A stretch of 64,000 nucleotides of DNA, taken from the NCBI RefSeq assembly GCF_002902985.1, contig NZ_CP026167.1:1302001-1366000 (forward strand), written 5' to 3'. The position numbers were made by a program, and so were the translations under genes. The notes beneath the pieces are model-generated. The model was not told the origin of the DNA and searched no databases. It saw only the letters and a program-made list of their open reading frames with translations. This DNA comes from Leclercia sp. LSNIH1 (GTDB taxonomy: Bacteria; Pseudomonadota; Gammaproteobacteria; Enterobacterales; Enterobacteriaceae). Below, piece by piece: positions 1 through 64,000 of the stretch; the stretch's first letter is position 1; every line of letters begins with the position of its first letter.

Positions 1-485
1 ACGTGTCGTGGCTTTATAAAACCTTTGAAAATAACCCTGGATCGAAGGATTTTAACGGGATTAACTGGGATATTCTGGGTGAATGGCGACCTCTCCAACA
101 GTCGCTTTTTACCTTAAGAACATCCCAAAGTATTAAAGACCCTTCCGAAGCGGGAGGATATAATTTAGTCACGGAGTACGGCGTTTCATACAAACATTTT
201 TGGATGAATAACCGGTTAACGACGTTGCTTGATTACGCATACATTACAGAAGACTACAAACATCAGGACAAGGACCGTCACGATAAGAATGGCGTGTTTT
301 CATTTATTGTAGGTTATGACCTCACACCATCGATTAATTTTGGTGTGGAATATCATCTAGATACGCTTAAGTCTAATAAAGATACCGATACCTTTACCAT
401 CGGCCCTAACGACGATCGCGTGGTGACTGAAACGTTGGGCTACGATCAATCTTTGATTATGCTTACAGCTAAGGTTCAGATTTAA
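1..485 (+). CDS. Outer-membrane beta-barrel protein of the exopolysaccharide cluster, C-terminal part
   Basis: The reading frame is open to the left window edge, so only about the last 160 residues are visible and the true start lies outside. The protein shows alternating polar/aromatic strands (for example NLVTEYGVSYKHFW and SINFGVEYHLDTL) and ends in TAKVQI, as in outer-membrane beta-barrels that close on a terminal strand. It sits one base upstream of an export lipoprotein and a Wzc/GumC-like protein. Barrel proteins of the BBP2 type are frequent at this place in EPS clusters, so a role in passing polymer across the outer membrane or anchoring the export complex is likely. The family name is inferred from context; the barrel nature is visible. 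Confidence 0.6.
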   Translation, partial: VSWLYKTFENNPGSKDFNGINWDILGEWRPLQQSLFTLRTSQSIKDPSEAGGYNLVTEYGVSYKHFWMNNRLTTLLDYAYITEDYKHQDKDRHDKNGVFSFIVGYDLTPSINFGVEYHLDTLKSNKDTDTFTIGPNDDRVVTETLGYDQSLIMLTAKVQI

Positions 486-486
486 A

Positions 487-1044
487 ATGAAAATAATGAA
501 ACTGTGCGCGTTTTTACTTCTCAGTGTCCTTTTTGCTGGCTGCAAATCACCGCAGCCGACGTTAAAGGACAATAGTGTGGTCGATACAGCAAATTATATA
601 CTGGGCTCAGGGGATATCGTCAACATTAACGTTGCCGGTCAACCTGACCTGACCATGAAAGTAGTACTTGATAATAGTGGGGCTATTAATTACCCCTATA
701 TTGGCAAGCTGGAATTAAAGGGCAAAACCGCCAGTCAGGTCGATGCAGAGATTACGCAACGCCTGCGTAATGGCTTTGTGCTTAATCCCATGGTGACCGT
801 AAATATCGCCGAATTCCGTAAGTTCTATATCTCTGGTGAAGTTGAGAACCCCAATGGCTATTCCTATGAGCCGGGTATGACCGTGGAAAAAGCCATCGCG
901 CTGGCGGGGGGTTATACCGACCGGGCAGACCGTACGGATCTCAGCATTCGTCAATCATCCTCCGGTGAGTTACTCGAAAATGTTGATGTTACCCACTCCG
1001 TTCTCCCGGGCGATCTCGTAATTATTGGCATAGGGTTCTTCTGA
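487..1044 (+). CDS. Polysaccharide export outer-membrane lipoprotein (Wza/GumB-like, short form)
   Basis: 185 residues. The N-terminus is a lipoprotein signal with lipobox LFAGC, so Cys19 is the likely lipidated residue. After it come a poly-export domain (ILGSGDIVNINVAGQPDLT, about residues 38-115) and an SLBB-like segment (FYISGEVENPNGYSYEPG, from about residue 117). It is about half the length of E. coli Wza and lacks the C-terminal amphipathic-helix domain that forms Wza's outer-membrane pore, as in GumB/VpsN-type proteins that work with a separate barrel partner. The gene starts one base after the barrel gene's stop and ends two bases before the co-polymerase gene, so the three are surely co-transcribed. 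It should form the periplasmic/outer-membrane ring for polymer export. Confidence 0.85.
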   Translation: MKIMKLCAFLLLSVLFAGCKSPQPTLKDNSVVDTANYILGSGDIVNINVAGQPDLTMKVVLDNSGAINYPYIGKLELKGKTASQVDAEITQRLRNGFVLNPMVTVNIAEFRKFYISGEVENPNGYSYEPGMTVEKAIALAGGYTDRADRTDLSIRQSSSGELLENVDVTHSVLPGDLVIIGIGFF

Positions 1045-1046
1045 CC

Positions 1047-3173
1047 ATGAAACTATCAATAGTGGAAAATGGCAAAAAGCGAGAAAGCGCTATCGATATC
1101 GCCAGATTTGCCAGAGAAATTAAAAAGAACTCCTGGAAAATCGTTCTCTCCGGCGTGATTGCCGGGGCGATTGCCTGGCCATTAATGAGTTTGATGTCAT
1201 CGAAGTATGTTTCCACTGCCACGGTACTGATTAAAGCTCAGCCGGACAATGTTTCACCTTTCCAGAAAGTGGAAGGCTATGACTCCACCCGTAACGGGTA
1301 CTACGAAACGCAAAACGCGCTGATGCAATCGCGCGTGGTGCTTGAGCAAGCCATTCGCACGCTAAAACTCGATCAAAACCCGGCGTTTAACGGTGAGGGG
1401 TCTGGCAGTAGCGCAACGCCTGCAAATGAACAGCAGCGGGTTGATCATGCCCTGAAAACGCTGCAGAAGGATCTGACGATCAGCAACGTGCGTACGACCC
1501 ATTTGTCTACCGTCTCCTATGAATCCACCTCGCCACAGCTGGCGGCGGATATCGCCAATGGCGTGGCGGAGTCGTTTATTAATTACACTCTTGCGCTCAA
1601 GCAGCAAAAAACAGCGAAGGCGAGAGAAGATAACCAGCAGAAGCTGCAGGAACTCCAGCAGCAAATGGTGCAGCAAAAGAGTGCGCTGGATAGCTATCTG
1701 GCAAAAGAGGGGCTGCTAACCTTCCGTGGCGTTGATGGCTTTGAAACGGAGCAGATGGGCATTATCACCAACCGCCTGGCAAACGCGACCGAGCGCCGGG
1801 TAGCGGCGGAGTCTGTTTATAACGAAATCCGCTCCGGTGGCTCGCGGGGGCAGGTCATTTCGCTGCCATCTATCTCAAATCACGCCCAGATCCAGGATTT
1901 ACGCATTGCCCTGATCCAGGCCAACAGCGAGCTTTCCCAACTGGAGAAATCCTACGGTCCCCAGCATGACAAAGTGATCCAGGCCCGGGCGCGTATCAGT
2001 GCCATTCAGGCGCAAACGGCGATGACGCTCAGGGAGCAGGAGGCAGGAATACGCCAGACCTACGAGGCGGCGCTGGCGGACGAAAAAAATTACCAGAAGC
2101 AGCTGGAAGAGCAGAAAGCGAACTTCCAGAAGCTCTCCCTGAAGCGTGACGGCTACAACGATCTCAAGCTGGCGCTGGATAAAACGGAAGAGATGTACAA
2201 GATGGCCTATCAGCGCACGCAGGAGCTGGCACTACCCGGCTCTTATTCCGATGCGGATGCGGAGATCTACGATCCTGCCGTGCCCGCAGCGCAGCCGGCT
2301 AAACCGAACAAGCCGCTGCTGATGCTGATGATTGTGCTGCTGGTGATGCTCTTCTACGTGATGTACATCATGGTGAAAACGGCCACGGACAAGTCGGTGA
2401 ACAGCCTGAGCCAGATGCAAAAGCGGCTGAATCTGATGCCGCTGGGTGAGATCCGCCGCTTCAAGGGGGTGGGAGGACGCAGCAAAATCCGCGATCTGAT
2501 GATGAGCGATCCGCTGAATGCGGACGTTATTCACAGTATGCGCACCCAGATCATGCTCAGCAGCCATCCGCTGCAGGTGATTACCGTGACGTCGGCGGAG
2601 GGTGGAGAGGGACGGACGCTGCTGGCGAATCTGCTGGCGAGCTCCTTCAGCTTCGACCAGAAAACGCTGCTAATCGATATGGACTTCTTTAACAGCGACG
2701 GGCTGTCGGGCGAGCTGGGCTCACTGAAGGCGCCAGGCGTGGCAGAAGTGCTGCGCGGCGACAACGCGACCGACAACGTGCTGGTGAAGATCAACGATAA
2801 TCTCGATTTCCTGCCGCGCGGCAATACGCCGGTCTCGGCGCTGCTGCTGCTGTCGCCTGAACGGTTAAAACCGCTGATTGATTCTCTGCGTAGCCGCTAC
2901 CAGCGCATCATTGTCGATGTCGCCGCCGTAAATCAGAGCCAGGAAGTGCAGCTGGTTAACCAGGTAGCGGACGGCCTGATCTTTGTCCTCAAAGCGGGTC
3001 TGAACACCGCCGACACCACTGGACCGGCGATTGAGAAAGCGACCCACCACCACAATGTGATTATCGGCGGCGTGCTGAACCAGGTCGTGGATAAAAATCT
3101 GGAGAGTAAAGAGGGACTGCGTTCACTTAACTACCATACGCATGAACTGATGAATAACACAGGCCGGGCATGA
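1047..3173 (+). CDS. Wzc/GumC-like polysaccharide co-polymerase with degenerate BY-kinase domain
   Basis: 708 residues. A Wzz-type domain lies between two membrane segments (about residues 31-52 and 424-445), with long coiled coil at about 190-400 (many QQ/QK heptads). A cytoplasmic P-loop tyrosine-kinase-like domain follows from about residue 490. The kinase features are altered. The Walker A equivalent reads GGEGRTLLA, with Arg523 where the invariant Lys should be. Walker A' (LLIDMDFF) is normal. The Walker B strand RIIVDVAAVN has Asp624 but lost the usual Thr-Pro-Pro. The C-terminus has only one Tyr in its last 20 residues instead of a Tyr cluster. It probably controls chain length and export, but ATP-dependent autophosphorylation is doubtful. 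It overlaps the next gene by ATGA at 3170. Confidence 0.85.
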   Translation: MKLSIVENGKKRESAIDIARFAREIKKNSWKIVLSGVIAGAIAWPLMSLMSSKYVSTATVLIKAQPDNVSPFQKVEGYDSTRNGYYETQNALMQSRVVLEQAIRTLKLDQNPAFNGEGSGSSATPANEQQRVDHALKTLQKDLTISNVRTTHLSTVSYESTSPQLAADIANGVAESFINYTLALKQQKTAKAREDNQQKLQELQQQMVQQKSALDSYLAKEGLLTFRGVDGFETEQMGIITNRLANATERRVAAESVYNEIRSGGSRGQVISLPSISNHAQIQDLRIALIQANSELSQLEKSYGPQHDKVIQARARISAIQAQTAMTLREQEAGIRQTYEAALADEKNYQKQLEEQKANFQKLSLKRDGYNDLKLALDKTEEMYKMAYQRTQELALPGSYSDADAEIYDPAVPAAQPAKPNKPLLMLMIVLLVMLFYVMYIMVKTATDKSVNSLSQMQKRLNLMPLGEIRRFKGVGGRSKIRDLMMSDPLNADVIHSMRTQIMLSSHPLQVITVTSAEGGEGRTLLANLLASSFSFDQKTLLIDMDFFNSDGLSGELGSLKAPGVAEVLRGDNATDNVLVKINDNLDFLPRGNTPVSALLLLSPERLKPLIDSLRSRYQRIIVDVAAVNQSQEVQLVNQVADGLIFVLKAGLNTADTTGPAIEKATHHHNVIIGGVLNQVVDKNLESKEGLRSLNYHTHELMNNTGRA

Positions 3174-4381
3174 GTCTTCTCAAGAGCGCCTCCACGATCG
3201 CAGGGTCATCAGTTATTTCACAGCTGATTGGTGCCCTGTCGATCTGGCTCATTTCGCATAAGTACGATCTTGGCGAAGTGGGGCTCTACGCGCTCAACTA
3301 CAGTATTGCCCTGATTGGGGCGCAGGTCTGCACCTTTGCCTCGCAGCTGTTGATCCCCAGACAACAGGATGACGAGCTGGCTCAGAATGTGGTGTTTTGT
3401 CTCCTGCAAAGCCTGACCATCGCCATTCCTTATGCGGTGCTGACGGGCTGGCTGTTTCACCAGAATATGCTCTTTCTTTACCTGCTCACGCTCTCGAATA
3501 CCTGGGTGCTGGTCGCCGAGAACCTGTCGCTGCGTACGGCAAACTTTCGCTTTCTGGTGGTGCAACGCATCTCCGTCTCGGTGGTGGTGGTGGTCTCCGT
3601 GCTGCTCACCCACCAGGTGATGGCGTTTTACTGGATGTGGGCGATCCTGATGATGGCGCTGACCAGCGCCTGCATTCTGCGGGCGTTTGATATTCGCACC
3701 GTCACCCTGCATCACCTGTGGCCCTCCAGTAACCTGGCGTTCCTGAAAAAAAATATCCACCACATTACCAAAGTGGGCAGTGCCGAAGTGCTGGCGATGG
3801 CTAATAACAACCTGCCGATTATGCTCATCAACTTCTGGTTCTCGGCCTTAACGGCGGGCTATTTCTCGGTGGTGAGCCGCTTCTGTCTGGCCCCGGTGGT
3901 GATTGTCGGCAATGCGGTGCGGAACACCATTTTCTCGAAATGGTCGATAGATTTCAGAAACAACGTCTTCAACTACGAAGAGTACACGAAGGTCCGTCTG
4001 CTGCTGTTGGTGCTGGGGGTGATCTGCACGCTGGGGGTCTTCATCTTCTACCCGATTGTGATGAATCTGGGCTTCAGCGAGGAGTGGATCGCCTCCGTGC
4101 CGACCTCGCGCTATATGCTGCCCTACCTCTTCCCGGCGCTGGCGGTCTGTCCGCTGACGGTGATTGAACTGATTTTCGGCTCGCACCGCTACTTCCTGCG
4201 GATCCAGCTTGAACAACTGGCGATTGTGGTTATCGCGTTCCTCGTTGTGCCCTATTTTTACAATGACTATGCGACCTCCATCATCTTATTTTCGATTCTG
4301 ACGTTCATTCGCTACGCCTTCATCTACCTGAAGGTGAATAAGCGCGCCGACATTCTGAAAAACGGGTCAGTGGCATCATGA
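3170..4381 (+). CDS. Wzx-like polysaccharide flippase (MOP/oligosaccharide flippase superfamily)
   Basis: 403 residues with about twelve hydrophobic helices spread over the whole length and short charged loops, as in polysaccharide transporters of the MOP superfamily. The N-terminus (LLKSASTIAGSSVISQLIGALSIWLIS) has the usual amphipathic start of Wzx/PST proteins. It would flip the lipid-linked repeat unit from the cytoplasmic to the periplasmic face of the inner membrane. Start and stop overlap the neighbouring genes (ATGA at 3170 and at 4378), showing translational coupling with the co-polymerase and the polymerase. Sugar specificity cannot be read from the sequence. Confidence 0.8.
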   Translation: MSLLKSASTIAGSSVISQLIGALSIWLISHKYDLGEVGLYALNYSIALIGAQVCTFASQLLIPRQQDDELAQNVVFCLLQSLTIAIPYAVLTGWLFHQNMLFLYLLTLSNTWVLVAENLSLRTANFRFLVVQRISVSVVVVVSVLLTHQVMAFYWMWAILMMALTSACILRAFDIRTVTLHHLWPSSNLAFLKKNIHHITKVGSAEVLAMANNNLPIMLINFWFSALTAGYFSVVSRFCLAPVVIVGNAVRNTIFSKWSIDFRNNVFNYEEYTKVRLLLLVLGVICTLGVFIFYPIVMNLGFSEEWIASVPTSRYMLPYLFPALAVCPLTVIELIFGSHRYFLRIQLEQLAIVVIAFLVVPYFYNDYATSIILFSILTFIRYAFIYLKVNKRADILKNGSVAS

Positions 4382-5754
4382 ATCTTAATACCGGACATTA
4401 CTTACAAACCTTCACCCTGCTGACCCTCATCTTCATCGGGCTGGTGCAGTACTTCACCGGTGAGTTGGCGGTGCTGTGGCTCCCCTTCTTCATGACGATG
4501 CTGATGGCCGGTTTCCTCGTGCTGCAAACCCGCCATGAACCCGTGCGGCTGGATGCGCAGGAAGCGATTGTTCTGACGCTTTATCTCTCGTTTATCGTGC
4601 TGGCGGGGATTTCGACCCTGTTCCAGGGCGGGGCGCTGATTACCCTTATCGGGTTTAAGAATGAGATTGCGCTCTCGCTGGTGATGCTCTGCCTTCTGCT
4701 GGGCTTCTGCCGGGAATCGCAGATCTATCAGGTGACGCGCGGCCTGTACTGGATTTTTTATATCCAGTTCCCGGTTGCGCTCTACCAGCTCCTCTTTGTG
4801 GTGCCGCAGCGCGTGGCGTTACACGGCGAAGAGGAAAAATGGGACTCCGTGGTGGGGACGTTCGGTGGTGACCCGATGGGTGGCGGCAACACCGCGGCGA
4901 TGGGGCTGTTCTGTCTGCTGATCATGCTGCTGAAGGTCTCGGAGTATAAGCATGGGCTGACCAGCTTTAAAAACATGGCGTTGCATATCGCGCTGGGGTT
5001 TGTGATGTGCATTATTGGTGAAGTGAAATTCGTGATCCTGCTGTCGCCGTTGCTGCTGGGCTGGGTGTGGCTTATGCCCTCCTGGGTCAAAGAGGCGAGT
5101 CGGGTGAATTTAGCCGTGCTGCTCTCCATTCTGGTGGCGATGGTGTTGTTAATCGGGCTGGCCATTGTCATTCTCGCCTACAGCTATACCACCGCTTATG
5201 GCATCGATATGTCGGAGAACCCGTTCACGGTTTTCTTTGGTTCACTCAGCTATATTTTCGACCCGAATTTCATCTTGCCAGGCGGGGAGATCGGGCGTTT
5301 TACTACTCTGACGTTCTGGCTCCAGCATAACGACCTGTCGGGGCTGCCGGGCACGCTGTTCGGCTACGGGCTGAATGCCACCAACAGCGGTAGCTTCCTC
5401 TCGCCAGGTTTCCTGAATCAGGTCTATAACCTGATCCTCGACAGTACCGCCATGAGTATGCTGCTCTGGGAAGTGGGCGTGGTGGGCACGCTTATATTTA
5501 TTGGGCTATTTGTTTATATACTGAAAGTGGTTCAGCCTGAACCTCTGTTATCCGTTGACCAAATTGATAAACAAGATCTCCAGCTTCTGAGCTTTGCACC
5601 GGCATTTAATGTTTTTGCCATCGCCTGTCTGCTTAGTCTGCCCTACAGTCAGATACTGATGATCGTGCCAATGCTGCAATTCTTATTCTATTTATCTTTA
5701 GGTTCCAGCTTGATTATCCGCCGGACCGTACGCCGTTATACGGGGCTCTATTGA
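4378..5754 (+). CDS. Wzy-like polysaccharide polymerase / O-antigen ligase family membrane protein
   Basis: 458 residues, about ten to twelve membrane helices and a large periplasmic loop around residues 290-350 (the GGEIGRF and LPGTLFGYG region), the layout of Wzy polymerases and WaaL-type ligases. Position directly after a flippase and before glycosyltransferases favours the polymerase that joins flipped repeat units in the periplasm. The start overlaps the flippase stop (ATGA at 4378-4381). Primary sequence similarity in this family is low, so polymerase versus ligase is decided by context only. Confidence 0.7.
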   Translation: MNLNTGHYLQTFTLLTLIFIGLVQYFTGELAVLWLPFFMTMLMAGFLVLQTRHEPVRLDAQEAIVLTLYLSFIVLAGISTLFQGGALITLIGFKNEIALSLVMLCLLLGFCRESQIYQVTRGLYWIFYIQFPVALYQLLFVVPQRVALHGEEEKWDSVVGTFGGDPMGGGNTAAMGLFCLLIMLLKVSEYKHGLTSFKNMALHIALGFVMCIIGEVKFVILLSPLLLGWVWLMPSWVKEASRVNLAVLLSILVAMVLLIGLAIVILAYSYTTAYGIDMSENPFTVFFGSLSYIFDPNFILPGGEIGRFTTLTFWLQHNDLSGLPGTLFGYGLNATNSGSFLSPGFLNQVYNLILDSTAMSMLLWEVGVVGTLIFIGLFVYILKVVQPEPLLSVDQIDKQDLQLLSFAPAFNVFAIACLLSLPYSQILMIVPMLQFLFYLSLGSSLIIRRTVRRYTGLY

Positions 5755-6749
5755 TGTACAAACCGTTTATTACCGTAAGTATTAAAACGTTTAACGAAGC
5801 CGAGTGTATTGAGAAAACCATCGACAGTATTCGCAGCCAGATCGTTGAGTATCCGCATAAAATTATCGTTGCCGACAGTCTTTCTACGGATAACACCCAG
5901 CAGCTGGCCAGCGATAAAGGGGTGATGGTGGTGTCGTTAACCGAACCGGCAGACCGCTGTTGCGGTGTCGGGCATCAGCTGGGCTACCTTCACAGCGAAG
6001 GGGAGTTCATTCTGCTGATGGATGGCGATATGGAGCTGGAGCCGGGCTTTATCGATCGGGCGGTGGCGTTTCTGCAGGAAAATCCTGGCTATGCTGGCGT
6101 GGCCGGCACGGTGGAGATGGACGACGCCTCAAACTATGAGTTTACCTCCCGCAAACAGCGCATCAATAAGATCTATCCGCTGGGCGACTGCGACCATTTA
6201 GGTGGTGGCGGCCTGTATCGCCTGTCGGCGATTGCCGACATCGGTTATCTGACCAACCGCAGCCTGCACGCCTATGAAGAGGCGGAGCTGGGCATTCGCC
6301 TGCTGACCGCGGGCTACAAACTGCATCGCCTGAACGTGCCCTATTTCCGCCATACCTCCTACACCATGCCGACCTTTAAAATGCTGCGCTATCGCTGGAA
6401 AAGCGGGTTTCATCAGGCGCCGGGAGAACTGCTGCGCAGCGCATGGGGCAAGCCCTGGTTTCGCGATGCGCTGATGCTGGTGAAAAACGAAGTGATTTTC
6501 GCAAGTTACATCTTTATCGTTCTGATTGTGTTCTTCACTTTCGACGTCAGCCTGATCGACATTGCGCTGCTGCCGTTGCTGGCCTTCATCCTGCTGAAAA
6601 CCATTCGCAACCGCTCATTAAAAAACGGCCTCAACAGCGTGATTAATCTGGCGGTGCTCTCTGCCGGGCTGGTTAAAGGCCTTTTCCACCCCCTTCGCGA
6701 TCCCAGGGTGCCACCGGGCAATAAAGTTATTCATGAGCAGGTAGAGTAA
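5754..6749 (+). CDS. Glycosyltransferase family 2, membrane-associated
   Basis: 331 residues from the ATG at 5754, which overlaps the upstream stop as TGATG; a TTG one codon earlier is possible but less likely. The N-terminal GT-A domain begins FITVSIKTFNEAECIEKTI and has the nucleotide-sugar and metal motif DGDME at about residues 91-95. It is followed by an acceptor-side segment (LGGGGLYRLSAI) and by two or three C-terminal hydrophobic helices (about 245-300). Such enzymes add a sugar to the lipid-linked repeat unit at the cytoplasmic membrane face. Donor and linkage are unknown. Confidence 0.85.
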   Translation: MYKPFITVSIKTFNEAECIEKTIDSIRSQIVEYPHKIIVADSLSTDNTQQLASDKGVMVVSLTEPADRCCGVGHQLGYLHSEGEFILLMDGDMELEPGFIDRAVAFLQENPGYAGVAGTVEMDDASNYEFTSRKQRINKIYPLGDCDHLGGGGLYRLSAIADIGYLTNRSLHAYEEAELGIRLLTAGYKLHRLNVPYFRHTSYTMPTFKMLRYRWKSGFHQAPGELLRSAWGKPWFRDALMLVKNEVIFASYIFIVLIVFFTFDVSLIDIALLPLLAFILLKTIRNRSLKNGLNSVINLAVLSAGLVKGLFHPLRDPRVPPGNKVIHEQVE

Positions 6750-7960
6750 TGAAAGTCTTACTGGTGAATAAGTTCTTCTTTATTAAAGGAGGAGCTGAAA
6801 CGGTCTATTTTCAGGAACGTAACATGCTGAAAGAGGCCGGGGTGGAGGTAATTGATTTCTCAATGCAGCACGAGAAAAATTTTCCCTCTGACTATGCGGA
6901 CTACTTCGTCACTAATGTGGATTACCACAAAGAGGGCGGCCTGCTGGCGGGGGCAAAAACCGCCATCAGCTTTATTCACAACCGGGAGGCGTGCAAAAAA
7001 ATGGTGGCGCTGCTGCAACAGACGCGCCCGGAGATCGTCCATTTCCACAATATTTATCATCAGCTGACGCCTGCGCTGATTAAAGTCGCCCGGGATTTCG
7101 GCTGTAAGACGGTGCTAACCGCTCACGACTATAAAATTATGTGTCCCTCCTACTCTATGCTGCGTGACGGCAAGGTGTGTGATGCCTGCGTGACGGGCAG
7201 CGTGTTTAATGCGTTTCGCTATCGCTGCCAGGAGGGCTCGGCGGCGAAGAGTTTGCTGCTGTCCTTAGAAGCGACCTGGCAGTACATCGCGCAAAATTAT
7301 CAGGCGCTGGATGTGATTGTCTCCCCGAGCGAATTTCTGCGTAACGAGCTGAGGCGCTCGCTGCCGGACTCCCGTATCGATGTCATCGTGAACGGTATTG
7401 ACGATAGTCAGCAGCCGGAAGAGGGCCCGGACGAAGGCTATCTGCTCTACGTTGGCCGCCTGAGCCGTGAAAAAGGGGTGCCGACGCTGACCCAGGCGCA
7501 TCAGCTTATGCGGAATAAAATGCCGTTAAAGGTGGTCGGCCACGGGCCGCTGTATGACGACATGGTAAAAACCTTCCCCCATGCGGAGTTCCTCGGCTAT
7601 GTGCAGCAAGGGCTGGAGCTGGATGCGCTGATTAAACATGCCCGGGCGGTGGTGCTGCCTTCTGAATGTTATGAGAACTGCTCCATGGCGGTACTGGAGG
7701 CGATGTCGTTCGCCCGCCCGGTGGTGGGGGCCCGAATTGGCGGCATCCCGGAGCAGATACGACACGGTATTGAAGGATTGCTGTTTGAACCTGGCAACGC
7801 TCAGGATCTGGCCGATGCGCTGGACGAGATCGCGGAAATCCCGCAGCAGGCCCGGGAGATGGGGCAGAAAGGCCGCGAAAGACTTTGCCAGAAATACTCA
7901 CTGCGTAAGCACATGGAGACGTTGCAGGCGCTCTACCGCGAGCTGCTCGACGGGCGATAA
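6749..7960 (+). CDS. Glycosyltransferase family 4 (GT-B fold)
   Basis: 403 residues. The N-terminal Rossmann domain starts MKVLLVNKFFFIKGGAETVY, typical of GT4 enzymes. The C-terminal donor-binding domain has LYVGRLSREKGVPTL and the EX7E-type motif (VLPSECYENCSMAVLEAM, about residues 302-320) followed by ARIGGIPEQI. It should use an NDP-sugar to extend the repeat unit. A CxxC pair around residues 146-149 (VCDAC) is seen in some relatives. The start ATG at 6749 overlaps the preceding stop codon (TAATG), so it is part of the same operon. Confidence 0.87.
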   Translation: MKVLLVNKFFFIKGGAETVYFQERNMLKEAGVEVIDFSMQHEKNFPSDYADYFVTNVDYHKEGGLLAGAKTAISFIHNREACKKMVALLQQTRPEIVHFHNIYHQLTPALIKVARDFGCKTVLTAHDYKIMCPSYSMLRDGKVCDACVTGSVFNAFRYRCQEGSAAKSLLLSLEATWQYIAQNYQALDVIVSPSEFLRNELRRSLPDSRIDVIVNGIDDSQQPEEGPDEGYLLYVGRLSREKGVPTLTQAHQLMRNKMPLKVVGHGPLYDDMVKTFPHAEFLGYVQQGLELDALIKHARAVVLPSECYENCSMAVLEAMSFARPVVGARIGGIPEQIRHGIEGLLFEPGNAQDLADALDEIAEIPQQAREMGQKGRERLCQKYSLRKHMETLQALYRELLDGR

Positions 7961-7961
7961 C

Positions 7962-9074
7962 ATGGCAAAAAAAATCACGGTGTTGGGTACCCGCGGCATC
8001 CCGGATGTCTTAGGCGGCGTCGAAACCCATTGTCAGAATCTCTACCCGGCTATCCGCCAGCAGTATGAGGTGGAGATTTGCGTCATTGCCCGGTCACCCT
8101 ACGTACCCTACCGGCGCTCACGCTACAAAAACGTGGAGACCCTGGCGCTGTGGGCGCCCAAAAAACGCAGTTTTGAGGCCATTGTGCACTCTGTTATTGC
8201 TGCGTTGAGGACATTCGTCGATCGATCCGATATTGTTCATGTTCACGCCATCGGGCCGGGTCTCGTGGTGCCGCTGTTACGCCTGCTGGGTAAACGCGTA
8301 GTCTTTACCCATCACGGGCCGGATTACGATCGCCAGAAGTGGGGCAAGATGGCGAAAAAAATCCTGATGCTCGGCGAGAAAGTGGCGGTGAAGTATGCCC
8401 ACGAAGTGATTGTGATCTCCGAGGTGATCAACCAGCTGATCCAGCAGAAATACCACCGTTATGATGCACATCTGATCTATAACGGGGTTAACGTGCCGGG
8501 CCCGCTGGATAAAGAGACGATCGATAAGATCCTCGGGCGCTACGAGCTGCAGCCCGAGCGCTATATCGTGATGGTCGGGCGCTTTGTGGAAGAGAAGGGG
8601 ATGCATGATGCCATCGCCGCATACCAACAGTCGGGCCTGACGCTGCCGCTGGTGCTGGTGGGAGATGCGGATCATCCCTCGGAGTACAGTTTGCGTTTGA
8701 AACAGCTCGCGTTTGACACGCCTGGCGTGGTGATGACGGGGTTTTTAAAGGGCGAGGCGTTGCAGGTTGTCTTCTCTCAGGCGTCGCTCTTTGTGATGCC
8801 ATCGTACCATGAGGGTTTACCCATTGCGCTGCTTGAGGCGATGTCCTATTCCCTGCCAGTGGTGGTGAGCGATATCCTGCCGAACCTCGAGGTCGGTTTG
8901 CCGGATGAAACCAGTTTTAAGCTGGGAAACGTTGCTGATTTAGCAGCAAAAATGGCAAGCCAGGCGCATTTGCCCCGCGTTGATTACGGCGATTTTCTGA
9001 AGCGTTACAACTGGGATGAAATCGCCAGGAAAACCGTCTCCATTTACCACAAATTAGACAAATCAATAGGTTAA
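7962..9074 (+). CDS. Glycosyltransferase family 4 (GT-B fold), second copy type
   Basis: 370 residues from the ATG one base after the previous stop. The frame is open further upstream (to 7638), but that part overlaps the preceding gene and is not protein-like. The N-terminus KKITVLGTRGIPDVLGGVET is the hallmark of the GT4 subgroup that includes rhamnosyl- and N-acetylglucosaminyl-transferases. The C-terminal domain has MVGRFVEEKGMHDAI and the EX7E motif in MPSYHEGLPIALLEAM. It is clearly distinct from the preceding GT4 enzyme. Donor sugar not determinable. Confidence 0.87.
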   Translation: MAKKITVLGTRGIPDVLGGVETHCQNLYPAIRQQYEVEICVIARSPYVPYRRSRYKNVETLALWAPKKRSFEAIVHSVIAALRTFVDRSDIVHVHAIGPGLVVPLLRLLGKRVVFTHHGPDYDRQKWGKMAKKILMLGEKVAVKYAHEVIVISEVINQLIQQKYHRYDAHLIYNGVNVPGPLDKETIDKILGRYELQPERYIVMVGRFVEEKGMHDAIAAYQQSGLTLPLVLVGDADHPSEYSLRLKQLAFDTPGVVMTGFLKGEALQVVFSQASLFVMPSYHEGLPIALLEAMSYSLPVVVSDILPNLEVGLPDETSFKLGNVADLAAKMASQAHLPRVDYGDFLKRYNWDEIARKTVSIYHKLDKSIG

Positions 9075-9076
9075 AA

Positions 9077-9484
9077 TTGACCAGTAAGCCCAGAAACCCG
9101 ATCGTTATCGATCGTTTTTACGAAGTGCTTGATAAGAACGTGACCGCTCAGCTGACGCCTGAGCAAAAAGAGGAGATCGAGAGCGCGATCGTCTCGATCA
9201 CCCTGGCGTCGCGGCACCGGATCGATATCCGTAAAAGTTTCCCTTTCTTCGGCAAACGCCTCTATATGGTGTTTTTACTGGGGCGGGATCTCCGCACGCG
9301 GTCGCGCCCGGAGTCAAAGCTGTCGCGTATCGTGGTCACTTTTCTCATTCTGTTTGCCACGCTGTTCCTGCTGTGTTGCGTGCTGCTGACGCTCTATATG
9401 ATCAAATCAGCCCTGGGGATAGACCTGTTCCAGCACTTTCACGTCGGGATCTGGGACTGGTGGCTCAACTTGAAATATCAGTAA
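9077..9484 (+). CDS. Small membrane protein of unknown function, last gene of EPS operon
   Basis: 135 residues; I do not recognise the family. The start is a TTG two bases after the previous stop, with an AGG at 9068-9070 at suitable distance; the first in-frame ATG would leave only about 69 residues. The first 80 residues are charged and soluble-looking (ITLASRHRIDIRKSFPFF). A single long hydrophobic stretch follows (RIVVTFLILFATLFLLCCVLL, about 84-108), then a Trp-rich tail (WDWWLNL). It is probably a one- or two-helix inner-membrane accessory of polysaccharide synthesis. The gene ends the operon and is followed by a hairpin. Confidence 0.6.
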   Translation: MTSKPRNPIVIDRFYEVLDKNVTAQLTPEQKEEIESAIVSITLASRHRIDIRKSFPFFGKRLYMVFLLGRDLRTRSRPESKLSRIVVTFLILFATLFLLCCVLLTLYMIKSALGIDLFQHFHVGIWDWWLNLKYQ

Positions 9485-9486
9485 TT

Positions 9487-9510
9487 AACAGGAGCCATAT
9501 GGCCCCTGTT
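9487..9510. terminator. Bidirectional hairpin between EPS operon and galE
   Basis: A 12-base inverted repeat (AACAGGAGCCAT / ATGGCCCCTGTT, one mismatch) fills the 40-base gap between two convergent genes. A short T-rich stretch follows on +. It probably ends transcription from both sides. Confidence 0.6.
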
Positions 9511-9524
9511 TACCCTGCCGGTAG

Positions 9525-10541
9525 TCAGGCGTTGTAGCCGTCGGGGTTGTTCTTCTGCCAGTTCCAGGCGTCGCGCATCATTTCATCTAAATTGCGCGTC
9601 GCCTGCCATCCGAGAAGCTGGCGCGCCAGCGATGAATCTGACCAGCACTCTGCCACATCGCCGGATCGCCTGCCAACGATGCGGTAATTGATTCTGGTCT
9701 GCGCCGCTTTTTCGAATGCTTTGATCAGGTCAATCACCGAATAACCGACGCCGGTACCGAGGTTGATGACCTTGAAAGCGTCCCCTTCGTCTTTATGATC
9801 CAACGCCGCCAGGTGGCCGTGGGCCAGGTCCATCACATGAATATAATCACGGATGCCCGTTCCATCAGGCGTGGGATAGTCATCGCCAAAGACGGTCAGA
9901 CACGGCAGCTTGCCGATAGCGACCTGAGAAATATAGGGTACAAGATTATTGGGGATCCCGTTTGGATCTTCTCCCAGGCGTCCGGAAGGATGCGCCCCCA
10001 CCGGATTAAAATAGCGCAGGCAAGTGATCCTGAATTGCGGTTGCGCCGCCGCGAAATCTCGCAAAATCTGCTCCACCATCAGCTTGGAAGTGCCGTATGG
10101 GTTAGTTGTACCGCCGGTAGGGGACTTTTCGCTTAAGGGAACGGTATCGGGATTGCCATAAACCGTGGCCGAGGAGCTGAAAATAAGGCTGGCGACACCC
10201 GCCTGCTGCATTTCCTGTAGAAGCACCATCGTCCCGGCCACATTATTTTCATAATAGGCGAGAGGATGTGCAATAGATTCAGATACCGATTTAAGGCCAG
10301 CGAAGTGAATGACGTCGGTGATGCTGTGTTGAGTGAAAAGGCTTTTTAAAGAGTCGCGATCCAGAATGTCAGCAATACAGACTATTGGCCGTTTGCCCGT
10401 TAATTCTGCGACCCGGATTAATGACTCCTGCGAGGCATTTGAAAGGTTATCAATGACAACGACCTCTTCTCCCCGCTCGAGTAATGCCAGTACCGTATGT
10501 GAACCAATATAGCCTGCACCGCCCGTAACCAGAATCGCCAT
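9525..10541 (-). CDS. galE: UDP-glucose 4-epimerase
   Basis: 338 residues, the usual GalE length. The NAD-binding motif GGAGYIGSHTVLALL is at residues 7-21, the catalytic Tyr-Lys pair is in NPYGTSKLMVE (about 147-157, with the Ser/Thr in SSSATVYG), and RYFNPVGAHPSG follows. It interconverts UDP-glucose and UDP-galactose in the cytosol. It stands alone rather than with galTKM, next to the EPS genes, so it probably supplies UDP-galactose for the polymer. It may be a second galE copy of the genome; that cannot be seen from this window. Confidence 0.95.
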   Translation of the reverse strand: MAILVTGGAGYIGSHTVLALLERGEEVVVIDNLSNASQESLIRVAELTGKRPIVCIADILDRDSLKSLFTQHSITDVIHFAGLKSVSESIAHPLAYYENNVAGTMVLLQEMQQAGVASLIFSSSATVYGNPDTVPLSEKSPTGGTTNPYGTSKLMVEQILRDFAAAQPQFRITCLRYFNPVGAHPSGRLGEDPNGIPNNLVPYISQVAIGKLPCLTVFGDDYPTPDGTGIRDYIHVMDLAHGHLAALDHKDEGDAFKVINLGTGVGYSVIDLIKAFEKAAQTRINYRIVGRRSGDVAECWSDSSLARQLLGWQATRNLDEMMRDAWNWQKNNPDGYNA

Positions 10542-10661
10542 ATTAACGCCCTCAAAAAGCCAGCAGTGGCCCGCGCACTGACGTGGCGGAGCAGGGGAGC
10601 TCTTTTACAGTGTTTATCCTGTCACTCTGGTTAGATTAGTTCTGAATACCGCTATTGTCAC

Positions 10662-11588
10662 TTAGCTAAAAAGACGCTTGCGGTGATTCACCATCACTTT
10701 ATAGGCCAGCTTTTTAAGGGTGGAAAGTAGGCTGAAAGTCAGGTGTTTTGTATCGTAGACAATATAGTTATCGGTAAAGTTTAACGTGTGGATACCGTCA
10801 CTGTTATTAATCGACGGGCTTATTTTACCGACCAATTTTTCTTCATATTTATGCGGCGTCAGATTGGTCAATTCCTTGATGAATATGGATTTTCCATAAA
10901 ACCCAGCACTGCACTCCTGGGTAAAGAGGTAGGTTTTATCGTTGATCGAGTAGGGCTTTCCGGCGCCTCTGGCATGCATATTACAGATATCCAGGTCAGG
11001 AGAAATTTGCTGCCAGTCACCGAGAATAGCGTCTGAGGTGTGGATCACCAGCTCATTGTCCATGGTGGTGGAGGCCATGAAATTCACGCCATTCAGCTCA
11101 AAGATTACGTTATCCGTCACGGCCATATCGGAAACCAGGACTTTCACCTTTTCCCAGCGCGCGGGAAAATCAACCGACTGGAACAAAATGACCTCTTTCC
11201 GCTCTGCCGATTCCGGGATCATAAACAGTTTGCCGTCGAGTTCGAACAGGAAGGGAAAGGAGAGATGACATTTTAAGTCGTCAAACCCCTCGAGCTTAAC
11301 GTCTTCTATCTCCTCCAGGTCTTTATTAAGGACACGGCAGCGCAGTACCCCCTTTGAGGTGAGGAAGGAGAAAGCTTCATAAAAAACATACAGCCGTTCA
11401 CCTTTATCGATAATAAAAGGATCGGCCTGGAAAATATATTTTTTATCAAGCTGCCGTGCTTTTGCATTACAGAGAATATCCAGCGTGTTTTCCGGGAAAA
11501 CATGCTGGCCGTGGCTGTTGATGACCATAATGTCCCAGGACTCATGGAAGAACAGCTTCTTGATTATTCTGTTATTTTTATTGAACAT
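10662..11588 (-). CDS. GINT1-like beta-propeller protein (GH43/GT-like fold), EPS-associated
   Basis: 308 residues without signal peptide or membrane helix. Repeated propeller-blade motifs are visible: ADPFIIDKGERLYVFYEAF, then KCHLSFPFLFELDGKLFMIPES, then an SVDFPARWEKVKVLV blade, TDNVIFELNGVNFMA and GDWQQ. This pattern (ADPF..FYE, HLSYPF, MIPES, FP..W) matches proteins named for the N-terminal domain of plant glucosamine inositolphosphorylceramide transferase, often found in bacterial polysaccharide loci. The family is established knowledge; the function here (sugar transfer or modification) is inference. It lies 120 bases upstream of galE on the same strand and may be co-transcribed with it. 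The ribosome-binding site is poor. Confidence 0.65.
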   Translation of the reverse strand: MFNKNNRIIKKLFFHESWDIMVINSHGQHVFPENTLDILCNAKARQLDKKYIFQADPFIIDKGERLYVFYEAFSFLTSKGVLRCRVLNKDLEEIEDVKLEGFDDLKCHLSFPFLFELDGKLFMIPESAERKEVILFQSVDFPARWEKVKVLVSDMAVTDNVIFELNGVNFMASTTMDNELVIHTSDAILGDWQQISPDLDICNMHARGAGKPYSINDKTYLFTQECSAGFYGKSIFIKELTNLTPHKYEEKLVGKISPSINNSDGIHTLNFTDNYIVYDTKHLTFSLLSTLKKLAYKVMVNHRKRLFS

Positions 11589-11818
11589 TTTACCATGGTA
11601 CTCATGAGTAAATATGAATAAACTCAGAAATAAGCGGTGTCTTTAGTCCCAGAAGTATGAAAGGTGAATCATAACACTCGCTCTTCCCGCGCAGTAACAT
11701 ATCAACATTAGCCCAGCGTTTACGCATGGAAATAGTAATATTGGGTGAGTCCGGGAATATATCGTGTGAAATAAAATCTTCTCTGTTGGATGTAACACTC
11801 TGGGGAAAGGAGTATTTA

Positions 11819-13243
11819 ATGTGCATTTACAAACTGCCACGCCGTAAAAATCGGTTGTTACTTCTGGTCGCCGGAGCACTGCTATTCCTTTCAAATGGCG
11901 CCTGGGCGGAGAGCGCAGACAGGTTACAAACGGTGAATCCGGCCGCCCTTAGCGGTCCTCTGGCAAACCCGGGAAACGGTGTTGCCCGTTTTCACGATCA
12001 GGACTTAAGCATTGCCGACTATCCGGCGACGGGTCTTGAGTATCGACGCTACTACTGGCGCGAAGTGGAACCGCGAGAAGGAGAGTACAATTTTGCGCTG
12101 GTGGATGAGGGGTTTGCTGCTGCGGCCGCGCATCAGCCGGCCATGAATGTCGGTCTGCGGTTTATGATCCTCGATGGGCCGGAGTCTGGCTCAGAGATCC
12201 CCCATTGGCTTATCGATAAAGGGATCAAAGGCACCTGGACGCCGGATCACAAAACCTTTGCCCCCGATCTGGACGATCCCTCCTATATGGATTACGCCCG
12301 TCGCCTGCTGCAGGCATTTGGCGCGCGCTATAACAATAACCCGGAACTGGCGTTCATTGATATCGGGATGGTCGGCGCATGGGGAGAGTGGCACAACAGC
12401 AATTTCCCGAACCTGCCGCCGTTACAGGAGCGCTATCCGCCCGCGCTGCTCAACCAATACGTTGATATGCATTTCAGCGCCTTTCCTGACACACCCAAAA
12501 TCATGTTGATTAACGGCTATGATTCCGTGGCCTATGCGGCAAAAAAAGGGGCTGGCTGGCGGGCGGACTGCTGGGGAGACTGGCGTAACTTCAGCCCCAC
12601 ATGGAGCCACATGGCCAAAGATTACCCGGAACGTATCGCGGCGACGCAGTCAGCCTGGCCGGGGTTCAACGAGGCATGGAAAAAAGCGCCGGTCAGTCTG
12701 GAGATTTGCGGTCATATGGCGGAATGGCTGACCGAGCAGAAGTATACGCGCGAAGAGGTACAGGCCACCTTTGACTGGGCGCTGGCGCAGCATGCCAGCA
12801 CCCTGAACATTAAATCTACCGAAATACCGAAGGTCTATCGCGATATCGTCGACAAGGCGCTGGCCAAAATAGGCTATCGCTTCCGGGTGGTATCGCTGAC
12901 CCATCCGGCGAGCGTGCATGCAGGAGAGGCCCTGTCGCTCAATAGCCAATGGTCAAATGAGGGGGTGGCGCCCGTTTATCTGCGTTATACGCTGGCCTGG
13001 CGGCTGCAGGACAATCAGGGGAGCACGGTTGCCCAGGGCAGCGCCGGGGATGATATCCGTCAGTGGCTGCCGGGCAGGCACAGTTCGGCTTATCAGCTGG
13101 CTACCCCGCGTAACCTTGCGGCAGGACGCTATCAGTTGGATGTGGCATTGGTGGATAAACACAACAAAGCGCGTATTCAGCTGGCTAACGAGGGGAAACG
13201 CAATGATGGCTGGTACCGGCTGTCGACGGTGATGATTGAGTGA
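11819..13243 (+). CDS. Secreted DUF4832-type protein with glycosidase-like TIM barrel
   Basis: 474 residues from the ATG at 11819, chosen because it follows a strong AAAGGAG (11806-11812) and begins a clear signal peptide (basic RRKNR, hydrophobic LLLLVAGALLFL, cleavage after GAWA). The catalytic-barrel part resembles GH42/GH5-like folds: LEYRRYYWREVEPREGEYNF near the start, IGMVGAWGEWHNSNF with a candidate acid/base Glu, and VSLEICGHMAEW with a second candidate Glu. A C-terminal beta-sandwich (about 370-474, ending NDGWYRLSTVMIE) corresponds to DUF4832. It is probably periplasmic or exported and cuts or trims the polysaccharide. The substrate is unknown. It is transcribed divergently from the GINT1-like gene. 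Confidence 0.7.
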   Translation: MCIYKLPRRKNRLLLLVAGALLFLSNGAWAESADRLQTVNPAALSGPLANPGNGVARFHDQDLSIADYPATGLEYRRYYWREVEPREGEYNFALVDEGFAAAAAHQPAMNVGLRFMILDGPESGSEIPHWLIDKGIKGTWTPDHKTFAPDLDDPSYMDYARRLLQAFGARYNNNPELAFIDIGMVGAWGEWHNSNFPNLPPLQERYPPALLNQYVDMHFSAFPDTPKIMLINGYDSVAYAAKKGAGWRADCWGDWRNFSPTWSHMAKDYPERIAATQSAWPGFNEAWKKAPVSLEICGHMAEWLTEQKYTREEVQATFDWALAQHASTLNIKSTEIPKVYRDIVDKALAKIGYRFRVVSLTHPASVHAGEALSLNSQWSNEGVAPVYLRYTLAWRLQDNQGSTVAQGSAGDDIRQWLPGRHSSAYQLATPRNLAAGRYQLDVALVDKHNKARIQLANEGKRNDGWYRLSTVMIE

Positions 13244-13280
13244 GGGGCGGTTTGGGTTAGCCAGAACACAGGAAAGCAAA

Positions 13281-13301
13281 AACCCGCCTTTTGGGCGGGT
13301 T
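13281..13301. terminator. Terminator hairpin, distal repeat copy
   Basis: The stem AACCCGCC / GGCGGGTT with a five-base loop is flanked by AAAAA on the left and TTCTTT on the right. It can end the tRNA-strand transcript and also the DUF4832 gene, which stops 37 bases upstream on +. An identical hairpin is at 13444-13464 in the second unit. Confidence 0.8.
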
Positions 13302-13443
13302 CTTTAAAGAGTGGTGCCCGGACTCGGACTAACGCCGGAGGCGTTGAACAGCGCGCTTGTCGCGCTGGCCCCGAAGGGGTGAGCCGCTTGCGGCGAATAA
13401 TCGAACGTAGTTCGATGAAGAGTCCGGCTCTCCAGAAAGCAAA

Positions 13444-13464
13444 AACCCGCCTTTTGGGCGGGTT
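13444..13464 (-). terminator. Terminator hairpin, middle repeat copy
   Basis: Same stem-loop as at 13281 and 13607, inside the second 163-bp unit, with the T-run on the minus strand. Confidence 0.7.
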
Positions 13465-13603
13465 CTTTAAAGAGTGGTGCCCGGACCCGGACTAACGCCG
13501 GAGGCGTTGAACAGCGCGCTTGTCGCGCTGGCCCCGAAGGGGTGAGCCGCTTGCGGCGAATAATCGAACGTAGTTCGATGAAGAGTCCAGCTCTCCAGAA
13601 AGC

Positions 13604-13627
13604 AAAAACCCGCCTTTTGGGCGGGTT
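13604..13627 (-). terminator. tRNA-Phe rho-independent terminator
   Basis: The 8-bp GC-rich stem AACCCGCC / GGCGGGTT is followed on the minus strand by five T. It begins 11 bases past the tRNA CCA end. Confidence 0.85.
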
Positions 13628-13637
13628 CTTTAAATAG

Positions 13638-13713
13638 TGGTGCCCGGACTCGGAATCGAACCAAGGACACGGGGATTTTCAATCCCCTGCTCTACCGACT
13701 GAGCTATCCGGGC
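13638..13713 (-). tRNA. pheU: tRNA-Phe (anticodon GAA)
   Basis: 76 bases including encoded CCA. The acceptor GCCCGGA pairs with TCCGGGC, the D-arm carries AGCTCAGTCGGTAGAGCA, the anticodon loop is TTGAAAA, and the T-arm contains GGTTCGATTCC. The position next to yjdC-dsbD-cutA is that of E. coli pheU at 94 min, a known integration hot spot, hence the symbol. Confidence 0.97.
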
Positions 13714-13723
13714 AACGAGGCGC

Positions 13724-13752
13724 ATTAAACCGTAATCACATACAATCGTCAA
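13724..13752 (-). promoter_or_regulatory. tRNA-Phe sigma70 promoter
   Basis: On the minus strand TTGACG (13752-13747) and TTTAAT (13729-13724) are separated by 17 bases. They are followed by a GC-rich discriminator (GCGCC) and the tRNA start, as expected for a stringently controlled stable-RNA promoter. Confidence 0.75.
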
Positions 13753-13885
13753 CCTTATTTCGGGAATTGCTGTTCAACTGCTTAAGTTTGCGGCAATCTG
13801 TCGGTTTGCGCGTCGATTTTGCACAAATCTTCCAGACAGAAAAACTATCTCAGGCAATGCTGACAGCGAAAAAGGGGGCGCGACG

Positions 13886-14728
13886 GTGAAAGACTGGCTT
13901 GAGCTGCGACAGCATGCGGATACGGGAATAGAAACGATCAAGGCGCACTTTGAAGGGCATGCCTTTGATCCTCACTGGCACGACAGCTATCTGGTTGGTA
14001 TCACCCTCAGCGGTACCCAGCAGTTCCATTGCCGTCGTGAACGTCATCGTAGCCATCCGGGTGATGCGTTTCTGCTTGAGCCGGGCGAGATCCACGACGG
14101 TGATGCCCCTGTTGCGGGGGGCTTCACCTATCTGACGTTCTATCTCGATGAGCGCTGGTTGACCCAGACCCTGCATGGCCTGTATGACTCGACACCCGGA
14201 AGCTATTCGCTGCATTTCACGCAGACCTTGACCCGCGAGCCGCAACTGGTCCGCGCCATTGGCGACACCTTTGCGACGCTGCACACTGACGAGATGAAGA
14301 TCGTCCAGCAAAGCACGATGGATAATCTGCTCTCTCAACTGACCTCCCATTGCTACTGGCGCAGAAAATTGCCCTCACAGTTGCAGAGCGCGGCGGTGGC
14401 GCACCGGGCGCGGGACTATCTCTATGCCCACCTGGGCGACAATATTGGCCTCTCCGATCTGGCACGGGAGACCGGCACCGATCGCTTCACACTCACCCGT
14501 TGCTTTAAGCGCGAGTTTCACCTGGCACCCCATGCCTGGCTGATTCAGCTGCGGCTGGCGAAAGCGCGGCAGTTTCTGGCGCGTGGGGATCAGCCCGTCG
14601 ATGTAGCGGCAGCGCTGGGGTTTGCCGATCAAAGCCATTTAGGGCGCTGGTTCCAGCGCGCCTATCGCATTACGCCTGCCCACTACCGTAGGTTGTGCAC
14701 AAACCTTCCAGACGTTTCCAGAAAATAA
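13886..14728 (+). CDS. AraC family transcriptional regulator
   Basis: 280 residues starting at a GTG preceded by AAGGGGG (13871-13877). The N-terminal cupin sensor domain begins with histidine-rich FDPHWHDSYLVGITLSGTQQF and contains HPGDAFLLEPGEIHDG. The C-terminal double helix-turn-helix (about 175-275) has the family signature DVAAALGFADQSHLGRWFQRAYRITPAHYR. It lies 36 bases upstream of a LysE-type exporter on the same strand, so it probably controls that exporter in response to an amino acid or related ligand. AraC proteins beginning this way often partner LysE/RhtB transporters. Confidence 0.9.
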   Translation: MKDWLELRQHADTGIETIKAHFEGHAFDPHWHDSYLVGITLSGTQQFHCRRERHRSHPGDAFLLEPGEIHDGDAPVAGGFTYLTFYLDERWLTQTLHGLYDSTPGSYSLHFTQTLTREPQLVRAIGDTFATLHTDEMKIVQQSTMDNLLSQLTSHCYWRRKLPSQLQSAAVAHRARDYLYAHLGDNIGLSDLARETGTDRFTLTRCFKREFHLAPHAWLIQLRLAKARQFLARGDQPVDVAAALGFADQSHLGRWFQRAYRITPAHYRRLCTNLPDVSRK

Positions 14729-14764
14729 CGGCAATGTCAGGGCTCTTATAAAAAGGAGCCACCT

Positions 14765-15355
14765 GTGAATATGTTGCCGTTTCTGTTGTTTGCTTTTGTC
14801 GCCTCGATAACCCCAGGCCCCACCAATATCCTTATTCTGACCAACAGTCAGCACTACGGCGTGAAGGCGACCCTGCCTGCGCTGGTGAGCGCCTGCGCGG
14901 CAGCGAGCACCATTGTGCTGATTTCGGGGGCCGGAGCGGGCGAGATACTGAGGCAGTATCCACTGGTGCGCCAGGTGATGAGCTGGGCCGGGGTGTTGTG
15001 GTTAAGCTGGATGAGCTGGCAGCTTTTTTGCGCGCCTGCGGCAAATTTATCCGGGCATAATTATACCCGCTTCACCGCGCGTGCCGCGGCGCTATTGCAG
15101 GTTATCAATCCCAAAACCTGGATGATGGCGCTGGCGGTAGTCAGCCTGTTTGCGCCAGCGGGAGAGGGGACATTACGGGAGATCGCGCTGATGGCGCTCT
15201 GCTTTTTACTGATTTCGGTGGCCTGCCTGCTGTGCTGGGCATGGCTGGGGCAGGCGGTAAACAGGCTGTTTCGCACCCCTGCCGCCATGGTGCGTTTTCA
15301 GCGCCTGATGGCGCTCTGTCTCTTCATTTCCGCCTGGGCGGGGATGCTGGCTTAG
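14765..15355 (+). CDS. LysE/RhtB family amino-acid exporter
   Basis: 196 residues, five to six membrane helices. The N-terminal motif [18 protein letters not shown] is the LysE/RhtB signature. The GTG at 14765 is preferred because AAGGAG (14753-14758) lies six bases upstream; an ATG two codons later is the alternative. The family exports amino acids such as lysine, homoserine or threonine from the cytoplasm; the substrate here is unknown. The gene follows the AraC regulator and overlaps the 3' end of the convergent yjdC by four bases. Confidence 0.88.
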
Positions 15356-15927
15356 GTCAGCGCCCCACCTTTGCGACATTGCGCGAAGTGCAGGATATCT
15401 TCCGCCAGTCGCTGGGCAGTATCGACATCGGCCTGGCTTCGATTCACCAGCATCCGGCTAAGACAGCCTTCTATGATCAGATCCATCTGCTTTGCCACCA
15501 TTGCCGGGTCGTCCACTTCGAGGGTGGTCAGCAGCTCATGCGTAAAGTCATGTGAGGCGCGTTTTTGCTGATCGGCCAACTGGTGGATCGGGTGGCCGGG
15601 ATCCGGGTAAAAGGTGCAGGCGGCAATAAACAGACAGCCCGGATAGCGGTGATTACGCACGCATTCGGTGAGCGCGGAATAGCGCGCCAGGAGCTTTTGC
15701 TCCGCCGAGAGCTCCGTGTTAAGCATCAGTTGCCTGCGCCAGGTGTCCACCTGCTGGCTAAGGTAGCGCAGGGCATCGTACAGGAGCGCTTCTTTATCGG
15801 GCCAGAAACGACGTAGTTCATCCAGAGGATAATTGACACGTTCAGCAACCATCTCTAGCGAGGTGCTGGCTATCCCTTGTATTTCAAGCAACTGTAGGGT
15901 TGCGCCCAGAACATCTTCACGTTGCAC
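15352..15927 (-). CDS. yjdC: TetR family transcriptional regulator YjdC
   Basis: 191 residues, the E. coli YjdC length, with the near-identical core [24 protein letters not shown] and the C-terminus [17 protein letters not shown]. The N-terminal helix-turn-helix spans about residues 7-50. The rest is a ligand-binding domain with three Cys residues ([19 protein letters not shown]). It sits directly upstream of dsbD on the same strand, as in E. coli, with a 47-base gap. Its target genes are not established. Confidence 0.93.
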
Positions 15928-15974
15928 GGTTTATTCCTCCGTCTACTTTCGTACTTTCCCGCTTAAAGTGTCGT

Positions 15975-17678
15975 TTACGGTTGGCGATTGCGCAAATGCG
16001 CACTGAACGCGGCGGCATTCATAAAGCCCGTTACCCGTTGAGCAGGCTGCTCTTCACCCTGAGCGTTGAAAAACAGGATGGTGGGCAGACCGAGCACGTT
16101 GAGCGCCTTCAGCAGGGCCTTGTCCTCTGGACCGTTCGCCGTGACGTTGGCCTGCAAAAGGACGGTATCGTTCAGGGCGTTTTGCACCTGCGGGTCGCTG
16201 AAGGTGTATTTTTCAAACTCCTTGCAGGCGACGCACCAGTCGGCGTAGAGGTCGAGCATCACCGGCTTTCCTTGCGCCTGAGCCAGCGCGCGGTGTAAGT
16301 CGTCGACGTTCTTAACCGGCATAAAATTCAGGTGGGCCTGGCTTTGCGCGGCCGGCGCGCCAAATGCCCAGTCCTGTAGCGGACGCACGCTGACCAGCGC
16401 GGCGGCCAGCAGCAGAATTTGCACAATGCGGACCCAGGGCTTGCGGGCACTAAGGCTGCTGATAAAGGCCCAGCTAAAGAAGGCCACGCCCAGCATTGCC
16501 CACAGGCGCTGACCCCACACATCGCCAATGACGCGCTCGAGCAGGAAGACCGGCAGCGCCAGGATGACAAAGCCAAACGCGGTTTTGACCGTCTCCATCC
16601 AGGGGCCGCTTTTCGGCAGCAGACGGTTACCGAATACCGTCACCAGAATCAGCGGCAGACCCATTCCCAGGGCATAGAGATAGAGCGTGCCACCGCCGAG
16701 CCACATATTGCCGCTCTGGGCGATGTAGAGCAGGATCGCGCTGAGTGGCGCCGTGGTGCAGGGCGAGCAGATCAGCCCGGCGATGGCGCCCATGGCAAAC
16801 ACGCCCCCCACGGAGCCGCCCTGCTGACGGTTGCTCATCAGCGTTAAGCGGGTTTGTAGAGACGAGGGCAACTGCAGGCTGAAGAGACCAAACATCGACA
16901 GCGCCAGCAGGATAAAGACGATCGACAGCCCGATGAGCACCCAAGGATGCTGGAGCGCCGCCTGAAACTGCAGCCCAGCCGCCGCGACGATCAGGCCGAG
17001 AGCGGTATAGGTGAGCGCCATCCCCTGCACGTAGATAAACGCCAGCAGCAGCGCGCGGGCAGTAGAGAGGCGCTGCTTACCGCCGAGCACGATGCCGGAG
17101 ATAAGCGGGTACATAGGCAACACGCAGGGCGTGAAGGCGATGCCAATGCCGATCAGCAAGGCCCAGAAGGCGGAGAAGGGCAGTTCACTGCCGCTATTGT
17201 GTGGGGCCGTTTTCCCCTTCTCAGGAGAGACGGGAGCGGATACAGCAGCCGCTTTGACTTCGCTCAGCGGCACCACTTTCGTCTCTGGTGGATAGCATAG
17301 CCCGGCGTCGGCACAGCCCTGATAAGTAACCGTCAGGGTGGCGCCTTTGGCGGCCTGATCCACCGTCACGGGAACTGACAGCTGGCCGCGGTAGATTTCG
17401 CTTTTGCCGTAGAATTCGTCTTCGTGGGCGACGCCAGCAGGCAACTGGAGTGTGCCGACCTGCGCCTGAGCGGGGGTGATGCTGATCTGCTTGCGATAGA
17501 GGTAATATCCCTCCTTCACATTCCAGTTGAGAGTCAGTTCGTGCTGGTTTTGCTGAAAATCGAAGACGAAAGCCCGATCGGCAGGGGTGAAGTTCGAGCG
17601 GCCGGGTGCATCAAACAACCCGGCAAAGACTGATGTGCTGCACAGCAGCAGGATTAGCGTAAGGAAGCGTTGAGCCAT
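15975..17678 (-). CDS. dsbD: Thiol:disulfide interchange protein DsbD
   Basis: 567 residues (E. coli 565). A signal peptide ends ...STSVFA. The periplasmic alpha domain has the Cys pair in [12 protein letters not shown] central eight-helix CcdA-like membrane domain has Cys in [11 protein letters not shown] and [10 protein letters not shown]. The C-terminal thioredoxin-like gamma domain has [14 protein letters not shown]. It carries electrons from cytoplasmic thioredoxin across the inner membrane to DsbC, DsbG and CcmG. All six functional cysteines are present. Its 5' end overlaps the 3' end of cutA by 25 bases, so the two are translated from one message. Confidence 0.97.
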
Positions 17679-17977
17679 GAGAGATAGTCGTTATCGCCGT
17701 GAAGCACTGGCAGCACCAGCAGCTCCGGAGTCTGGTAAGGGTGATGCGATTTGAGGCAGTCGAGGAGCGCTTGCTGTTTCGCCACGCTCGATTTGAGCAG
17801 CATCTGCACTTCATACTCCTGTTCCAGTTTGCCTTCCCAGTAGTAAAGGGAGGTGGCGCCGGGGAGGATGGTCACACAGGCGGCGAGCTTTTCTGCCAGG
17901 ACTTTGGCCGCCAGATCCTGAGCGGTCGCTTCATCGGGGGCGGTACAGAGTACAACAACAGTGTCAGGCGTGTTCAC
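17654..17977 (-). CDS. cutA: Divalent-cation tolerance protein CutA
   Basis: 107 residues (112 in E. coli, the difference at the N-terminus). It has the conserved [24 protein letters not shown] start, the [20 protein letters not shown] strand and [14 protein letters not shown], typical of the trimeric CutA fold. The cytosolic protein is linked to copper and divalent-metal tolerance; the molecular role is unsettled. It forms an operon with dsbD downstream. Confidence 0.95.
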
Positions 17978-18039
17978 AGGTCGACCTCGTTATCGCAAAA
18001 AAATCACTATACCACGACGGGACGCTGCTCATTAATGAA

Positions 18040-18060
18040 TCGGGCCGCTAAGCGGCCCGA
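18040..18060. terminator. Hairpin between dcuA and cutA
   Basis: A perfect 9-bp stem (TCGGGCCGC / GCGGCCCGA) with loop TAA lies 30 bases past the dcuA stop. The T-rich tract is clearer on the + side (CTTTAACTCTTTTT), so termination of the minus-strand dcuA transcript may be partial. Confidence 0.5.
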
Positions 18061-18089
18061 CTTTAACTCTTTTTACAACCAAAAAGGAT

Positions 18090-19390
18090 TTACAGCACAA
18101 TCCCGCCGATGATGAAGCCGAGGATCACGCACAGGGTAATGGCGATCACGCCCGGGATCAGGAAGGCGTGGTTAAAGACATATTTACCGATGCGGGTTGA
18201 GCCGGTGTCATCCATCTCGACGGCTGCCAGCAGCGTCGGGTAGGTAGGCAGCACAAACAGCGCGGAGACGGCAGCAAAAGAGGCAATGGCGGTGAGCGGT
18301 GAAACGCCCAGCATCAGCGCCGCAGGCATCAGCGCCTTGGTGGTGGCCGCCTGAGAGTAGAGCAGGGTCGCGGCAAAGAAGAGCACCACCGCCAGCAACC
18401 ACGGATAGTTATGCAGCAGGTCGCCCGCCACGGTCTGGATGTCGGTGATGTGCGCTTTCACGAAGGTATCGCCCAGCCAGGCCACGCCCAGTACACACAC
18501 GCAGGCGCTCATACCGGATTTAAAGGTGCTGGCGTTGAGCACTTCGCTGGTGTCGATTTTACAGGTGATACTAATGAGCGTGGCGATGGTCAGCATGAAC
18601 ACCACGATCGCTTCGTTACGCGGCAGGACCGGGTTCTTGATCAGCCCAACGGTATCGCTGATGGCGGTGGCGTAGAACATCACCGCGACAATGCCGATCA
18701 GGAACAGCAGCACGGAGCGTTTCGCGTGTGGCTTCAGGATAAACGCCTGGCTGCCGCGCAGCTTCACTTCGCCTTTTGCCAGACGCTCCTGATAGACCGG
18801 GTCGTCTTTCAGCTCGGCGCCGAGGAAGTTACAGAACACCGCGGTGATCATCACAGCAATCAGGGTCACCGGAATACAGATCGCCAGCAGCGTCAGGTAG
18901 CTCACGCCCAGCGGCTCAAGGATACCGGCAAAGAACACCACTGCCGCCGAAATGGGCGAGGCGGTGATGGCAATCTGCGAGGCGACAACGGCAATAGAGA
19001 GCGGACGGGAGGGACGGATGCCCTGCTCTTTTGCCACTTCGGTTATCACCGGCAGGGTGGAGAATGCGGTATGGCCAGTACCGGCCAGAATGGTCATAAA
19101 CCAGGTGACCAGCGGAGCAAGGAAGGTAATGTATTTTGGATGACGGCGCAGCATACGCTCCGCCAGGCTCACCAGGTAGTCCATACCGCCTGCAACCTGC
19201 ATGGCTGCGATAGCGGCGATAACGGCCATGATGATTTCAATTACATCAAACGGAATAGCGCCGGGTTTAATCTGGAGAAAGAGAGTGAGGACAAGTACGC
19301 CGAGACCACCGGCGAAACCGATGCCGATCCCCCGAGTCTTGCGCCTAAGTATATCGCCAACAGGACGATGACGAGTTCTGCTCCGAACAT
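18090..19390 (-). pseudogene. dcuA: Anaerobic C4-dicarboxylate transporter DcuA, frameshifted near the N-terminus
   Basis: The ATG at 19390 begins MFGAELVIVLLAIYLGARLGG, as in DcuA. The frame then breaks at a run of five C (19329-19333, G on the coding strand) and would stop after 49 residues. Adding one G restores ...ARLGGIGIGFAGGLGVLVL and gives a 433-residue protein, the E. coli DcuA length, ending in GFIIGGIVL at 18090. The rest is intact, with about ten membrane helices, ITASPISAAVVFF and YSQAATTKALMPAAL. DcuA exchanges fumarate, aspartate and succinate and works with the adjacent aspartase. Either the allele is inactive, or a base was lost in sequencing, or slippage in the G-run rescues it. 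The longer in-frame start near 19466 gives a non-DcuA N-terminus. Confidence 0.88.
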
Positions 19391-19461
19391 AAGTGCCTAC
19401 CTTGCTCATTAACAAGTTGATATTAAATTGTTGTGTTTTGGTAACGCCTAAAAACAAAAAA

Positions 19462-19481
19462 GGCACGTCATCTGACGTGCC
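19462..19481 (-). terminator. aspA rho-independent terminator
   Basis: A 9-bp stem GGCACGTCA / TGACGTGCC with a two-base loop is followed on the minus strand by six T and more T-rich sequence. It lies 23 bases past the aspA stop, so aspA and dcuA are largely separate units. Confidence 0.88.
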
Positions 19482-19504
19482 TTCATGAAGTTTAACCTGA
19501 ACTG

Positions 19505-20941
19505 TTATTGTTCACTTTCATCCGTATATCTTTTTGCTTTATAGGCCGGGTGCATTAAGTTTTGCGCCGAGAAGATATCATCCAGCTCGGCTTCTGTCAG
19601 CAAGCCACGTTCAAGTACGACCTCTCGCACGCTCTTACCGGTTTCTGCACAGATCTTACCGACGATGTCGCCGTTGTGGTGACCGATGAACGGGTTGAGG
19701 TAAGTGACGATACCGATGGAGTTATAGACGTAGCTTTCACATACCGCTTTGTTGGCGGTGATGCCGTTGATGCATTTTTCCAGCAGGTTGTAGCAGGCGT
19801 TGGTCAGGATATGAATGGATTCAAACATCGCCTGGCCAATCACCGGTTCCATAACGTTCAGCTGCAGCTGACCCGCCTCGGAAGCCATGGTAACGGTAAT
19901 GTCGTTGCCGATGACCTTGAAGCAGACCTGGTTAACCACTTCTGGCACTACCGGGTTCACTTTGGCTGGCATGATGGAGGAGCCCGCCTGCAGTTCCGGC
20001 AGGTTGATTTCATTCAGACCGGCACGCGGCCCGGAAGAGAGCAGGCGCAGGTCGTTACAGATCTTGGAGAGTTTCACCGCCAGGCGTTTCAGCGCACTGT
20101 GCACCATCACGTAGGCGCCGCAGTCTGATGTGGCTTCAATCAGGTCTTCTGCTGGCACCACCGCCAGGTTAGAGACTTCGGCCAGCTTCTGCACCGCCAG
20201 CTGCTGATAGCCGTCCGGGGTATTCAGGCGCGTACCGATGGCCGTTGCGCCCAGGTTCACCTCAAGCAGCAGCTCAGAGGAGCGCATCAGGTTTTTGGTC
20301 TCTTCATTGAGCAGCACGTTAAATGCGTGGAACTCCTGACCAAGGGTCATTGGTACCGCGTCCTGCAGCTGGGTACGGCCCATTTTCAGGATGTCCTGGA
20401 ATTCGACGGCCTTGTTCTGGAAACCTTCGCCCAGCTGGTTAATGGCATCAACCAGCTTCACGATGGAAGCGTATACGGCGATACGGAAACCGGTCGGATA
20501 GGCGTCGTTGGTAGACTGGCATTTATTGACGTGATCGTTCGGGTTCAGGTACTGGTACTCACCTTTCTGGTGGCCCATCAGCTCAAGGCCGATGTTTGCC
20601 AGTACCTCGTTGGTATTCATATTCACTGACGTACCCGCGCCGCCCTGATAGACGTCCACCGGGAATTGATCCATGCACTTGCCGTTGTTCAGCACTTCAT
20701 CGCAGGCGGCGATGATGGTATTGGCGATACTTTTCGGAATGGTTTGCAGCTCTTTGTTTGCCATTGCTGCCGCTTTCTTCACCATTACCATGCCACGCAC
20801 AAACTCAGGGATATCACTGATTTTGCTGTTGCTGATGTAGAAGTTTTCAATCGCTCTCAGAGTGTGAATACCATAGTAGGCATCCGCTGGAACTTCCCTG
20901 GTACCCAACAAATCTTCTTCGATACGAATGTTGTTTAACAT
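19505..20941 (-). CDS. aspA: Aspartate ammonia-lyase (aspartase)
   Basis: 478 residues, the E. coli length and nearly identical along its whole sequence. The family signature loop [15 protein letters not shown] (about 318-332) carries the catalytic Ser. [10 protein letters not shown] and the ending [11 protein letters not shown] are also conserved. It converts L-aspartate to fumarate and ammonia in the cytosol and feeds fumarate respiration through the frd enzyme further along. It is a fumarase/aspartase superfamily tetramer. The upstream region carries CRP- and FNR-like sites. Confidence 0.98.
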
Positions 20942-21110
20942 GTGAACCTTCTTTTCAAGCTGCCGATTGATGTACTAAACGCACAGTACATATGTGGTTA
21001 TGTCTATTTTCTGACCGACGATTATCCCCTGAATCGACCAGATACCCGGAATGATATGCTGATGATAGCGAATTGCCGTAACCTGGATCACTTATTATGG
21101 ACCCGGTGAC

Positions 21111-21124
21111 ATGATATTTATCAA
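21111..21124. promoter_or_regulatory. FNR-like site upstream of aspA
   Basis: ATGATATTTATCAA matches TTGAT-N4-ATCAA with a single mismatch. Anaerobic activation of aspA by FNR is established in E. coli. Confidence 0.6.
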
Positions 21125-21126
21125 TC

Positions 21127-21142
21127 TGTGAAATGAATCACC
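21127..21142. promoter_or_regulatory. CRP-like site upstream of aspA
   Basis: TGTGAAATGAATCACC matches TGTGA-N6-TCACA with one mismatch. It lies three bases from the FNR-like site. Confidence 0.65.
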
Positions 21143-21276
21143 GCTTTAATATTTCCAGAAAAAATATCCGTGCAAACCGATTGAATTTTGACTAAACGCC
21201 TCCATTTCTGACAGACGCGAATCGCAAATTGTTACCGACAGGGGCCATAACGGCGTCTGCCACACAGGAGAAGCCA

Positions 21277-21747
21277 GTGCGCTGGATACCGTTAGCTGCA
21301 ATCTTTCTTTATGTTTATATAGAGATTTCTATTTTTATTCAGGTCGCCCACGTGTTTGGCGTCCTGCTGACCCTGGTTCTGGTCATTTTTACATCGGTGA
21401 TTGGCATGTCACTGGTGCGCAACCAGGGTTTCAAAAATTTCCTGTTAATGCAGCAGAAGATGGCCGCCGGGGAGAGTCCGGCAGCGGAGATGGTCAAAAG
21501 CGTGTCGCTGATTATCGCCGGCCTGCTGCTGTTGCTTCCGGGTTTCTTTACCGATTTCCTGGGGCTGCTGTTGCTGTTACCGCCGGTGCAGAAACACCTG
21601 ACCCTGAAGCTACTGCCGCATCTGCGTTTTAACCGGATGCCGGGCGGCGGGTTTAGCGCCGGAACGGGCGGTGGGGAGACCTTTGACGGGGAGTATCAGC
21701 GTAAGGATGAGCAGCGCGATCGCCTGGACCATAAAGACGACCGTTGA
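21277..21747 (+). CDS. fxsA: FxsA membrane protein
   Basis: 156 residues from the GTG at 21277 (E. coli FxsA 158), chosen because AGGAG (21266-21270) precedes it and the protein then begins like FxsA (VRWIPLAAIFLYVYIEISIFIQ). The frame is open to 21229 but that part is not conserved. Several membrane helices are followed by the cytoplasmic tail SAGTGGGETFDGEYQRKDE. It is an inner-membrane protein known for reducing F-mediated exclusion of phage T7 when overproduced; the normal role is unclear. Confidence 0.95.
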   Translation: MRWIPLAAIFLYVYIEISIFIQVAHVFGVLLTLVLVIFTSVIGMSLVRNQGFKNFLLMQQKMAAGESPAAEMVKSVSLIIAGLLLLLPGFFTDFLGLLLLLPPVQKHLTLKLLPHLRFNRMPGGGFSAGTGGGETFDGEYQRKDEQRDRLDHKDDR

Positions 21748-21755
21748 TATCAGTA

Positions 21756-21832
21756 GCCCGGCGGCGCTGCGCTTGCACGGGCCTACGAAACCGCAGATTC
21801 TGTAGGCCCGGTAAGCGAAGCGCCGCCGGGCG
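21756..21832. repeat. BIME: pair of inverted REP sequences
   Basis: Two REP-type palindromes (GCCCGGCGGCGCTGCGCTTG... and its inverse) face each other around a short spacer between convergent fxsA and yjeH. A second BIME of the same family lies at 45608-45677. Such elements bind gyrase, Pol I or IHF and stabilise mRNA 3' ends. Confidence 0.85.
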
Positions 21833-21836
21833 TTAA

Positions 21837-23075
21837 TTAAACCGCACCACGCTTCGGCAAGAACCACCACAATCCCGCCAGCATCACAATGGCGTACAGA
21901 CTCTTCCATCCCACCATCGCCAGCAGCAGTAAACAGAGTACCCCACCAATCATCGCCAGCACTTTATAGCGTCCTTTTAGCAGGCGACATCCCGCCAGCA
22001 TGCACAGCAGATAGATCATAATGAAGATGCCGTTGGCATAGACGATAAGCGCGTCGAGGTTGATATCCAGCCAGTAGATTGCCAGGGTGCTTATCACACA
22101 GCAGCCCAGCACCGCGTTCAGGGCGTTAAGCGGGAGCTGGCGTCTGGACAGGCGGGCGAGAGGGCTTTTGGGTTTGTACAGCGCCTGGGACCACACTAGC
22201 CGGGCAAAGCTCTGAATGTAGATATTCAGGCTGGCGAAGCAGGCGAGGTAACCAATCACGCAGGCAACCCACAGCGCTTTCACGCCAAATAGCTGGACCA
22301 CGATGGCGGGAAGCGAGGCTGCCGCAGCCATATCGGCACCATAGGCAGTGAAATGAAGCACCAGCACCGTACAGGCCCAGTAGACCGTACCTGCCAGCAG
22401 CAGCCCTATCATCAGCGCCCGCGGGAAATCACGTTCCGGCTGTTTAAACTCTGAGGCCAGATGCGCAAAGGCTTCAAGACCGACGAAACACCAGAACATG
22501 ACGGAAAGGGCTGCGAATAGCTGCAAATGATCGAGATCGGTTAAGGCAGGGAAGGGGATCTGTGTCACCTGAAGATCCCCTGCCCACCAGATAGCGGCAA
22601 TCAGCGCCACAATCAGCACCGCCACCAGGGTTTGCAGGTTGGCGCTGGAACTGGCGCCGCGTGAGCCGACCCACCAGACGATGGCCAATGTACCCAGCTC
22701 AGCCAGTAAGAGCTGCGCGTCATGCCAGCCAAACAGCGCCTGGCCAAACCCCGTCGCAATATGCAGGGCGGCAGGTAAGCCCACGGGGATAACAGAAAGG
22801 AACAGCCAGCCGGTGACGCGCTCCAGACGCGGGCCAAATGCCATCCCGACAAAGTGAGCCACCCCACCGGCGCTCGGGAAGTGTCGCCCGAGAAGCGCAA
22901 AAACAATCGCCACCGGGAAGACCAGCACGATGAGCACCGGCCACGCCCAGAGACTGTTATCACCCGCCACCAGGGCCGCCAGCGCCGGTACGGCAAACAC
23001 CCCCGTGCCTAATAAAGAGGTTGAAAGTAAGCCAACACCCTGCGCGAGTCCCAGCTCTTGTTTGAGTCCACTCAT
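21837..23075 (-). CDS. yjeH: L-methionine / branched-chain amino-acid exporter YjeH
   Basis: 412 residues (E. coli 418). It has twelve membrane helices of the APC superfamily. The first helix carries the conserved GLLSTSLLGTGVFAVPALAALV, and MFWCFVGLEAFAHLASEFKQPERDFPRAL lies in the middle. It exports methionine, leucine, isoleucine and valine from the cytosol in E. coli. The gene is convergent with fxsA and divergent from groES, as in E. coli. Confidence 0.95.
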   Translation of the reverse strand: MSGLKQELGLAQGVGLLSTSLLGTGVFAVPALAALVAGDNSLWAWPVLIVLVFPVAIVFALLGRHFPSAGGVAHFVGMAFGPRLERVTGWLFLSVIPVGLPAALHIATGFGQALFGWHDAQLLLAELGTLAIVWWVGSRGASSSANLQTLVAVLIVALIAAIWWAGDLQVTQIPFPALTDLDHLQLFAALSVMFWCFVGLEAFAHLASEFKQPERDFPRALMIGLLLAGTVYWACTVLVLHFTAYGADMAAAASLPAIVVQLFGVKALWVACVIGYLACFASLNIYIQSFARLVWSQALYKPKSPLARLSRRQLPLNALNAVLGCCVISTLAIYWLDINLDALIVYANGIFIMIYLLCMLAGCRLLKGRYKVLAMIGGVLCLLLLAMVGWKSLYAIVMLAGLWWFLPKRGAV

Positions 23076-23143
23076 TCCATTGTCCTGCCGCCATCAAAAG
23101 AGAGGCGATGGTAACACTTTCACAAATTTTTTTTCGACTACCC

Positions 23144-23546
<403 letters not shown>

Positions 23547-23563
23547 TCCGCGAACGACACTGA

Positions 23564-25237
<1,674 letters not shown>

Positions 25238-25269
25238 TCATGTTGTTCTGCACCTCGCAGAAATGAACA

Positions 25270-25300
25270 AACCCCCGGTCAGAAATGATCGGGGGTTTTT
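25270..25300 (+). terminator. groESL terminator
   Basis: The stem AACCCCCG / CGGGGGTT around a 12-base loop, followed by a T-run, lies 33 bases after the groEL stop. Confidence 0.9.
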
Positions 25301-25374
25301 CTTTTGGTCATCTTTTAGGTATAAGGTTTAGACGCGGGCAGCACGTGCCCAGCTTATTGAAAACGAGGAATAAC

Positions 25375-25728
25375 ATGCGCGTTAAAGTGGGTGCAGGGAT
25401 CGTAGCGGCAGCGTTGCTGCTGGCGGGGTGTAGTTCCGGTAACGAACTCTCTACTGGTGGGCAGAGCGTTCGCTTTGTAGAAGATAAGCCGGGCAGTGAA
25501 TGTCAGCTGGTCGGTACCGCAACCGGTAAACAAAGTAACTGGCTTTCAGGGCAGCATGGCGAAGAGGGCGGTTCAATGCGCGGTGCGGCAAACGCTCTGC
25601 GTAATCATGCAGCGGAGATGGGCGGGAACGTGATTTATGGCGTAAGCAGCCCAACCCAGGGTTTACTGTCGAGTTTTGTCCCGACCGCCAGCGAAATGCA
25701 GGGCCAGGTTTATAAGTGCCCGAACTGA
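25375..25728 (+). CDS. yjeI: DUF4156 lipoprotein YjeI
   Basis: 117 residues from the ATG at 25375 (same length as E. coli YjeI). ACGAGGAA precedes the start; the longer open frame from 25285 crosses the groEL terminator. A lipoprotein signal with LLLAGC gives the lipid attachment site at Cys19. The conserved body is SECQLVGTATGKQSNWLSGQ and ends GQVYKCPN. It is an outer-membrane lipoprotein of unknown function. It is the last core gene before the accessory region. Confidence 0.92.
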   Translation: MRVKVGAGIVAAALLLAGCSSGNELSTGGQSVRFVEDKPGSECQLVGTATGKQSNWLSGQHGEEGGSMRGAANALRNHAAEMGGNVIYGVSSPTQGLLSSFVPTASEMQGQVYKCPN

Positions 25729-25735
25729 TTTGATT

Positions 25736-25769
25736 GGTGCCTTTTTCAGTGATGAGAGGCACCTTTTTT
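25736..25769 (+). terminator. yjeI terminator
   Basis: The stem GGTGCCT / AGGCACC with a 14-base loop is followed by six T. The A-run inside makes it usable from the minus side for the yjeJ-like gene as well. Confidence 0.85.
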
Positions 25770-25779
25770 ATAAAAGCTA

Positions 25780-26643
25780 TCAGGCGCTAATTTGTGCATT
25801 TATTTCTGAATAAAAAGACTTTAGATACTGCATGCACTCCTCCAGCGTCATCATTTTACCCGGCTCAGAAGGGAAGTATTTGCTAAATATCTGGCTGGGC
25901 TGGCACTGGGTATGAACTTCTATAAGTTTTGGATTTCTTTCAGCCATGCGCATTATAACGCTGTTTTCATGTTCTGATGGATGTGGGGCGCTGGTTTTAA
26001 TTAAAGCACCAGAAATAATTTTCTTACCCTCGTCCGTATCGCAACAAAAAAGTATGGCCAAAGAGTGCGTAAAAAGATTAAGTTTCCACTCATCTGGAGA
26101 ATAATATTGGTAGTCGACACCATGAGCTTTTGTCAAATCTACAGCACAAAGCATCAGAAAATCCATCGTTGAACTCAAATAATGAGTTACATCACTATCA
26201 TCACAATTTTTTAACGTCTGCTGAATTCCTACTAAAAGCGCCTCTACCTGCATATCATCAATACGCAACGAGACTATCTGTTCATTCTGAAGTACCAGGA
26301 TCAGCGTTGACCAGCTCTCTCCTGGTTTTAATGTAATCGACATTACGCGTTTTTCCGGGTTTGGTTGCTGTATTTCCGAAAGGTCGATCATTGGGGTATT
26401 AGATATTAAGCGCTCATTAAAAGCAGTAAGTTCTGTTTTATAAGCCTCGCCTTCATTATTGAGACGCTGCAGTACTGCTACCATTCTGTTCTGAAGGACT
26501 AATAGTAAATCAGCCAGCATCTGAACCTGAAAATAATATGTATGGCAAATTTCATTTTGCAGTTTGGTTTTAAGCATGAGAGCCATAAAACGTCCTTCAT
26601 ATTTAATCCCTGCAGTATTGAAACCAATAAATGAACCTTGCAT
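25780..26643 (-). CDS. YjeJ-like protein, last gene of the microcin-export operon
   Basis: 287 residues, soluble, no signal peptide or membrane helix. The ATG at 26643 is preceded by AAGGAG at good distance; an internal Met20 is the alternative. Visible pieces are MSITLKPGESWSTLILVLQNEQIVSLRIDDMQVE, then SSTMDFLMLCAVDLT and a C-terminal MMTLEECMQYL. In E. coli a protein of similar length, YjeJ (function unknown), occupies the place between yjeI and epmB, so this is probably its homologue; that rests on position and length. It starts only 20 bases after the exporter ATPase stop and is surely co-transcribed with it. A role in the peptide system (self-protection, regulation) is speculation. Confidence 0.6.
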   Translation of the reverse strand: MQGSFIGFNTAGIKYEGRFMALMLKTKLQNEICHTYYFQVQMLADLLLVLQNRMVAVLQRLNNEGEAYKTELTAFNERLISNTPMIDLSEIQQPNPEKRVMSITLKPGESWSTLILVLQNEQIVSLRIDDMQVEALLVGIQQTLKNCDDSDVTHYLSSTMDFLMLCAVDLTKAHGVDYQYYSPDEWKLNLFTHSLAILFCCDTDEGKKIISGALIKTSAPHPSEHENSVIMRMAERNPKLIEVHTQCQPSQIFSKYFPSEPGKMMTLEECMQYLKSFYSEINAQISA

Positions 26644-26663
26644 GCGACTCTCCTTGTGTGCTG

Positions 26664-28790
26664 TTACGCTGAAATTAGTGTATTGGGTTGCGATAAATCA
26701 ATAATGCGATCGGCTGAAGCAATAGTGGACGGCCGATGAGCAACAATAATTCGGGTAATACTTAAACCAGATATAGACTGGTTAATAGCAGATTCGTTTT
26801 TAAGGTCGAGATGGCTGGTTGCTTCATCCATAAATAAAATGCTGGGCTTACGATAAAGTGCACGTGCTATCAAAATACGTTGCTTTTGGCCGCCAGAAAT
26901 ACCTAAGCCAAGCTCACCCACAATGGTTTCATATCCCATCGGCATTTTCATTATTTCGTCATGGATGTTACAGCGACGTGCGCATTCGATAACAAAATCC
27001 ATATCTGCGTTATCTTCAAAACCGCTGATATTTTCAATAAGCGATCCTGAGAATAGTCTGTCTTCCTGGAGTACGCAGGCCGTTCCCTGGCGAAAATTAT
27101 TAAGCCCAATTTTCTGAATATCGAGGTTGTCCGCCAGAACATCACCAGTTGTCGGAGACAGCAGGCCACACATAACTTTTAACAGCGTAGTTTTTCCCAC
27201 GCCGGAAGGGCCAACCAGAGCCACTGATTCACCGGGTTCGACGATGATATTTAAATTTGAGAAAATTGGCTGTGAGAACGGATCGTACTGATAGCTAAGG
27301 TTTTTTACCTCTAACTTAACGCCGGAATTTTCTGTAAAGATACGCCGCGAAGGCAACTCTTTTTCTGGTTCACTAAAAACAATCTCAGAAAGACGCTCAT
27401 TATGTAATGACAGCATACGCAACTGCATGACCAGATCGACCAAACTGGATGCTCGCTGGGAGAATTGCCCACGATAGGCATTAAATGCCATAAACATACC
27501 GAGCGTCATATTATTTTCAATCACCATAATAGCGCCAAGCCAAAGCACTGCAACCTGATCGATAGAGGTAATTAAAGTATTGATACCGCCAAACATCATG
27601 TCGAAACGAGTCTGTTTTATACCAGCATTACAAGCATCGATATTAATGTTCAACCAGTGCTGTGAACGACGGTCTTTTAAATTCAATGCCTTGATAGTCG
27701 AAATACCATATAGTGACTCCATGAAGTGTGAACTGGAGCGAGCACCCTTTATAACCTGCTCTTCAGAAACTCGACGATAGAAACTATAGGTAGCGAATCG
27801 CATAATGGCATAGCACAATGTGAAACCTACAACCACCCAAACCAGCCAGCCGCCATAAAGCGTTAACATCACCAACAGGCCAATGGTCATTATTGTGTCG
27901 ATAATGCCTGTCACAATACTATTAGTAAAAGTTGCACGAATAGTATCCAGCGATGAGAAACGAGACTGAATGTCACCTAAATGCCGTTTTTCAAAAAAGG
28001 ATAACGGTAAACTCGCCAGATGATCAAAGAGCGTTGTTTTCCACTGAATATTGGTGAGGGTATTCAGCGTCAATGAAGTCCATGCCCGAAGCATGCTGAT
28101 AAACATGCGGAATAGAGTAAAGAACACCAGACCAATACAGATAACTGACAGTAAGCTCTGATCGTGCGCCATAATAACATGGTCAGTGACCAGCTGTGTT
28201 CCAATCGGTAATAATAAACTGATAGCTTCAACCACTACCGAAAAAGCGAAGATTTTTAGCAGGACGGATTTCAAGCCTACAATATTACGCATAAGATCCA
28301 GCAGGCGTAGACGAGACTTAGCATGCTCTTGCTGGAAATTTTTGTCCGGCCAAAGCTCCAACGCAACGCCAGTGAAGTTGTTGGACATCTCCTGAATGCC
28401 AATAATTCTTTTGCCCAAAGCAGGATCATGCACTATGAAGCTATTCTTACGCACTTTAGTCAGTACAACGTAATGGTTCATACCCCAGTGGATAATGCAG
28501 GGGAGCTTTAGTTGTTTTATTTCATCGAGATCGAGAGAAAGCGCCCGGCTTTTCAGTCCAGTATGCTCAGCTGTTTTACTCAGAGACATTAGTGTTACGC
28601 CCTGAGAAGGGCTGCCGTAACGGTGGCGGAAATTAAATAGATCAATATTGAGTCCGTAGAAGCCGCAAATCATAGCCAGGCAGGCAATCCCGCATTCTGA
28701 TGCCTCTGACTGTAAAATAACGGGTGTTTTATGACGGATTGAAAAGTTAAGTTTATTTATAATCGTTTTAAAAATCTCTTTATTCATCAA
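26664..28790 (-). CDS. C39 peptidase-containing ABC exporter (CvaB/MchF-like)
   Basis: 708 residues. The N-terminal C39 cysteine peptidase has Gln27 and catalytic Cys33 in QSEASECGIACLAM, the His in IHWGMNHYVVL (about 107) and the Asp in VHDPALGK. Six membrane helices follow (about 165-450). The ATPase has Walker A LVGPSGVGKTTLLK (about 525), the signature LGLGISGGQKQR and Walker B ILFMDEATSHLD, with H-loop Histidine in RIIVAHRPS. Such exporters cut double-glycine leaders and pump the peptide out with an HlyD-type adaptor and TolC. All catalytic residues are intact. It overlaps the adaptor gene by 11 bases. Base composition is A+T-rich compared with flanking core genes. Confidence 0.93.
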   Translation of the reverse strand: MMNKEIFKTIINKLNFSIRHKTPVILQSEASECGIACLAMICGFYGLNIDLFNFRHRYGSPSQGVTLMSLSKTAEHTGLKSRALSLDLDEIKQLKLPCIIHWGMNHYVVLTKVRKNSFIVHDPALGKRIIGIQEMSNNFTGVALELWPDKNFQQEHAKSRLRLLDLMRNIVGLKSVLLKIFAFSVVVEAISLLLPIGTQLVTDHVIMAHDQSLLSVICIGLVFFTLFRMFISMLRAWTSLTLNTLTNIQWKTTLFDHLASLPLSFFEKRHLGDIQSRFSSLDTIRATFTNSIVTGIIDTIMTIGLLVMLTLYGGWLVWVVVGFTLCYAIMRFATYSFYRRVSEEQVIKGARSSSHFMESLYGISTIKALNLKDRRSQHWLNINIDACNAGIKQTRFDMMFGGINTLITSIDQVAVLWLGAIMVIENNMTLGMFMAFNAYRGQFSQRASSLVDLVMQLRMLSLHNERLSEIVFSEPEKELPSRRIFTENSGVKLEVKNLSYQYDPFSQPIFSNLNIIVEPGESVALVGPSGVGKTTLLKVMCGLLSPTTGDVLADNLDIQKIGLNNFRQGTACVLQEDRLFSGSLIENISGFEDNADMDFVIECARRCNIHDEIMKMPMGYETIVGELGLGISGGQKQRILIARALYRKPSILFMDEATSHLDLKNESAINQSISGLSITRIIVAHRPSTIASADRIIDLSQPNTLISA

Positions 28791-30066
28791 TCGGCCCGCT
28801 CACGCTTTGCATAATTTTATAGAAAGGGGTAAACATCCACATATAAAGAGGACGTTCCTCCAGGAAAACCGCAGCCTGCGCCTTCAAACCATTTGAAAGC
28901 GTAAGTACTTTCCCATTATAATTAAATTCTTTATTTTTAATTTTTATAATGGCTTTATAAAGCGCTAAATCTTGCTGGTTAGAACCATTACTTACGTTGG
29001 TATATTCAGCCATCTCCTGTCTCGAGGCAGGAACTGATGAAAGCGTAAGAACTTCACCAGGGAACTGACCAAACTTATCCGCCGGGAATGCATCGTAGCG
29101 TATATTAATAATATCCCCTTTCTTAATGTAGGGGATTGCGTTATTTGGCAACCAAATTATTAGGTAATATTCAATGTTTCCTGTCGGTTTAATTTGCGCA
29201 AGACTGCTGCCATTTTCAACCATCTGGCCTTTAGTAACGGCCAAAGATTCTATTTTACCATCGATTGTTGCTTTGATAATAATATTGCCATTTGCATTTG
29301 ACTCTACTAATTGGTTTTTAAAATCATTTATTTGATTGTTCTGGCCAGAAATTTGATTGTCAAAGTCGGCCGCTTTAGTAACTTTATCACTGTTCGCTTG
29401 TGTAAGCTGAGTTTCAAGCTGCATTTTTTGACTAACAAGAGACTGATAAGCGCTTTGTTGCTGAAAGTATAACGAATGTTGATAGTTATATTGGTCTTTT
29501 GTAATCAATCCATCTTTAAGATACTTATCGTAGCTGGCCAGGTTAGTATGCATTTTATTTAACCCTGCCTGAGTGTTTATCAACATGCGGCTAGTTTCTT
29601 CCAGTGAATCTTTTATAGTTGCAATTTGTTTTTCGATGGCACGCAATGTTTCTGATTTGTTATGCGAAAGTTTGCTAATTATATTTTCCGCATTCGCTAT
29701 TTTTTGATCAATAACTTCGATCTGCGCAGTATTTACGTTACCATTAATGGTGCTACGCGAAATGTCCAGTTTATAAAGCGGCTGTCCTTTATTTACAATT
29801 TCGCCCACTTTGACATACTGATTAACAACAAAACCTTGCTGAGGAGCAAAGACGTTAACAGAGTGAGGGAGAGTGATAACTTCACCTCGAACATCAATAC
29901 GTTGGGTAAAGGAGCAAAAAATAAGTGACAAAACAAGTACAGCAATAAAAGTAAAAGCCAGTAGAGTGACTATCCAGGCTGGCATTCCTGCTAATAGTAA
30001 TGCCTTTCCTTTCCAGTGATTTTTTTTATATTCAATCGCTTCCCTGCGATAAATTTTTCTCAGCAT
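28780..30066 (-). CDS. HlyD-family periplasmic adaptor (CvaA/MchE-like)
   Basis: 428 residues from the ATG at 30066; a GTG three codons earlier is possible. It has a cytoplasmic N-terminus, one membrane helix (about 29-52, IVTLLAFTFIAVLVLSLIF) and a lipoyl-like half (VFAPQQGFVVNQYVKVGEIVNKGQPL). A long coiled-coil hairpin covers about 115-250, and a beta-barrel domain ends near the C-terminus. It links the inner-membrane ABC exporter to TolC for type I secretion. It lies between the peptide gene and the exporter gene, separated from the peptide gene by a hairpin. Confidence 0.92.
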   Translation of the reverse strand: MLRKIYRREAIEYKKNHWKGKALLLAGMPAWIVTLLAFTFIAVLVLSLIFCSFTQRIDVRGEVITLPHSVNVFAPQQGFVVNQYVKVGEIVNKGQPLYKLDISRSTINGNVNTAQIEVIDQKIANAENIISKLSHNKSETLRAIEKQIATIKDSLEETSRMLINTQAGLNKMHTNLASYDKYLKDGLITKDQYNYQHSLYFQQQSAYQSLVSQKMQLETQLTQANSDKVTKAADFDNQISGQNNQINDFKNQLVESNANGNIIIKATIDGKIESLAVTKGQMVENGSSLAQIKPTGNIEYYLIIWLPNNAIPYIKKGDIINIRYDAFPADKFGQFPGEVLTLSSVPASRQEMAEYTNVSNGSNQQDLALYKAIIKIKNKEFNYNGKVLTLSNGLKAQAAVFLEERPLYMWMFTPFYKIMQSVSGPIDE

Positions 30067-30095
30067 AACTACCACTTATTTCTGCTTTAGTAATA

Positions 30096-30117
30096 AAGGC
30101 CTGAATTATCAGGCCTT
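30096..30117 (-). terminator. Attenuator-like hairpin between peptide gene and exporter genes
   Basis: A perfect 9-bp stem AAGGCCTGA / TCAGGCCTT with a four-base loop is followed on the minus strand by TTATTACTAAAG. It lies 55 bases after the peptide stop. Partial termination would give more peptide mRNA than exporter mRNA. Confidence 0.65.
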
Positions 30118-30171
30118 ATTTAAGTATAAAAGGATTTATACTATTTTTTTATATAACCATTCGGTTATACA

Positions 30172-30537
30172 TTAGCTCCATGGAGCGAAGGTTCCACTAA
30201 AGAAACCGTTAGCGCCCGCAGAAGATTGCTCTAAAGCAAAATCCCAACCGCCCATGGCGCCATAAATAGCGCCGCCAATGGCACCGACTACCAGACCCCA
30301 AATCATCCCAACACCCTGACCAGCTGCGCCAACGCCAAGCAGACCACCGCCGTTACCGCCCTGGGAGCCGCCAATGATTGAGCCATACATAGCAAATGCT
30401 GCTCCAGTAATTAAACCGGAGGCAACCGCTTCAAAACCGTTGCTCACAACACTGGTAATTGCTGAGCCGAGAGAAGAAAAATCCCAGGAATAGCCACCAG
30501 AGATAGCTTCCATTTCAAATGTAGTTAAATTTTGCAT
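30172..30537 (-). CDS. Double-glycine-leader, glycine-rich peptide (class II microcin candidate)
   Basis: 121 residues from the ATG at 30537, preceded by AAAGGA at six to eight bases; the longer frame to 30636 starts with TTG and lacks such a site. The leader MQNLTTFEMEAISGG is a typical 15-residue double-glycine leader for C39 exporters. The predicted mature peptide is 106 residues, has no Cys, and is rich in Gly/Ala with small-xxx-small patterns in two hydrophobic segments (LITGAAFAMYGSIIGG and GMIWGLVVGAIGGAIYGAMGG) joined by SQGGNGGG. The tail is NGFFSGTFAPWS. This fits a pore-forming unmodified microcin or bacteriocin. It lacks the Ser-rich C-terminus of siderophore microcins. I do not recognise a named member. 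Confidence 0.8.
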   Translation of the reverse strand: MQNLTTFEMEAISGGYSWDFSSLGSAITSVVSNGFEAVASGLITGAAFAMYGSIIGGSQGGNGGGLLGVGAAGQGVGMIWGLVVGAIGGAIYGAMGGWDFALEQSSAGANGFFSGTFAPWS

Positions 30538-30680
30538 GTTTAATCCTTTAAGTGGTATGTCAAAATATATTTCTTTTAGGCCATTCACTAATAACTGACC
30601 TGCTGAAAATATAACTTTTACTATGAGGTTGAGCAACTAAATTAAATATTAAGATATAATTAAATGGTCGTTTGTTTTCT

Positions 30681-30713
30681 AAAAAAAAAGAGATTTTCAC
30701 AATCTCTTTTTTT
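30681..30713. terminator. Bidirectional terminator after the fimbrial operon
   Basis: An A-run, the stem AAAGAGATT / AATCTCTTT with loop TTCAC, and a T-run form a symmetric terminator just past the adhesin stop at 30728. It insulates the microcin promoter from fimbrial transcription. Confidence 0.85.
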
Positions 30714-30727
30714 AATTTTGGATCTGT

Positions 30728-31744
30728 TTACTCTTCTTGAATGACAACTTCTAGTATAGCTTTTACATTTCCTGTGGTGATTTCGTTGATATTGCTGCTC
30801 GATCTATAATAGTCTGCTGTAAAGGCAAAGGATTGAGATGTTGTTACATTATTAATATAGTATTTATCCATATCATAAAAAACGATTGGTTTGTTATCTT
30901 TTTTGAAAATAATGCCTACATTACTTGCTGCATTGGCACCAGTTAACATATTATCAATGATGCCATCACCATATGCGCTGGTTCCTGTTATGGGGTTGAA
31001 CCAATAGGTTACTTTGTTACCCAGCGCGTTTGCTGGACAAAGTATATTCATAGTAATCGTTTTTTGAGCCGGAGTTATTCCTCCTCTTGATACTGATAGA
31101 AGTGTATTTTTTTCAATTCTATTTAGTGTTACCTGACTTGAGCCTGCAACTGATATATCACATGAGCTATCTTTAAAAGTGATATTACTGATTTTAACAT
31201 TTGCGTTGACTAAAGTCCTCTCTGCAGGTTTTGGGTTAGTGACTAAATTGCCAACAGAGAAATTGATTGATGCATCAGCACTTGTTCCAGATATGTCAAT
31301 AACAGATTTGGTTTTTATCAACCAAATCGTTATAAATTCATAATCATTATTAGACTTTTCGATCGGTACTATCGTTGATCCCACAACTGCAGGTTTTACC
31401 GAACCATTTTTGCTGGCTAAAATATCTGAAACCTGAAAACCGATGCCGTCAATACCGGTCGCATATACGGGCTTCCCTTGTAATCCAGTAACGCCCGGCA
31501 CTTCAGGGGCGGTAGATGAAATTATATACTGATCACCCAAGACCTTACTACACGAGAAAGTTTTATAATGTCCAGTACCAAATTTCTTGCTGAATAATAC
31601 CGAACCAACCGGAATAGATGGGTCGGTCGCTATTTTAGGCGATATGGAAAGGGTTAATAATTTGCTGCTGCCGTCATAAGTACACTTTGCCATAGCATCG
31701 CTATAACAAAATATAATTCCCAAAAAAAATAATACTTTCTTCAT
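30728..31744 (-). CDS. Two-domain fimbrial tip adhesin (FimH-like)
   Basis: 338 residues from the ATG at 31744, which follows AAGGGAG and starts a clear signal peptide (KKVLFFLGIIFCYSDAMA, cleavage before KCTYDG). The frame is open to 31777 but that part overlaps the usher gene. The N-terminal ~170 residues would be the lectin domain. The C-terminal ~150 have the pilin pattern: Cys pair (SCDISVAG ... ILCPANAL), MLTGANAASNVGIIFKK, and the terminal strand VKAILEVVIQEE used for chaperone and donor-strand contact. Placed last after pilin, chaperone and usher, as FimH-type adhesins are. The receptor is unknown. Confidence 0.82.
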   Translation of the reverse strand: MKKVLFFLGIIFCYSDAMAKCTYDGSSKLLTLSISPKIATDPSIPVGSVLFSKKFGTGHYKTFSCSKVLGDQYIISSTAPEVPGVTGLQGKPVYATGIDGIGFQVSDILASKNGSVKPAVVGSTIVPIEKSNNDYEFITIWLIKTKSVIDISGTSADASINFSVGNLVTNPKPAERTLVNANVKISNITFKDSSCDISVAGSSQVTLNRIEKNTLLSVSRGGITPAQKTITMNILCPANALGNKVTYWFNPITGTSAYGDGIIDNMLTGANAASNVGIIFKKDNKPIVFYDMDKYYINNVTTSQSFAFTADYYRSSSNINEITTGNVKAILEVVIQEE

Positions 31745-31767
31745 AAATTCAACTCCCTTGAAAGTCA

Positions 31768-34317
31768 TTAGCGGCATATGGCATCAATTTGATTAACTCC
31801 ACTGACACCCTCTTCCCTTGCCGATAAATCAAATGATGCACGGCATTGCTGAGCGGTGCTTTCTCCCCACTTGACATCGAGAATACCGGTTTGCTTAAGG
31901 CCAGAAAAGTAAACCATGCCAGCATCACCCACTATGTTAGTTTGCTTGCTAATATCATTTAACAACAATGCAATGGCACCAAAAGGAACGTTTTTACCAT
32001 CATTTGTTTTAAGATGGATAAAAGCACGCTGCCCAATTTTTCCTGAATAATTTGTGCGCACTATAGCTCCGCGGGTGGGTACCACCGTTTGAGTTGTTTC
32101 CGGTAATTCCATATTATCAGCCAACGTTGAGCTATCCAGCGTAATATCAGTCCGGCGGTAAGGCGTTACATATGGAACAATTGCATAGCCGCGATAATCT
32201 GTAGAAATGGTGGCATCGTTAGTCAGTTTTACATCATTTAACCCAGGTGCTTTTACCAGAACTGCAGCGTCGGTTATATTCTGACCAAAAGTGAGGCCAT
32301 CAGCATGGGCAATAACGCTTCCGCTGGCACCATAATCAATACGCTGACTATTACGATTATAGCTATAACCCGCGTTAATACTACCTCGTGAGCCGTTATA
32401 GGTTGCGCGCATATCGCCGCTATAGTAATCCTCTCGGTTGCTGTACCCCTGCTGAATACTCCACTCCAGGCTATCATTTTCGAGCCCGATACCACCGATA
32501 GCGACAGATTGATCAGTTGAGCCGGGATTACTGTTGGTTAACTGATAGCTGGTATAGGTGCCAGGCAGCCAGTTACTCAGAGGAACAGTTACTGTCAGAT
32601 TTACCCGCTGGTCGTCCTGAGCATCTTTGCCTGAACTGTTGCCATTCCAGGTATAGCGGTTATAACTGTAACCGAGATAATAAGTAATGCTGTTCCAGCC
32701 ACCGTTATAGCCGATGCTTATCGATTTGTTGGTGCGCTTATTATCCCAATAATCTTCAATAAGTCCGCTGATTGATAAACTTCCCAGGCCTTTTCCTAAG
32801 TTTTGGTTTACTGTCAAATTTGTTCTGTTGCGCAGTGCGCGGCCAGCTGAGTAGCTACCGTCATTAGAATAGGTATCCAGCACATCAGTTAATGTATTGA
32901 AACCTTTTGTAGAGTAACGATAACCCGCAATGGTAATGTTAGTCCCTGTTTCAATAATGTTTTTACCGTAGCGTACCCGCCAAGATTGCCCGGATGTTTT
33001 TTCCTGGTCGCGTTTTTTTGACCATGCCTGGATAACATCCACAGAGATGGCACCGAGATCGCCAAGATTATAACCAAGGCCTGCTGAAATGGACTGGTAA
33101 TGTGAAGAGAACTGGGTTCCCCCATAAACTGTTGTACTACTGGTCGCCCCATAGCTGGCCGTGGCTTGGGTAAACGGTGTTTCATCAACACTGTTATCGT
33201 AGGGACGGTATTTACCTGAGGTAATTTCATACTCAACTTGTTTTTCACGAAGCATCAGCGGGAGCGTCGCAAATGGCACGACAAAGTTTTGTGTTGTACC
33301 ATCGGATTCTTCGACAGTGACATAGAGATCGCCGCTACCACCGCTGGGGTACATGTCGGTAATCTCGAAAGCTCCAGGTGCGACGTAAGTCTGATACACC
33401 TGGTAGCCGTTCTGTTTAATCACCACACGGGCATTGGTTTTTGCGATACCGCGTACGATCGGCGCATAACCACGCATACTTTCTGGTAGCATGCTGGTAT
33501 CTGTCGCTAATTGCAGGCCTGTAAAGGGAACGCTATCAAAAATGTTAGACAGTGAAGAGCTTTCCCCGATTACCAGATTACTGTTAAGTGAACGGATACT
33601 GCGTTGCATATAAAGATAGGCAGAATCCCAGGCTCCCTCATCACTACGGGTTTTATTCCAGGTACTGAGATTGCGGATACGCCATGCCCCTACATTCAGC
33701 CCGGACTGTAGGTTCAGGCTATAATATTCATCCTTGGACTCAAGATCCTCTGAACCGCTGAACTGATAATTCACCAGCAGCGCATTGATGCCGTCATCAA
33801 ATTGCTCTGGAGGTATATATCCCTGAGCGGTTGTAGACATCGCAGCCTGGGGGATCGAAATATTAAGCCGCTGTGTTGCAAAGTCGAATACGGTTTCAGT
33901 ATCAGGAATTACATTAAGGTTGGCGCACCCTTGCTTATTTTCCTGTAAAGCGGGAAATGAACTCACTTTGACGCCATACCTGGATAACATCTCCAGGCTT
34001 AAACAAGGGGCAAGTTTAAGTTGGTCGTCATTAGCGTTGGCATTGCTGTCAATAACAAAATTAATGCTTTTTGTCTCAAGGTAACGACCATTAAAGATGA
34101 TATCTACACGGTACTCCCCTGGTGCCTGGGCATGTCTGTTCTGAAAAACTGATAAATCTGGAATATCTAAGGGACTGCCATTATTTGCAGAGTTAATAAA
34201 TGCGGGATCAAAGAAATCGCGTGCATATGCCTTATTGTTTAATTCGTGGTACAACGCACAAAGCATTGCCAAACACAGAGTTGATAACTTTAATAGCCCT
34301 TTATTTTTATTTTTCAT
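31768..34317 (-). CDS. Fimbrial outer-membrane usher (FimD family)
   Basis: 849 residues from the ATG at 34317, chosen for the AAAAGGGA upstream and the signal peptide that follows; an in-frame ATG at 34344 is poorly preceded. The N-terminal domain shows the usher hallmark FDPAFINSANNG...DIPDLSVF and YRVDIIFNGRYLETKSINF. A 24-strand barrel with plug region follows (AYAPIVRGIAKTNARVVIKQNGYQVYQTYVAPGAFEI). The C-terminal domains end in a paired-Cys segment (QQCRASFDLS ... IDAICR). It forms the pore through which chaperone-subunit complexes are assembled. It lies 30 bases after the chaperone gene. Confidence 0.95.
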   Translation of the reverse strand: MKNKNKGLLKLSTLCLAMLCALYHELNNKAYARDFFDPAFINSANNGSPLDIPDLSVFQNRHAQAPGEYRVDIIFNGRYLETKSINFVIDSNANANDDQLKLAPCLSLEMLSRYGVKVSSFPALQENKQGCANLNVIPDTETVFDFATQRLNISIPQAAMSTTAQGYIPPEQFDDGINALLVNYQFSGSEDLESKDEYYSLNLQSGLNVGAWRIRNLSTWNKTRSDEGAWDSAYLYMQRSIRSLNSNLVIGESSSLSNIFDSVPFTGLQLATDTSMLPESMRGYAPIVRGIAKTNARVVIKQNGYQVYQTYVAPGAFEITDMYPSGGSGDLYVTVEESDGTTQNFVVPFATLPLMLREKQVEYEITSGKYRPYDNSVDETPFTQATASYGATSSTTVYGGTQFSSHYQSISAGLGYNLGDLGAISVDVIQAWSKKRDQEKTSGQSWRVRYGKNIIETGTNITIAGYRYSTKGFNTLTDVLDTYSNDGSYSAGRALRNRTNLTVNQNLGKGLGSLSISGLIEDYWDNKRTNKSISIGYNGGWNSITYYLGYSYNRYTWNGNSSGKDAQDDQRVNLTVTVPLSNWLPGTYTSYQLTNSNPGSTDQSVAIGGIGLENDSLEWSIQQGYSNREDYYSGDMRATYNGSRGSINAGYSYNRNSQRIDYGASGSVIAHADGLTFGQNITDAAVLVKAPGLNDVKLTNDATISTDYRGYAIVPYVTPYRRTDITLDSSTLADNMELPETTQTVVPTRGAIVRTNYSGKIGQRAFIHLKTNDGKNVPFGAIALLLNDISKQTNIVGDAGMVYFSGLKQTGILDVKWGESTAQQCRASFDLSAREEGVSGVNQIDAICR

Positions 34318-34347
34318 AGACACATCCCTTTTTATTGCTAACATCTA

Positions 34348-35034
34348 TCACAAAGGTGAAGAGTATAAAGATCCTGCTCCGCCATAATCATTTACTATCT
34401 TCCAGCTAATACTGGATGCATTGATGTCTTTAATATCAATTTTCTTAGTCGAGAATGGCGATATTGTTCTCACATCAAGGTTTATATCTGTATTTCCAAG
34501 CTTAACCATATTAAAGTAGTAAAAAAATGGAGTAGGATTCTTAAGCGTTATGGTTTTACCGGACTTACGCCATTCCAGTTTTTTTGCTTCAGTGTTCGGC
34601 GATAAACTATTTATTGATTTCGGCCGATAAATGAGGCGCATACGATGACGAACTGCAAGCTGAATGGTGTTATTATTAGCATAGGTATTATCAGAAGGGG
34701 GAATCGCCATCACGTTGAAAAAGAATAAAGATTCGCGGTCATCTGGTGCATCAACTTTAGTTGTAGCAAAAAGACGTACCGTATTTTGCTGTTTAGCTTC
34801 CAGACGAAACAACGGAGGAGTGGCTAGAAATGAAGGTGATTTCCCTGCCGGAGTCTCAACCCATGATTTAATTAAATAAGGCATGTCATCTTTGTTTTCA
34901 ATTTGTGCGGTGATTTCACGCGAACCTTCTTTGTAAAGATAGCGAGTTGACTCAATTACAATGCCAGCATGAGCGAGATTACTTACTAATAATGTGCACG
35001 CCAGGTTAACGATAAATAGAATAGTTCTGAGCAT
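34348..35034 (-). CDS. Periplasmic fimbrial chaperone (PapD/FimC family)
   Basis: 228 residues with a signal peptide (cleaved after LAHA). The two immunoglobulin-like domains are visible: GIVIESTRYLYKEGSREI with the conserved Arg of the subunit-binding cleft, ESLFFFNVMAIPPSD in the G1-strand region, and a C-terminal LKNPTPFFYYFNMVKLG and PFSTKKIDI. It caps fimbrial subunits in the periplasm and hands them to the usher. It is the second gene of the operon, 56 bases after the pilin gene. Confidence 0.95.
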   Translation of the reverse strand: MLRTILFIVNLACTLLVSNLAHAGIVIESTRYLYKEGSREITAQIENKDDMPYLIKSWVETPAGKSPSFLATPPLFRLEAKQQNTVRLFATTKVDAPDDRESLFFFNVMAIPPSDNTYANNNTIQLAVRHRMRLIYRPKSINSLSPNTEAKKLEWRKSGKTITLKNPTPFFYYFNMVKLGNTDINLDVRTISPFSTKKIDIKDINASSISWKIVNDYGGAGSLYSSPL

Positions 35035-35090
35035 ACGGATTTCTCAAACAGAGAGAGCCTGAGCGCATACGCCCAAGCTCTAAAAGGATA

Positions 35091-35660
35091 TTACTTGGTG
35101 GTGTAATCGATAGTAAAGGTTGCTACACCTTTAACCGGACCTTCAGTGACAGAAGTTGTTGAGTTAACTTTTACATAACCGGTGGTATAGTTCAAATAGG
35201 TCACTTTACCAGCCGTGTAAGATTCATTCATAACATTACCATCGAAGGATACGCGGGAACCATCGCTAACCTTCTGAATACCAATGCCGATACCAGCAGC
35301 GCCGTTTTCTGCAATATTGTCCAGGATGTCAGCGCTTGAACTGGTAGTACCGGTTACGGCAACGGTCAGGCCATTTACGTTGGAAGCATTCGAGCTGCCC
35401 AGAGCACAGTCTTTAACTTCAAAACCGAACTTCTGTGCTTTAAACAGAGTATTTGCTGCCTGTCCATTTGCTTCACTTGTGGTGACAGTAGCCAGACGAA
35501 CAATACCGTTGTTCAGGGTACCAGTCGGAGTCACGACGCAAGAAGTAGAGGAGTCAGAAACTTCACCAAGAACAGTCACTTCTGCATTGTTAATTGCCAG
35601 AGCCTGTGCGCTTACAACTGCAGAAGCAGCAACCATTACAGCTACGATTGTTTTTTTCAT
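35091..35660 (-). CDS. Major fimbrial subunit (FimA-like pilin)
   Basis: 189 residues. The signal peptide KKTIVAVMVAASAVVSAQALA is followed by a mature N-terminal extension (NNAEVTVLGEVSDSS) for donor-strand exchange. The disulfide Cys pair is in SSTSCVVTPTGTL and EVKDCALGSS. The C-terminal beta-zipper is GVATFTIDYTTK. It is the first gene of the four-gene operon, directly downstream of the A+T-rich control region. No separate minor pilins (FimF/FimG-like) are present, so the tip is probably only the adhesin. Confidence 0.92.
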   Translation of the reverse strand: MKKTIVAVMVAASAVVSAQALAINNAEVTVLGEVSDSSTSCVVTPTGTLNNGIVRLATVTTSEANGQAANTLFKAQKFGFEVKDCALGSSNASNVNGLTVAVTGTTSSSADILDNIAENGAAGIGIGIQKVSDGSRVSFDGNVMNESYTAGKVTYLNYTTGYVKVNSTTSVTEGPVKGVATFTIDYTTK

Positions 35661-36145
35661 TTGTTTAATCCATTTAAAAGTACTAGGGTCCTAAATAGTT
35701 GCCAGCCTTACGGTTATCGTTATTAAGATAATAACTAATACTAATAACAATTTTTATTAATACTAACGTGGTTGACACTATAGTTACTTGCTTGCCATTC
35801 CATAAAGCACAAATCGTGTTCGAAACACGTATACTGTTGCCCGGTGGAAGCTACATAAATTAAAAATGTTCTCTCCAAAAAAAGCATGTGAATGTTTCAT
35901 CATTTTACTTTCGCAATGGTGATTCATATTGTGTTTAGCCAAGGTGAAGAAGGAGATGGTTAATGTGAAATCAGAATTATCATTTTTATCTGGATGTGAT
36001 AATCTTCATTCATATAAGCCAAAGCACATGCACCTGGTGTTTAAAGTATCTTTTTTCAAAGAGTTATGCATCTATCATGGTTCATGTTTATGGTTTTTGG
36101 TGATGTATTGTTATTTTGCATAAATAAAGGGTAGGGAGATTCTTT
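35661..36145. promoter_or_regulatory. A+T-rich control region between fimbrial operon and its putative regulator
   Basis: 485 bases with no convincing gene; a 64-codon open frame from 35929 begins with TTG and is Cys/Phe/Lys-rich without family features. It must hold the divergent promoters for the pilin and the ToxR-like gene. Visible are a compact palindrome CGTGTT-CGA-AACACG at 35815-35829 (operator candidate), a TTGACA at 35772-35777, and long A/T tracts that could bind H-NS. No inverted repeats or recombinase gene typical of fim phase switches were seen. Confidence 0.5.
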
Positions 36146-36709
36146 ATGTTATTCAATTCTTACATGATAAATGATAAAGTTATATTTAATGTGAATAAGA
36201 GTGAACTTCAGTCATTAACGGATAATGGTGTTACGGTGACCTTAAATGCGCCTACAGCGCGATGTTTGCAGCTATTACTTGATAGTTCCGGAAAAGTGAT
36301 TTCGCGTGAGAAATTTTTGGATGAGGTTTGGAATGCGAGAGGAGTGGTGGTTTCAGAAAATACGTTTTACCAAAACATTTCACTCCTCAGGAAATCTTTA
36401 ATCAGAGCCGGGCTCAATAACGAAATAATTATAACGGTAAGAAGACGTGGTTTTGTTATTTCTGAAGGAACGGTAATCAAAATGCTTCCTCCAGACGAGA
36501 AGGCAAGTTCTGGGGATCAAATTCTTCATAAGAGAATTATTCAGGATGTAAATAAAAGTCAGTTGCTAGCAATACAAACGGGATTACCAAAGAAAAAAAT
36601 GGAGGGTTATTCATATAATATATCAAAGCTTTCAGTAAAACTGTCATTTTTAACACTTGTATTAATGGGGTTTATGACAGTAGCTAATATAATAATATTT
36701 TTCATTTAA
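36146..36709 (+). CDS. ToxR/CadC-like membrane-anchored winged-helix regulator
   Basis: 187 residues; GGGAG seven bases before the ATG. The N-terminal OmpR/ToxR-type winged helix (about 10-105) is recognisable from LNAPTARCLQLLLDSSGKVISREKFLDEVW and ENTFYQNISLLRKSL followed by IITVRRRGFVIS. A linker follows, then one C-terminal membrane helix (about 167-187, LSFLTLVLMGFMTVANIIIFF) with practically no periplasmic domain. It is transcribed away from the fimbrial operon and probably controls it. Such short one-helix versions are common next to fimbrial operons. No sensing domain is visible. Confidence 0.82.
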   Translation: MLFNSYMINDKVIFNVNKSELQSLTDNGVTVTLNAPTARCLQLLLDSSGKVISREKFLDEVWNARGVVVSENTFYQNISLLRKSLIRAGLNNEIIITVRRRGFVISEGTVIKMLPPDEKASSGDQILHKRIIQDVNKSQLLAIQTGLPKKKMEGYSYNISKLSVKLSFLTLVLMGFMTVANIIIFFI

Positions 36710-36844
36710 ATGAAGGGGGAATGATTTTATAGAAGCTTGTGAGGATCTTTTTTATTATTTATCCCAAGTGTTAATGTGACTGTTTTAAAAACCCAAAGCA
36801 TGAGATCCCGCTTTTTAACGGGGTGGAGCGTGCGTCGGATGGTG

Positions 36845-36979
36845 TTACGTTTGAGGCTGCAGGTTGTGGGAGTGCACTTTCTTACTATTGCCTATTAGTG
36901 CAAACCCCAATTCCGAACCTTTCATAAACTTTTTTGCTGAAGTGAAGATAGCATCAACGGATATTGCCCACTGTTTCAT
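36845..36979 (-). CDS. Possible small protein of 44 residues
   Basis: ATG at 36979 with AAGGA eight bases upstream; stop TAA at 36847-36845. The product begins MKQWAISVDAIFTSAKKFM and includes GSELGFALIGNSKK; it resembles no family I know. It is downstream of epmB on the same strand, beyond a hairpin. It could be a remnant of a larger lost gene or a real small protein. Low certainty. Confidence 0.25.
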   Translation of the reverse strand: MKQWAISVDAIFTSAKKFMKGSELGFALIGNSKKVHSHNLQPQT

Positions 36980-37009
36980 ATGATGGGTCCTTTTTAATAA
37001 TATTCAGCC

Positions 37010-37042
37010 AGCCCCCATACTTCTGAAAGGAGATAGGGGGCT
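37010..37042 (-). terminator. Possible epmB terminator
   Basis: The stem AGCCCCC / GGGGGCT lies about 30 bases past the epmB stop. The following minus-strand sequence is A/T-rich but without a clean T-run. Confidence 0.5.
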
Positions 37043-37071
37043 ACCGGTATTTGTTACGGCCGAAAGAAGGC

Positions 37072-38103
37072 TCAGGAACGCTGCTTCAGGCCCAAATCCA
37101 GCGGCGTCTTACTGGGCTCCCCCCCAATCTCACGCGCCAGCTTAGGCACCATATAACCGGACACCAGGGTTAACAATTCACGCATTATGGCGCGCGCTTC
37201 TTCATCATCGACCATAAAGTGCGCCGCACCCTGCACCTTATCCAGTACATGGATGTAATAGGGCATTACCCCGGCATCAAACAGGGCATTACTCAGGTCG
37301 GCCAGCGTTGCCGCACTGTTATTCACACCACGCAGGAGAACGCTTTGATTGAGTAATGTCACGCCAGCACGTCGCAGTTTTGCCATTGCAGCCCGAAACG
37401 TATCGTCAATCTCGTTGGCATGGTTGATATGGTTGACCAGCAAGATTTGCAGCGAAGAACGCGCCAGCCGGTGAGTCAGCTCATCGGTAATACGTGCCGG
37501 GATCACAATGGGTAAACGGCTGTGAATGCGTAGCCGCTTGATGTGCGGGATCGCTTCCAGCTGCGTAATTAACCACTCCAGCTCATGATCTTTCGCCATC
37601 AGTGGGTCACCGCCAGAAAAGATGATCTCATCCAGCTCCGGATGAGCGGCGATGTAATCAAGCGCCGTCTGCCAGTTACGCTTGTTCCCCTGGTTATCGG
37701 CATAGGGGAAGTGGCGACGGAAACAGTACCGGCAATTTACCGCGCAGCCGCCCTTAACCAGTAACAGTGCGCGATTACGGTACTTGTGCAGTAAACCGGG
37801 CACCACGCTGTTCTGCTCTTCAAGGGGATCGGTGCTGAAGCCGGGGGCGGCGATAAACTCATCCTGCGCGGTCAGCACCTGTTTTAAAAGCGGATCGTCA
37901 GGGTTGCCTTTTTCCATTCGCGCAACAAAAGCGCGGGGAACACGCAGCGCAAACAGACGTTTTGCGTCACGCCCGGCAAGGAGTTTTTCGTCAGCGTCTA
38001 CATTCAAAAGACGGAGTAGTTCATCAGGACTGGTGATTACATCGGCAAGTTGCAATAACCAATCTTCTCTGGATGGGGTGTTTAGGGTTACAATATGCGC
38101 CAT
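37072..38103 (-). CDS. epmB: EF-P lysine 2,3-aminomutase EpmB
   Basis: 343 residues (E. coli 342). Radical-SAM motif CxxxCxxC in [17 protein letters not shown] (Cys at about 120, 124 and 127), [11 protein letters not shown], and the PLP-lysine region near the C-terminus ([21 protein letters not shown]). It converts (S)-alpha-lysine to (R)-beta-lysine, which EpmA attaches to EF-P. It is divergent from efp with a 40-base gap, the usual arrangement, and epmA lies 6.5 kb away, as in E. coli. Confidence 0.97.
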
Positions 38104-38143
38104 TTTGTGGCTTAGCTACCAGTTAACAATTTCAGAGGGCCTT

Positions 38144-38710
38144 ATGGCGACTTACTATAGCAACGATTTTCGTGCCGGTCTTAAAATCATGATGGATGGC
38201 GAACCGTACGCGGTTGAAGCCAGCGAATTCGTTAAACCAGGTAAAGGTCAGGCATTCGCACGCGTTAAGCTGCGCCGCCTGCTGACCGGTACCCGTATCG
38301 AGAAAACCTTCAAGTCTACCGACTCTGCCGAAGGCGCAGACGTTGTCGATATGACCCTCACCTACCTGTACAACGACGGTGAATTCTATCACTTCATGAA
38401 TAACTCTACTTTCGAACAGCTCTCTGCTGATGAGAAAGCCGTCGGTGACAGCGCTAAATGGCTGCTGGATCAGGCTGAGTGCATCGTGACGCTGTGGAAC
38501 GGCCAGCCTATCGCTGTGACCCCACCAAACTTCGTTGAGCTGGAAATCGTTGAAACCGATCCAGGTCTGAAGGGTGACACCGCAGGTACTGGCGGCAAGC
38601 CAGCTAAACTCTCTACCGGTGCTGTGGTTAAAGTTCCACTGTTCGTCCAGACTGGCGAAGTGATCAAAGTTGACACTCGCTCTGGTGAATACGTTTCTCG
38701 CGTGAAGTAA
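38144..38710 (+). CDS. efp: Elongation factor P
   Basis: 188 residues from the ATG at 38144 with AGAGGG upstream; the frame is open further left but overlaps epmB. It has three beta-barrel domains. The modified Lys34 is in [16 protein letters not shown] and the C-terminal signature is [22 protein letters not shown]. It relieves ribosome stalling at polyproline stretches, and its Lys34 is beta-lysylated by EpmA and EpmB, both encoded in this window. Codon use is that of a highly expressed gene. Confidence 0.98.
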
Positions 38711-38727
38711 TTCATTTCGGGATGTTG

Positions 38728-38748
38728 GGCGCAGCACTCTGCTGCGCC
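38728..38748 (+). terminator. Hairpin after efp
   Basis: A 9-bp stem GGCGCAGCA / TGCTGCGCC with a three-base loop lies 17 bases past the efp stop, followed only by TTACCATT. Probably a leaky terminator, leaving some readthrough into ecnA. Confidence 0.6.
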
Positions 38749-38776
38749 TTACCATTCTAAAGAAGGGTCATGGAAG

Positions 38777-38908
38777 ATGTCGCGTACACTCAAAATTATC
38801 CTGATGACAATGATTGCCAGCGCTCTGCTTTCCGGCTGCAACACCGCCCGTGGTGTTGGGGAAGATATCAAAAGCCTGGGTAACGCTATTTCGCACGCCG
38901 CCTCCTGA
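38777..38908 (+). CDS. ecnA: Entericidin A lipoprotein
   Basis: 43 residues, too short for usual ORF cut-offs. The lipoprotein signal is MSRTLKIILMTMIASALLSGC; the mature part NTARGVGEDIKSLGNAIS is the entericidin signature. EcnA is described as the antidote of the EcnA/EcnB pair. It is followed 106 bases later by ecnB. The ATG at 38777 is chosen over an out-of-frame ATG at 38770. Confidence 0.9.
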   Translation: MSRTLKIILMTMIASALLSGCNTARGVGEDIKSLGNAISHAAS

Positions 38909-38963
38909 TACTTTCTACTTTTCCTAAAAATTCTTCCTTTTCCGTCACTCGTCGGGATCCTGG

Positions 38964-38971
38964 CTATGCTT
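38964..38971 (+). promoter_or_regulatory. Putative sigmaS -10 element of ecnB
   Basis: CTATGCTT fits the sigmaS-preferred CTAYACTT -10 and lies about 50 bases upstream of ecnB. ecnB is known to be induced in stationary phase through RpoS. Confidence 0.45.
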
Positions 38972-39014
38972 ATGTTGCTGTACACAATAACTTTGCCTAA
39001 AAAAGGAAGACATT

Positions 39015-39161
39015 ATGCTTAAGAAAACATGTGTAGCGATCTTTTCTGTCCTGGTGCTTTCATCAGTTTTAACCGCCTGTAACACCACTCGCGGTGTCGG
39101 TGAGGATATCTCCTCTGGCGGCAGCGCGATTTCTGGCGCAGCAACTAAAGCACAGAACTAA
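39015..39161 (+). CDS. ecnB: Entericidin B lipoprotein
   Basis: 48 residues, same length as E. coli EcnB. AAAAGGAAG precedes the ATG. The signal ends LTAC (lipidated Cys22), then [27 protein letters not shown] small membrane lipoprotein described as bacteriolytic in stationary phase, counteracted by EcnA. The gene is convergent with ecnR. Confidence 0.92.
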
Positions 39162-39182
39162 AGCGCAGGCGTAATTTTGGGC

Positions 39183-39213
39183 GGTACGGTGCTGAATATC
39201 GAATCGCCGTACC
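39183..39213. terminator. Possible hairpin between ecnB and ecnR
   Basis: A 7-bp inverted repeat GGTACGG / CCGTACC with a 17-base loop lies in the 65-base gap between convergent genes, without a T-run. Confidence 0.35.
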
Positions 39214-39226
39214 CTCAGTTTACCGC

Positions 39227-39814
39227 TCAGGGCAGTGACAGAAACGGCGAGTACCGTGTATCCATGTGCAATTTCATGCGAATATTGCGCTTGTAGGTAT
39301 AAACCGTTTTTCCATGAATCCTCAGTTTGCTGGCAATGATGTGGTTGCTGGCACCCTCCATCCATAGCATTAACACCTTCTCCTCCTGGCGCGTCAATAA
39401 TGGCGTCGCAACGGGCCCAGGCTCACTGACTTCTTGGGCGGCCAACGCCTTATTAATCGTCTGTGCCAGTACGTCCAGCGGGGCCGTTTTAGGCAACGAT
39501 GCCCACAAAGGAAAGGTATCCAAAAAGGCTGACATTTCAGGGTGTTCATCGGAATGAAGCGAAATGAAAGGTATCGTTTCACTGGCGTTCATCACCGAAG
39601 AGAGCTGTTGGATATGCTGAATGTCTGACGTAAAGCCTTGAAAATCGGCGATAACCAGCGCCGGTTTCCACTGCAGGATATGCTCTCTGGCAAGATAGAG
39701 ATTGTTAAGGCCCGTCACCAACACGGGTGAAGGAAACAGCCCTGAATGATTGATCCACATTTCCAGGCCCTTACGGGTGTAATGACACCGGTCAATCAAG
39801 AGAATTTTGAACAT
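39227..39814 (-). CDS. ecnR: LuxR-type regulator EcnR
   Basis: 195 residues from the ATG at 39814; a TTG four codons earlier is less likely. The N-terminal part is a response-regulator-like domain (MFKILLIDRCHYTRKGLEMWI, with Asp in VIADFQG but an incomplete acidic pocket). The C-terminal LuxR helix-turn-helix is LTRQEEKVLMLWMEGASNHIIASKLRIHGKTVYTYKRNIRMKL (about 133-176). Genes of this type directly follow ecnAB in Citrobacter, Enterobacter and Salmonella and are called ecnR. It probably regulates the entericidin locus. Confidence 0.82.
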   Translation of the reverse strand: MFKILLIDRCHYTRKGLEMWINHSGLFPSPVLVTGLNNLYLAREHILQWKPALVIADFQGFTSDIQHIQQLSSVMNASETIPFISLHSDEHPEMSAFLDTFPLWASLPKTAPLDVLAQTINKALAAQEVSEPGPVATPLLTRQEEKVLMLWMEGASNHIIASKLRIHGKTVYTYKRNIRMKLHMDTRYSPFLSLP

Positions 39815-40011
39815 TTTATATCGCAATCGGCAAAGTATGGTCGCTTCCTGCTATCAGGAAGTGCCCCATCATAAAGAAGTCGGATGAGTAATAAATGACT
39901 GAATTTCGCTGCGAATTGCGTCTATTTCCTGGCTTTAATGTCTCAACTATTGAATAAAACAAACGAGTTGAAAAAAGAATTCAAGCTCTTCACAATAGGA
40001 AATTCCTATCC

Positions 40012-40056
40012 CTTACAGGACGACCTGTAAGCGTTTCTTTCATCGGGGACGGCCCC
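40012..40056 (+). promoter_or_regulatory. Guanidine-II riboswitch (mini-ykkC)
   Basis: Two hairpins with ACGR loops: CTTACAGG-ACGA-CCTGTAAG (40012-40031, 8-bp stem) and GGGG-ACGG-CCCC (40045-40056), joined by 13 bases. They sit 18 bases before the AAGGAG of the guanidinium exporter. This is the guanidine-II architecture, in which guanidinium brings the two loops together and exposes the ribosome-binding site. Confidence 0.9.
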
Positions 40057-40085
40057 AGACTGTTATTTAAGTTAAGGAGCCTAAT

Positions 40086-40403
40086 ATGTCCTGGATCATC
40101 CTTTTTATTGCCGGTTTACTCGAAGTCGTATGGGCCATCGGTCTGAAATATACCCACGGCTTTACGCGTCTCACCCCCAGCGTAATTACCGTCTCCGCCA
40201 TGATTGTGAGTATCGTGTTGCTCTCCTGGGCCATGCGTTCGCTGCCTGTGGGAACGGCTTATGCCGTATGGACGGGGATCGGTGCGGTAGGGGCGGCCAT
40301 TACCGGGATTTTACTGCTGGGCGAGTCTGCGAGCCTGGCGCGTATCGCCAGTCTCGCATTGATTGTTGCCGGTATTATCGGGCTGAAGCTCAGCACCCAT
40401 TAA
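40086..40403 (+). CDS. sugE: Guanidinium exporter Gdx (SugE), SMR family
   Basis: 105 residues, four membrane helices. Conserved Glu13 is in [19 protein letters not shown] and the second signature is [24 protein letters not shown] proton-coupled antiporter of guanidinium in the inner membrane as a dual-topology dimer. The guanidine-II riboswitch directly upstream supports this over the old name for GroEL suppression or quaternary-ammonium export. Its 3' end overlaps the convergent blc gene by four bases. Confidence 0.96.
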
Positions 40404-40930
40404 TGGGTCTGCTCAACCCAGATAAACTTACTGACATCAAATCCCTGACGCGTTGCGGAATTCAGTAACGCTTGTTTCACCTCATCTGAAATCGTCGGTG
40501 TGCGGGAGAGGATCCACAGGTAGTCACGATCTGGCCCGCACACTAGCGCATGCCGGTAATCTTTATCCAGCGCAATCACGTTATAGCCGCCATAAAAGGG
40601 GCCTATGAAGGAGACTTTCAGCGCTGCGGTATCAGACGCGCCGGTAAAGTACGCCTTGCCCGTCACCTTCTGCCACATGCCGCGTGCAGGATTGTAGCCC
40701 CGGTTGATCACCTGAATTCCCCCGTCTTGCATCAGGCTGTAATTCGCCGTCACTTTTTCCAGTCCACGTTCAAAACGGTGGTCAAAGCGGGCAATTTCAT
40801 ACCAGGTACCAAGGAATCGCTGGACTTCAAAAGGACGAACGACCGTCACGCCCCGGGGTGGGGTAGGGGAGCTACAGGCAACAACCAGAAACGCAACGGT
40901 AACTGCGGCGATGACAGGCAGGATGCGCAT
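40400..40930 (-). CDS. blc: Outer-membrane lipoprotein lipocalin Blc
   Basis: 176 residues (E. coli 177). Lipoprotein signal with VVAC as lipobox. The lipocalin motif [25 protein letters not shown] leads the barrel. [20 protein letters not shown] lies near the end. It binds lysophospholipids or fatty acids at the outer membrane and is stationary-phase induced in E. coli. Upstream lies the frd operon; in E. coli ampC stands between them but here the gap is 87 bases. Confidence 0.96.
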
Positions 40931-40981
40931 AGGAATATCCTTACAGGATTTTTGTTAAGTGTAGAACCTGTCAGGAATTTT

Positions 40982-41007
40982 GCTCTCCCACCGGCAGGCG
41001 GGAGAGC
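40982..41007 (-). terminator. frdABCD terminator
   Basis: An 8-bp stem GCTCTCCC / GGGAGAGC with a 10-base loop lies 11 bases past the frdD stop, followed on the minus strand by AAAATTCC rather than a T-run. It occupies the position where the E. coli frd terminator doubles as the ampC attenuator. Confidence 0.6.
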
Positions 41008-41017
41008 GGGGGAGAGA

Positions 41018-41377
41018 TCACATAAAGACGACGGCAACCAGCGTGACGACGCTCAGAATAGCCGCCAGACCGTAGAACACCCATTTACCGTTAGGCACGT
41101 GGATCTTCAGGTCATGCATGGCGTGATGGATACGGTGCAAACCGCACCACAGCGGCAGAACAATCATCAGGAAGATGAATACCCGACCAATAAAGCTGTG
41201 GGCAAAGGCCAGCACCCGCTCGTAGCTCAGCGCATCGCCAGGATAGAGCCCCAGCGGCAGCATAATGCCTACCAGCAGAATAATGACCGGCGCGATAATG
41301 GCGCACCACATGCCGCCTGCGCCAAAAAGCCCCCAGAAGAGGGGTTCATCGGAGCGTTTTGGATTTGGATTAATCAC
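41018..41377 (-). CDS. frdD: Fumarate reductase membrane subunit FrdD
   Basis: 119 residues, the E. coli length, with three membrane helices ([23 protein letters not shown], a central [22 protein letters not shown], and a C-terminal [19 protein letters not shown]). With FrdC it anchors the FrdAB dimer and binds menaquinol. Last gene of frdABCD, 10 bases after frdC. Confidence 0.97.
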
Positions 41378-41387
41378 GGTGCTCTCC

Positions 41388-41783
41388 TTACCAGAACAGG
41401 GCTACGCCAAGAATCACCACGGTTACTACCGCAGTCACCACCCAGAGTCCTTTAATGACTGGCTCTGGCCCAAGTTTTTCGTTTTTCACGATAATATTTG
41501 CTGCTTTTGGCGCCAGTTCAAACCAGGTTTTGGTATGCAACAGCGCCGCCGCCAGTACGATGATATTGAGGATCACCACAATCGGATTCTGCAGGAATCC
41601 GACGAAACCGGCCCAGCTTTCCGGACCGTGTTTAAGGGCAAACAGGCCGTACATCAACTCAATACTGAACCACACCGCCGGTACTGCCGTGCCTTCACGC
41701 AGCATATAGAAGCGATAAAACGGCAGATTTTTCCACCAGGTGGACGGCATCGGCCGTACATAGGCTTTGCGTTTAGTCGTCAT
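41388..41783 (-). CDS. frdC: Fumarate reductase membrane subunit FrdC
   Basis: 131 residues from the second of two tandem ATGs (41783), six bases after AAGGAG, matching the E. coli protein. Three membrane helices. The conserved [23 protein letters not shown] and the quinone-site Glu in FSIELMYG are present. It anchors the catalytic subunits and holds menaquinone sites with FrdD. Confidence 0.97.
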
Positions 41784-41793
41784 CATGCACTCC

Positions 41794-42528
41794 TTAGCGT
41801 GGTTTCAGGGTGGCAATAAGAAAGTCTTTCGAACTTTCCACCTTACCCTGTTGGATCGCGGCGGCCGGATCGACATGCTTCGGACAGACTTCCGAGCAGT
41901 AGCCGACAAAGGTACAGGTCCATACGCCGTTCTGGCCGTTCAGCTGCGTCATACGTTCCTTCTTGCCGTGATCGCGGCTGTCTTCGTTGTAGCGGTGCGC
42001 CAGGGTAATGGCTGCTGGCCCGATAAACTCCGGATTCAGGCCAAACTGCGGGCAGGCGGCATAACACAGACCGCAGTTGATACAGCCGGAGAACTGGTGG
42101 TATTTGGCCATCTGCGCCGGGGTCTGTTTGTTCGGCCCTTGGTCTGGCGTGCGCGGGTTACCAATGATGTACGGCTTAATGGCTTCCAGGCTTTCGATAA
42201 AGTGGGTCATGTCGACCACCAGATCGCGCTCAATCGGGAAGTTCCCCAGAGCTTCGACTTTCATGCCCTTCGGGTATTCACGCAGGAAGGTTTTACAGGC
42301 CAGCTTCGGCACCTTGTTGACCATCATGCCGCAGGAGCCGCAAATGGCCATACGGCAGGACCAGCGATAGCTCAGGTCCGGCGCCAGATTGTCTTTGATG
42401 TAGCCCAGCGCATCCAGCAGGGAGGTCTGTTCATCGTAAGGCACTTCATAGAAAGCACTGTGCGGGGCGCTATCCACTTCCGGGTTATAGCGCACCACTT
42501 CGACTTTCAGGGTTTGCATCTCAGCCAT
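41794..42528 (-). CDS. frdB: Fumarate reductase iron-sulfur subunit FrdB
   Basis: 244 residues, as in E. coli. The [2Fe-2S] cluster ligands are in [21 protein letters not shown], the [4Fe-4S] ligands in [12 protein letters not shown] and the [3Fe-4S] ligands in [17 protein letters not shown]. It passes electrons from menaquinol to the FAD of FrdA during anaerobic growth on fumarate. The start overlaps the frdA 3' end by 8 bases. Confidence 0.98.
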
Positions 42529-44311
42529 TCGCCGTCTCCTTCTTATCGGCTGCTTCCGCTTCTGCCCCGTAAACGCGTTTCGCCGGTGGCAGCGTGGTGA
42601 TTTTCACGTCGCTGTAGTCCAGACGGGTCGTGCCGTCCGCATCGCGATAAGCGAGGGTGTGCTTGAGGAAGTTCACGTCGTCACGCTCGGTGCAGCCTTC
42701 GTCCAGACGCTGATGCGCGCCGCGCGACTCTTTACGCGCCATGGCGGAGTGCGCCATACATTCGGCCACATTCAGCCCGTGGCCCAGCTCAATGGTGTAG
42801 AGCAGATCGGTGTTGAAGACGCTGGAGGTATCCGTCACCCGCACGCGTTTGAAGCGCTCCTGCAACTCAGCCAGCTTATCGATGGTTTTCTGCATCAGCT
42901 CCGGCGTACGGTAAATTCCGCAGCCCTCTTCCATAGAGAGTCCCATCTCATCGCGAATCTTCGCCCAGTTTTCGCTGCCTTCCTGATTCACCAGATTTTT
43001 CAGGCGCTGCTCGACATCGGCTGCCTGCGCATCAAGCGCGGCGCCGTTCGCCTCACCAGCAGCAGCGGCGCGCGCAACGGCCTGCTCCCCGGCCAGACGG
43101 CCAAACACCACCAGTTCCGCCAGCGAGTTTGAACCCAGGCGGTTAGCCCCGTGCAGGCCAACGGAGGAGCATTCGCCCACTGCAAACAGGCCCTGAATGC
43201 GGGTTTCACACTGCTGATCGGTTTCAATACCGCCCATGGTGTAGTGTGCGGTGGGACGCACAGGAATCGGATCTTTAACCGGGTCGACGCCGACATAGGC
43301 TTTGGACAGTTCGCAGATGAACGGCAGACGTTCCAGCAGTTTTTTCTCACCCAGGTGGCGCAGATCGAGGTAGACCACATCCCCGCGCGGGGTAGAGATG
43401 GTGTTGCCTTTGCGCCACTCATGCCAGAAGGCCTGAGAGACTTTATCGCGCGGGCCAAGCTCCATATATTTGTTCTTCGGCTCGCCAAGCGGGGTTTCCG
43501 GGCCCATGCCATAATCCTGCAGATAGCGATAGCCGTTTTTATTGACCAGAATACCGCCTTCACCGCGGCAGCCCTCGGTCATCAGGATCCCGGAACCCGG
43601 CAGGCCGGTCGGGTGATACTGTACAAACTCCATGTCGCGCAGCGGAACGCCGTGCTGCAACGCCATGCCCATCCCGTCGCCGGTCACGATGCCACCGTTG
43701 GTGTTATAGCGGTAGACACGCCCGGCCCCGCCGGTCGCCATCACCACGGCATTGGCGCGGATCTGGACCAGCGTACCTTCCATCATGTTCATCGCCACCA
43801 GGCCGCGAGCCTGGCCGTCATCGACCAGAATATCGAGGACGAAATGTTCGTCGAAGCGCTGGATCTGGGGGTACTGGAGTGACGTCTGGAACAGGGTGTG
43901 GAGCATGTGGAAGCCGGTCTTATCGGCGGCAAACCAGGTACGCTCAATTTTCATACCGCCGAAGCGACGCACGTTGACGCTGCCGTCATCCCGGCGGCTC
44001 CACGGACAACCCCACTGCTCAAGCTGGGTCATTTCCGTCGGACAATGATGAACGAAATAATCAACGACATCCTGCTCGCATAGCCAGTCGCCGCCGGCCA
44101 CCGTGTCGTGGAAGTGATAATCAAAGCTGTCATGATCCTGCGCGACGGCGGCGGATCCCCCCTCGGCGGCAACCGTATGGCTGCGCATAGGATATACTTT
44201 TGAAATCAGGGCGATTTTAGCGTTCGGATTAGCCTGGGCTGCAGCTATCGCTGCGCGTAATCCTGCTCCGCCAGCGCCTATAATGGCAAGATCGGCTTGA
44301 AAGGTATGCAC
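42521..44311 (-). CDS. frdA: Fumarate reductase flavoprotein subunit FrdA
   Basis: 596 residues from the GTG at 44311 (E. coli 602). GGAGGAAT precedes this codon and the product then begins [21 protein letters not shown] like FrdA. The frame is open to 44398 but that stretch is untranslated leader. The covalent-FAD His is in [16 protein letters not shown]. Catalytic residues lie in the [10 protein letters not shown] and [13 protein letters not shown] segments. Six residues shorter than E. coli, with the difference in the Lys-rich C-terminal tail. Reduces fumarate to succinate at the cytoplasmic face of the membrane. Confidence 0.97.
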
Positions 44312-44620
44312 GACATTCCTCCAGATTTTTGATATTCGCATCACGACTACCCTTGGGTAGTGCAGGGCCCAGGAGGGCAAATGCGAAGGCGATTCCACTG
44401 CTCCTTTATGGGTAACGCAGTATAGCCGCAGGGAAAGAAGGGAAATTTGACGTGTTCGATTTTTTTGCGGTTATTTCCCTTCATTTATCACTGCAATTGA
44501 TGAATTGCGTCACGTAATTATTGGAGGTTATGAAAACCCTAAAATTCATTGGGCAAAATTTGTCTCCGCCCTGGGTTGCGAGTAGACTTCGTCCCCTTGT
44601 CTGAAATCGGAGAAATTCTC
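44312..44620. promoter_or_regulatory. Divergent frdA / epmA control region
   Basis: 309 bases without a gene. It contains the frdA leader, a minus-strand -10 TATACT (44424-44419), an FNR-like site about 40 bases upstream of the start it predicts, A/T-rich sequence from 44455 to 44540, and the epmA leader with CGGAGAAATTCTC just before its ATG. Confidence 0.6.
44446..44459 (-). promoter_or_regulatory. FNR-like site of the frd promoter
   Basis: On the minus strand TCGAACACGTCAAA occupies the place and shape of the known E. coli frd FNR site. It is a weak match to TTGAT-N4-ATCAA, but its centre lies about 40 bases upstream of the start predicted from the TATACT element, the class II spacing. 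Confidence 0.5.
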
Positions 44621-45598
44621 ATGAGCGAAACGGCCACCTGGCAGCCGAGCGCATCCATCCCCAATCTGTTAAAACGCGCTGCAATTATGGCGGAGATCCG
44701 CCGCTTCTTTGCCGACCGCGGAGTGCTGGAGGTGGAAACGCCCTGCATGAGTCAGGCGACGGTCACGGATATTCATCTGGTGCCGTTTGAAACCCGTTTT
44801 GTTGGCCCTGGTCACTCTCAGGGGATGAATCTCTATCTGATGACCAGCCCGGAATACCATATGAAACGCCTGCTGGCAGCCGGGTGTGGCCCGGTGTACC
44901 AACTGTGCCGCAGTTTCCGCAACGAAGAGATGGGGCGTCATCACAATCCGGAATTCACCATGCTGGAGTGGTACCGTCCGCACTATGACATGTACCGCCT
45001 GATGAACGAGGTGGACGACCTACTGCAACAGGTGCTGGAGTGCCCGGAAGCCGAAACGCTCTCTTATCAGCAGGCTTTCCAGCGTCATCTGGAGATTGAT
45101 CCGCTCTCGGCTGACAAAACGCAACTGCGTGAAGCGGCAGCGAAACTGGATCTCAGCAATATTGCCGATACCGAAGAAGATCGCGACACGCTGCTGCAGA
45201 TGCTCTTTACCTTTGGTGTTGAGCCGCAGATTGGCAAAGATCGTCCGACCTTCGTCTATCACTTCCCGGCAAGCCAGGCGTCACTGGCGCAAATCAGCAC
45301 GGAAGATCACCGCGTGGCGGAGCGCTTCGAGGTTTACTTTAAAGGTATTGAACTGGCGAATGGTTTCCATGAGCTGACCGATGCCCGGGAGCAGCAACAG
45401 CGTTTCGAACAGGATAACCGCAAGCGTGCCGCACGCGGCCTGCCGCAACAGCCTATCGACCACAACTTACTGGGTGCGTTAAAAGCGGGCCTGCCGGACT
45501 GCTCCGGTGTGGCGCTGGGTGTCGATCGTCTGGTGATGCTGGCGCTGGGCGCCGAGCAACTGGGTGATGTGATTGCGTTTACGGTAGATCGCGCCTGA
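44621..45598 (+). CDS. epmA: EF-P--(R)-beta-lysine ligase EpmA (PoxA/GenX)
   Basis: 325 residues from the ATG at 44621 (E. coli length); the frame is open to 44549 but not conserved there. It is a class II lysyl-tRNA synthetase catalytic core without the anticodon-binding domain. Motif 2 is [20 protein letters not shown] and motif 3 is [15 protein letters not shown]. It activates (R)-beta-lysine and transfers it to Lys34 of EF-P. Works with EpmB and EF-P, encoded at 37-38.7 kb. Confidence 0.97.
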
Positions 45599-45607
45599 GA
45601 TGTTGTT

Positions 45608-45677
45608 TGCCCGGCGGCGCTGCGCTTGCACGGGCCTACGGATTTTGTAGGCCGGGTAAGCGTAGCGCCACCCGGCA
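45608..45677. repeat. BIME: pair of inverted REP sequences
   Basis: A facing REP pair (GCCCGGCGGCGCTGCGCTTG... / ...AGCGCCACCCGGC) lies between the convergent epmA and mscM genes. The left half is the same over more than 30 bases as that of the BIME at 21756. It extends to within a few bases of the mscM stop. Confidence 0.85.
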
Positions 45678-45683
45678 TTTGCA

Positions 45684-48600
45684 CTACAAACTCCCCGCCG
45701 GGCGCTGCTTCGCCGCCGACGTCAACGTTCTTCCCGTCTTACGTCCATCCAGCGTTTCCAGGCGCATCTGGAACGGTGGGAACGGCATATCGATGCCGTG
45801 TTCACGGAAGCCCGCCAGAATCAGCTGGTGGATCTCATGACGCAGCGGCATACGATGGCCCATCTCCGCCGCGTAAATACGCAGTTCGAAAATCTGGATC
45901 CCCTGCTGTAAATCCACCAGGAACACTTCCGGCTCCGGGGTGCTGATCACCAGCGAGCAGCGCTCGGCCGCCGTGTAGAGGATCTGCGTTACCTCTTCGC
46001 TGTTGGCATCCGACGGTGCCGGCACGGTCAGGACCACACGCGTGACGGAGTCAGACAGCGACCAGTTAATAAACTGCTCGGTGATAAACGCCTTGTTTGG
46101 CACGATGATCTCTTTGCGGTCCCAGTCGCTGATGGTGGTAGCGCGGGTGTTGATTTTGGTGATGCTCCCGGTCAAATCGCGGATCGTCACGGTATCGCCA
46201 ATACGAATCGGCTTTTCAAACAGGATGATCAGGCCGGAGATAAAGTTGGCGAAGATCTCCTGCAAACCAAACCCGAGCCCCACCCCGAGCGCAGCCACCA
46301 GCCACTGCAACTTCGACCACTCAATGCCGATCATCGAGAAGCCCACCAGCCCGCCAAAGAGCATCAGCAGGTATTTGGTGATGGTGGTGATGGCGTATCC
46401 GGTTCCTGGGGTCAAATCCAGATGCTGCAACAGGGCCAGCTCCAGCAGCGCCGGGAAGTTCCGGATCAGCTGGGTGGTGATGATGAAGACCAGAATGGCA
46501 ATCAGGACTGCGCCGAGCGTAATCGGCTCCAGACTCTCCACGCCCTGTACCGTCGAGGTTACATCCCAGAGGGTGATGTTCTCCAGGAAGCCAAACGCCG
46601 AATGAATTTCCGACCACAGGAAGATAACGGAGAGCAGGGCGATCAGCATCAGGATGGATCGTACCAGCCGCAGTGACTGGGTACTGATGGCATCCAGATC
46701 CAGCTCGGTTTCATCTACCTCTACTGCCCCCTCGGTACTGAGCATGTGAGGTGGCTCCTCTTCACCGCGCGCACGCTGGGCGAGGATTTCGGCCCGGCGG
46801 TTTTTCGCCCGGTCGAAGGCCAGGCGACGGCGCTGGATCAGCATCCAGCGGCGGATCACGTGGTAGACCACCAGCAGCAGGAACCAGATCGCTACCGACG
46901 TCTCAAGACGCGCCAGCAGCGCCTGAGCGGTGGCCAGATAGCCGACGGCCGCCGCGAGGATCGCCGCCAGCGGGGCGCCGAGCAGCAGATTCCACAGCAT
47001 ATGGTTGACCATGTTATCGCCGCTACCCTCTTTGTCGAGATAGAGCGGGATCCCGGCCTTCTTCAGGCTCAGCGTTACCACCGCCAGCGCACCGCAAATC
47101 AGCATAAAGCAGAGGCGACCCAGCGAGCCGGAAAACTCCCGATCGTTGAGGTTATCAAACATGATCAGCGCCATAATCAGCGGCACGATAAGCCCAATGC
47201 TCATCAGATAGTAGCGCATGGCCCGCGCCACGCGATTACGCGGCCAGCCAAAGTGGGCGACAAACAGCCCATTCGGACGCGCGAAGGTGGCGCAGATCAT
47301 CACCACCCATAGCAGCGGCACGGTAGCCGTTACCCCGAAACCTATCGCCACCGCCAGCGGGTAAGGCCAGGCTTCGCGCAGGCCATAACCCAGGGTCATC
47401 CACAGCACCGGCAGCGGTGAGGCAACCAGAATCGACCAGAAAACCGTGCGCAGCGTGAGCCAGAAATGATCCTGCGTCACCTTGCCTACACGGGCGCTGG
47501 AGCGGTCAAGGAAGCGGGTGAAGTGGCGACGCGAATAAATGCTGAATCCGACCAGGATCAGCGCCCCCAGCAGCGGGAAAATCGTCTCCTTGCTGGTGAG
47601 CATCATAATGCTGGCTTTGCCAAGCTGGCTGAAGGTATCCAGCGAAATTAAGCGGCGCAGGTCCTGAACAATATCAATCGGCCAGGAGAAGGAGACGGGG
47701 CGCACGTCCGAGGTCCAGAACAGATAGCGGTGGGTCGCCTCGTTGACCTCTTTTAACGCATCTTCCAGCTGGCTGTTCGACACTTTCAGTTTGGTCAGTT
47801 CAAGCAGCAGCGTATCGCCGCCCTGCAACAGAGAGTTCAGCAGCTCGCGCTGGGTTCTCAGCTGGGCTTCCAGAATCCGGTTTTGTTCGGCGGTCAACGG
47901 CTTGCCATCCGGCTGGTGGATCTGGCGCAACTGGGGCTGCTTATTCAGTTGATCCTCAAAGCGCAGTCGCTGTACGCGCAGCTGTGCCATTTCGGTATCC
48001 AGCTGCTGCGGTTTTGGCATCTCGGGCAGACGCGCAACCTGAGCGCGCAGCGCCTCGCCCAGCAGATTCGACGAACCCAGCCACTGGGACTGTTCGCGAA
48101 GGGTATTCAGCGCCTGGCGCACCTGCAGGGTCTGACTGGTTGCCTGGCGTTGCTGCGAGGCCACCAGATCCATACGCTGCGCCTGCTGGTTAAGCGCGGC
48201 CGAAAGCTCCCGGTTGACTTTGAATTGCTCCACGATGCCGGAGGGTAGGTTCTCGCTGTTCTCCGCCAGCATCTCGGTGCTTTCCAGCGCCCGCTCAGCT
48301 TCACGCTGGCGCTGGCTGTTCAGCTGATTGCGCAGCGCCTGAAGATAAGCGTCCAGCTGCTCACCCTGCTTTTTCGCCAGCTCAGAGCGCATACGCGCCA
48401 GCTCCTGACGGTTGTTAGCCGAGAGTTGCGCCAGCTCCAGTTCATCCACCAGGGCTTTTAATCTGGCGGACTCCGCCTGCATGCCGAGATTCTGTGCCTG
48501 GTTAAGGGGGGTATTGCCGGTTTGCGCCCCGGCCCGGCGTTCAACCTCATTGAGCTGGCGGCGGGCGTCGGTTTGCTGCTGTGGCAGCTGATTCAGCGAG

Positions 48601-49007
48601 TCGGCGATATCCCGGGCACGCTCCTGCTCCTGCTGCGCCTGGCGGGTTTTTTCCAGTAGCTGGCTGCTGACCTGCAGGATCTCCTGGTTGAGCGCGTCAG
48701 AGGTTAAGCCCGCGGGCACCTGACGTGGCTCTTCACGGATATCGCTCAGCTGTGCGCGGAGGGTTTGCGAAAGTTTGGGGAAATTATCGATAACCTGCTG
48801 ATACTGCGTGGCACGCTCAAGGGAGCCTTTACGCTCCTCAAGGGCGTTCAGCGCAGCCTGGAGCACCTCTACGGTTTCTGGCTGGGCGGGTTTTGCCGCC
48901 TTTGCCTGCTCCAGTTCTTGCGTGATTTGTTTGGTATCGGGAGCTGTCGCTGCGTAGGCCCCCATACTGAGGCACCAGGCCATCAGAAAAGTGATAATCA
49001 GGCGCAC
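45684..49007 (-). CDS. mscM: Miniconductance mechanosensitive channel MscM (YjeP)
   Basis: 1107 residues, as in E. coli. A signal peptide (cleaved near GAYAA) is followed by a ~450-residue periplasmic coiled-coil region very rich in Gln/Arg/Leu, then eleven predicted membrane helices and a C-terminal MscS domain. In that domain the pore helix is LGVGLGFGLQEIFANFISGLIILFEKPIRIGD and the beta-domain contains GSITKINTRATTI. It opens under hypo-osmotic membrane tension. The gene follows psd by 17 bases and is in one operon with it. Confidence 0.97.
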   Translation of the reverse strand: MRLIITFLMAWCLSMGAYAATAPDTKQITQELEQAKAAKPAQPETVEVLQAALNALEERKGSLERATQYQQVIDNFPKLSQTLRAQLSDIREEPRQVPAGLTSDALNQEILQVSSQLLEKTRQAQQEQERARDIADSLNQLPQQQTDARRQLNEVERRAGAQTGNTPLNQAQNLGMQAESARLKALVDELELAQLSANNRQELARMRSELAKKQGEQLDAYLQALRNQLNSQRQREAERALESTEMLAENSENLPSGIVEQFKVNRELSAALNQQAQRMDLVASQQRQATSQTLQVRQALNTLREQSQWLGSSNLLGEALRAQVARLPEMPKPQQLDTEMAQLRVQRLRFEDQLNKQPQLRQIHQPDGKPLTAEQNRILEAQLRTQRELLNSLLQGGDTLLLELTKLKVSNSQLEDALKEVNEATHRYLFWTSDVRPVSFSWPIDIVQDLRRLISLDTFSQLGKASIMMLTSKETIFPLLGALILVGFSIYSRRHFTRFLDRSSARVGKVTQDHFWLTLRTVFWSILVASPLPVLWMTLGYGLREAWPYPLAVAIGFGVTATVPLLWVVMICATFARPNGLFVAHFGWPRNRVARAMRYYLMSIGLIVPLIMALIMFDNLNDREFSGSLGRLCFMLICGALAVVTLSLKKAGIPLYLDKEGSGDNMVNHMLWNLLLGAPLAAILAAAVGYLATAQALLARLETSVAIWFLLLVVYHVIRRWMLIQRRRLAFDRAKNRRAEILAQRARGEEEPPHMLSTEGAVEVDETELDLDAISTQSLRLVRSILMLIALLSVIFLWSEIHSAFGFLENITLWDVTSTVQGVESLEPITLGAVLIAILVFIITTQLIRNFPALLELALLQHLDLTPGTGYAITTITKYLLMLFGGLVGFSMIGIEWSKLQWLVAALGVGLGFGLQEIFANFISGLIILFEKPIRIGDTVTIRDLTGSITKINTRATTISDWDRKEIIVPNKAFITEQFINWSLSDSVTRVVLTVPAPSDANSEEVTQILYTAAERCSLVISTPEPEVFLVDLQQGIQIFELRIYAAEMGHRMPLRHEIHQLILAGFREHGIDMPFPPFQMRLETLDGRKTGRTLTSAAKQRPAGSL

Positions 49008-49024
49008 GTCAGTTTACCTTTTGC

Positions 49025-49993
49025 TTAGCTTACGTCTTTTTTATCGTCGACCAGTGGGCTGGCTTCGTGTTCGGCGGCAATCTCTTCTGCTGGCAGCGGC
49101 GCAGGCTCTGCATCCGTGGTGACGAAGGGCTCTGTTGATACCGCCAGCGGCTGGCCGAGCTTGGTCACGGACAGGCTTTCAAGCTGCTCTACCAGCTTCA
49201 CTTTACCCGGCGCAAACAGGTTGATAACGGTGGAGCCGAGCTTGAAGCGGCCCATCTCCTGGCCTTTAAGCAGCGCTACGGAACCTTCGCTTTCGCCCGC
49301 AGGCCACGTCCAGCGTTTGATGACCCCTTCACGCGGCGGCGTAATGGTGCCCGCCCAGACCGTTTCGATACTGCCGACAATGGTCGCACCCACCAGAATT
49401 TGCGCCATTGGGCCAAACTCGGTGTCGAACAGGCAGATAACGCGCTCGTTACGGGCAAAGAGGTTCGGTACGTTTTGCGCGGTGAGGTGGTTAACCGAGA
49501 AGAGATCGCCCGGTACGTAGATCATCTCGCGCAGGATACCGTTGCACGGCATATGCACGCGGTGGTAGTCGCGTGGCGACAGGTAGGTGGTAGCAAAGGT
49601 CCCGTTGCGGAACAGATCCGCCATCAGGTAGTTACCGGCCAGCAGGGCTTCCAGGCTGTAGTTGTGGCCTTTAGCCTGCAAAATTTTGTCGTTTTCGATA
49701 GCACCCAACTGGCTGATCACGCCGTCGGCAGGCATTACCAGCACGTTCGGGTCAGTGTTCAGGGGGCGTACTTCATCGCGCAGTGGGCGGACGAAGAAAT
49801 CGTTGAAGGTGCGGTAGCTTGCCGTATCCGGCTTCTGCGCTTCCTGCATATCGACCTTGTAATATTTCACGAACAGATCGATTACCAGCTTAGTCAGCCA
49901 GCCCGCTCGTTTGCTTGCGCCCCAGCCCGCCAGGCGAGTGAGCCACAGTTTCGGCAGAATGTATTGAAGCGAAAGTTTAAATGAGTTTAACAA
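49025..49993 (-). CDS. psd: Phosphatidylserine decarboxylase proenzyme
   Basis: 322 residues. The LGST self-cleavage site is in [11 protein letters not shown], where the Ser becomes the pyruvoyl group of the alpha chain. Other family motifs are [16 protein letters not shown] and [10 protein letters not shown]. The C-terminal Ala/Glu/Pro-rich tail is variable. Inner-membrane enzyme forming phosphatidylethanolamine; essential. First gene of the psd-mscM operon. Confidence 0.97.
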
Positions 49994-50028
49994 GGTAGCC
50001 TCCAGGCCATTGTTTTGTCGTTCCTGAG

Positions 50029-50047
50029 CCGGCTGTTAAACAGCCGG
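50029..50047. terminator. Hairpin between rsgA and psd
   Basis: CCGGCTG / CAGCCGG with a five-base loop stands in the 98-base gap 45 bases after the rsgA stop, without a T-run on the minus strand. Possibly a weak terminator of rsgA. Confidence 0.4.
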
Positions 50048-50091
50048 AACCTGAAAAAAGGGGACGATTTTAGCGACGCTTAGCTTAGTTG

Positions 50092-51144
50092 TCAGTCATC
50101 AGATTCAGAAAAGCTTTTACGTGTTTTTACCTGAGCCATGCTTTCGAGAATGCGGTGGTAGTTTTCAAAACGGGTTTCCGCAATTTCACCGTTTTCGACC
50201 GCTTCACGAATGGCGCAGCCCGGGTCGTTGTCATGCTTACAGTCGCGATATTTGCACGCGCCTAAGTAGTCGTGGAATTCGACAAAACCGTTAAAGATTT
50301 GTTCCGGTTCAAGATGCCAAAGACCAAATTCACGTACCCCAGGGGAGTCGATCACATCGCCGCCGTGCGGGAAGTGATAGAGGCGTGAAGCGGTAGTCGT
50401 GTGCTGGCCAAGACCCGAGGTGTCGGAGACATCGTTAGTCAGGATCTCCTGCGGCAAGCCAAGCAGATTATTCAGCAGGCTGGATTTGCCCACCCCGGAC
50501 TGGCCCGCAAAAATGCTGATGCGGTCGGTCAACGCCTCTTCAAGCGGCTTCAGGCCATCCTGAGTGCGGCTTGAGACCATCAGTACGCGATAGCCAATCT
50601 TGCGATAGATATCCATCTGCTCGTTAACAAATGCGGTGCCTTCGGCGTCGAGCAGATCAATCTTATTCAGGACGATCAGCGGCTCAACCTGCAGGGTTTC
50701 ACACGCGACGAGATAACGGTCGATAATGTTCAGCGACAGTTCGGGCAGAATGGCCGAGACAATGACAATCTGATCGATATTGGCGGCAATCGGTTTTACG
50801 CCGTCATAAAAGTCGGGGCGGGTTAATACCGACGAGCGCTCGTGCACGGCTTCGACGATACCTTTCACCGTCACGCCTTCAGCAGCGGCTTTACCGGGGC
50901 GCCATACCACGCGGTCACCGGTTACCAGCGAGCGGATGGTGCGACGAATATTGCAGCGGTGAACGTCGCCGTCGGCAGACTCTACATCAGCATGCATACC
51001 GAAGCGGCTAATCACGATGCCTTCCGCGGGCTCGCCAAACAGGTTGTCGTCGTAGTCGACCTTCTCTGAAGTGGTTTTAAGGCGGCGCTGATGGTTGGCT
51101 TTAACGCGGCGCTGCTGCCCTTTGGAGAGTTTATTTTTACTCAA
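50092..51144 (-). CDS. rsgA: Ribosome small-subunit maturation GTPase RsgA
   Basis: 350 residues from the TTG at 51144, preceded by CAGGAG; this gives the E. coli length and start ([12 protein letters not shown]). An ATG at 51168 or a longer frame to 51195 is possible. N-terminal OB-fold, then a circularly permuted GTPase domain in which G4 (VLNKIDLL) precedes G1 ([10 protein letters not shown]), G2 ([11 protein letters not shown]) and G3 (DSPGVREF). The C-terminal zinc finger is [14 protein letters not shown]. Acts late in 30S assembly and leaves when the A-site is checked. Divergent from orn. Confidence 0.95.
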
Positions 51145-51251
51145 TCGTGCTGGCTCCTGGTCGCCCATATTGGGCAAAACCTCTATGATACACACTAATT
51201 AATAGTAGTTAACCTGCCACGGCCGGTTATGCGAGAAGGGTGGAAAATAAC

Positions 51252-51797
51252 ATGAGTGCAGATGAAAACAATCTGATTTGGATCGATCTGGAGATGACCG
51301 GGCTCGATCCTGAGCGCGATCGCATTATTGAGATCGCCACGCTGGTCACTGACGCGAACCTGAATATCCTGGCGGAAGGGCCGACCATTGCCGTGCACCA
51401 GTCCGACGAACAGCTGGCGCTGATGGATGACTGGAACGTGCGCACCCACACCGGCAGCGGGCTGGTGGATCGTGTGAAAGCCAGCACCCAGGGCGACCGC
51501 GAAGCCGAGCTGGCGACAATCGAATTTCTGAAGCAGTGGGTACCGCAGGGAAAATCACCGATTTGTGGCAACAGCATCGGCCAGGATCGCCGCTTCCTGT
51601 TTAAGTACATGCCGGAGCTCGAAGCGTATTTCCACTACCGTTACCTGGACGTCAGCACCCTGAAAGAGCTGGCGCGTCGCTGGAAGCCGGAAATTCTCGA
51701 CGGCTTTAAGAAGCAGGGCACCCACCAGGCCATGGATGATATCCGTGAGTCGGTGGCGGAGCTGGCCTACTACCGCGAACATTTTATTAATTTATAA
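51252..51797 (+). CDS. orn: Oligoribonuclease
   Basis: 181 residues from the ATG at 51252 (E. coli length); a GTG at 51240 is the only upstream alternative. DEDDh exonuclease motifs are [10 protein letters not shown] (Asp12, Glu14), [11 protein letters not shown] and the C-terminal HQAMDDI with His and Asp. It degrades 2-5-nt RNAs, including pGpG from cyclic di-GMP, to mononucleotides in the cytosol. Essential in E. coli. Followed by the tRNA-Gly cluster. Confidence 0.98.
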
Positions 51798-51909
51798 GCG
51801 ATCTTTCCGGCAGGCGTGCGCCTGCCGGGGTATAACGCTTTAAATCTGCACAATGTGACGAATATTGCAGCACTTGAACTAAATTTATAAAAAAACGCTT
51901 TTTGGGGGG

Positions 51910-51937
51910 TTGCAGCAGAAAGGATTTCTCGTATAAT
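51910..51937 (+). promoter_or_regulatory. tRNA-Gly cluster sigma70 promoter
   Basis: TTGCAG (51910-51915), a 16-base spacer and a perfect TATAAT (51932-51937) are followed by a GCGCCTCCC discriminator, typical for stringently controlled stable-RNA promoters. Confidence 0.85.
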
Positions 51938-51986
51938 GCGCCTCCCGTAACGACAGAGAATTCATCGTTACGACAGCACAGATTTT

Positions 51987-52062
<76 letters not shown>

Positions 52063-52213
52063 AATCTGTTTGCTGAGAAGTAAGACCACCAATCGCAGGA
52101 TTTCAGGTTGCAACAAGGCGGCAACTGAACGAATCCTTAGAAGCTTACTAAAGTAAGTGACTAAGGTGAGTGAAGGCAGCCAACGCAGTGGCGGCTTGAA
52201 AGACGAAGATTAA
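52063..52213 (+). other. Long spacer between tRNA-Gly copies 1 and 2
   Basis: 151 bases without a gene. It contains the hairpin-forming CTTACTAAAGTAAG and no terminator with a T-run, so the cluster is probably one transcript. The second spacer is only 32 bases. Confidence 0.5.
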
Positions 52214-52289
<76 letters not shown>

Positions 52290-52321
52290 AAATTTGTTCG
52301 CAAAGAAGTAACACCACCCAA

Positions 52322-52397
<76 letters not shown>

Positions 52398-52494
52398 AAT
52401 TTTTTCTCCTCCTCCAGATATCCACCGCGGAAAGCCCCGCCGGGGACGACTTGTTTCATTTCTGACAAACTCTTCTTAACAGACTTATCCACAG

Positions 52495-52660
52495 GTTAAT
52501 CTCTTTTTACCGAATATTCAGAAACTTCGCCTGATGAATAGTAACGTTTTAATGTATTGAAATTTATAAAGAAAATTTCATTTCAAAATGTTAGCTCGAA
52601 CACTTGACCAATAGCCAGAACCAGACTCTCTCTGCCTTTTAATTTTTATTCACAGGCTGT
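52495..52660. promoter_or_regulatory. datA: datA-like DnaA-titration region
   Basis: The 270-base gap between glyY and queG has a perfect DnaA box TTATCCACA (52495-52503), a second box TTATTCACA (52646-52654) with a facing near-box TGTGGAAAC right after it, and a weaker one (ATATCCACC) upstream near 52420. Between the strong boxes, TTTCAAAATGTTA (52581-52593) fits the IHF consensus with one mismatch. E. coli datA, which with IHF promotes hydrolysis of DnaA-ATP, lies at this same place between glyVXY and queG. No gene seen here. Confidence 0.65.
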
Positions 52661-52667
52661 GGAAACA

Positions 52668-53805
52668 TCATGCATCTCTCGGAAGCCCTTTTTCGACGAC
52701 CCTTACCAGCCTGAGTTTCTGCGGAGATTGCACCTCAACCACGCAGGCATTTCGTTTGGCGATTTGCTGCGCAACCGCCCACTCTATGTGTTCATCGAGA
52801 AGTGGGTGCTCACCTCGGCGACTTTCCAGCGCCCGGAGATTGGCTTCATCCCAGGGGGCATTTCCCAGCGCAACGGCGATATTACGCAACCAGCGCAGGT
52901 GACCAATACGGCGAATCGCCGATCCTTCCGTCACTTTCAAGAACCAGGCTTCGCTCCAGGCAAACAGCTCTGTCAGCGGCGGCGCGTGTAACGCCTTGCG
53001 CGGGCTGAAGTCGTCCTCTTCCGTTAGCTGTGAATAACGATTCCACGGGCAGATCAGCTGACAATCATCGCAGCCGTAAATGCGATTGCCGATTAACGGC
53101 CGAAACTCTTCCGGGATCGCCCCTTCCAGTTCAATGGTCAGGTAGGAGATGCAGCGGCGGGCATCGACGGTATAAGGCTCGACAATGGCACCGGTAGGGC
53201 AGATGGTCATACAGGCCACACAGCGGCCACAGCCTTCTTCGACCGGCTTATCCACCGGCAGGGGAAGATCAATCAGCAGTTCTCCGAGGAAGAAGAACGA
53301 CCCGGCGTCGCGGCTGAGGATAAGTGAGTGCTTACCTGTCCAGCCGAGCCCGGCTTTTTCCGCCAGCGGGCGCTCAAGAACAGGCGCAGAATCGACAAAA
53401 GGTCTAAAATTCAGCGTGGCGCACTGCTCCTGAATCATTTCCCCAAGCTTTTTGAGCCGGTTACGCAACAGTTTATGATAGTCACGCCCCAGGGCATAAC
53501 GGCTGACATACCCCAGAGAGGGGTTCTTCAGCGTACTGGCAAAAGCGGCTCCGGTGGGAAGGTAGTTCATACGCACGCTGATCACGCGCAGGGTTCCCGG
53601 CAACAGTTCATGCGGGCGGGCGCGCATCATGCCGTGACGCGCCATCCACTCCATCTCGCCGTGGTATTGATTATCCAGCCATGCCTGCAGTTTGGGCTCG
53701 CTGGCAGAGAGATCGGTATCGGTGATACCCACGTGTTGAAAACCAAGCTCAGCGCCCCACTGTTTAATGTTTTGCGCTAACTGATTGAGATCGAGGGGCT
53801 GTGAC

Positions 53806-53807
<2 letters not shown>
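52668..53807 (-). CDS. queG: Epoxyqueuosine reductase QueG
   Basis: 379 residues from the ATG at 53807, the E. coli length; the frame is open to 53912 but that part overlaps nnr. The cobalamin-binding N-terminal part is followed by two [4Fe-4S] motifs, CGRCVACMTICPTGA and CDDCQLICPWN, and a HEAT-like C-terminus. It performs the last step of queuosine synthesis on tRNA (epoxyqueuosine to queuosine) with vitamin B12. Its start codon overlaps that of the divergent nnr. Confidence 0.96.
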
Positions 53808-55786
<1,979 letters not shown>

Positions 55787-55802
55787 GTTAAGAGATAACG
55801 GG

Positions 55803-57137
55803 ATGATTAATCGCGTTAAAAGTTGGCTGATAGCTGCAACGGTGCTGTTTTGCGCACAGGTCGGGGCGGCAACCTTGTCCGATATTCAGGTTTCCAACGG
55901 AGACACTCAGGCCCGGATCACCTTCAGCTTTATGGGCGATCCTGAGTATGCGTTTTCGCAGGACGATAGGCGCAGCGTCGCGCTGGATATTAAACAGACC
56001 GGCGTTATCAAGGGGCTGCCGTTACAGTTCAGCGGCAACAACCTGGTGCGCAGCATTCGTTCCGGTACGCCAAAAGATGCGCAGTCCCTGCGTCTGGTGG
56101 TGGATTTAACGCAAAACGGCAAGACCCGGGCGGTGAAACAACAAAACGGGGCGAACTATATGGTGGTCTTTACCATCAACGCCGATGCACCACCGCCGCC
56201 TCCGCCGCCACCGGTCGTGGTCAAGCGGGTGGAAGAGCCTGTCGTTGCGCCGCGCCCTTCGGAGCCCGCACGAAATCCGTTTAAATCCGGCAGCGATCGT
56301 ATTACCAGCGTCACCAGCAGCAACACGGTGACCCGCCCCGCGGTGCAGGCGCGCCCGGCAAGCGGCGATAAAGTTATTATCGCCATCGATGCTGGACACG
56401 GTGGCGATGACCCTGGCGCCATCGGGCCGGGGGGGACGCGTGAGAAAAACGTGACCATCGCCATTGCCCGTAAGCTGCGGACCTTGCTGAACGACGACCC
56501 GATGTTTAAAGGCGTGTTAACCCGTGACGGTGACTATTTTATCTCGGTCATGGGCCGTTCTGACGTGGCGCGTCAGCAGAATGCCAATTTCCTGGTCTCA
56601 GTGCATGCCGATGCGGCTCCAAACCGCAACGCGACGGGGGCATCCGTATGGGTACTTTCCAACCGTCGCGCCAACAGCGAAATGGCAAACTGGCTTGAGG
56701 AACATGAAAAGCAATCCGAGCTGTTAGGCGGGGCGGGCGACGTGCTGGCGAACAGCCAGTCGGATCCCTACCTGAGCCAGGCGGTACTGGATTTACAGTT
56801 CGGCCATTCCCAGCGTGTCGGGTATGATGTAGCGACTAACGTCCTGAATCAGCTGCAAAGTGTCGGTTCCCTGCATAAGCGCCGCCCGGAACATGCCAGC
56901 CTCGGCGTGCTGCGTTCGCCGGATATTCCGTCCATTCTCGTGGAGACGGGCTTCATCAGTAATAACGGTGAAGAGCGCCTGCTGGCCAGTGACAGCTACC
57001 AGCAGCAGATTGCCGAAGCGATTTATAAAGGCCTGCGTAAGTACTTTGATGCGCATCCGCTCCAGTCTGCCCCACAGGGTGGCGCGGGGCAGACCGCCAG
57101 CGCCATGTTACCGGGCGAGTCAACCTCGACCAATTAA
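55803..57137 (+). CDS. amiB: N-acetylmuramoyl-L-alanine amidase AmiB
   Basis: 444 residues. Signal peptide (cleaved near VGAA), AMIN domain (about 25-125, [23 protein letters not shown]), a proline-rich linker with [10 protein letters not shown], and the Zn-dependent Amidase_3 domain from about residue 195. Zinc ligands are in [14 protein letters not shown] and SVHADAA, with the Glu in [14 protein letters not shown]. It splits septal peptidoglycan in the periplasm, activated by EnvC and FtsEX. Confidence 0.96.
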
Positions 57138-57146
57138 GGAGCTATC

Positions 57147-58994
57147 ATGCCGATTCAGGTTCTGCCGCCGCAGCTTGCGAACCAAATCGCCGCCGGTGAG
57201 GTGGTAGAACGACCTGCGTCGGTAGTGAAAGAGCTGGTGGAAAACAGCCTTGATGCGGGCGCCACCCGCATTGATATCGATATCGAACGCGGCGGAGCGA
57301 AGCTCATTCGGATCCGTGATAACGGCTGCGGCATCAAAAAAGAGGAGCTGGCGCTGGCGCTGGCTCGTCACGCAACCAGCAAAATCGCCTCCCTCGACGA
57401 TCTCGAAGCCATTATCAGCCTCGGTTTCCGCGGCGAAGCGCTGGCCAGTATCAGCTCCGTCTCCCGCTTAACGCTCACCTCCCGCACGGCGGAACAGCCG
57501 GAGGCCTGGCAGGCTTATGCCGAAGGCCGGGATATGGACGTGACGGTCAAACCTGCCGCGCATCCGGTGGGAACGACGCTGGAGGTGCTGGATCTCTTCT
57601 ACAACACCCCCGCGCGGCGCAAGTTTATGCGCACCGAGAAAACCGAATTTGGCCATATCGACGAGATTATTCGCCGCATCGCCCTGGCGCGCTTCGATGT
57701 CACCATCAATCTGAGCCATAACGGCAAGATGATGCGCCAGTATCGCGCCGTGGCGCAGGGCGGGCAGAAAGAGCGCCGGTTGGGTGCCATCTGCGGCACG
57801 CCATTTCTTGAAAAGGCGCTGGCCATTGAGTGGCAGCATGGCGATCTGACCCTGCGTGGTTGGGTGGCCGATCCGAAAGCGAGCAGCGCGGCTTTTGCAG
57901 AGATCCAGTATTGCTACGTGAACGGACGCATGATGCGTGACCGTCTCATCAACCATGCGATCCGCCAGGCGTGCGAGGATAAACTCGGTGCCGGCGAGCA
58001 GCCCGCTTTTGTGCTCTATCTGGAGATCGACCCGCATCAGGTGGATGTCAATGTCCATCCGGCGAAACATGAGGTGCGTTTTCACCAGTCCCGGCTGGTG
58101 CATGACTTCATCTACCAGGGGGTGCTGAGCGTATTGCAGCAGCAGGCCGAACCGAGCCTGCCGTTGAGCGAAGAGGTGCCTGCGCCGCGTCAAATCCCGG
58201 AGAACCGCATCGCGGCGGGTAGAAACCAGTTCGCTGAGCCCGCTGTGGCGCGGGAACCTGCCGCACCGCGTTTCTCGTCTGGCGGATCAGCTTCCCGGGC
58301 GTCCGGGGCGAATTATCCACATGCCCAGCCGGGCTACCAGAAGCAGGCAGGCGCGGTGTATCGCACCTTGCTGGACACCCCGGCTCCGGCACAAAAAACG
58401 GCTGAGGCTGCTCCCACAGCACCTGCCCTGATGGGCCATAACCAGAGTTTTGGTCGGGTGCTGACCATCATAGCACCCGATGCCGCGCTGCTTGAGCAGG
58501 ACGGTCATCTGGCGCTGTTATCCCTGCCGGTCGCCGAACGCTGGCTGAAACAGGCGCAGCTGGCGCCCGGTCCCCATCAGGCCTGCGCCCAGCCGCTGTT
58601 GATCCCGGTGCGGATTAAAATCTCGCCGCAGGAGACGCAGGTGGTGCAGCGTCATCAGGCTGCCCTTGCTGAAATGGGTATCGAAATGGTGCTGGAATCG
58701 CATCATGTGACGCTTCGTGCCGTGCCTTTACCCTTACGCCAACAAAATTTACAAAACTTGATTCCTGAACTGATAGGCTACCTGGCGCAGCAGACAACGT
58801 TTGATGCCGCCAATACTGCACAGTGGATCGCCCGCCAGCTGGCCAGCGATCACCCAGCGTGGAGTATGGCGCAGGCTATCACCGTGCTGGCGGAGGTTGA
58901 ACGCCTCTGCCCGCAGTTGGTGAAGGCTCCGCCGGGTGGTTTATTACAACCTGTTGATTTACAAACGGCTAAGGCCGCCCTGAAAAATGAGTGA
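57147..58994 (+). CDS. mutL: DNA mismatch repair protein MutL
   Basis: 615 residues, as in E. coli. GHKL ATPase motifs are [36 protein letters not shown] and [11 protein letters not shown] variable Pro/Ala-rich linker (about 335-430) precedes the C-terminal dimerisation domain. As usual for enterobacteria it lacks the metal-dependent endonuclease motif, since MutH does the cutting. Links MutS to MutH and UvrD. It starts 10 bases after amiB and overlaps miaA by 8 bases. Confidence 0.97.
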
Positions 58995-59937
58995 TGTAAG
59001 CAATACCCGCCTGCCTAAGGCGATATTTTTGATGGGGCCAACGGCCTCGGGTAAAACCGCGTTAGCCATTGAGTTACGTAAAGTTTTGCCAGTAGAGTTG
59101 ATTAGCGTTGATTCCGCCCTTATTTATCAGGGGATGGATATTGGTACGGCAAAGCCTAACGCAGACGAGTTGCGCGCGGCGCCGCACCGATTGCTGGACA
59201 TCCTTGACCCGGCGCAGGCTTATTCGGCGGCTGATTTTCGTCGCGATGCGCTGGCGCATATGGCTGAGATCACAGCAGCAGGGCGTATCCCGCTGCTGGT
59301 GGGCGGAACAATGCTCTATTTCAAAGCGTTACTGGAAGGGTTGTCGCCGTTACCTTCGGCAGACCCGGCCATTAGAGCAAAGATTGAGCATCAGGCAGCA
59401 GAGCAGGGATGGGGCGCACTGCATGCGCAGCTGGCAGAAATTGATCCGGTTGCGGCAGCACGTATTCATCCAAATGATCCGCAAAGGCTTTCCCGGGCAC
59501 TGGAAGTTTTTTTCATTTCGGGTAAAACTTTAACGGAACTGACGCAAACGTCAGGAGAGGCTCTGCCGTATCAGGTGCATCAGTTCGCCATCGCCCCGGC
59601 GAGCCGTGAACTGCTCCATCAGCGAATTGAGCAGCGTTTTCATCAGATGTTGGCTTCAGATTTTGAAGCAGAAGTGCGGGCGCTATTTGCCCGTGGAGAT
59701 TTGCATACGGATATGCCTTCCATTCGTTGTGTGGGTTATCGCCAGATGTGGTCATACATTGAAGGTGAGATTTCGCATGATGAAATGGTTTATCGAGGTA
59801 TTTGCGCCACGAGACAGTTAGCGAAGCGCCAGATTACCTGGTTGCGCGGTTGGGAGGGAGTTCACTGGTTAGACAGTGAAAAACCGCAACAGGCGTTACA
59901 CGATGTATTACAGGTTGTTGGTGATATCGCAGACTGA
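58987..59937 (+). CDS. miaA: tRNA dimethylallyltransferase MiaA
   Basis: 316 residues, as in E. coli. The P-loop is [13 protein letters not shown] (about 16-28); other conserved segments are [35 protein letters not shown] and CVGYRQMW, then [14 protein letters not shown]. It adds the dimethylallyl group to A37 of tRNAs reading UNN codons. Promoters for hfq, including a heat-shock one in E. coli, lie inside and behind this gene. Confidence 0.97.
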
Positions 59938-60010
59938 ATGTGTACAATTAAGCCGTATCGTGCGCAATTTTTCAGAATCGCAAGGTTCTAAGTACAAAAC
60001 AAGCATATAA

Positions 60011-60331
<321 letters not shown>

Positions 60332-60408
60332 GGTTACTGGCTGTTATTTCCATATCGGGGAGCCAGGTTTTCTGCGTTCCCCGCTGATCTTTTTTGAGAG
60401 GTTTACGC

Positions 60409-61689
60409 TTGTTTGACCGTTACGATGCCGGTGAGCAGGCGGTGCTGGTACACATCTATTTTTCGCAAGACAAAGATATGGAAGATCTCCAGGAGTTTGA
60501 ATCTCTGGTCTCTTCCGCCGGTGTCGAAGCAATGCAGGTGATTACCGGTAGCCGTAAAGCGCCGCACCCAAAGTTTTTTGTTGGTGAAGGTAAAGCAGTA
60601 GAGATTGCGGATGCCGTAAAAGCGACTGGCGCATCGGTCGTGCTGTTTGATCACGCCCTGACACCGGCCCAGGAACGCAACCTGGAACGTCTGTGCGAAT
60701 GTCGTGTTATCGATCGGACGGGTTTGATTTTAGACATTTTTGCCCAACGTGCACGTACCCATGAAGGGAAATTGCAGGTTGAGCTGGCGCAGTTGCGCCA
60801 TCTGGCGACGCGCCTGGTGCGTGGCTGGACACACCTTGAACGACAAAAGGGCGGGATTGGTTTGCGCGGCCCGGGTGAAACCCAGCTCGAAACCGACCGT
60901 CGCTTGCTGCGTGGCCGTATTACCCAGATCCTCTCTCGGCTGGAAAAAGTTGAGAAGCAACGTGAGCAGGGGCGCCGCTCCCGACAGAAAGCAGACATCC
61001 CGACGGTGTCGCTGGTCGGTTATACCAACGCCGGTAAATCCACCCTGTTTAACCAGATTACTGAGGCCCAGGTTTACGCCGCAGACCAGCTGTTTGCGAC
61101 CCTGGATCCGACGCTGCGCCGCATTGATGTGACGGATGTCGGAGAAACCGTGCTGGCGGATACCGTTGGGTTTATCCGTCATCTGCCGCACGATCTGGTG
61201 GCCGCGTTTAAAGCCACCCTGCAGGAGACCCGTCAGGCGACGTTGCTGTTGCACGTTATCGACGCTGCGGATGTACGCGTTCAGGAAAATATTGATGCAG
61301 TGAATATCGTGCTGGAAGAGATTGATGCCCACGAGATCCCGACGCTGCTGGTGATGAACAAGATCGATATGCTGGACAATTTCGAACCGCGTATCGACAG
61401 GGATGAAGAGAACATACCGATTCGGGTCTGGCTTTCTGCGCAGACCGGTGTCGGTGTACCACTGCTTTTCCAGGCTTTAACAGAACGTCTTTCCGGTGAA
61501 GTGGCTCAGCACACGCTGCGTCTGCCACCCGAGGAAGGCCGACTGCGCAGCCGTTTTTATCAGCTTCAGGCGATAGAAAAAGAGTGGATGGAGGATGACG
61601 GCAGCGTGGGGTTGCAGGTGCGTATGCCAATCGTCGACTGGCGTCGCCTCTGTAAACAAGAACCTGCGCTGGTCGACTACGTCGTCTGA
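60409..61689 (+). CDS. hflX: Ribosome-splitting GTPase HflX
   Basis: 426 residues from the TTG at 60409 ([11 protein letters not shown]), the E. coli length; GAGAGG lies about ten bases upstream and the longer frame from 60394 is not conserved. The N-terminal HflX domain is rich in Arg ([18 protein letters not shown]). The GTPase has G1 [12 protein letters not shown]3 [10 protein letters not shown] and G4 VMNKIDML. It splits stalled 70S ribosomes under heat stress. Follows hfq by 77 bases. Confidence 0.96.
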
Positions 61690-61805
61690 CCGGAAAGGAG
61701 ATGCCTGAAGGATTTTGCCCTTTGGGATACCCGAACCGCTGCGAATGCTCCGGCATGCCAGGCGTTTGAGGGTATATCACCGCATAACAAATATGGAGCA
61801 CATAC

Positions 61806-63062
61806 ATGGCGTGGAATCAGCCCGGTAATAACGGACAAGACCGCGACCCGTGGGGGAGCAGCAATAATCAAGGCGGCAACTCCGGGGGAAATGGCAACAA
61901 AGGTGGTCGCGAGCAGGGGCCACCCGATCTGGATGATATCTTCCGCAAGCTGAGCAAAAAGCTGGGCGGACTCGGCGGTGGTAAAGGCACTGGCGGCGGT
62001 ACTGGCCAGGGGCCGCGTCCTCATATGGGCGGTCGTGTGGTGGGCATTGTTGCCGCAGCGGCGGTGATTATCTGGGCTGCCAGCGGGTTCTACACAATCA
62101 AAGAAGCCGAGCGCGGTGTTGTCACCCGTTTTGGCAAATTCAGCCATCTGGTTGAGCCGGGCCTGAACTGGAAGCCGACCTTTATCGATGACGTCACGGC
62201 GGTGAACGTTGAATCGGTACGCGAACTGGCGGCATCCGGCGTGATGCTGACGTCAGACGAAAACGTGGTTCGCGTTGAGATGAACGTGCAGTATCGTGTG
62301 ACCGATCCTGAACGTTACCTCTTTAGCGTGACCAGCGCCGATGACAGTCTGCGTCAGGCGACCGACAGCGCCCTGCGTGGCGTGATCGGTAAATACACCA
62401 TGGACCGCATTCTGACCGAAGGTCGTACCGTTATTCGTAGCGATACCCAGCGTGAGCTGGAAGAGACCATTCGTCCGTATAACATGGGTATCACCCTGCT
62501 GGACGTCAACTTCCAGGCTGCTCGTCCGCCGGAAGAGGTCAAAGCGGCGTTTGACGATGCGATTGCTGCCCGTGAAAACGAACAGCAGTACATCCGTGAG
62601 GCTGAAGCTTACACCAACGAAGTTCAGCCGCGTGCGAACGGTCAGGCACAGCGTATTCTGGAAGAGGCGCGAGCCTATAAGACCCAGACCGTGCTGGAAG
62701 CCCAGGGTGAGGTGGCTCGCTTTGCGAAAATCCTGCCGGAATATAAAGCCGCGCCGGAAATTACCCGTGAGCGTCTCTATATCGAAACCATGGAGAAAGT
62801 GCTGAGCCATACCCGTAAGGTGCTGGTCAATGACAGCAAAGGTGGCAACCTGATGGTTCTGCCGCTGGATCAGATGCTGAAAGGCGGTAACGCGCCGGCG
62901 ACAAAAAATGACAACAGTGGTGCCAACAACCTGCTGCGTCTGCCACCTGCGTCTTCCGGAAACGCCAGCGCAAACACCCGCTCTTCTTCAAGCGATGGTG
63001 ACATCATGGACCAACGCCGCGCCAACGCGCAGCGTAACGACTACCAGCGTCAGGGGGAATAA
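61806..63062 (+). CDS. hflK: FtsH modulator HflK
   Basis: 418 residues (E. coli 419). The cytoplasmic Gly/Asn-rich N-terminus (GSSNNQGGNSGGNGNKGG) precedes one membrane helix (about 79-97, VVGIVAAAAVIIWAASGFYT). A periplasmic SPFH/prohibitin domain follows (IKEAERGVVTRFGKFSHLVEPGLNW), then a long helical stretch and a Ser/Asn-rich tail. With HflC it forms a large cage around the FtsH protease and modulates its attack on membrane substrates. Starts 116 bases after hflX and ends two bases before hflC. Confidence 0.97.
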   Translation: MAWNQPGNNGQDRDPWGSSNNQGGNSGGNGNKGGREQGPPDLDDIFRKLSKKLGGLGGGKGTGGGTGQGPRPHMGGRVVGIVAAAAVIIWAASGFYTIKEAERGVVTRFGKFSHLVEPGLNWKPTFIDDVTAVNVESVRELAASGVMLTSDENVVRVEMNVQYRVTDPERYLFSVTSADDSLRQATDSALRGVIGKYTMDRILTEGRTVIRSDTQRELEETIRPYNMGITLLDVNFQAARPPEEVKAAFDDAIAARENEQQYIREAEAYTNEVQPRANGQAQRILEEARAYKTQTVLEAQGEVARFAKILPEYKAAPEITRERLYIETMEKVLSHTRKVLVNDSKGGNLMVLPLDQMLKGGNAPATKNDNSGANNLLRLPPASSGNASANTRSSSSDGDIMDQRRANAQRNDYQRQGE

Positions 63063-63064
63063 CG

Positions 63065-64000
63065 ATGCGTAAGTCAGTAATTGCGATCATTATTATCGTG
63101 CTGGTTGTGCTTTACACCTCAATTTTTGTGGTTAAAGAGGGCGAGCGTGGGATTAAATTCCAGTTCAGCAGCGTCGTGCGTGACGGCGACAAGCGTCCGG
63201 TTATTTATGAGCCAGGCCTGCACTTCAAAGTGCCGTTTATTCAGTCTGTGAAAACGCTTGATGCGCGTATCCAGACGATGGATAACCAGGCCGACCGTTT
63301 CGTGACTAAAGAGAAAAAAGACCTGATCGTTGACTCCTATATCAAGTGGCGTATCAGCGACTTCAGCCGTTACTTCCTGGCAACCGGCGGCGGCGACGTC
63401 TCTCAGGCCGAAGTGCTGCTGAAACGTAAGTTCTCTGACCGTCTGCGTTCTGAGATTGGTCGTCTGGATGTCCGGGACATCGTAACCGACTCCCGCGGTC
63501 GTCTGACCTCTGAAGTACGCGATGCGCTGAACTCCGGTTCTGCCGGCACGGAAGATGAAGTGACAACCCCAGCGGCTGACGATGCCATCGCCAAAGCGGC
63601 TGAACGCGTTCAGGCTGAAACCAACGGTAAAGTGGCGGTTATCAACCCGAACAGTATGGCGGCATTGGGTATCGAAGTGGTTGACGTGCGTATCAAGCAG
63701 ATCAACCTGCCAACGGAAGTCTCTGAGGCGATCTACAACCGTATGCGTGCCGAGCGTGAAGCGGTAGCCCGTCGTCATCGTTCACAGGGTCAGGAAGAGG
63801 CTGAAAAGCTGCGTGCAACCGCAGACTATGAAGTGACCAAAACCCTGGCAGAAGCGGAGCGTCAGGGCCGTATTCTGCGTGGTGAAGGCGATGCCGAAGC
63901 GGCGAAACTGTTTGCGGATGCCTTCAGCCAGGATCCAGATTTCTATGCCTTTATCCGTAGCCTGCGTGCCTACGAGAGCAGCTTCCAGAGCAATCAGGAC
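63065..64000 (+). CDS. hflC: FtsH modulator HflC, cut by the window end
   Basis: The first 312 residues are visible; E. coli HflC has 334, so about 22 are missing at the right edge. It starts MRKSVIAIIIIVLVVLYTSIF with an N-terminal membrane helix, then the SPFH domain (VVKEGERGIKFQFSSVVRDG) and the helical segment ATADYEVTKTLAEAERQGRIL. Partner of HflK in the FtsH-HflKC complex. The intact frame runs to the last base. Confidence 0.97.
   Translation, partial: MRKSVIAIIIIVLVVLYTSIFVVKEGERGIKFQFSSVVRDGDKRPVIYEPGLHFKVPFIQSVKTLDARIQTMDNQADRFVTKEKKDLIVDSYIKWRISDFSRYFLATGGGDVSQAEVLLKRKFSDRLRSEIGRLDVRDIVTDSRGRLTSEVRDALNSGSAGTEDEVTTPAADDAIAKAAERVQAETNGKVAVINPNSMAALGIEVVDVRIKQINLPTEVSEAIYNRMRAEREAVARRHRSQGQEEAEKLRATADYEVTKTLAEAERQGRILRGEGDAEAAKLFADAFSQDPDFYAFIRSLRAYESSFQSNQD

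Follow-up and report, generated by a model that had tools for sequence, protein, structure and literature searches.

In a 64,000-nucleotide stretch of the Leclercia sp. LSNIH1 genome (NZ_CP026167.1, positions 1,302,001 to 1,366,000; hereinafter the window) a peptide-secretion operon adjoins a complete set of chaperone-usher fimbrial genes. Judging from the genes, we give an even chance to the proposal that they form a fimbria-linked secretion cassette, whose glycine-zipper peptide would be co-inherited with the fimbria and act at cell contact, with killing as a candidate function only. The peptide itself is not new, and fimbriae near Cdz-like clusters were already noted in PMC5380434. The locus comprises the following features:

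25780..26643, minus strand: island-type YjeJ, 287 aa, predicted soluble, terminal gene of the operon (PF15922, 125.8 bits, cut-off 27)
26664..28787, minus strand: C39 peptidase ABC exporter, 707 aa, with Cys32/His105/Asp121 (Peptidase_C39, 129.3 bits; ABC_membrane; ABC_tran)
28780..30066, minus strand: HlyD-type adaptor, 428 aa (HlyD_3 and related Pfam domains)
30096..30117, minus strand: attenuator- or terminator-like stem-loop of 9 pairs in the peptide-HlyD gap (fold of the gap, z -5.30)
30172..30537, minus strand: glycine-zipper peptide precursor, 15-residue double-glycine leader and 106-residue core (translation, relatives, composition, GxxxG)
30683..30713, minus strand: A/U-rich stem-loop and U-run in the adhesin-peptide gap (fold -12.2 kcal/mol, z -2.59)
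30728..31777, minus strand: putative fimbrial tip adhesin (MrkD-like receptor-binding domain below cut-off; post-usher position in relatives)
31768..34344, minus strand: fimbrial outer-membrane usher (PF00577, 600.3 bits; PapC_N; PapC_C)
34348..35034, minus strand: fimbrial periplasmic chaperone (PapD_N, PF00345, 123.7 bits; PapD_C)
35091..35660, minus strand: major fimbrial subunit or pilin (PF00419, 35.0 bits)
36146..36709, plus strand: winged-helix regulator, oriented divergently to the fimbrial set (Trans_reg_C, 49.6 bits)

The gene anatomy described in an earlier sequence-only reading was confirmed on re-derivation: a 121-aa double-glycine peptide precursor, a HlyD-type membrane fusion protein adjoining a C39 exporter with intact residues, and a YjeJ gene starting 20 bases after the ABC stop codon. 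That reading had confined the unit to 25780..30537, which proved too narrow, as the complete fimbrial set (30728-35660), on the same strand and beginning 190 bases upstream of the peptide gene, belongs to it. The HlyD and ABC genes overlap by 8 bases, and the gaps flanking the peptide gene (105 bases on the HlyD side, 190 on the adhesin side) contain no small membrane immunity gene, the lack of which had been correctly noted; such an absence would be odd for a killer and counts against a contact cassette. The usher, chaperone and pilin domains (PF00577, PF00345, PF00419) all score above cut-off, which identifies the set as a chaperone-usher fimbria, and the MrkD-like domain of the adhesin reaches 18.3 bits against a cut-off of 27. 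The gene order follows the major subunit-chaperone-usher-tip arrangement of chaperone-usher loci of K. pneumoniae (PMC4353729), and the accessible text of that paper on eight loci makes no mention of HlyD, groEL, an ABC transporter or colicin. The winged-helix regulator, likewise left out of the earlier reading, was seen in 16 of the 25 island loci compared, some of which stop short of its position. Between relatives dN/dS is well below 1 in every gene compared, so the operon is maintained under purifying selection. An Rfam search of 25000-38800 gave no matches.

The precursor bears the double-glycine leader MQNLTTFEMEAISGG, ending in SGG, and the mature peptide (106 aa, 25.5% Gly, 14.2% Ala) contains no Cys. 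The latter has 14 GxxxG motifs, where 5000 shuffles average 6.4 (p = 0.0002); the count of the looser small-xxx-small pattern is not enriched (31 versus 27.2, p = 0.09). The zipper runs uninterrupted by charge or proline through residues 37-98; beyond them, where Cdz-like proteins have a short polar or charged region, lie one Asp and one Glu. The earlier suggestion of a membrane-type peptide holds up in the form of a glycine zipper, and so does the remark that it lacks both Cys and a siderophore-type tail: it ends in GFFSGTFAPWS and not in the glycine-/serine-rich C-terminus of class IIb microcins. A match to Bacteriocin_IIc stays below cut-off (16.5 versus 27.1 bits), and the predicted structure is weak (pLDDT 70.8), a point that counts against a contact cassette. 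The gene is single-copy in its own genome, and relatives carry tandem copies, up to five in L116. Among relatives the peptide dN/dS is 0.07-0.43 and nowhere above 1, which likewise counts against a contact cassette; positive selection was not seen in what is a weak test, with synonymous sites near saturation in several pairs.

The label "new-looking" given to the peptide had to be dropped: 53 proteins match it (its own sequence among them, the named ones being mostly from Klebsiella), and PMC5380434 already contains Cdz-like K. pneumoniae candidates. We therefore rejected a lone new microcin as the whole story, given these matches and the recurrent fimbrial linkage. A peptide profile (E 1e-6) recovered matches in 3 of 394 genomes of a broad survey of the order, and a DNA search of 5426 E. 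coli genomes with the peptide, the exporter adaptor and part of the usher gave none at that sensitivity.

The closest parallel is the Cdz system of Caulobacter crescentus (CdzC/CdzD/CdzI, CdzAB). According to PMC5380434 (García-Bayona 2017), Cdz-like proteins share with our peptide a leader ending in G[G/A/S], an adjoining HlyD plus C39-type exporter and a glycine-zipper core without charge or proline; our 121-aa precursor also falls within their size range of 60-151 residues. The same text names K. pneumoniae, S. marcescens and Erwinia as Cdz-like carriers and places fimbriae ('thin aggregative fimbriae') near many such clusters. Cdz proteins kill, whereas killing is a candidate function here; the present locus also differs in that it lacks a CdzI-like three-helix protein and includes a chaperone-usher set of fixed gene content and, in one lineage, YjeJ. 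Class II microcins such as MccV and MccH47, surveyed in PMC9746304, PMC11494933 and PMC13101503, have in common with it the double-glycine precursor, the C39 triad and the HlyD adaptor; it differs from them by its fimbrial neighbors and by the lack of both a small membrane immunity gene and a siderophore-type C-terminus. PMC9746304 reports that microcin hits, which may include our peptide, are nearly universal in K. pneumoniae, K. quasipneumoniae, K. variicola and K. aerogenes, and names Cys32, His105 and Asp121 as residues of C39 exporters.

The exporter has all three of these protease residues together with its Walker A, signature and Walker B motifs, and it aligns to solved bacteriocin transporters with E 1.3e-93. 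C39 exporters cut double-glycine leaders and export the core. Leader cleavage and type I export, as previously proposed, are supported by the leader, triad and HlyD of this locus; the exporter would cut after Gly15, and the 106-residue core would leave through HlyD and a channel of the TolC/OEP family, for which the genome offers candidates in its 20 OEP-family matches. The stem-loop at 30096..30117, which a consensus terminator scan did not list, is conserved: a stem of at least 7 pairs lies between peptide and HlyD genes in 26 of 27 comparable loci, and it probably makes the peptide outnumber the exporter. With the A/U-rich stem-loop at 30683..30713, the peptide gene may have its own promoter; as this terminator-like hairpin separates the two genes, adhesin and peptide may not be co-transcribed, and its position before the peptide is a further point against a contact cassette. 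The core is predicted to form two long uncharged GxxxG-rich helices after the design of CdzC/CdzD, a resemblance from which we infer that it would stay on or near the cell surface and aggregate or enter membranes. The co-encoded fimbria would then hold cells together, and the peptide would work there, most likely against neighboring bacteria. Because its pairing with fimbriae recurs in many bacteria, this Cdz-like or class II microcin-like peptide may act at cell contact and not as an antibiotic that diffuses away.

The recurrent linkage of peptide and fimbria was evaluated in 50 non-redundant exporter loci (after removal of the duplicates L003, L103, L104, L106, L109, L112, L113, L114 and L119). 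An usher is present in 30 of 31 loci with a peptide, the sole exception being broken off at a contig end, versus 1 of 19 without it (Fisher 1.9e-11, and 4e-4 within the exporter subfamily, both values ignoring shared ancestry); the contig-edge loci L072 and L085 were kept in the count and left out of the subfamily test. As a control, five other plasmid C39 exporters, out of 714 matching records, have no usher within 9 kb. The order pilin-chaperone-usher-adhesin-peptide-HlyD-ABC is shared by Serratia L082 and L089, Erwinia L084, the metagenome-assembled L088 and L143, and in L002, L067, L080 and L108 the peptide follows the adhesin apart from the exporter. In a divergent class (B) the parts are reordered (L147, L153-L155; Pantoea L166, L167 and L169; Burkholderia L168), and the second small genes there also have double-glycine leaders. 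Against a contact cassette, K. michiganensis L065 has fimbria and exporter with no recognizable peptide, exporter and usher are both missing from the stretch that carries the L144 family peptide, and nine other, distant peptides likewise lack the two. The stronger proposal that fimbria and C39-exported peptide constitute one weapon, in which the fimbria would hold the target while the surface-held peptide acts, in two gene orders across gamma- and beta-proteobacteria and without a membrane immunity gene of its own at the loci seen, is one we put forward tentatively and hold to be rather doubtful.

YjeJ bears on the unlikely alternative of an ordinary diffusible class II microcin, the leader, C39 exporter and adaptor of which would match the layout seen here, with YjeJ as a soluble immunity protein and the fimbrial genes as mere neighbors in a groEL-epmB chromosomal hot spot. 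Directly downstream of the exporter-peptide genes in 26 of 31 peptide loci, YjeJ is homologous over its full length to the PF15922 family (E. coli yjeJ). Matches occur in 37 of 246 genomes of the family, only 6 of them beside the peptide, so that co-occurrence, raised earlier as a check, fails for YjeJ at large; the solo genes of the E. coli type do form a clade apart from the exporter-linked form, to which all 29 island-type genes analyzed belong, having been selected on that basis. YjeJ as a resident gene beside which the island landed was rejected, because it follows the exporter at sites where the stretch covered contains neither groEL nor yjeI (L075-L079, L093, L115) and Kluyvera L119 carries one YjeJ of each type. 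Its divergence correlates with that of the peptide beyond exporter divergence (rank partial r 0.24-0.27, p 0.0045-0.011), a weak correlation over 23-25 related loci with p values that ignore phylogeny, whereas HlyD, usher, chaperone, pilin and adhesin show no such co-divergence (fimbrial genes, r -0.03 to 0.10), the latter also a point against a contact cassette. A first mirror-tree version gave larger values and tied YjeJ to the usher as well, a tie that the rank version removed. Both proteins diverge fast where the exporter is near-identical, as in L002 versus L108 (exporter 100%, YjeJ 73%, best peptide pair 64% identical). Against a diffusible microcin, six peptide loci are without YjeJ (L143 and five of the 31: L082, L083, L084, L088 and L089), and its presence in only 26 of 31 rules it out as the immunity gene of all of them. 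Known microcin immunity proteins are small membrane proteins, whereas YjeJ has no hydrophobic segment above the threshold used and may be PUR-like in one half of its fold; comparison of that fold with the Foldseek pdb and viral libraries gave nothing at E 0.001 or below, and a search for the PUR family in 60 genomes from the phylum came back empty, hence no comparison sequences. Moreover, the usher linkage persists at other genomic sites and in the divergent class. Within the fimbria-linked cassette YjeJ may be a lineage-specific cognate factor, an addition that would be dispensable for the peptide system as such.

A structural or adhesive protein of the fimbrial system (matrix or pilus-associated, amyloid-like) is another reading that we hold to be improbable. 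Being no weapon, it would need no immunity gene, as fits class A loci without a dedicated membrane immunity gene and the leader-bearing second genes of class B; the fimbrial linkage in two architectures, the tandem copies and the frequency of glycine zippers in amyloids (PMC5380434) are also consistent with it. High sequence turnover from one near relative to the next, and the presence of between one and five divergent copies, better suit competition genes, and the Cdz proteins of the same design kill. C39 exporters export pheromones too, and a winged-helix regulator stands beside many loci; a secreted signal sensed by such a regulator is nevertheless very improbable, as the strongly hydrophobic 106-residue core differs from known pheromones and in class B this regulator does not go with the peptide, other regulators being found there.

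If the contact cassette is real, many peptides that are now classed together as diffusible class II microcins would instead serve, tied to fimbriae, as contact weapons or as parts of adhesion. Screens in which E. coli secretes them one by one could then overlook what they do, since the fimbria is missing there, and fimbrial clusters of Klebsiella and Serratia would gain a second job. The exporter-linked YjeJ clade is in turn set apart from the uncharacterized E. coli gene.

The locus lies on the minus strand, flanked by groES-groEL-yjeI and epmB, and is transcribed in the order pilin, chaperone, usher, putative adhesin, peptide, HlyD, C39 ABC exporter and YjeJ (window positions):

36146-36709, opposite direction to the fimbrial and export genes, winged-helix regulator (Pfam score above cut-off)
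35660-35091, minus strand, pilin (Pfam score above cut-off)
35034-34348, minus strand, chaperone (Pfam score above cut-off)
34344-31768, minus strand, usher (Pfam, 600.3 bits, above cut-off)
31777-30728, minus strand, putative adhesin (domain match below cut-off)
30537-30172, minus strand, double-glycine peptide of 121 residues
30066-28780, minus strand, HlyD
28787-26664, minus strand, C39 ABC exporter
26643-25780, minus strand, YjeJ

The peptide, HlyD, C39 exporter and YjeJ described by the sequence-only reading are thus all present, and the exporter's catalytic residues are intact as it had claimed: Cys32, His105, Asp121 and the ATPase motifs are retained, and solved bacteriocin transporters align over its length. 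The peptide scored 16.5 bits against Bacteriocin_IIc, below the cut-off of 27.1, and matched no NCBIfam model. The proposal of a membrane-active class II microcin stands in part, as a fimbria-linked export cassette resembling the Caulobacter CdzC/CdzD (Cdz) system or class II microcins, for which the case at the level of genes is strong.

A search for the exporter yielded 35 named loci, to which plasmid-collection loci, the window and further genome stretches were added; removal of 9 duplicates left 50 non-redundant exporter loci. Usher and peptide occur together in 30 of these and are both absent from 18; one locus has an usher without the peptide (L065) and one the peptide without an usher (L072, whose contig begins 3 bases before the peptide frame). 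With shared ancestry ignored throughout, Fisher tests of this association gave 1.9e-11 for all 50 loci, 3.7e-8 for 33 named loci after removal of contig-edge cases, and 4e-4 for the 25 of those 33 in the same exporter subfamily. The link is also seen away from the groEL site: fimbrial, peptide and exporter genes form a single co-directional row in Serratia, in Erwinia, in an Enterobacteriaceae MAG and at locus L143. In four loci (L002, L067, L080, L108) the peptide genes come after the adhesin, with HlyD-ABC-YjeJ across yjeI on its other side. The L002 record bears the label of a K. pneumoniae plasmid; its length is 5.37 Mb and it carries chromosomal genes. A 66-residue open frame, near-identical in two Serratia species, lies just after the exporter (L082 11207-11407, L083 11246-11446).

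A second class of loci has the same parts reordered. Among 18 stretches surrounding further peptide matches, an usher was found in all 7 bearing an exporter (L143, L145, L147, L153, L154, L155, L158; L145 shares its contig with L088) and in one of the 11 lacking an exporter (L146). The 10 without an usher include L144, whose peptide is close to the window's family and whose contig stops 1.4 kb past it. Distant double-glycine Gly-rich peptide genes lie at about 9.3-10.3 kb in each of L148, L149, L150, L156, L157 and L159, 19-kb stretches that contain neither exporter nor usher. Five further C39 exporters on plasmids, taken as a control from 714 matching records (HlyD 42-44% identical), showed an usher in 0/5 loci, by annotation and by sequence. 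L147, L153 and L154 read regulator, TolC-family channel, HlyD, ABC, peptide, usually a second small double-glycine peptide, pilin, chaperone, usher and adhesin; in L155 the peptides and fimbrial genes lead. The same parts recur in Pantoea plasmids (L166, L167, L169) and Burkholderia ubonensis (L168), with peptides scoring 46-76 bits against the iterated profile. Since a second short double-glycine peptide stands immediately before the pilin gene (L154 9510-10346, L168 11240-11930, L155 9386-9934), a two-peptide system is suggested for this class.

A search of 5.8 billion proteins returned 53 at E ≤1, one being the window's own peptide; the named matches are mostly from Klebsiella and several are labelled colicin V. 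The leader and first mature residues are conserved (YSWDFSS in most) and the remainder is variable. The peptide family is narrow, yet common in Klebsiella, because peptide matches occur in 17/246 genomes of the bacterial family at E 0.001 (several weak) and 3/394 genomes spread over the order at E 1e-6, and the exporter of the window-type loci, at no less than 68% full-length identity, in 14/20 genomes of the Klebsiella genus-level group. Six matches (P0048, P0049, P0052-P0055) represent a single peptide: they share an N-terminus, and their C-termini are scrambled in a way that resembles frameshifting or sequencing error within the Gly-rich part. Across 11 locus pairs, where computable, dN/dS ranged over 0.07-0.43 (peptide), 0.07-0.27 (YjeJ) and 0.01-0.06 (exporter); all three are constrained, the peptide most loosely. 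L002 and L108 encode exporters with 100% identical protein sequences; their YjeJ proteins share 73% identity and their most similar peptides 64%.

The gap between peptide and HlyD folds far more stably than shuffles (z -5.30); 26 of the 27 loci with the peptide before HlyD have a stem there of no fewer than 7 pairs, mostly followed by T-rich sequence. We read this stem, absent from the list of a consensus terminator scan, as an attenuator, which would make the peptide more abundant than the exporter. Given an A/U-rich hairpin past the adhesin (z -2.59), fimbrial genes and peptide may or may not share a transcript.

That the peptide acts as a contact weapon is our inference; a structural role of the peptide and an ordinary microcin remain as rivals. 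That fimbriae lie near Cdz-like genes is already in print, since the available text of García-Bayona 2017 (PMC5380434) notes adhesion genes, such as those for thin aggregative fimbriae, in many Cdz-like regions; it also places Cdz-like systems in K. pneumoniae, S. marcescens and Erwinia and calls their immunity genes difficult to identify. In searches of an open-licence library we found no paper on a cassette of fixed composition joining chaperone-usher genes, exporter and peptide, which proves little. As far as the available text of each goes, almost every assembly of K. pneumoniae, K. quasipneumoniae, K. variicola and K. aerogenes is reported to have microcin matches (PMC9746304), and 40 Serratia microcins were tested and 17 confirmed overall, with clades II, IV and VII lacking activity (PMC13101503).

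The only yjeJ paper found with many mentions of the gene uses it, in its available text, as a linked marker (PMC10679819). On Serratia plasmids YjeJ adjoins a tyrosine recombinase (L004 8001-8858, L006 6001-6858), and these copies fall outside both main YjeJ clades.
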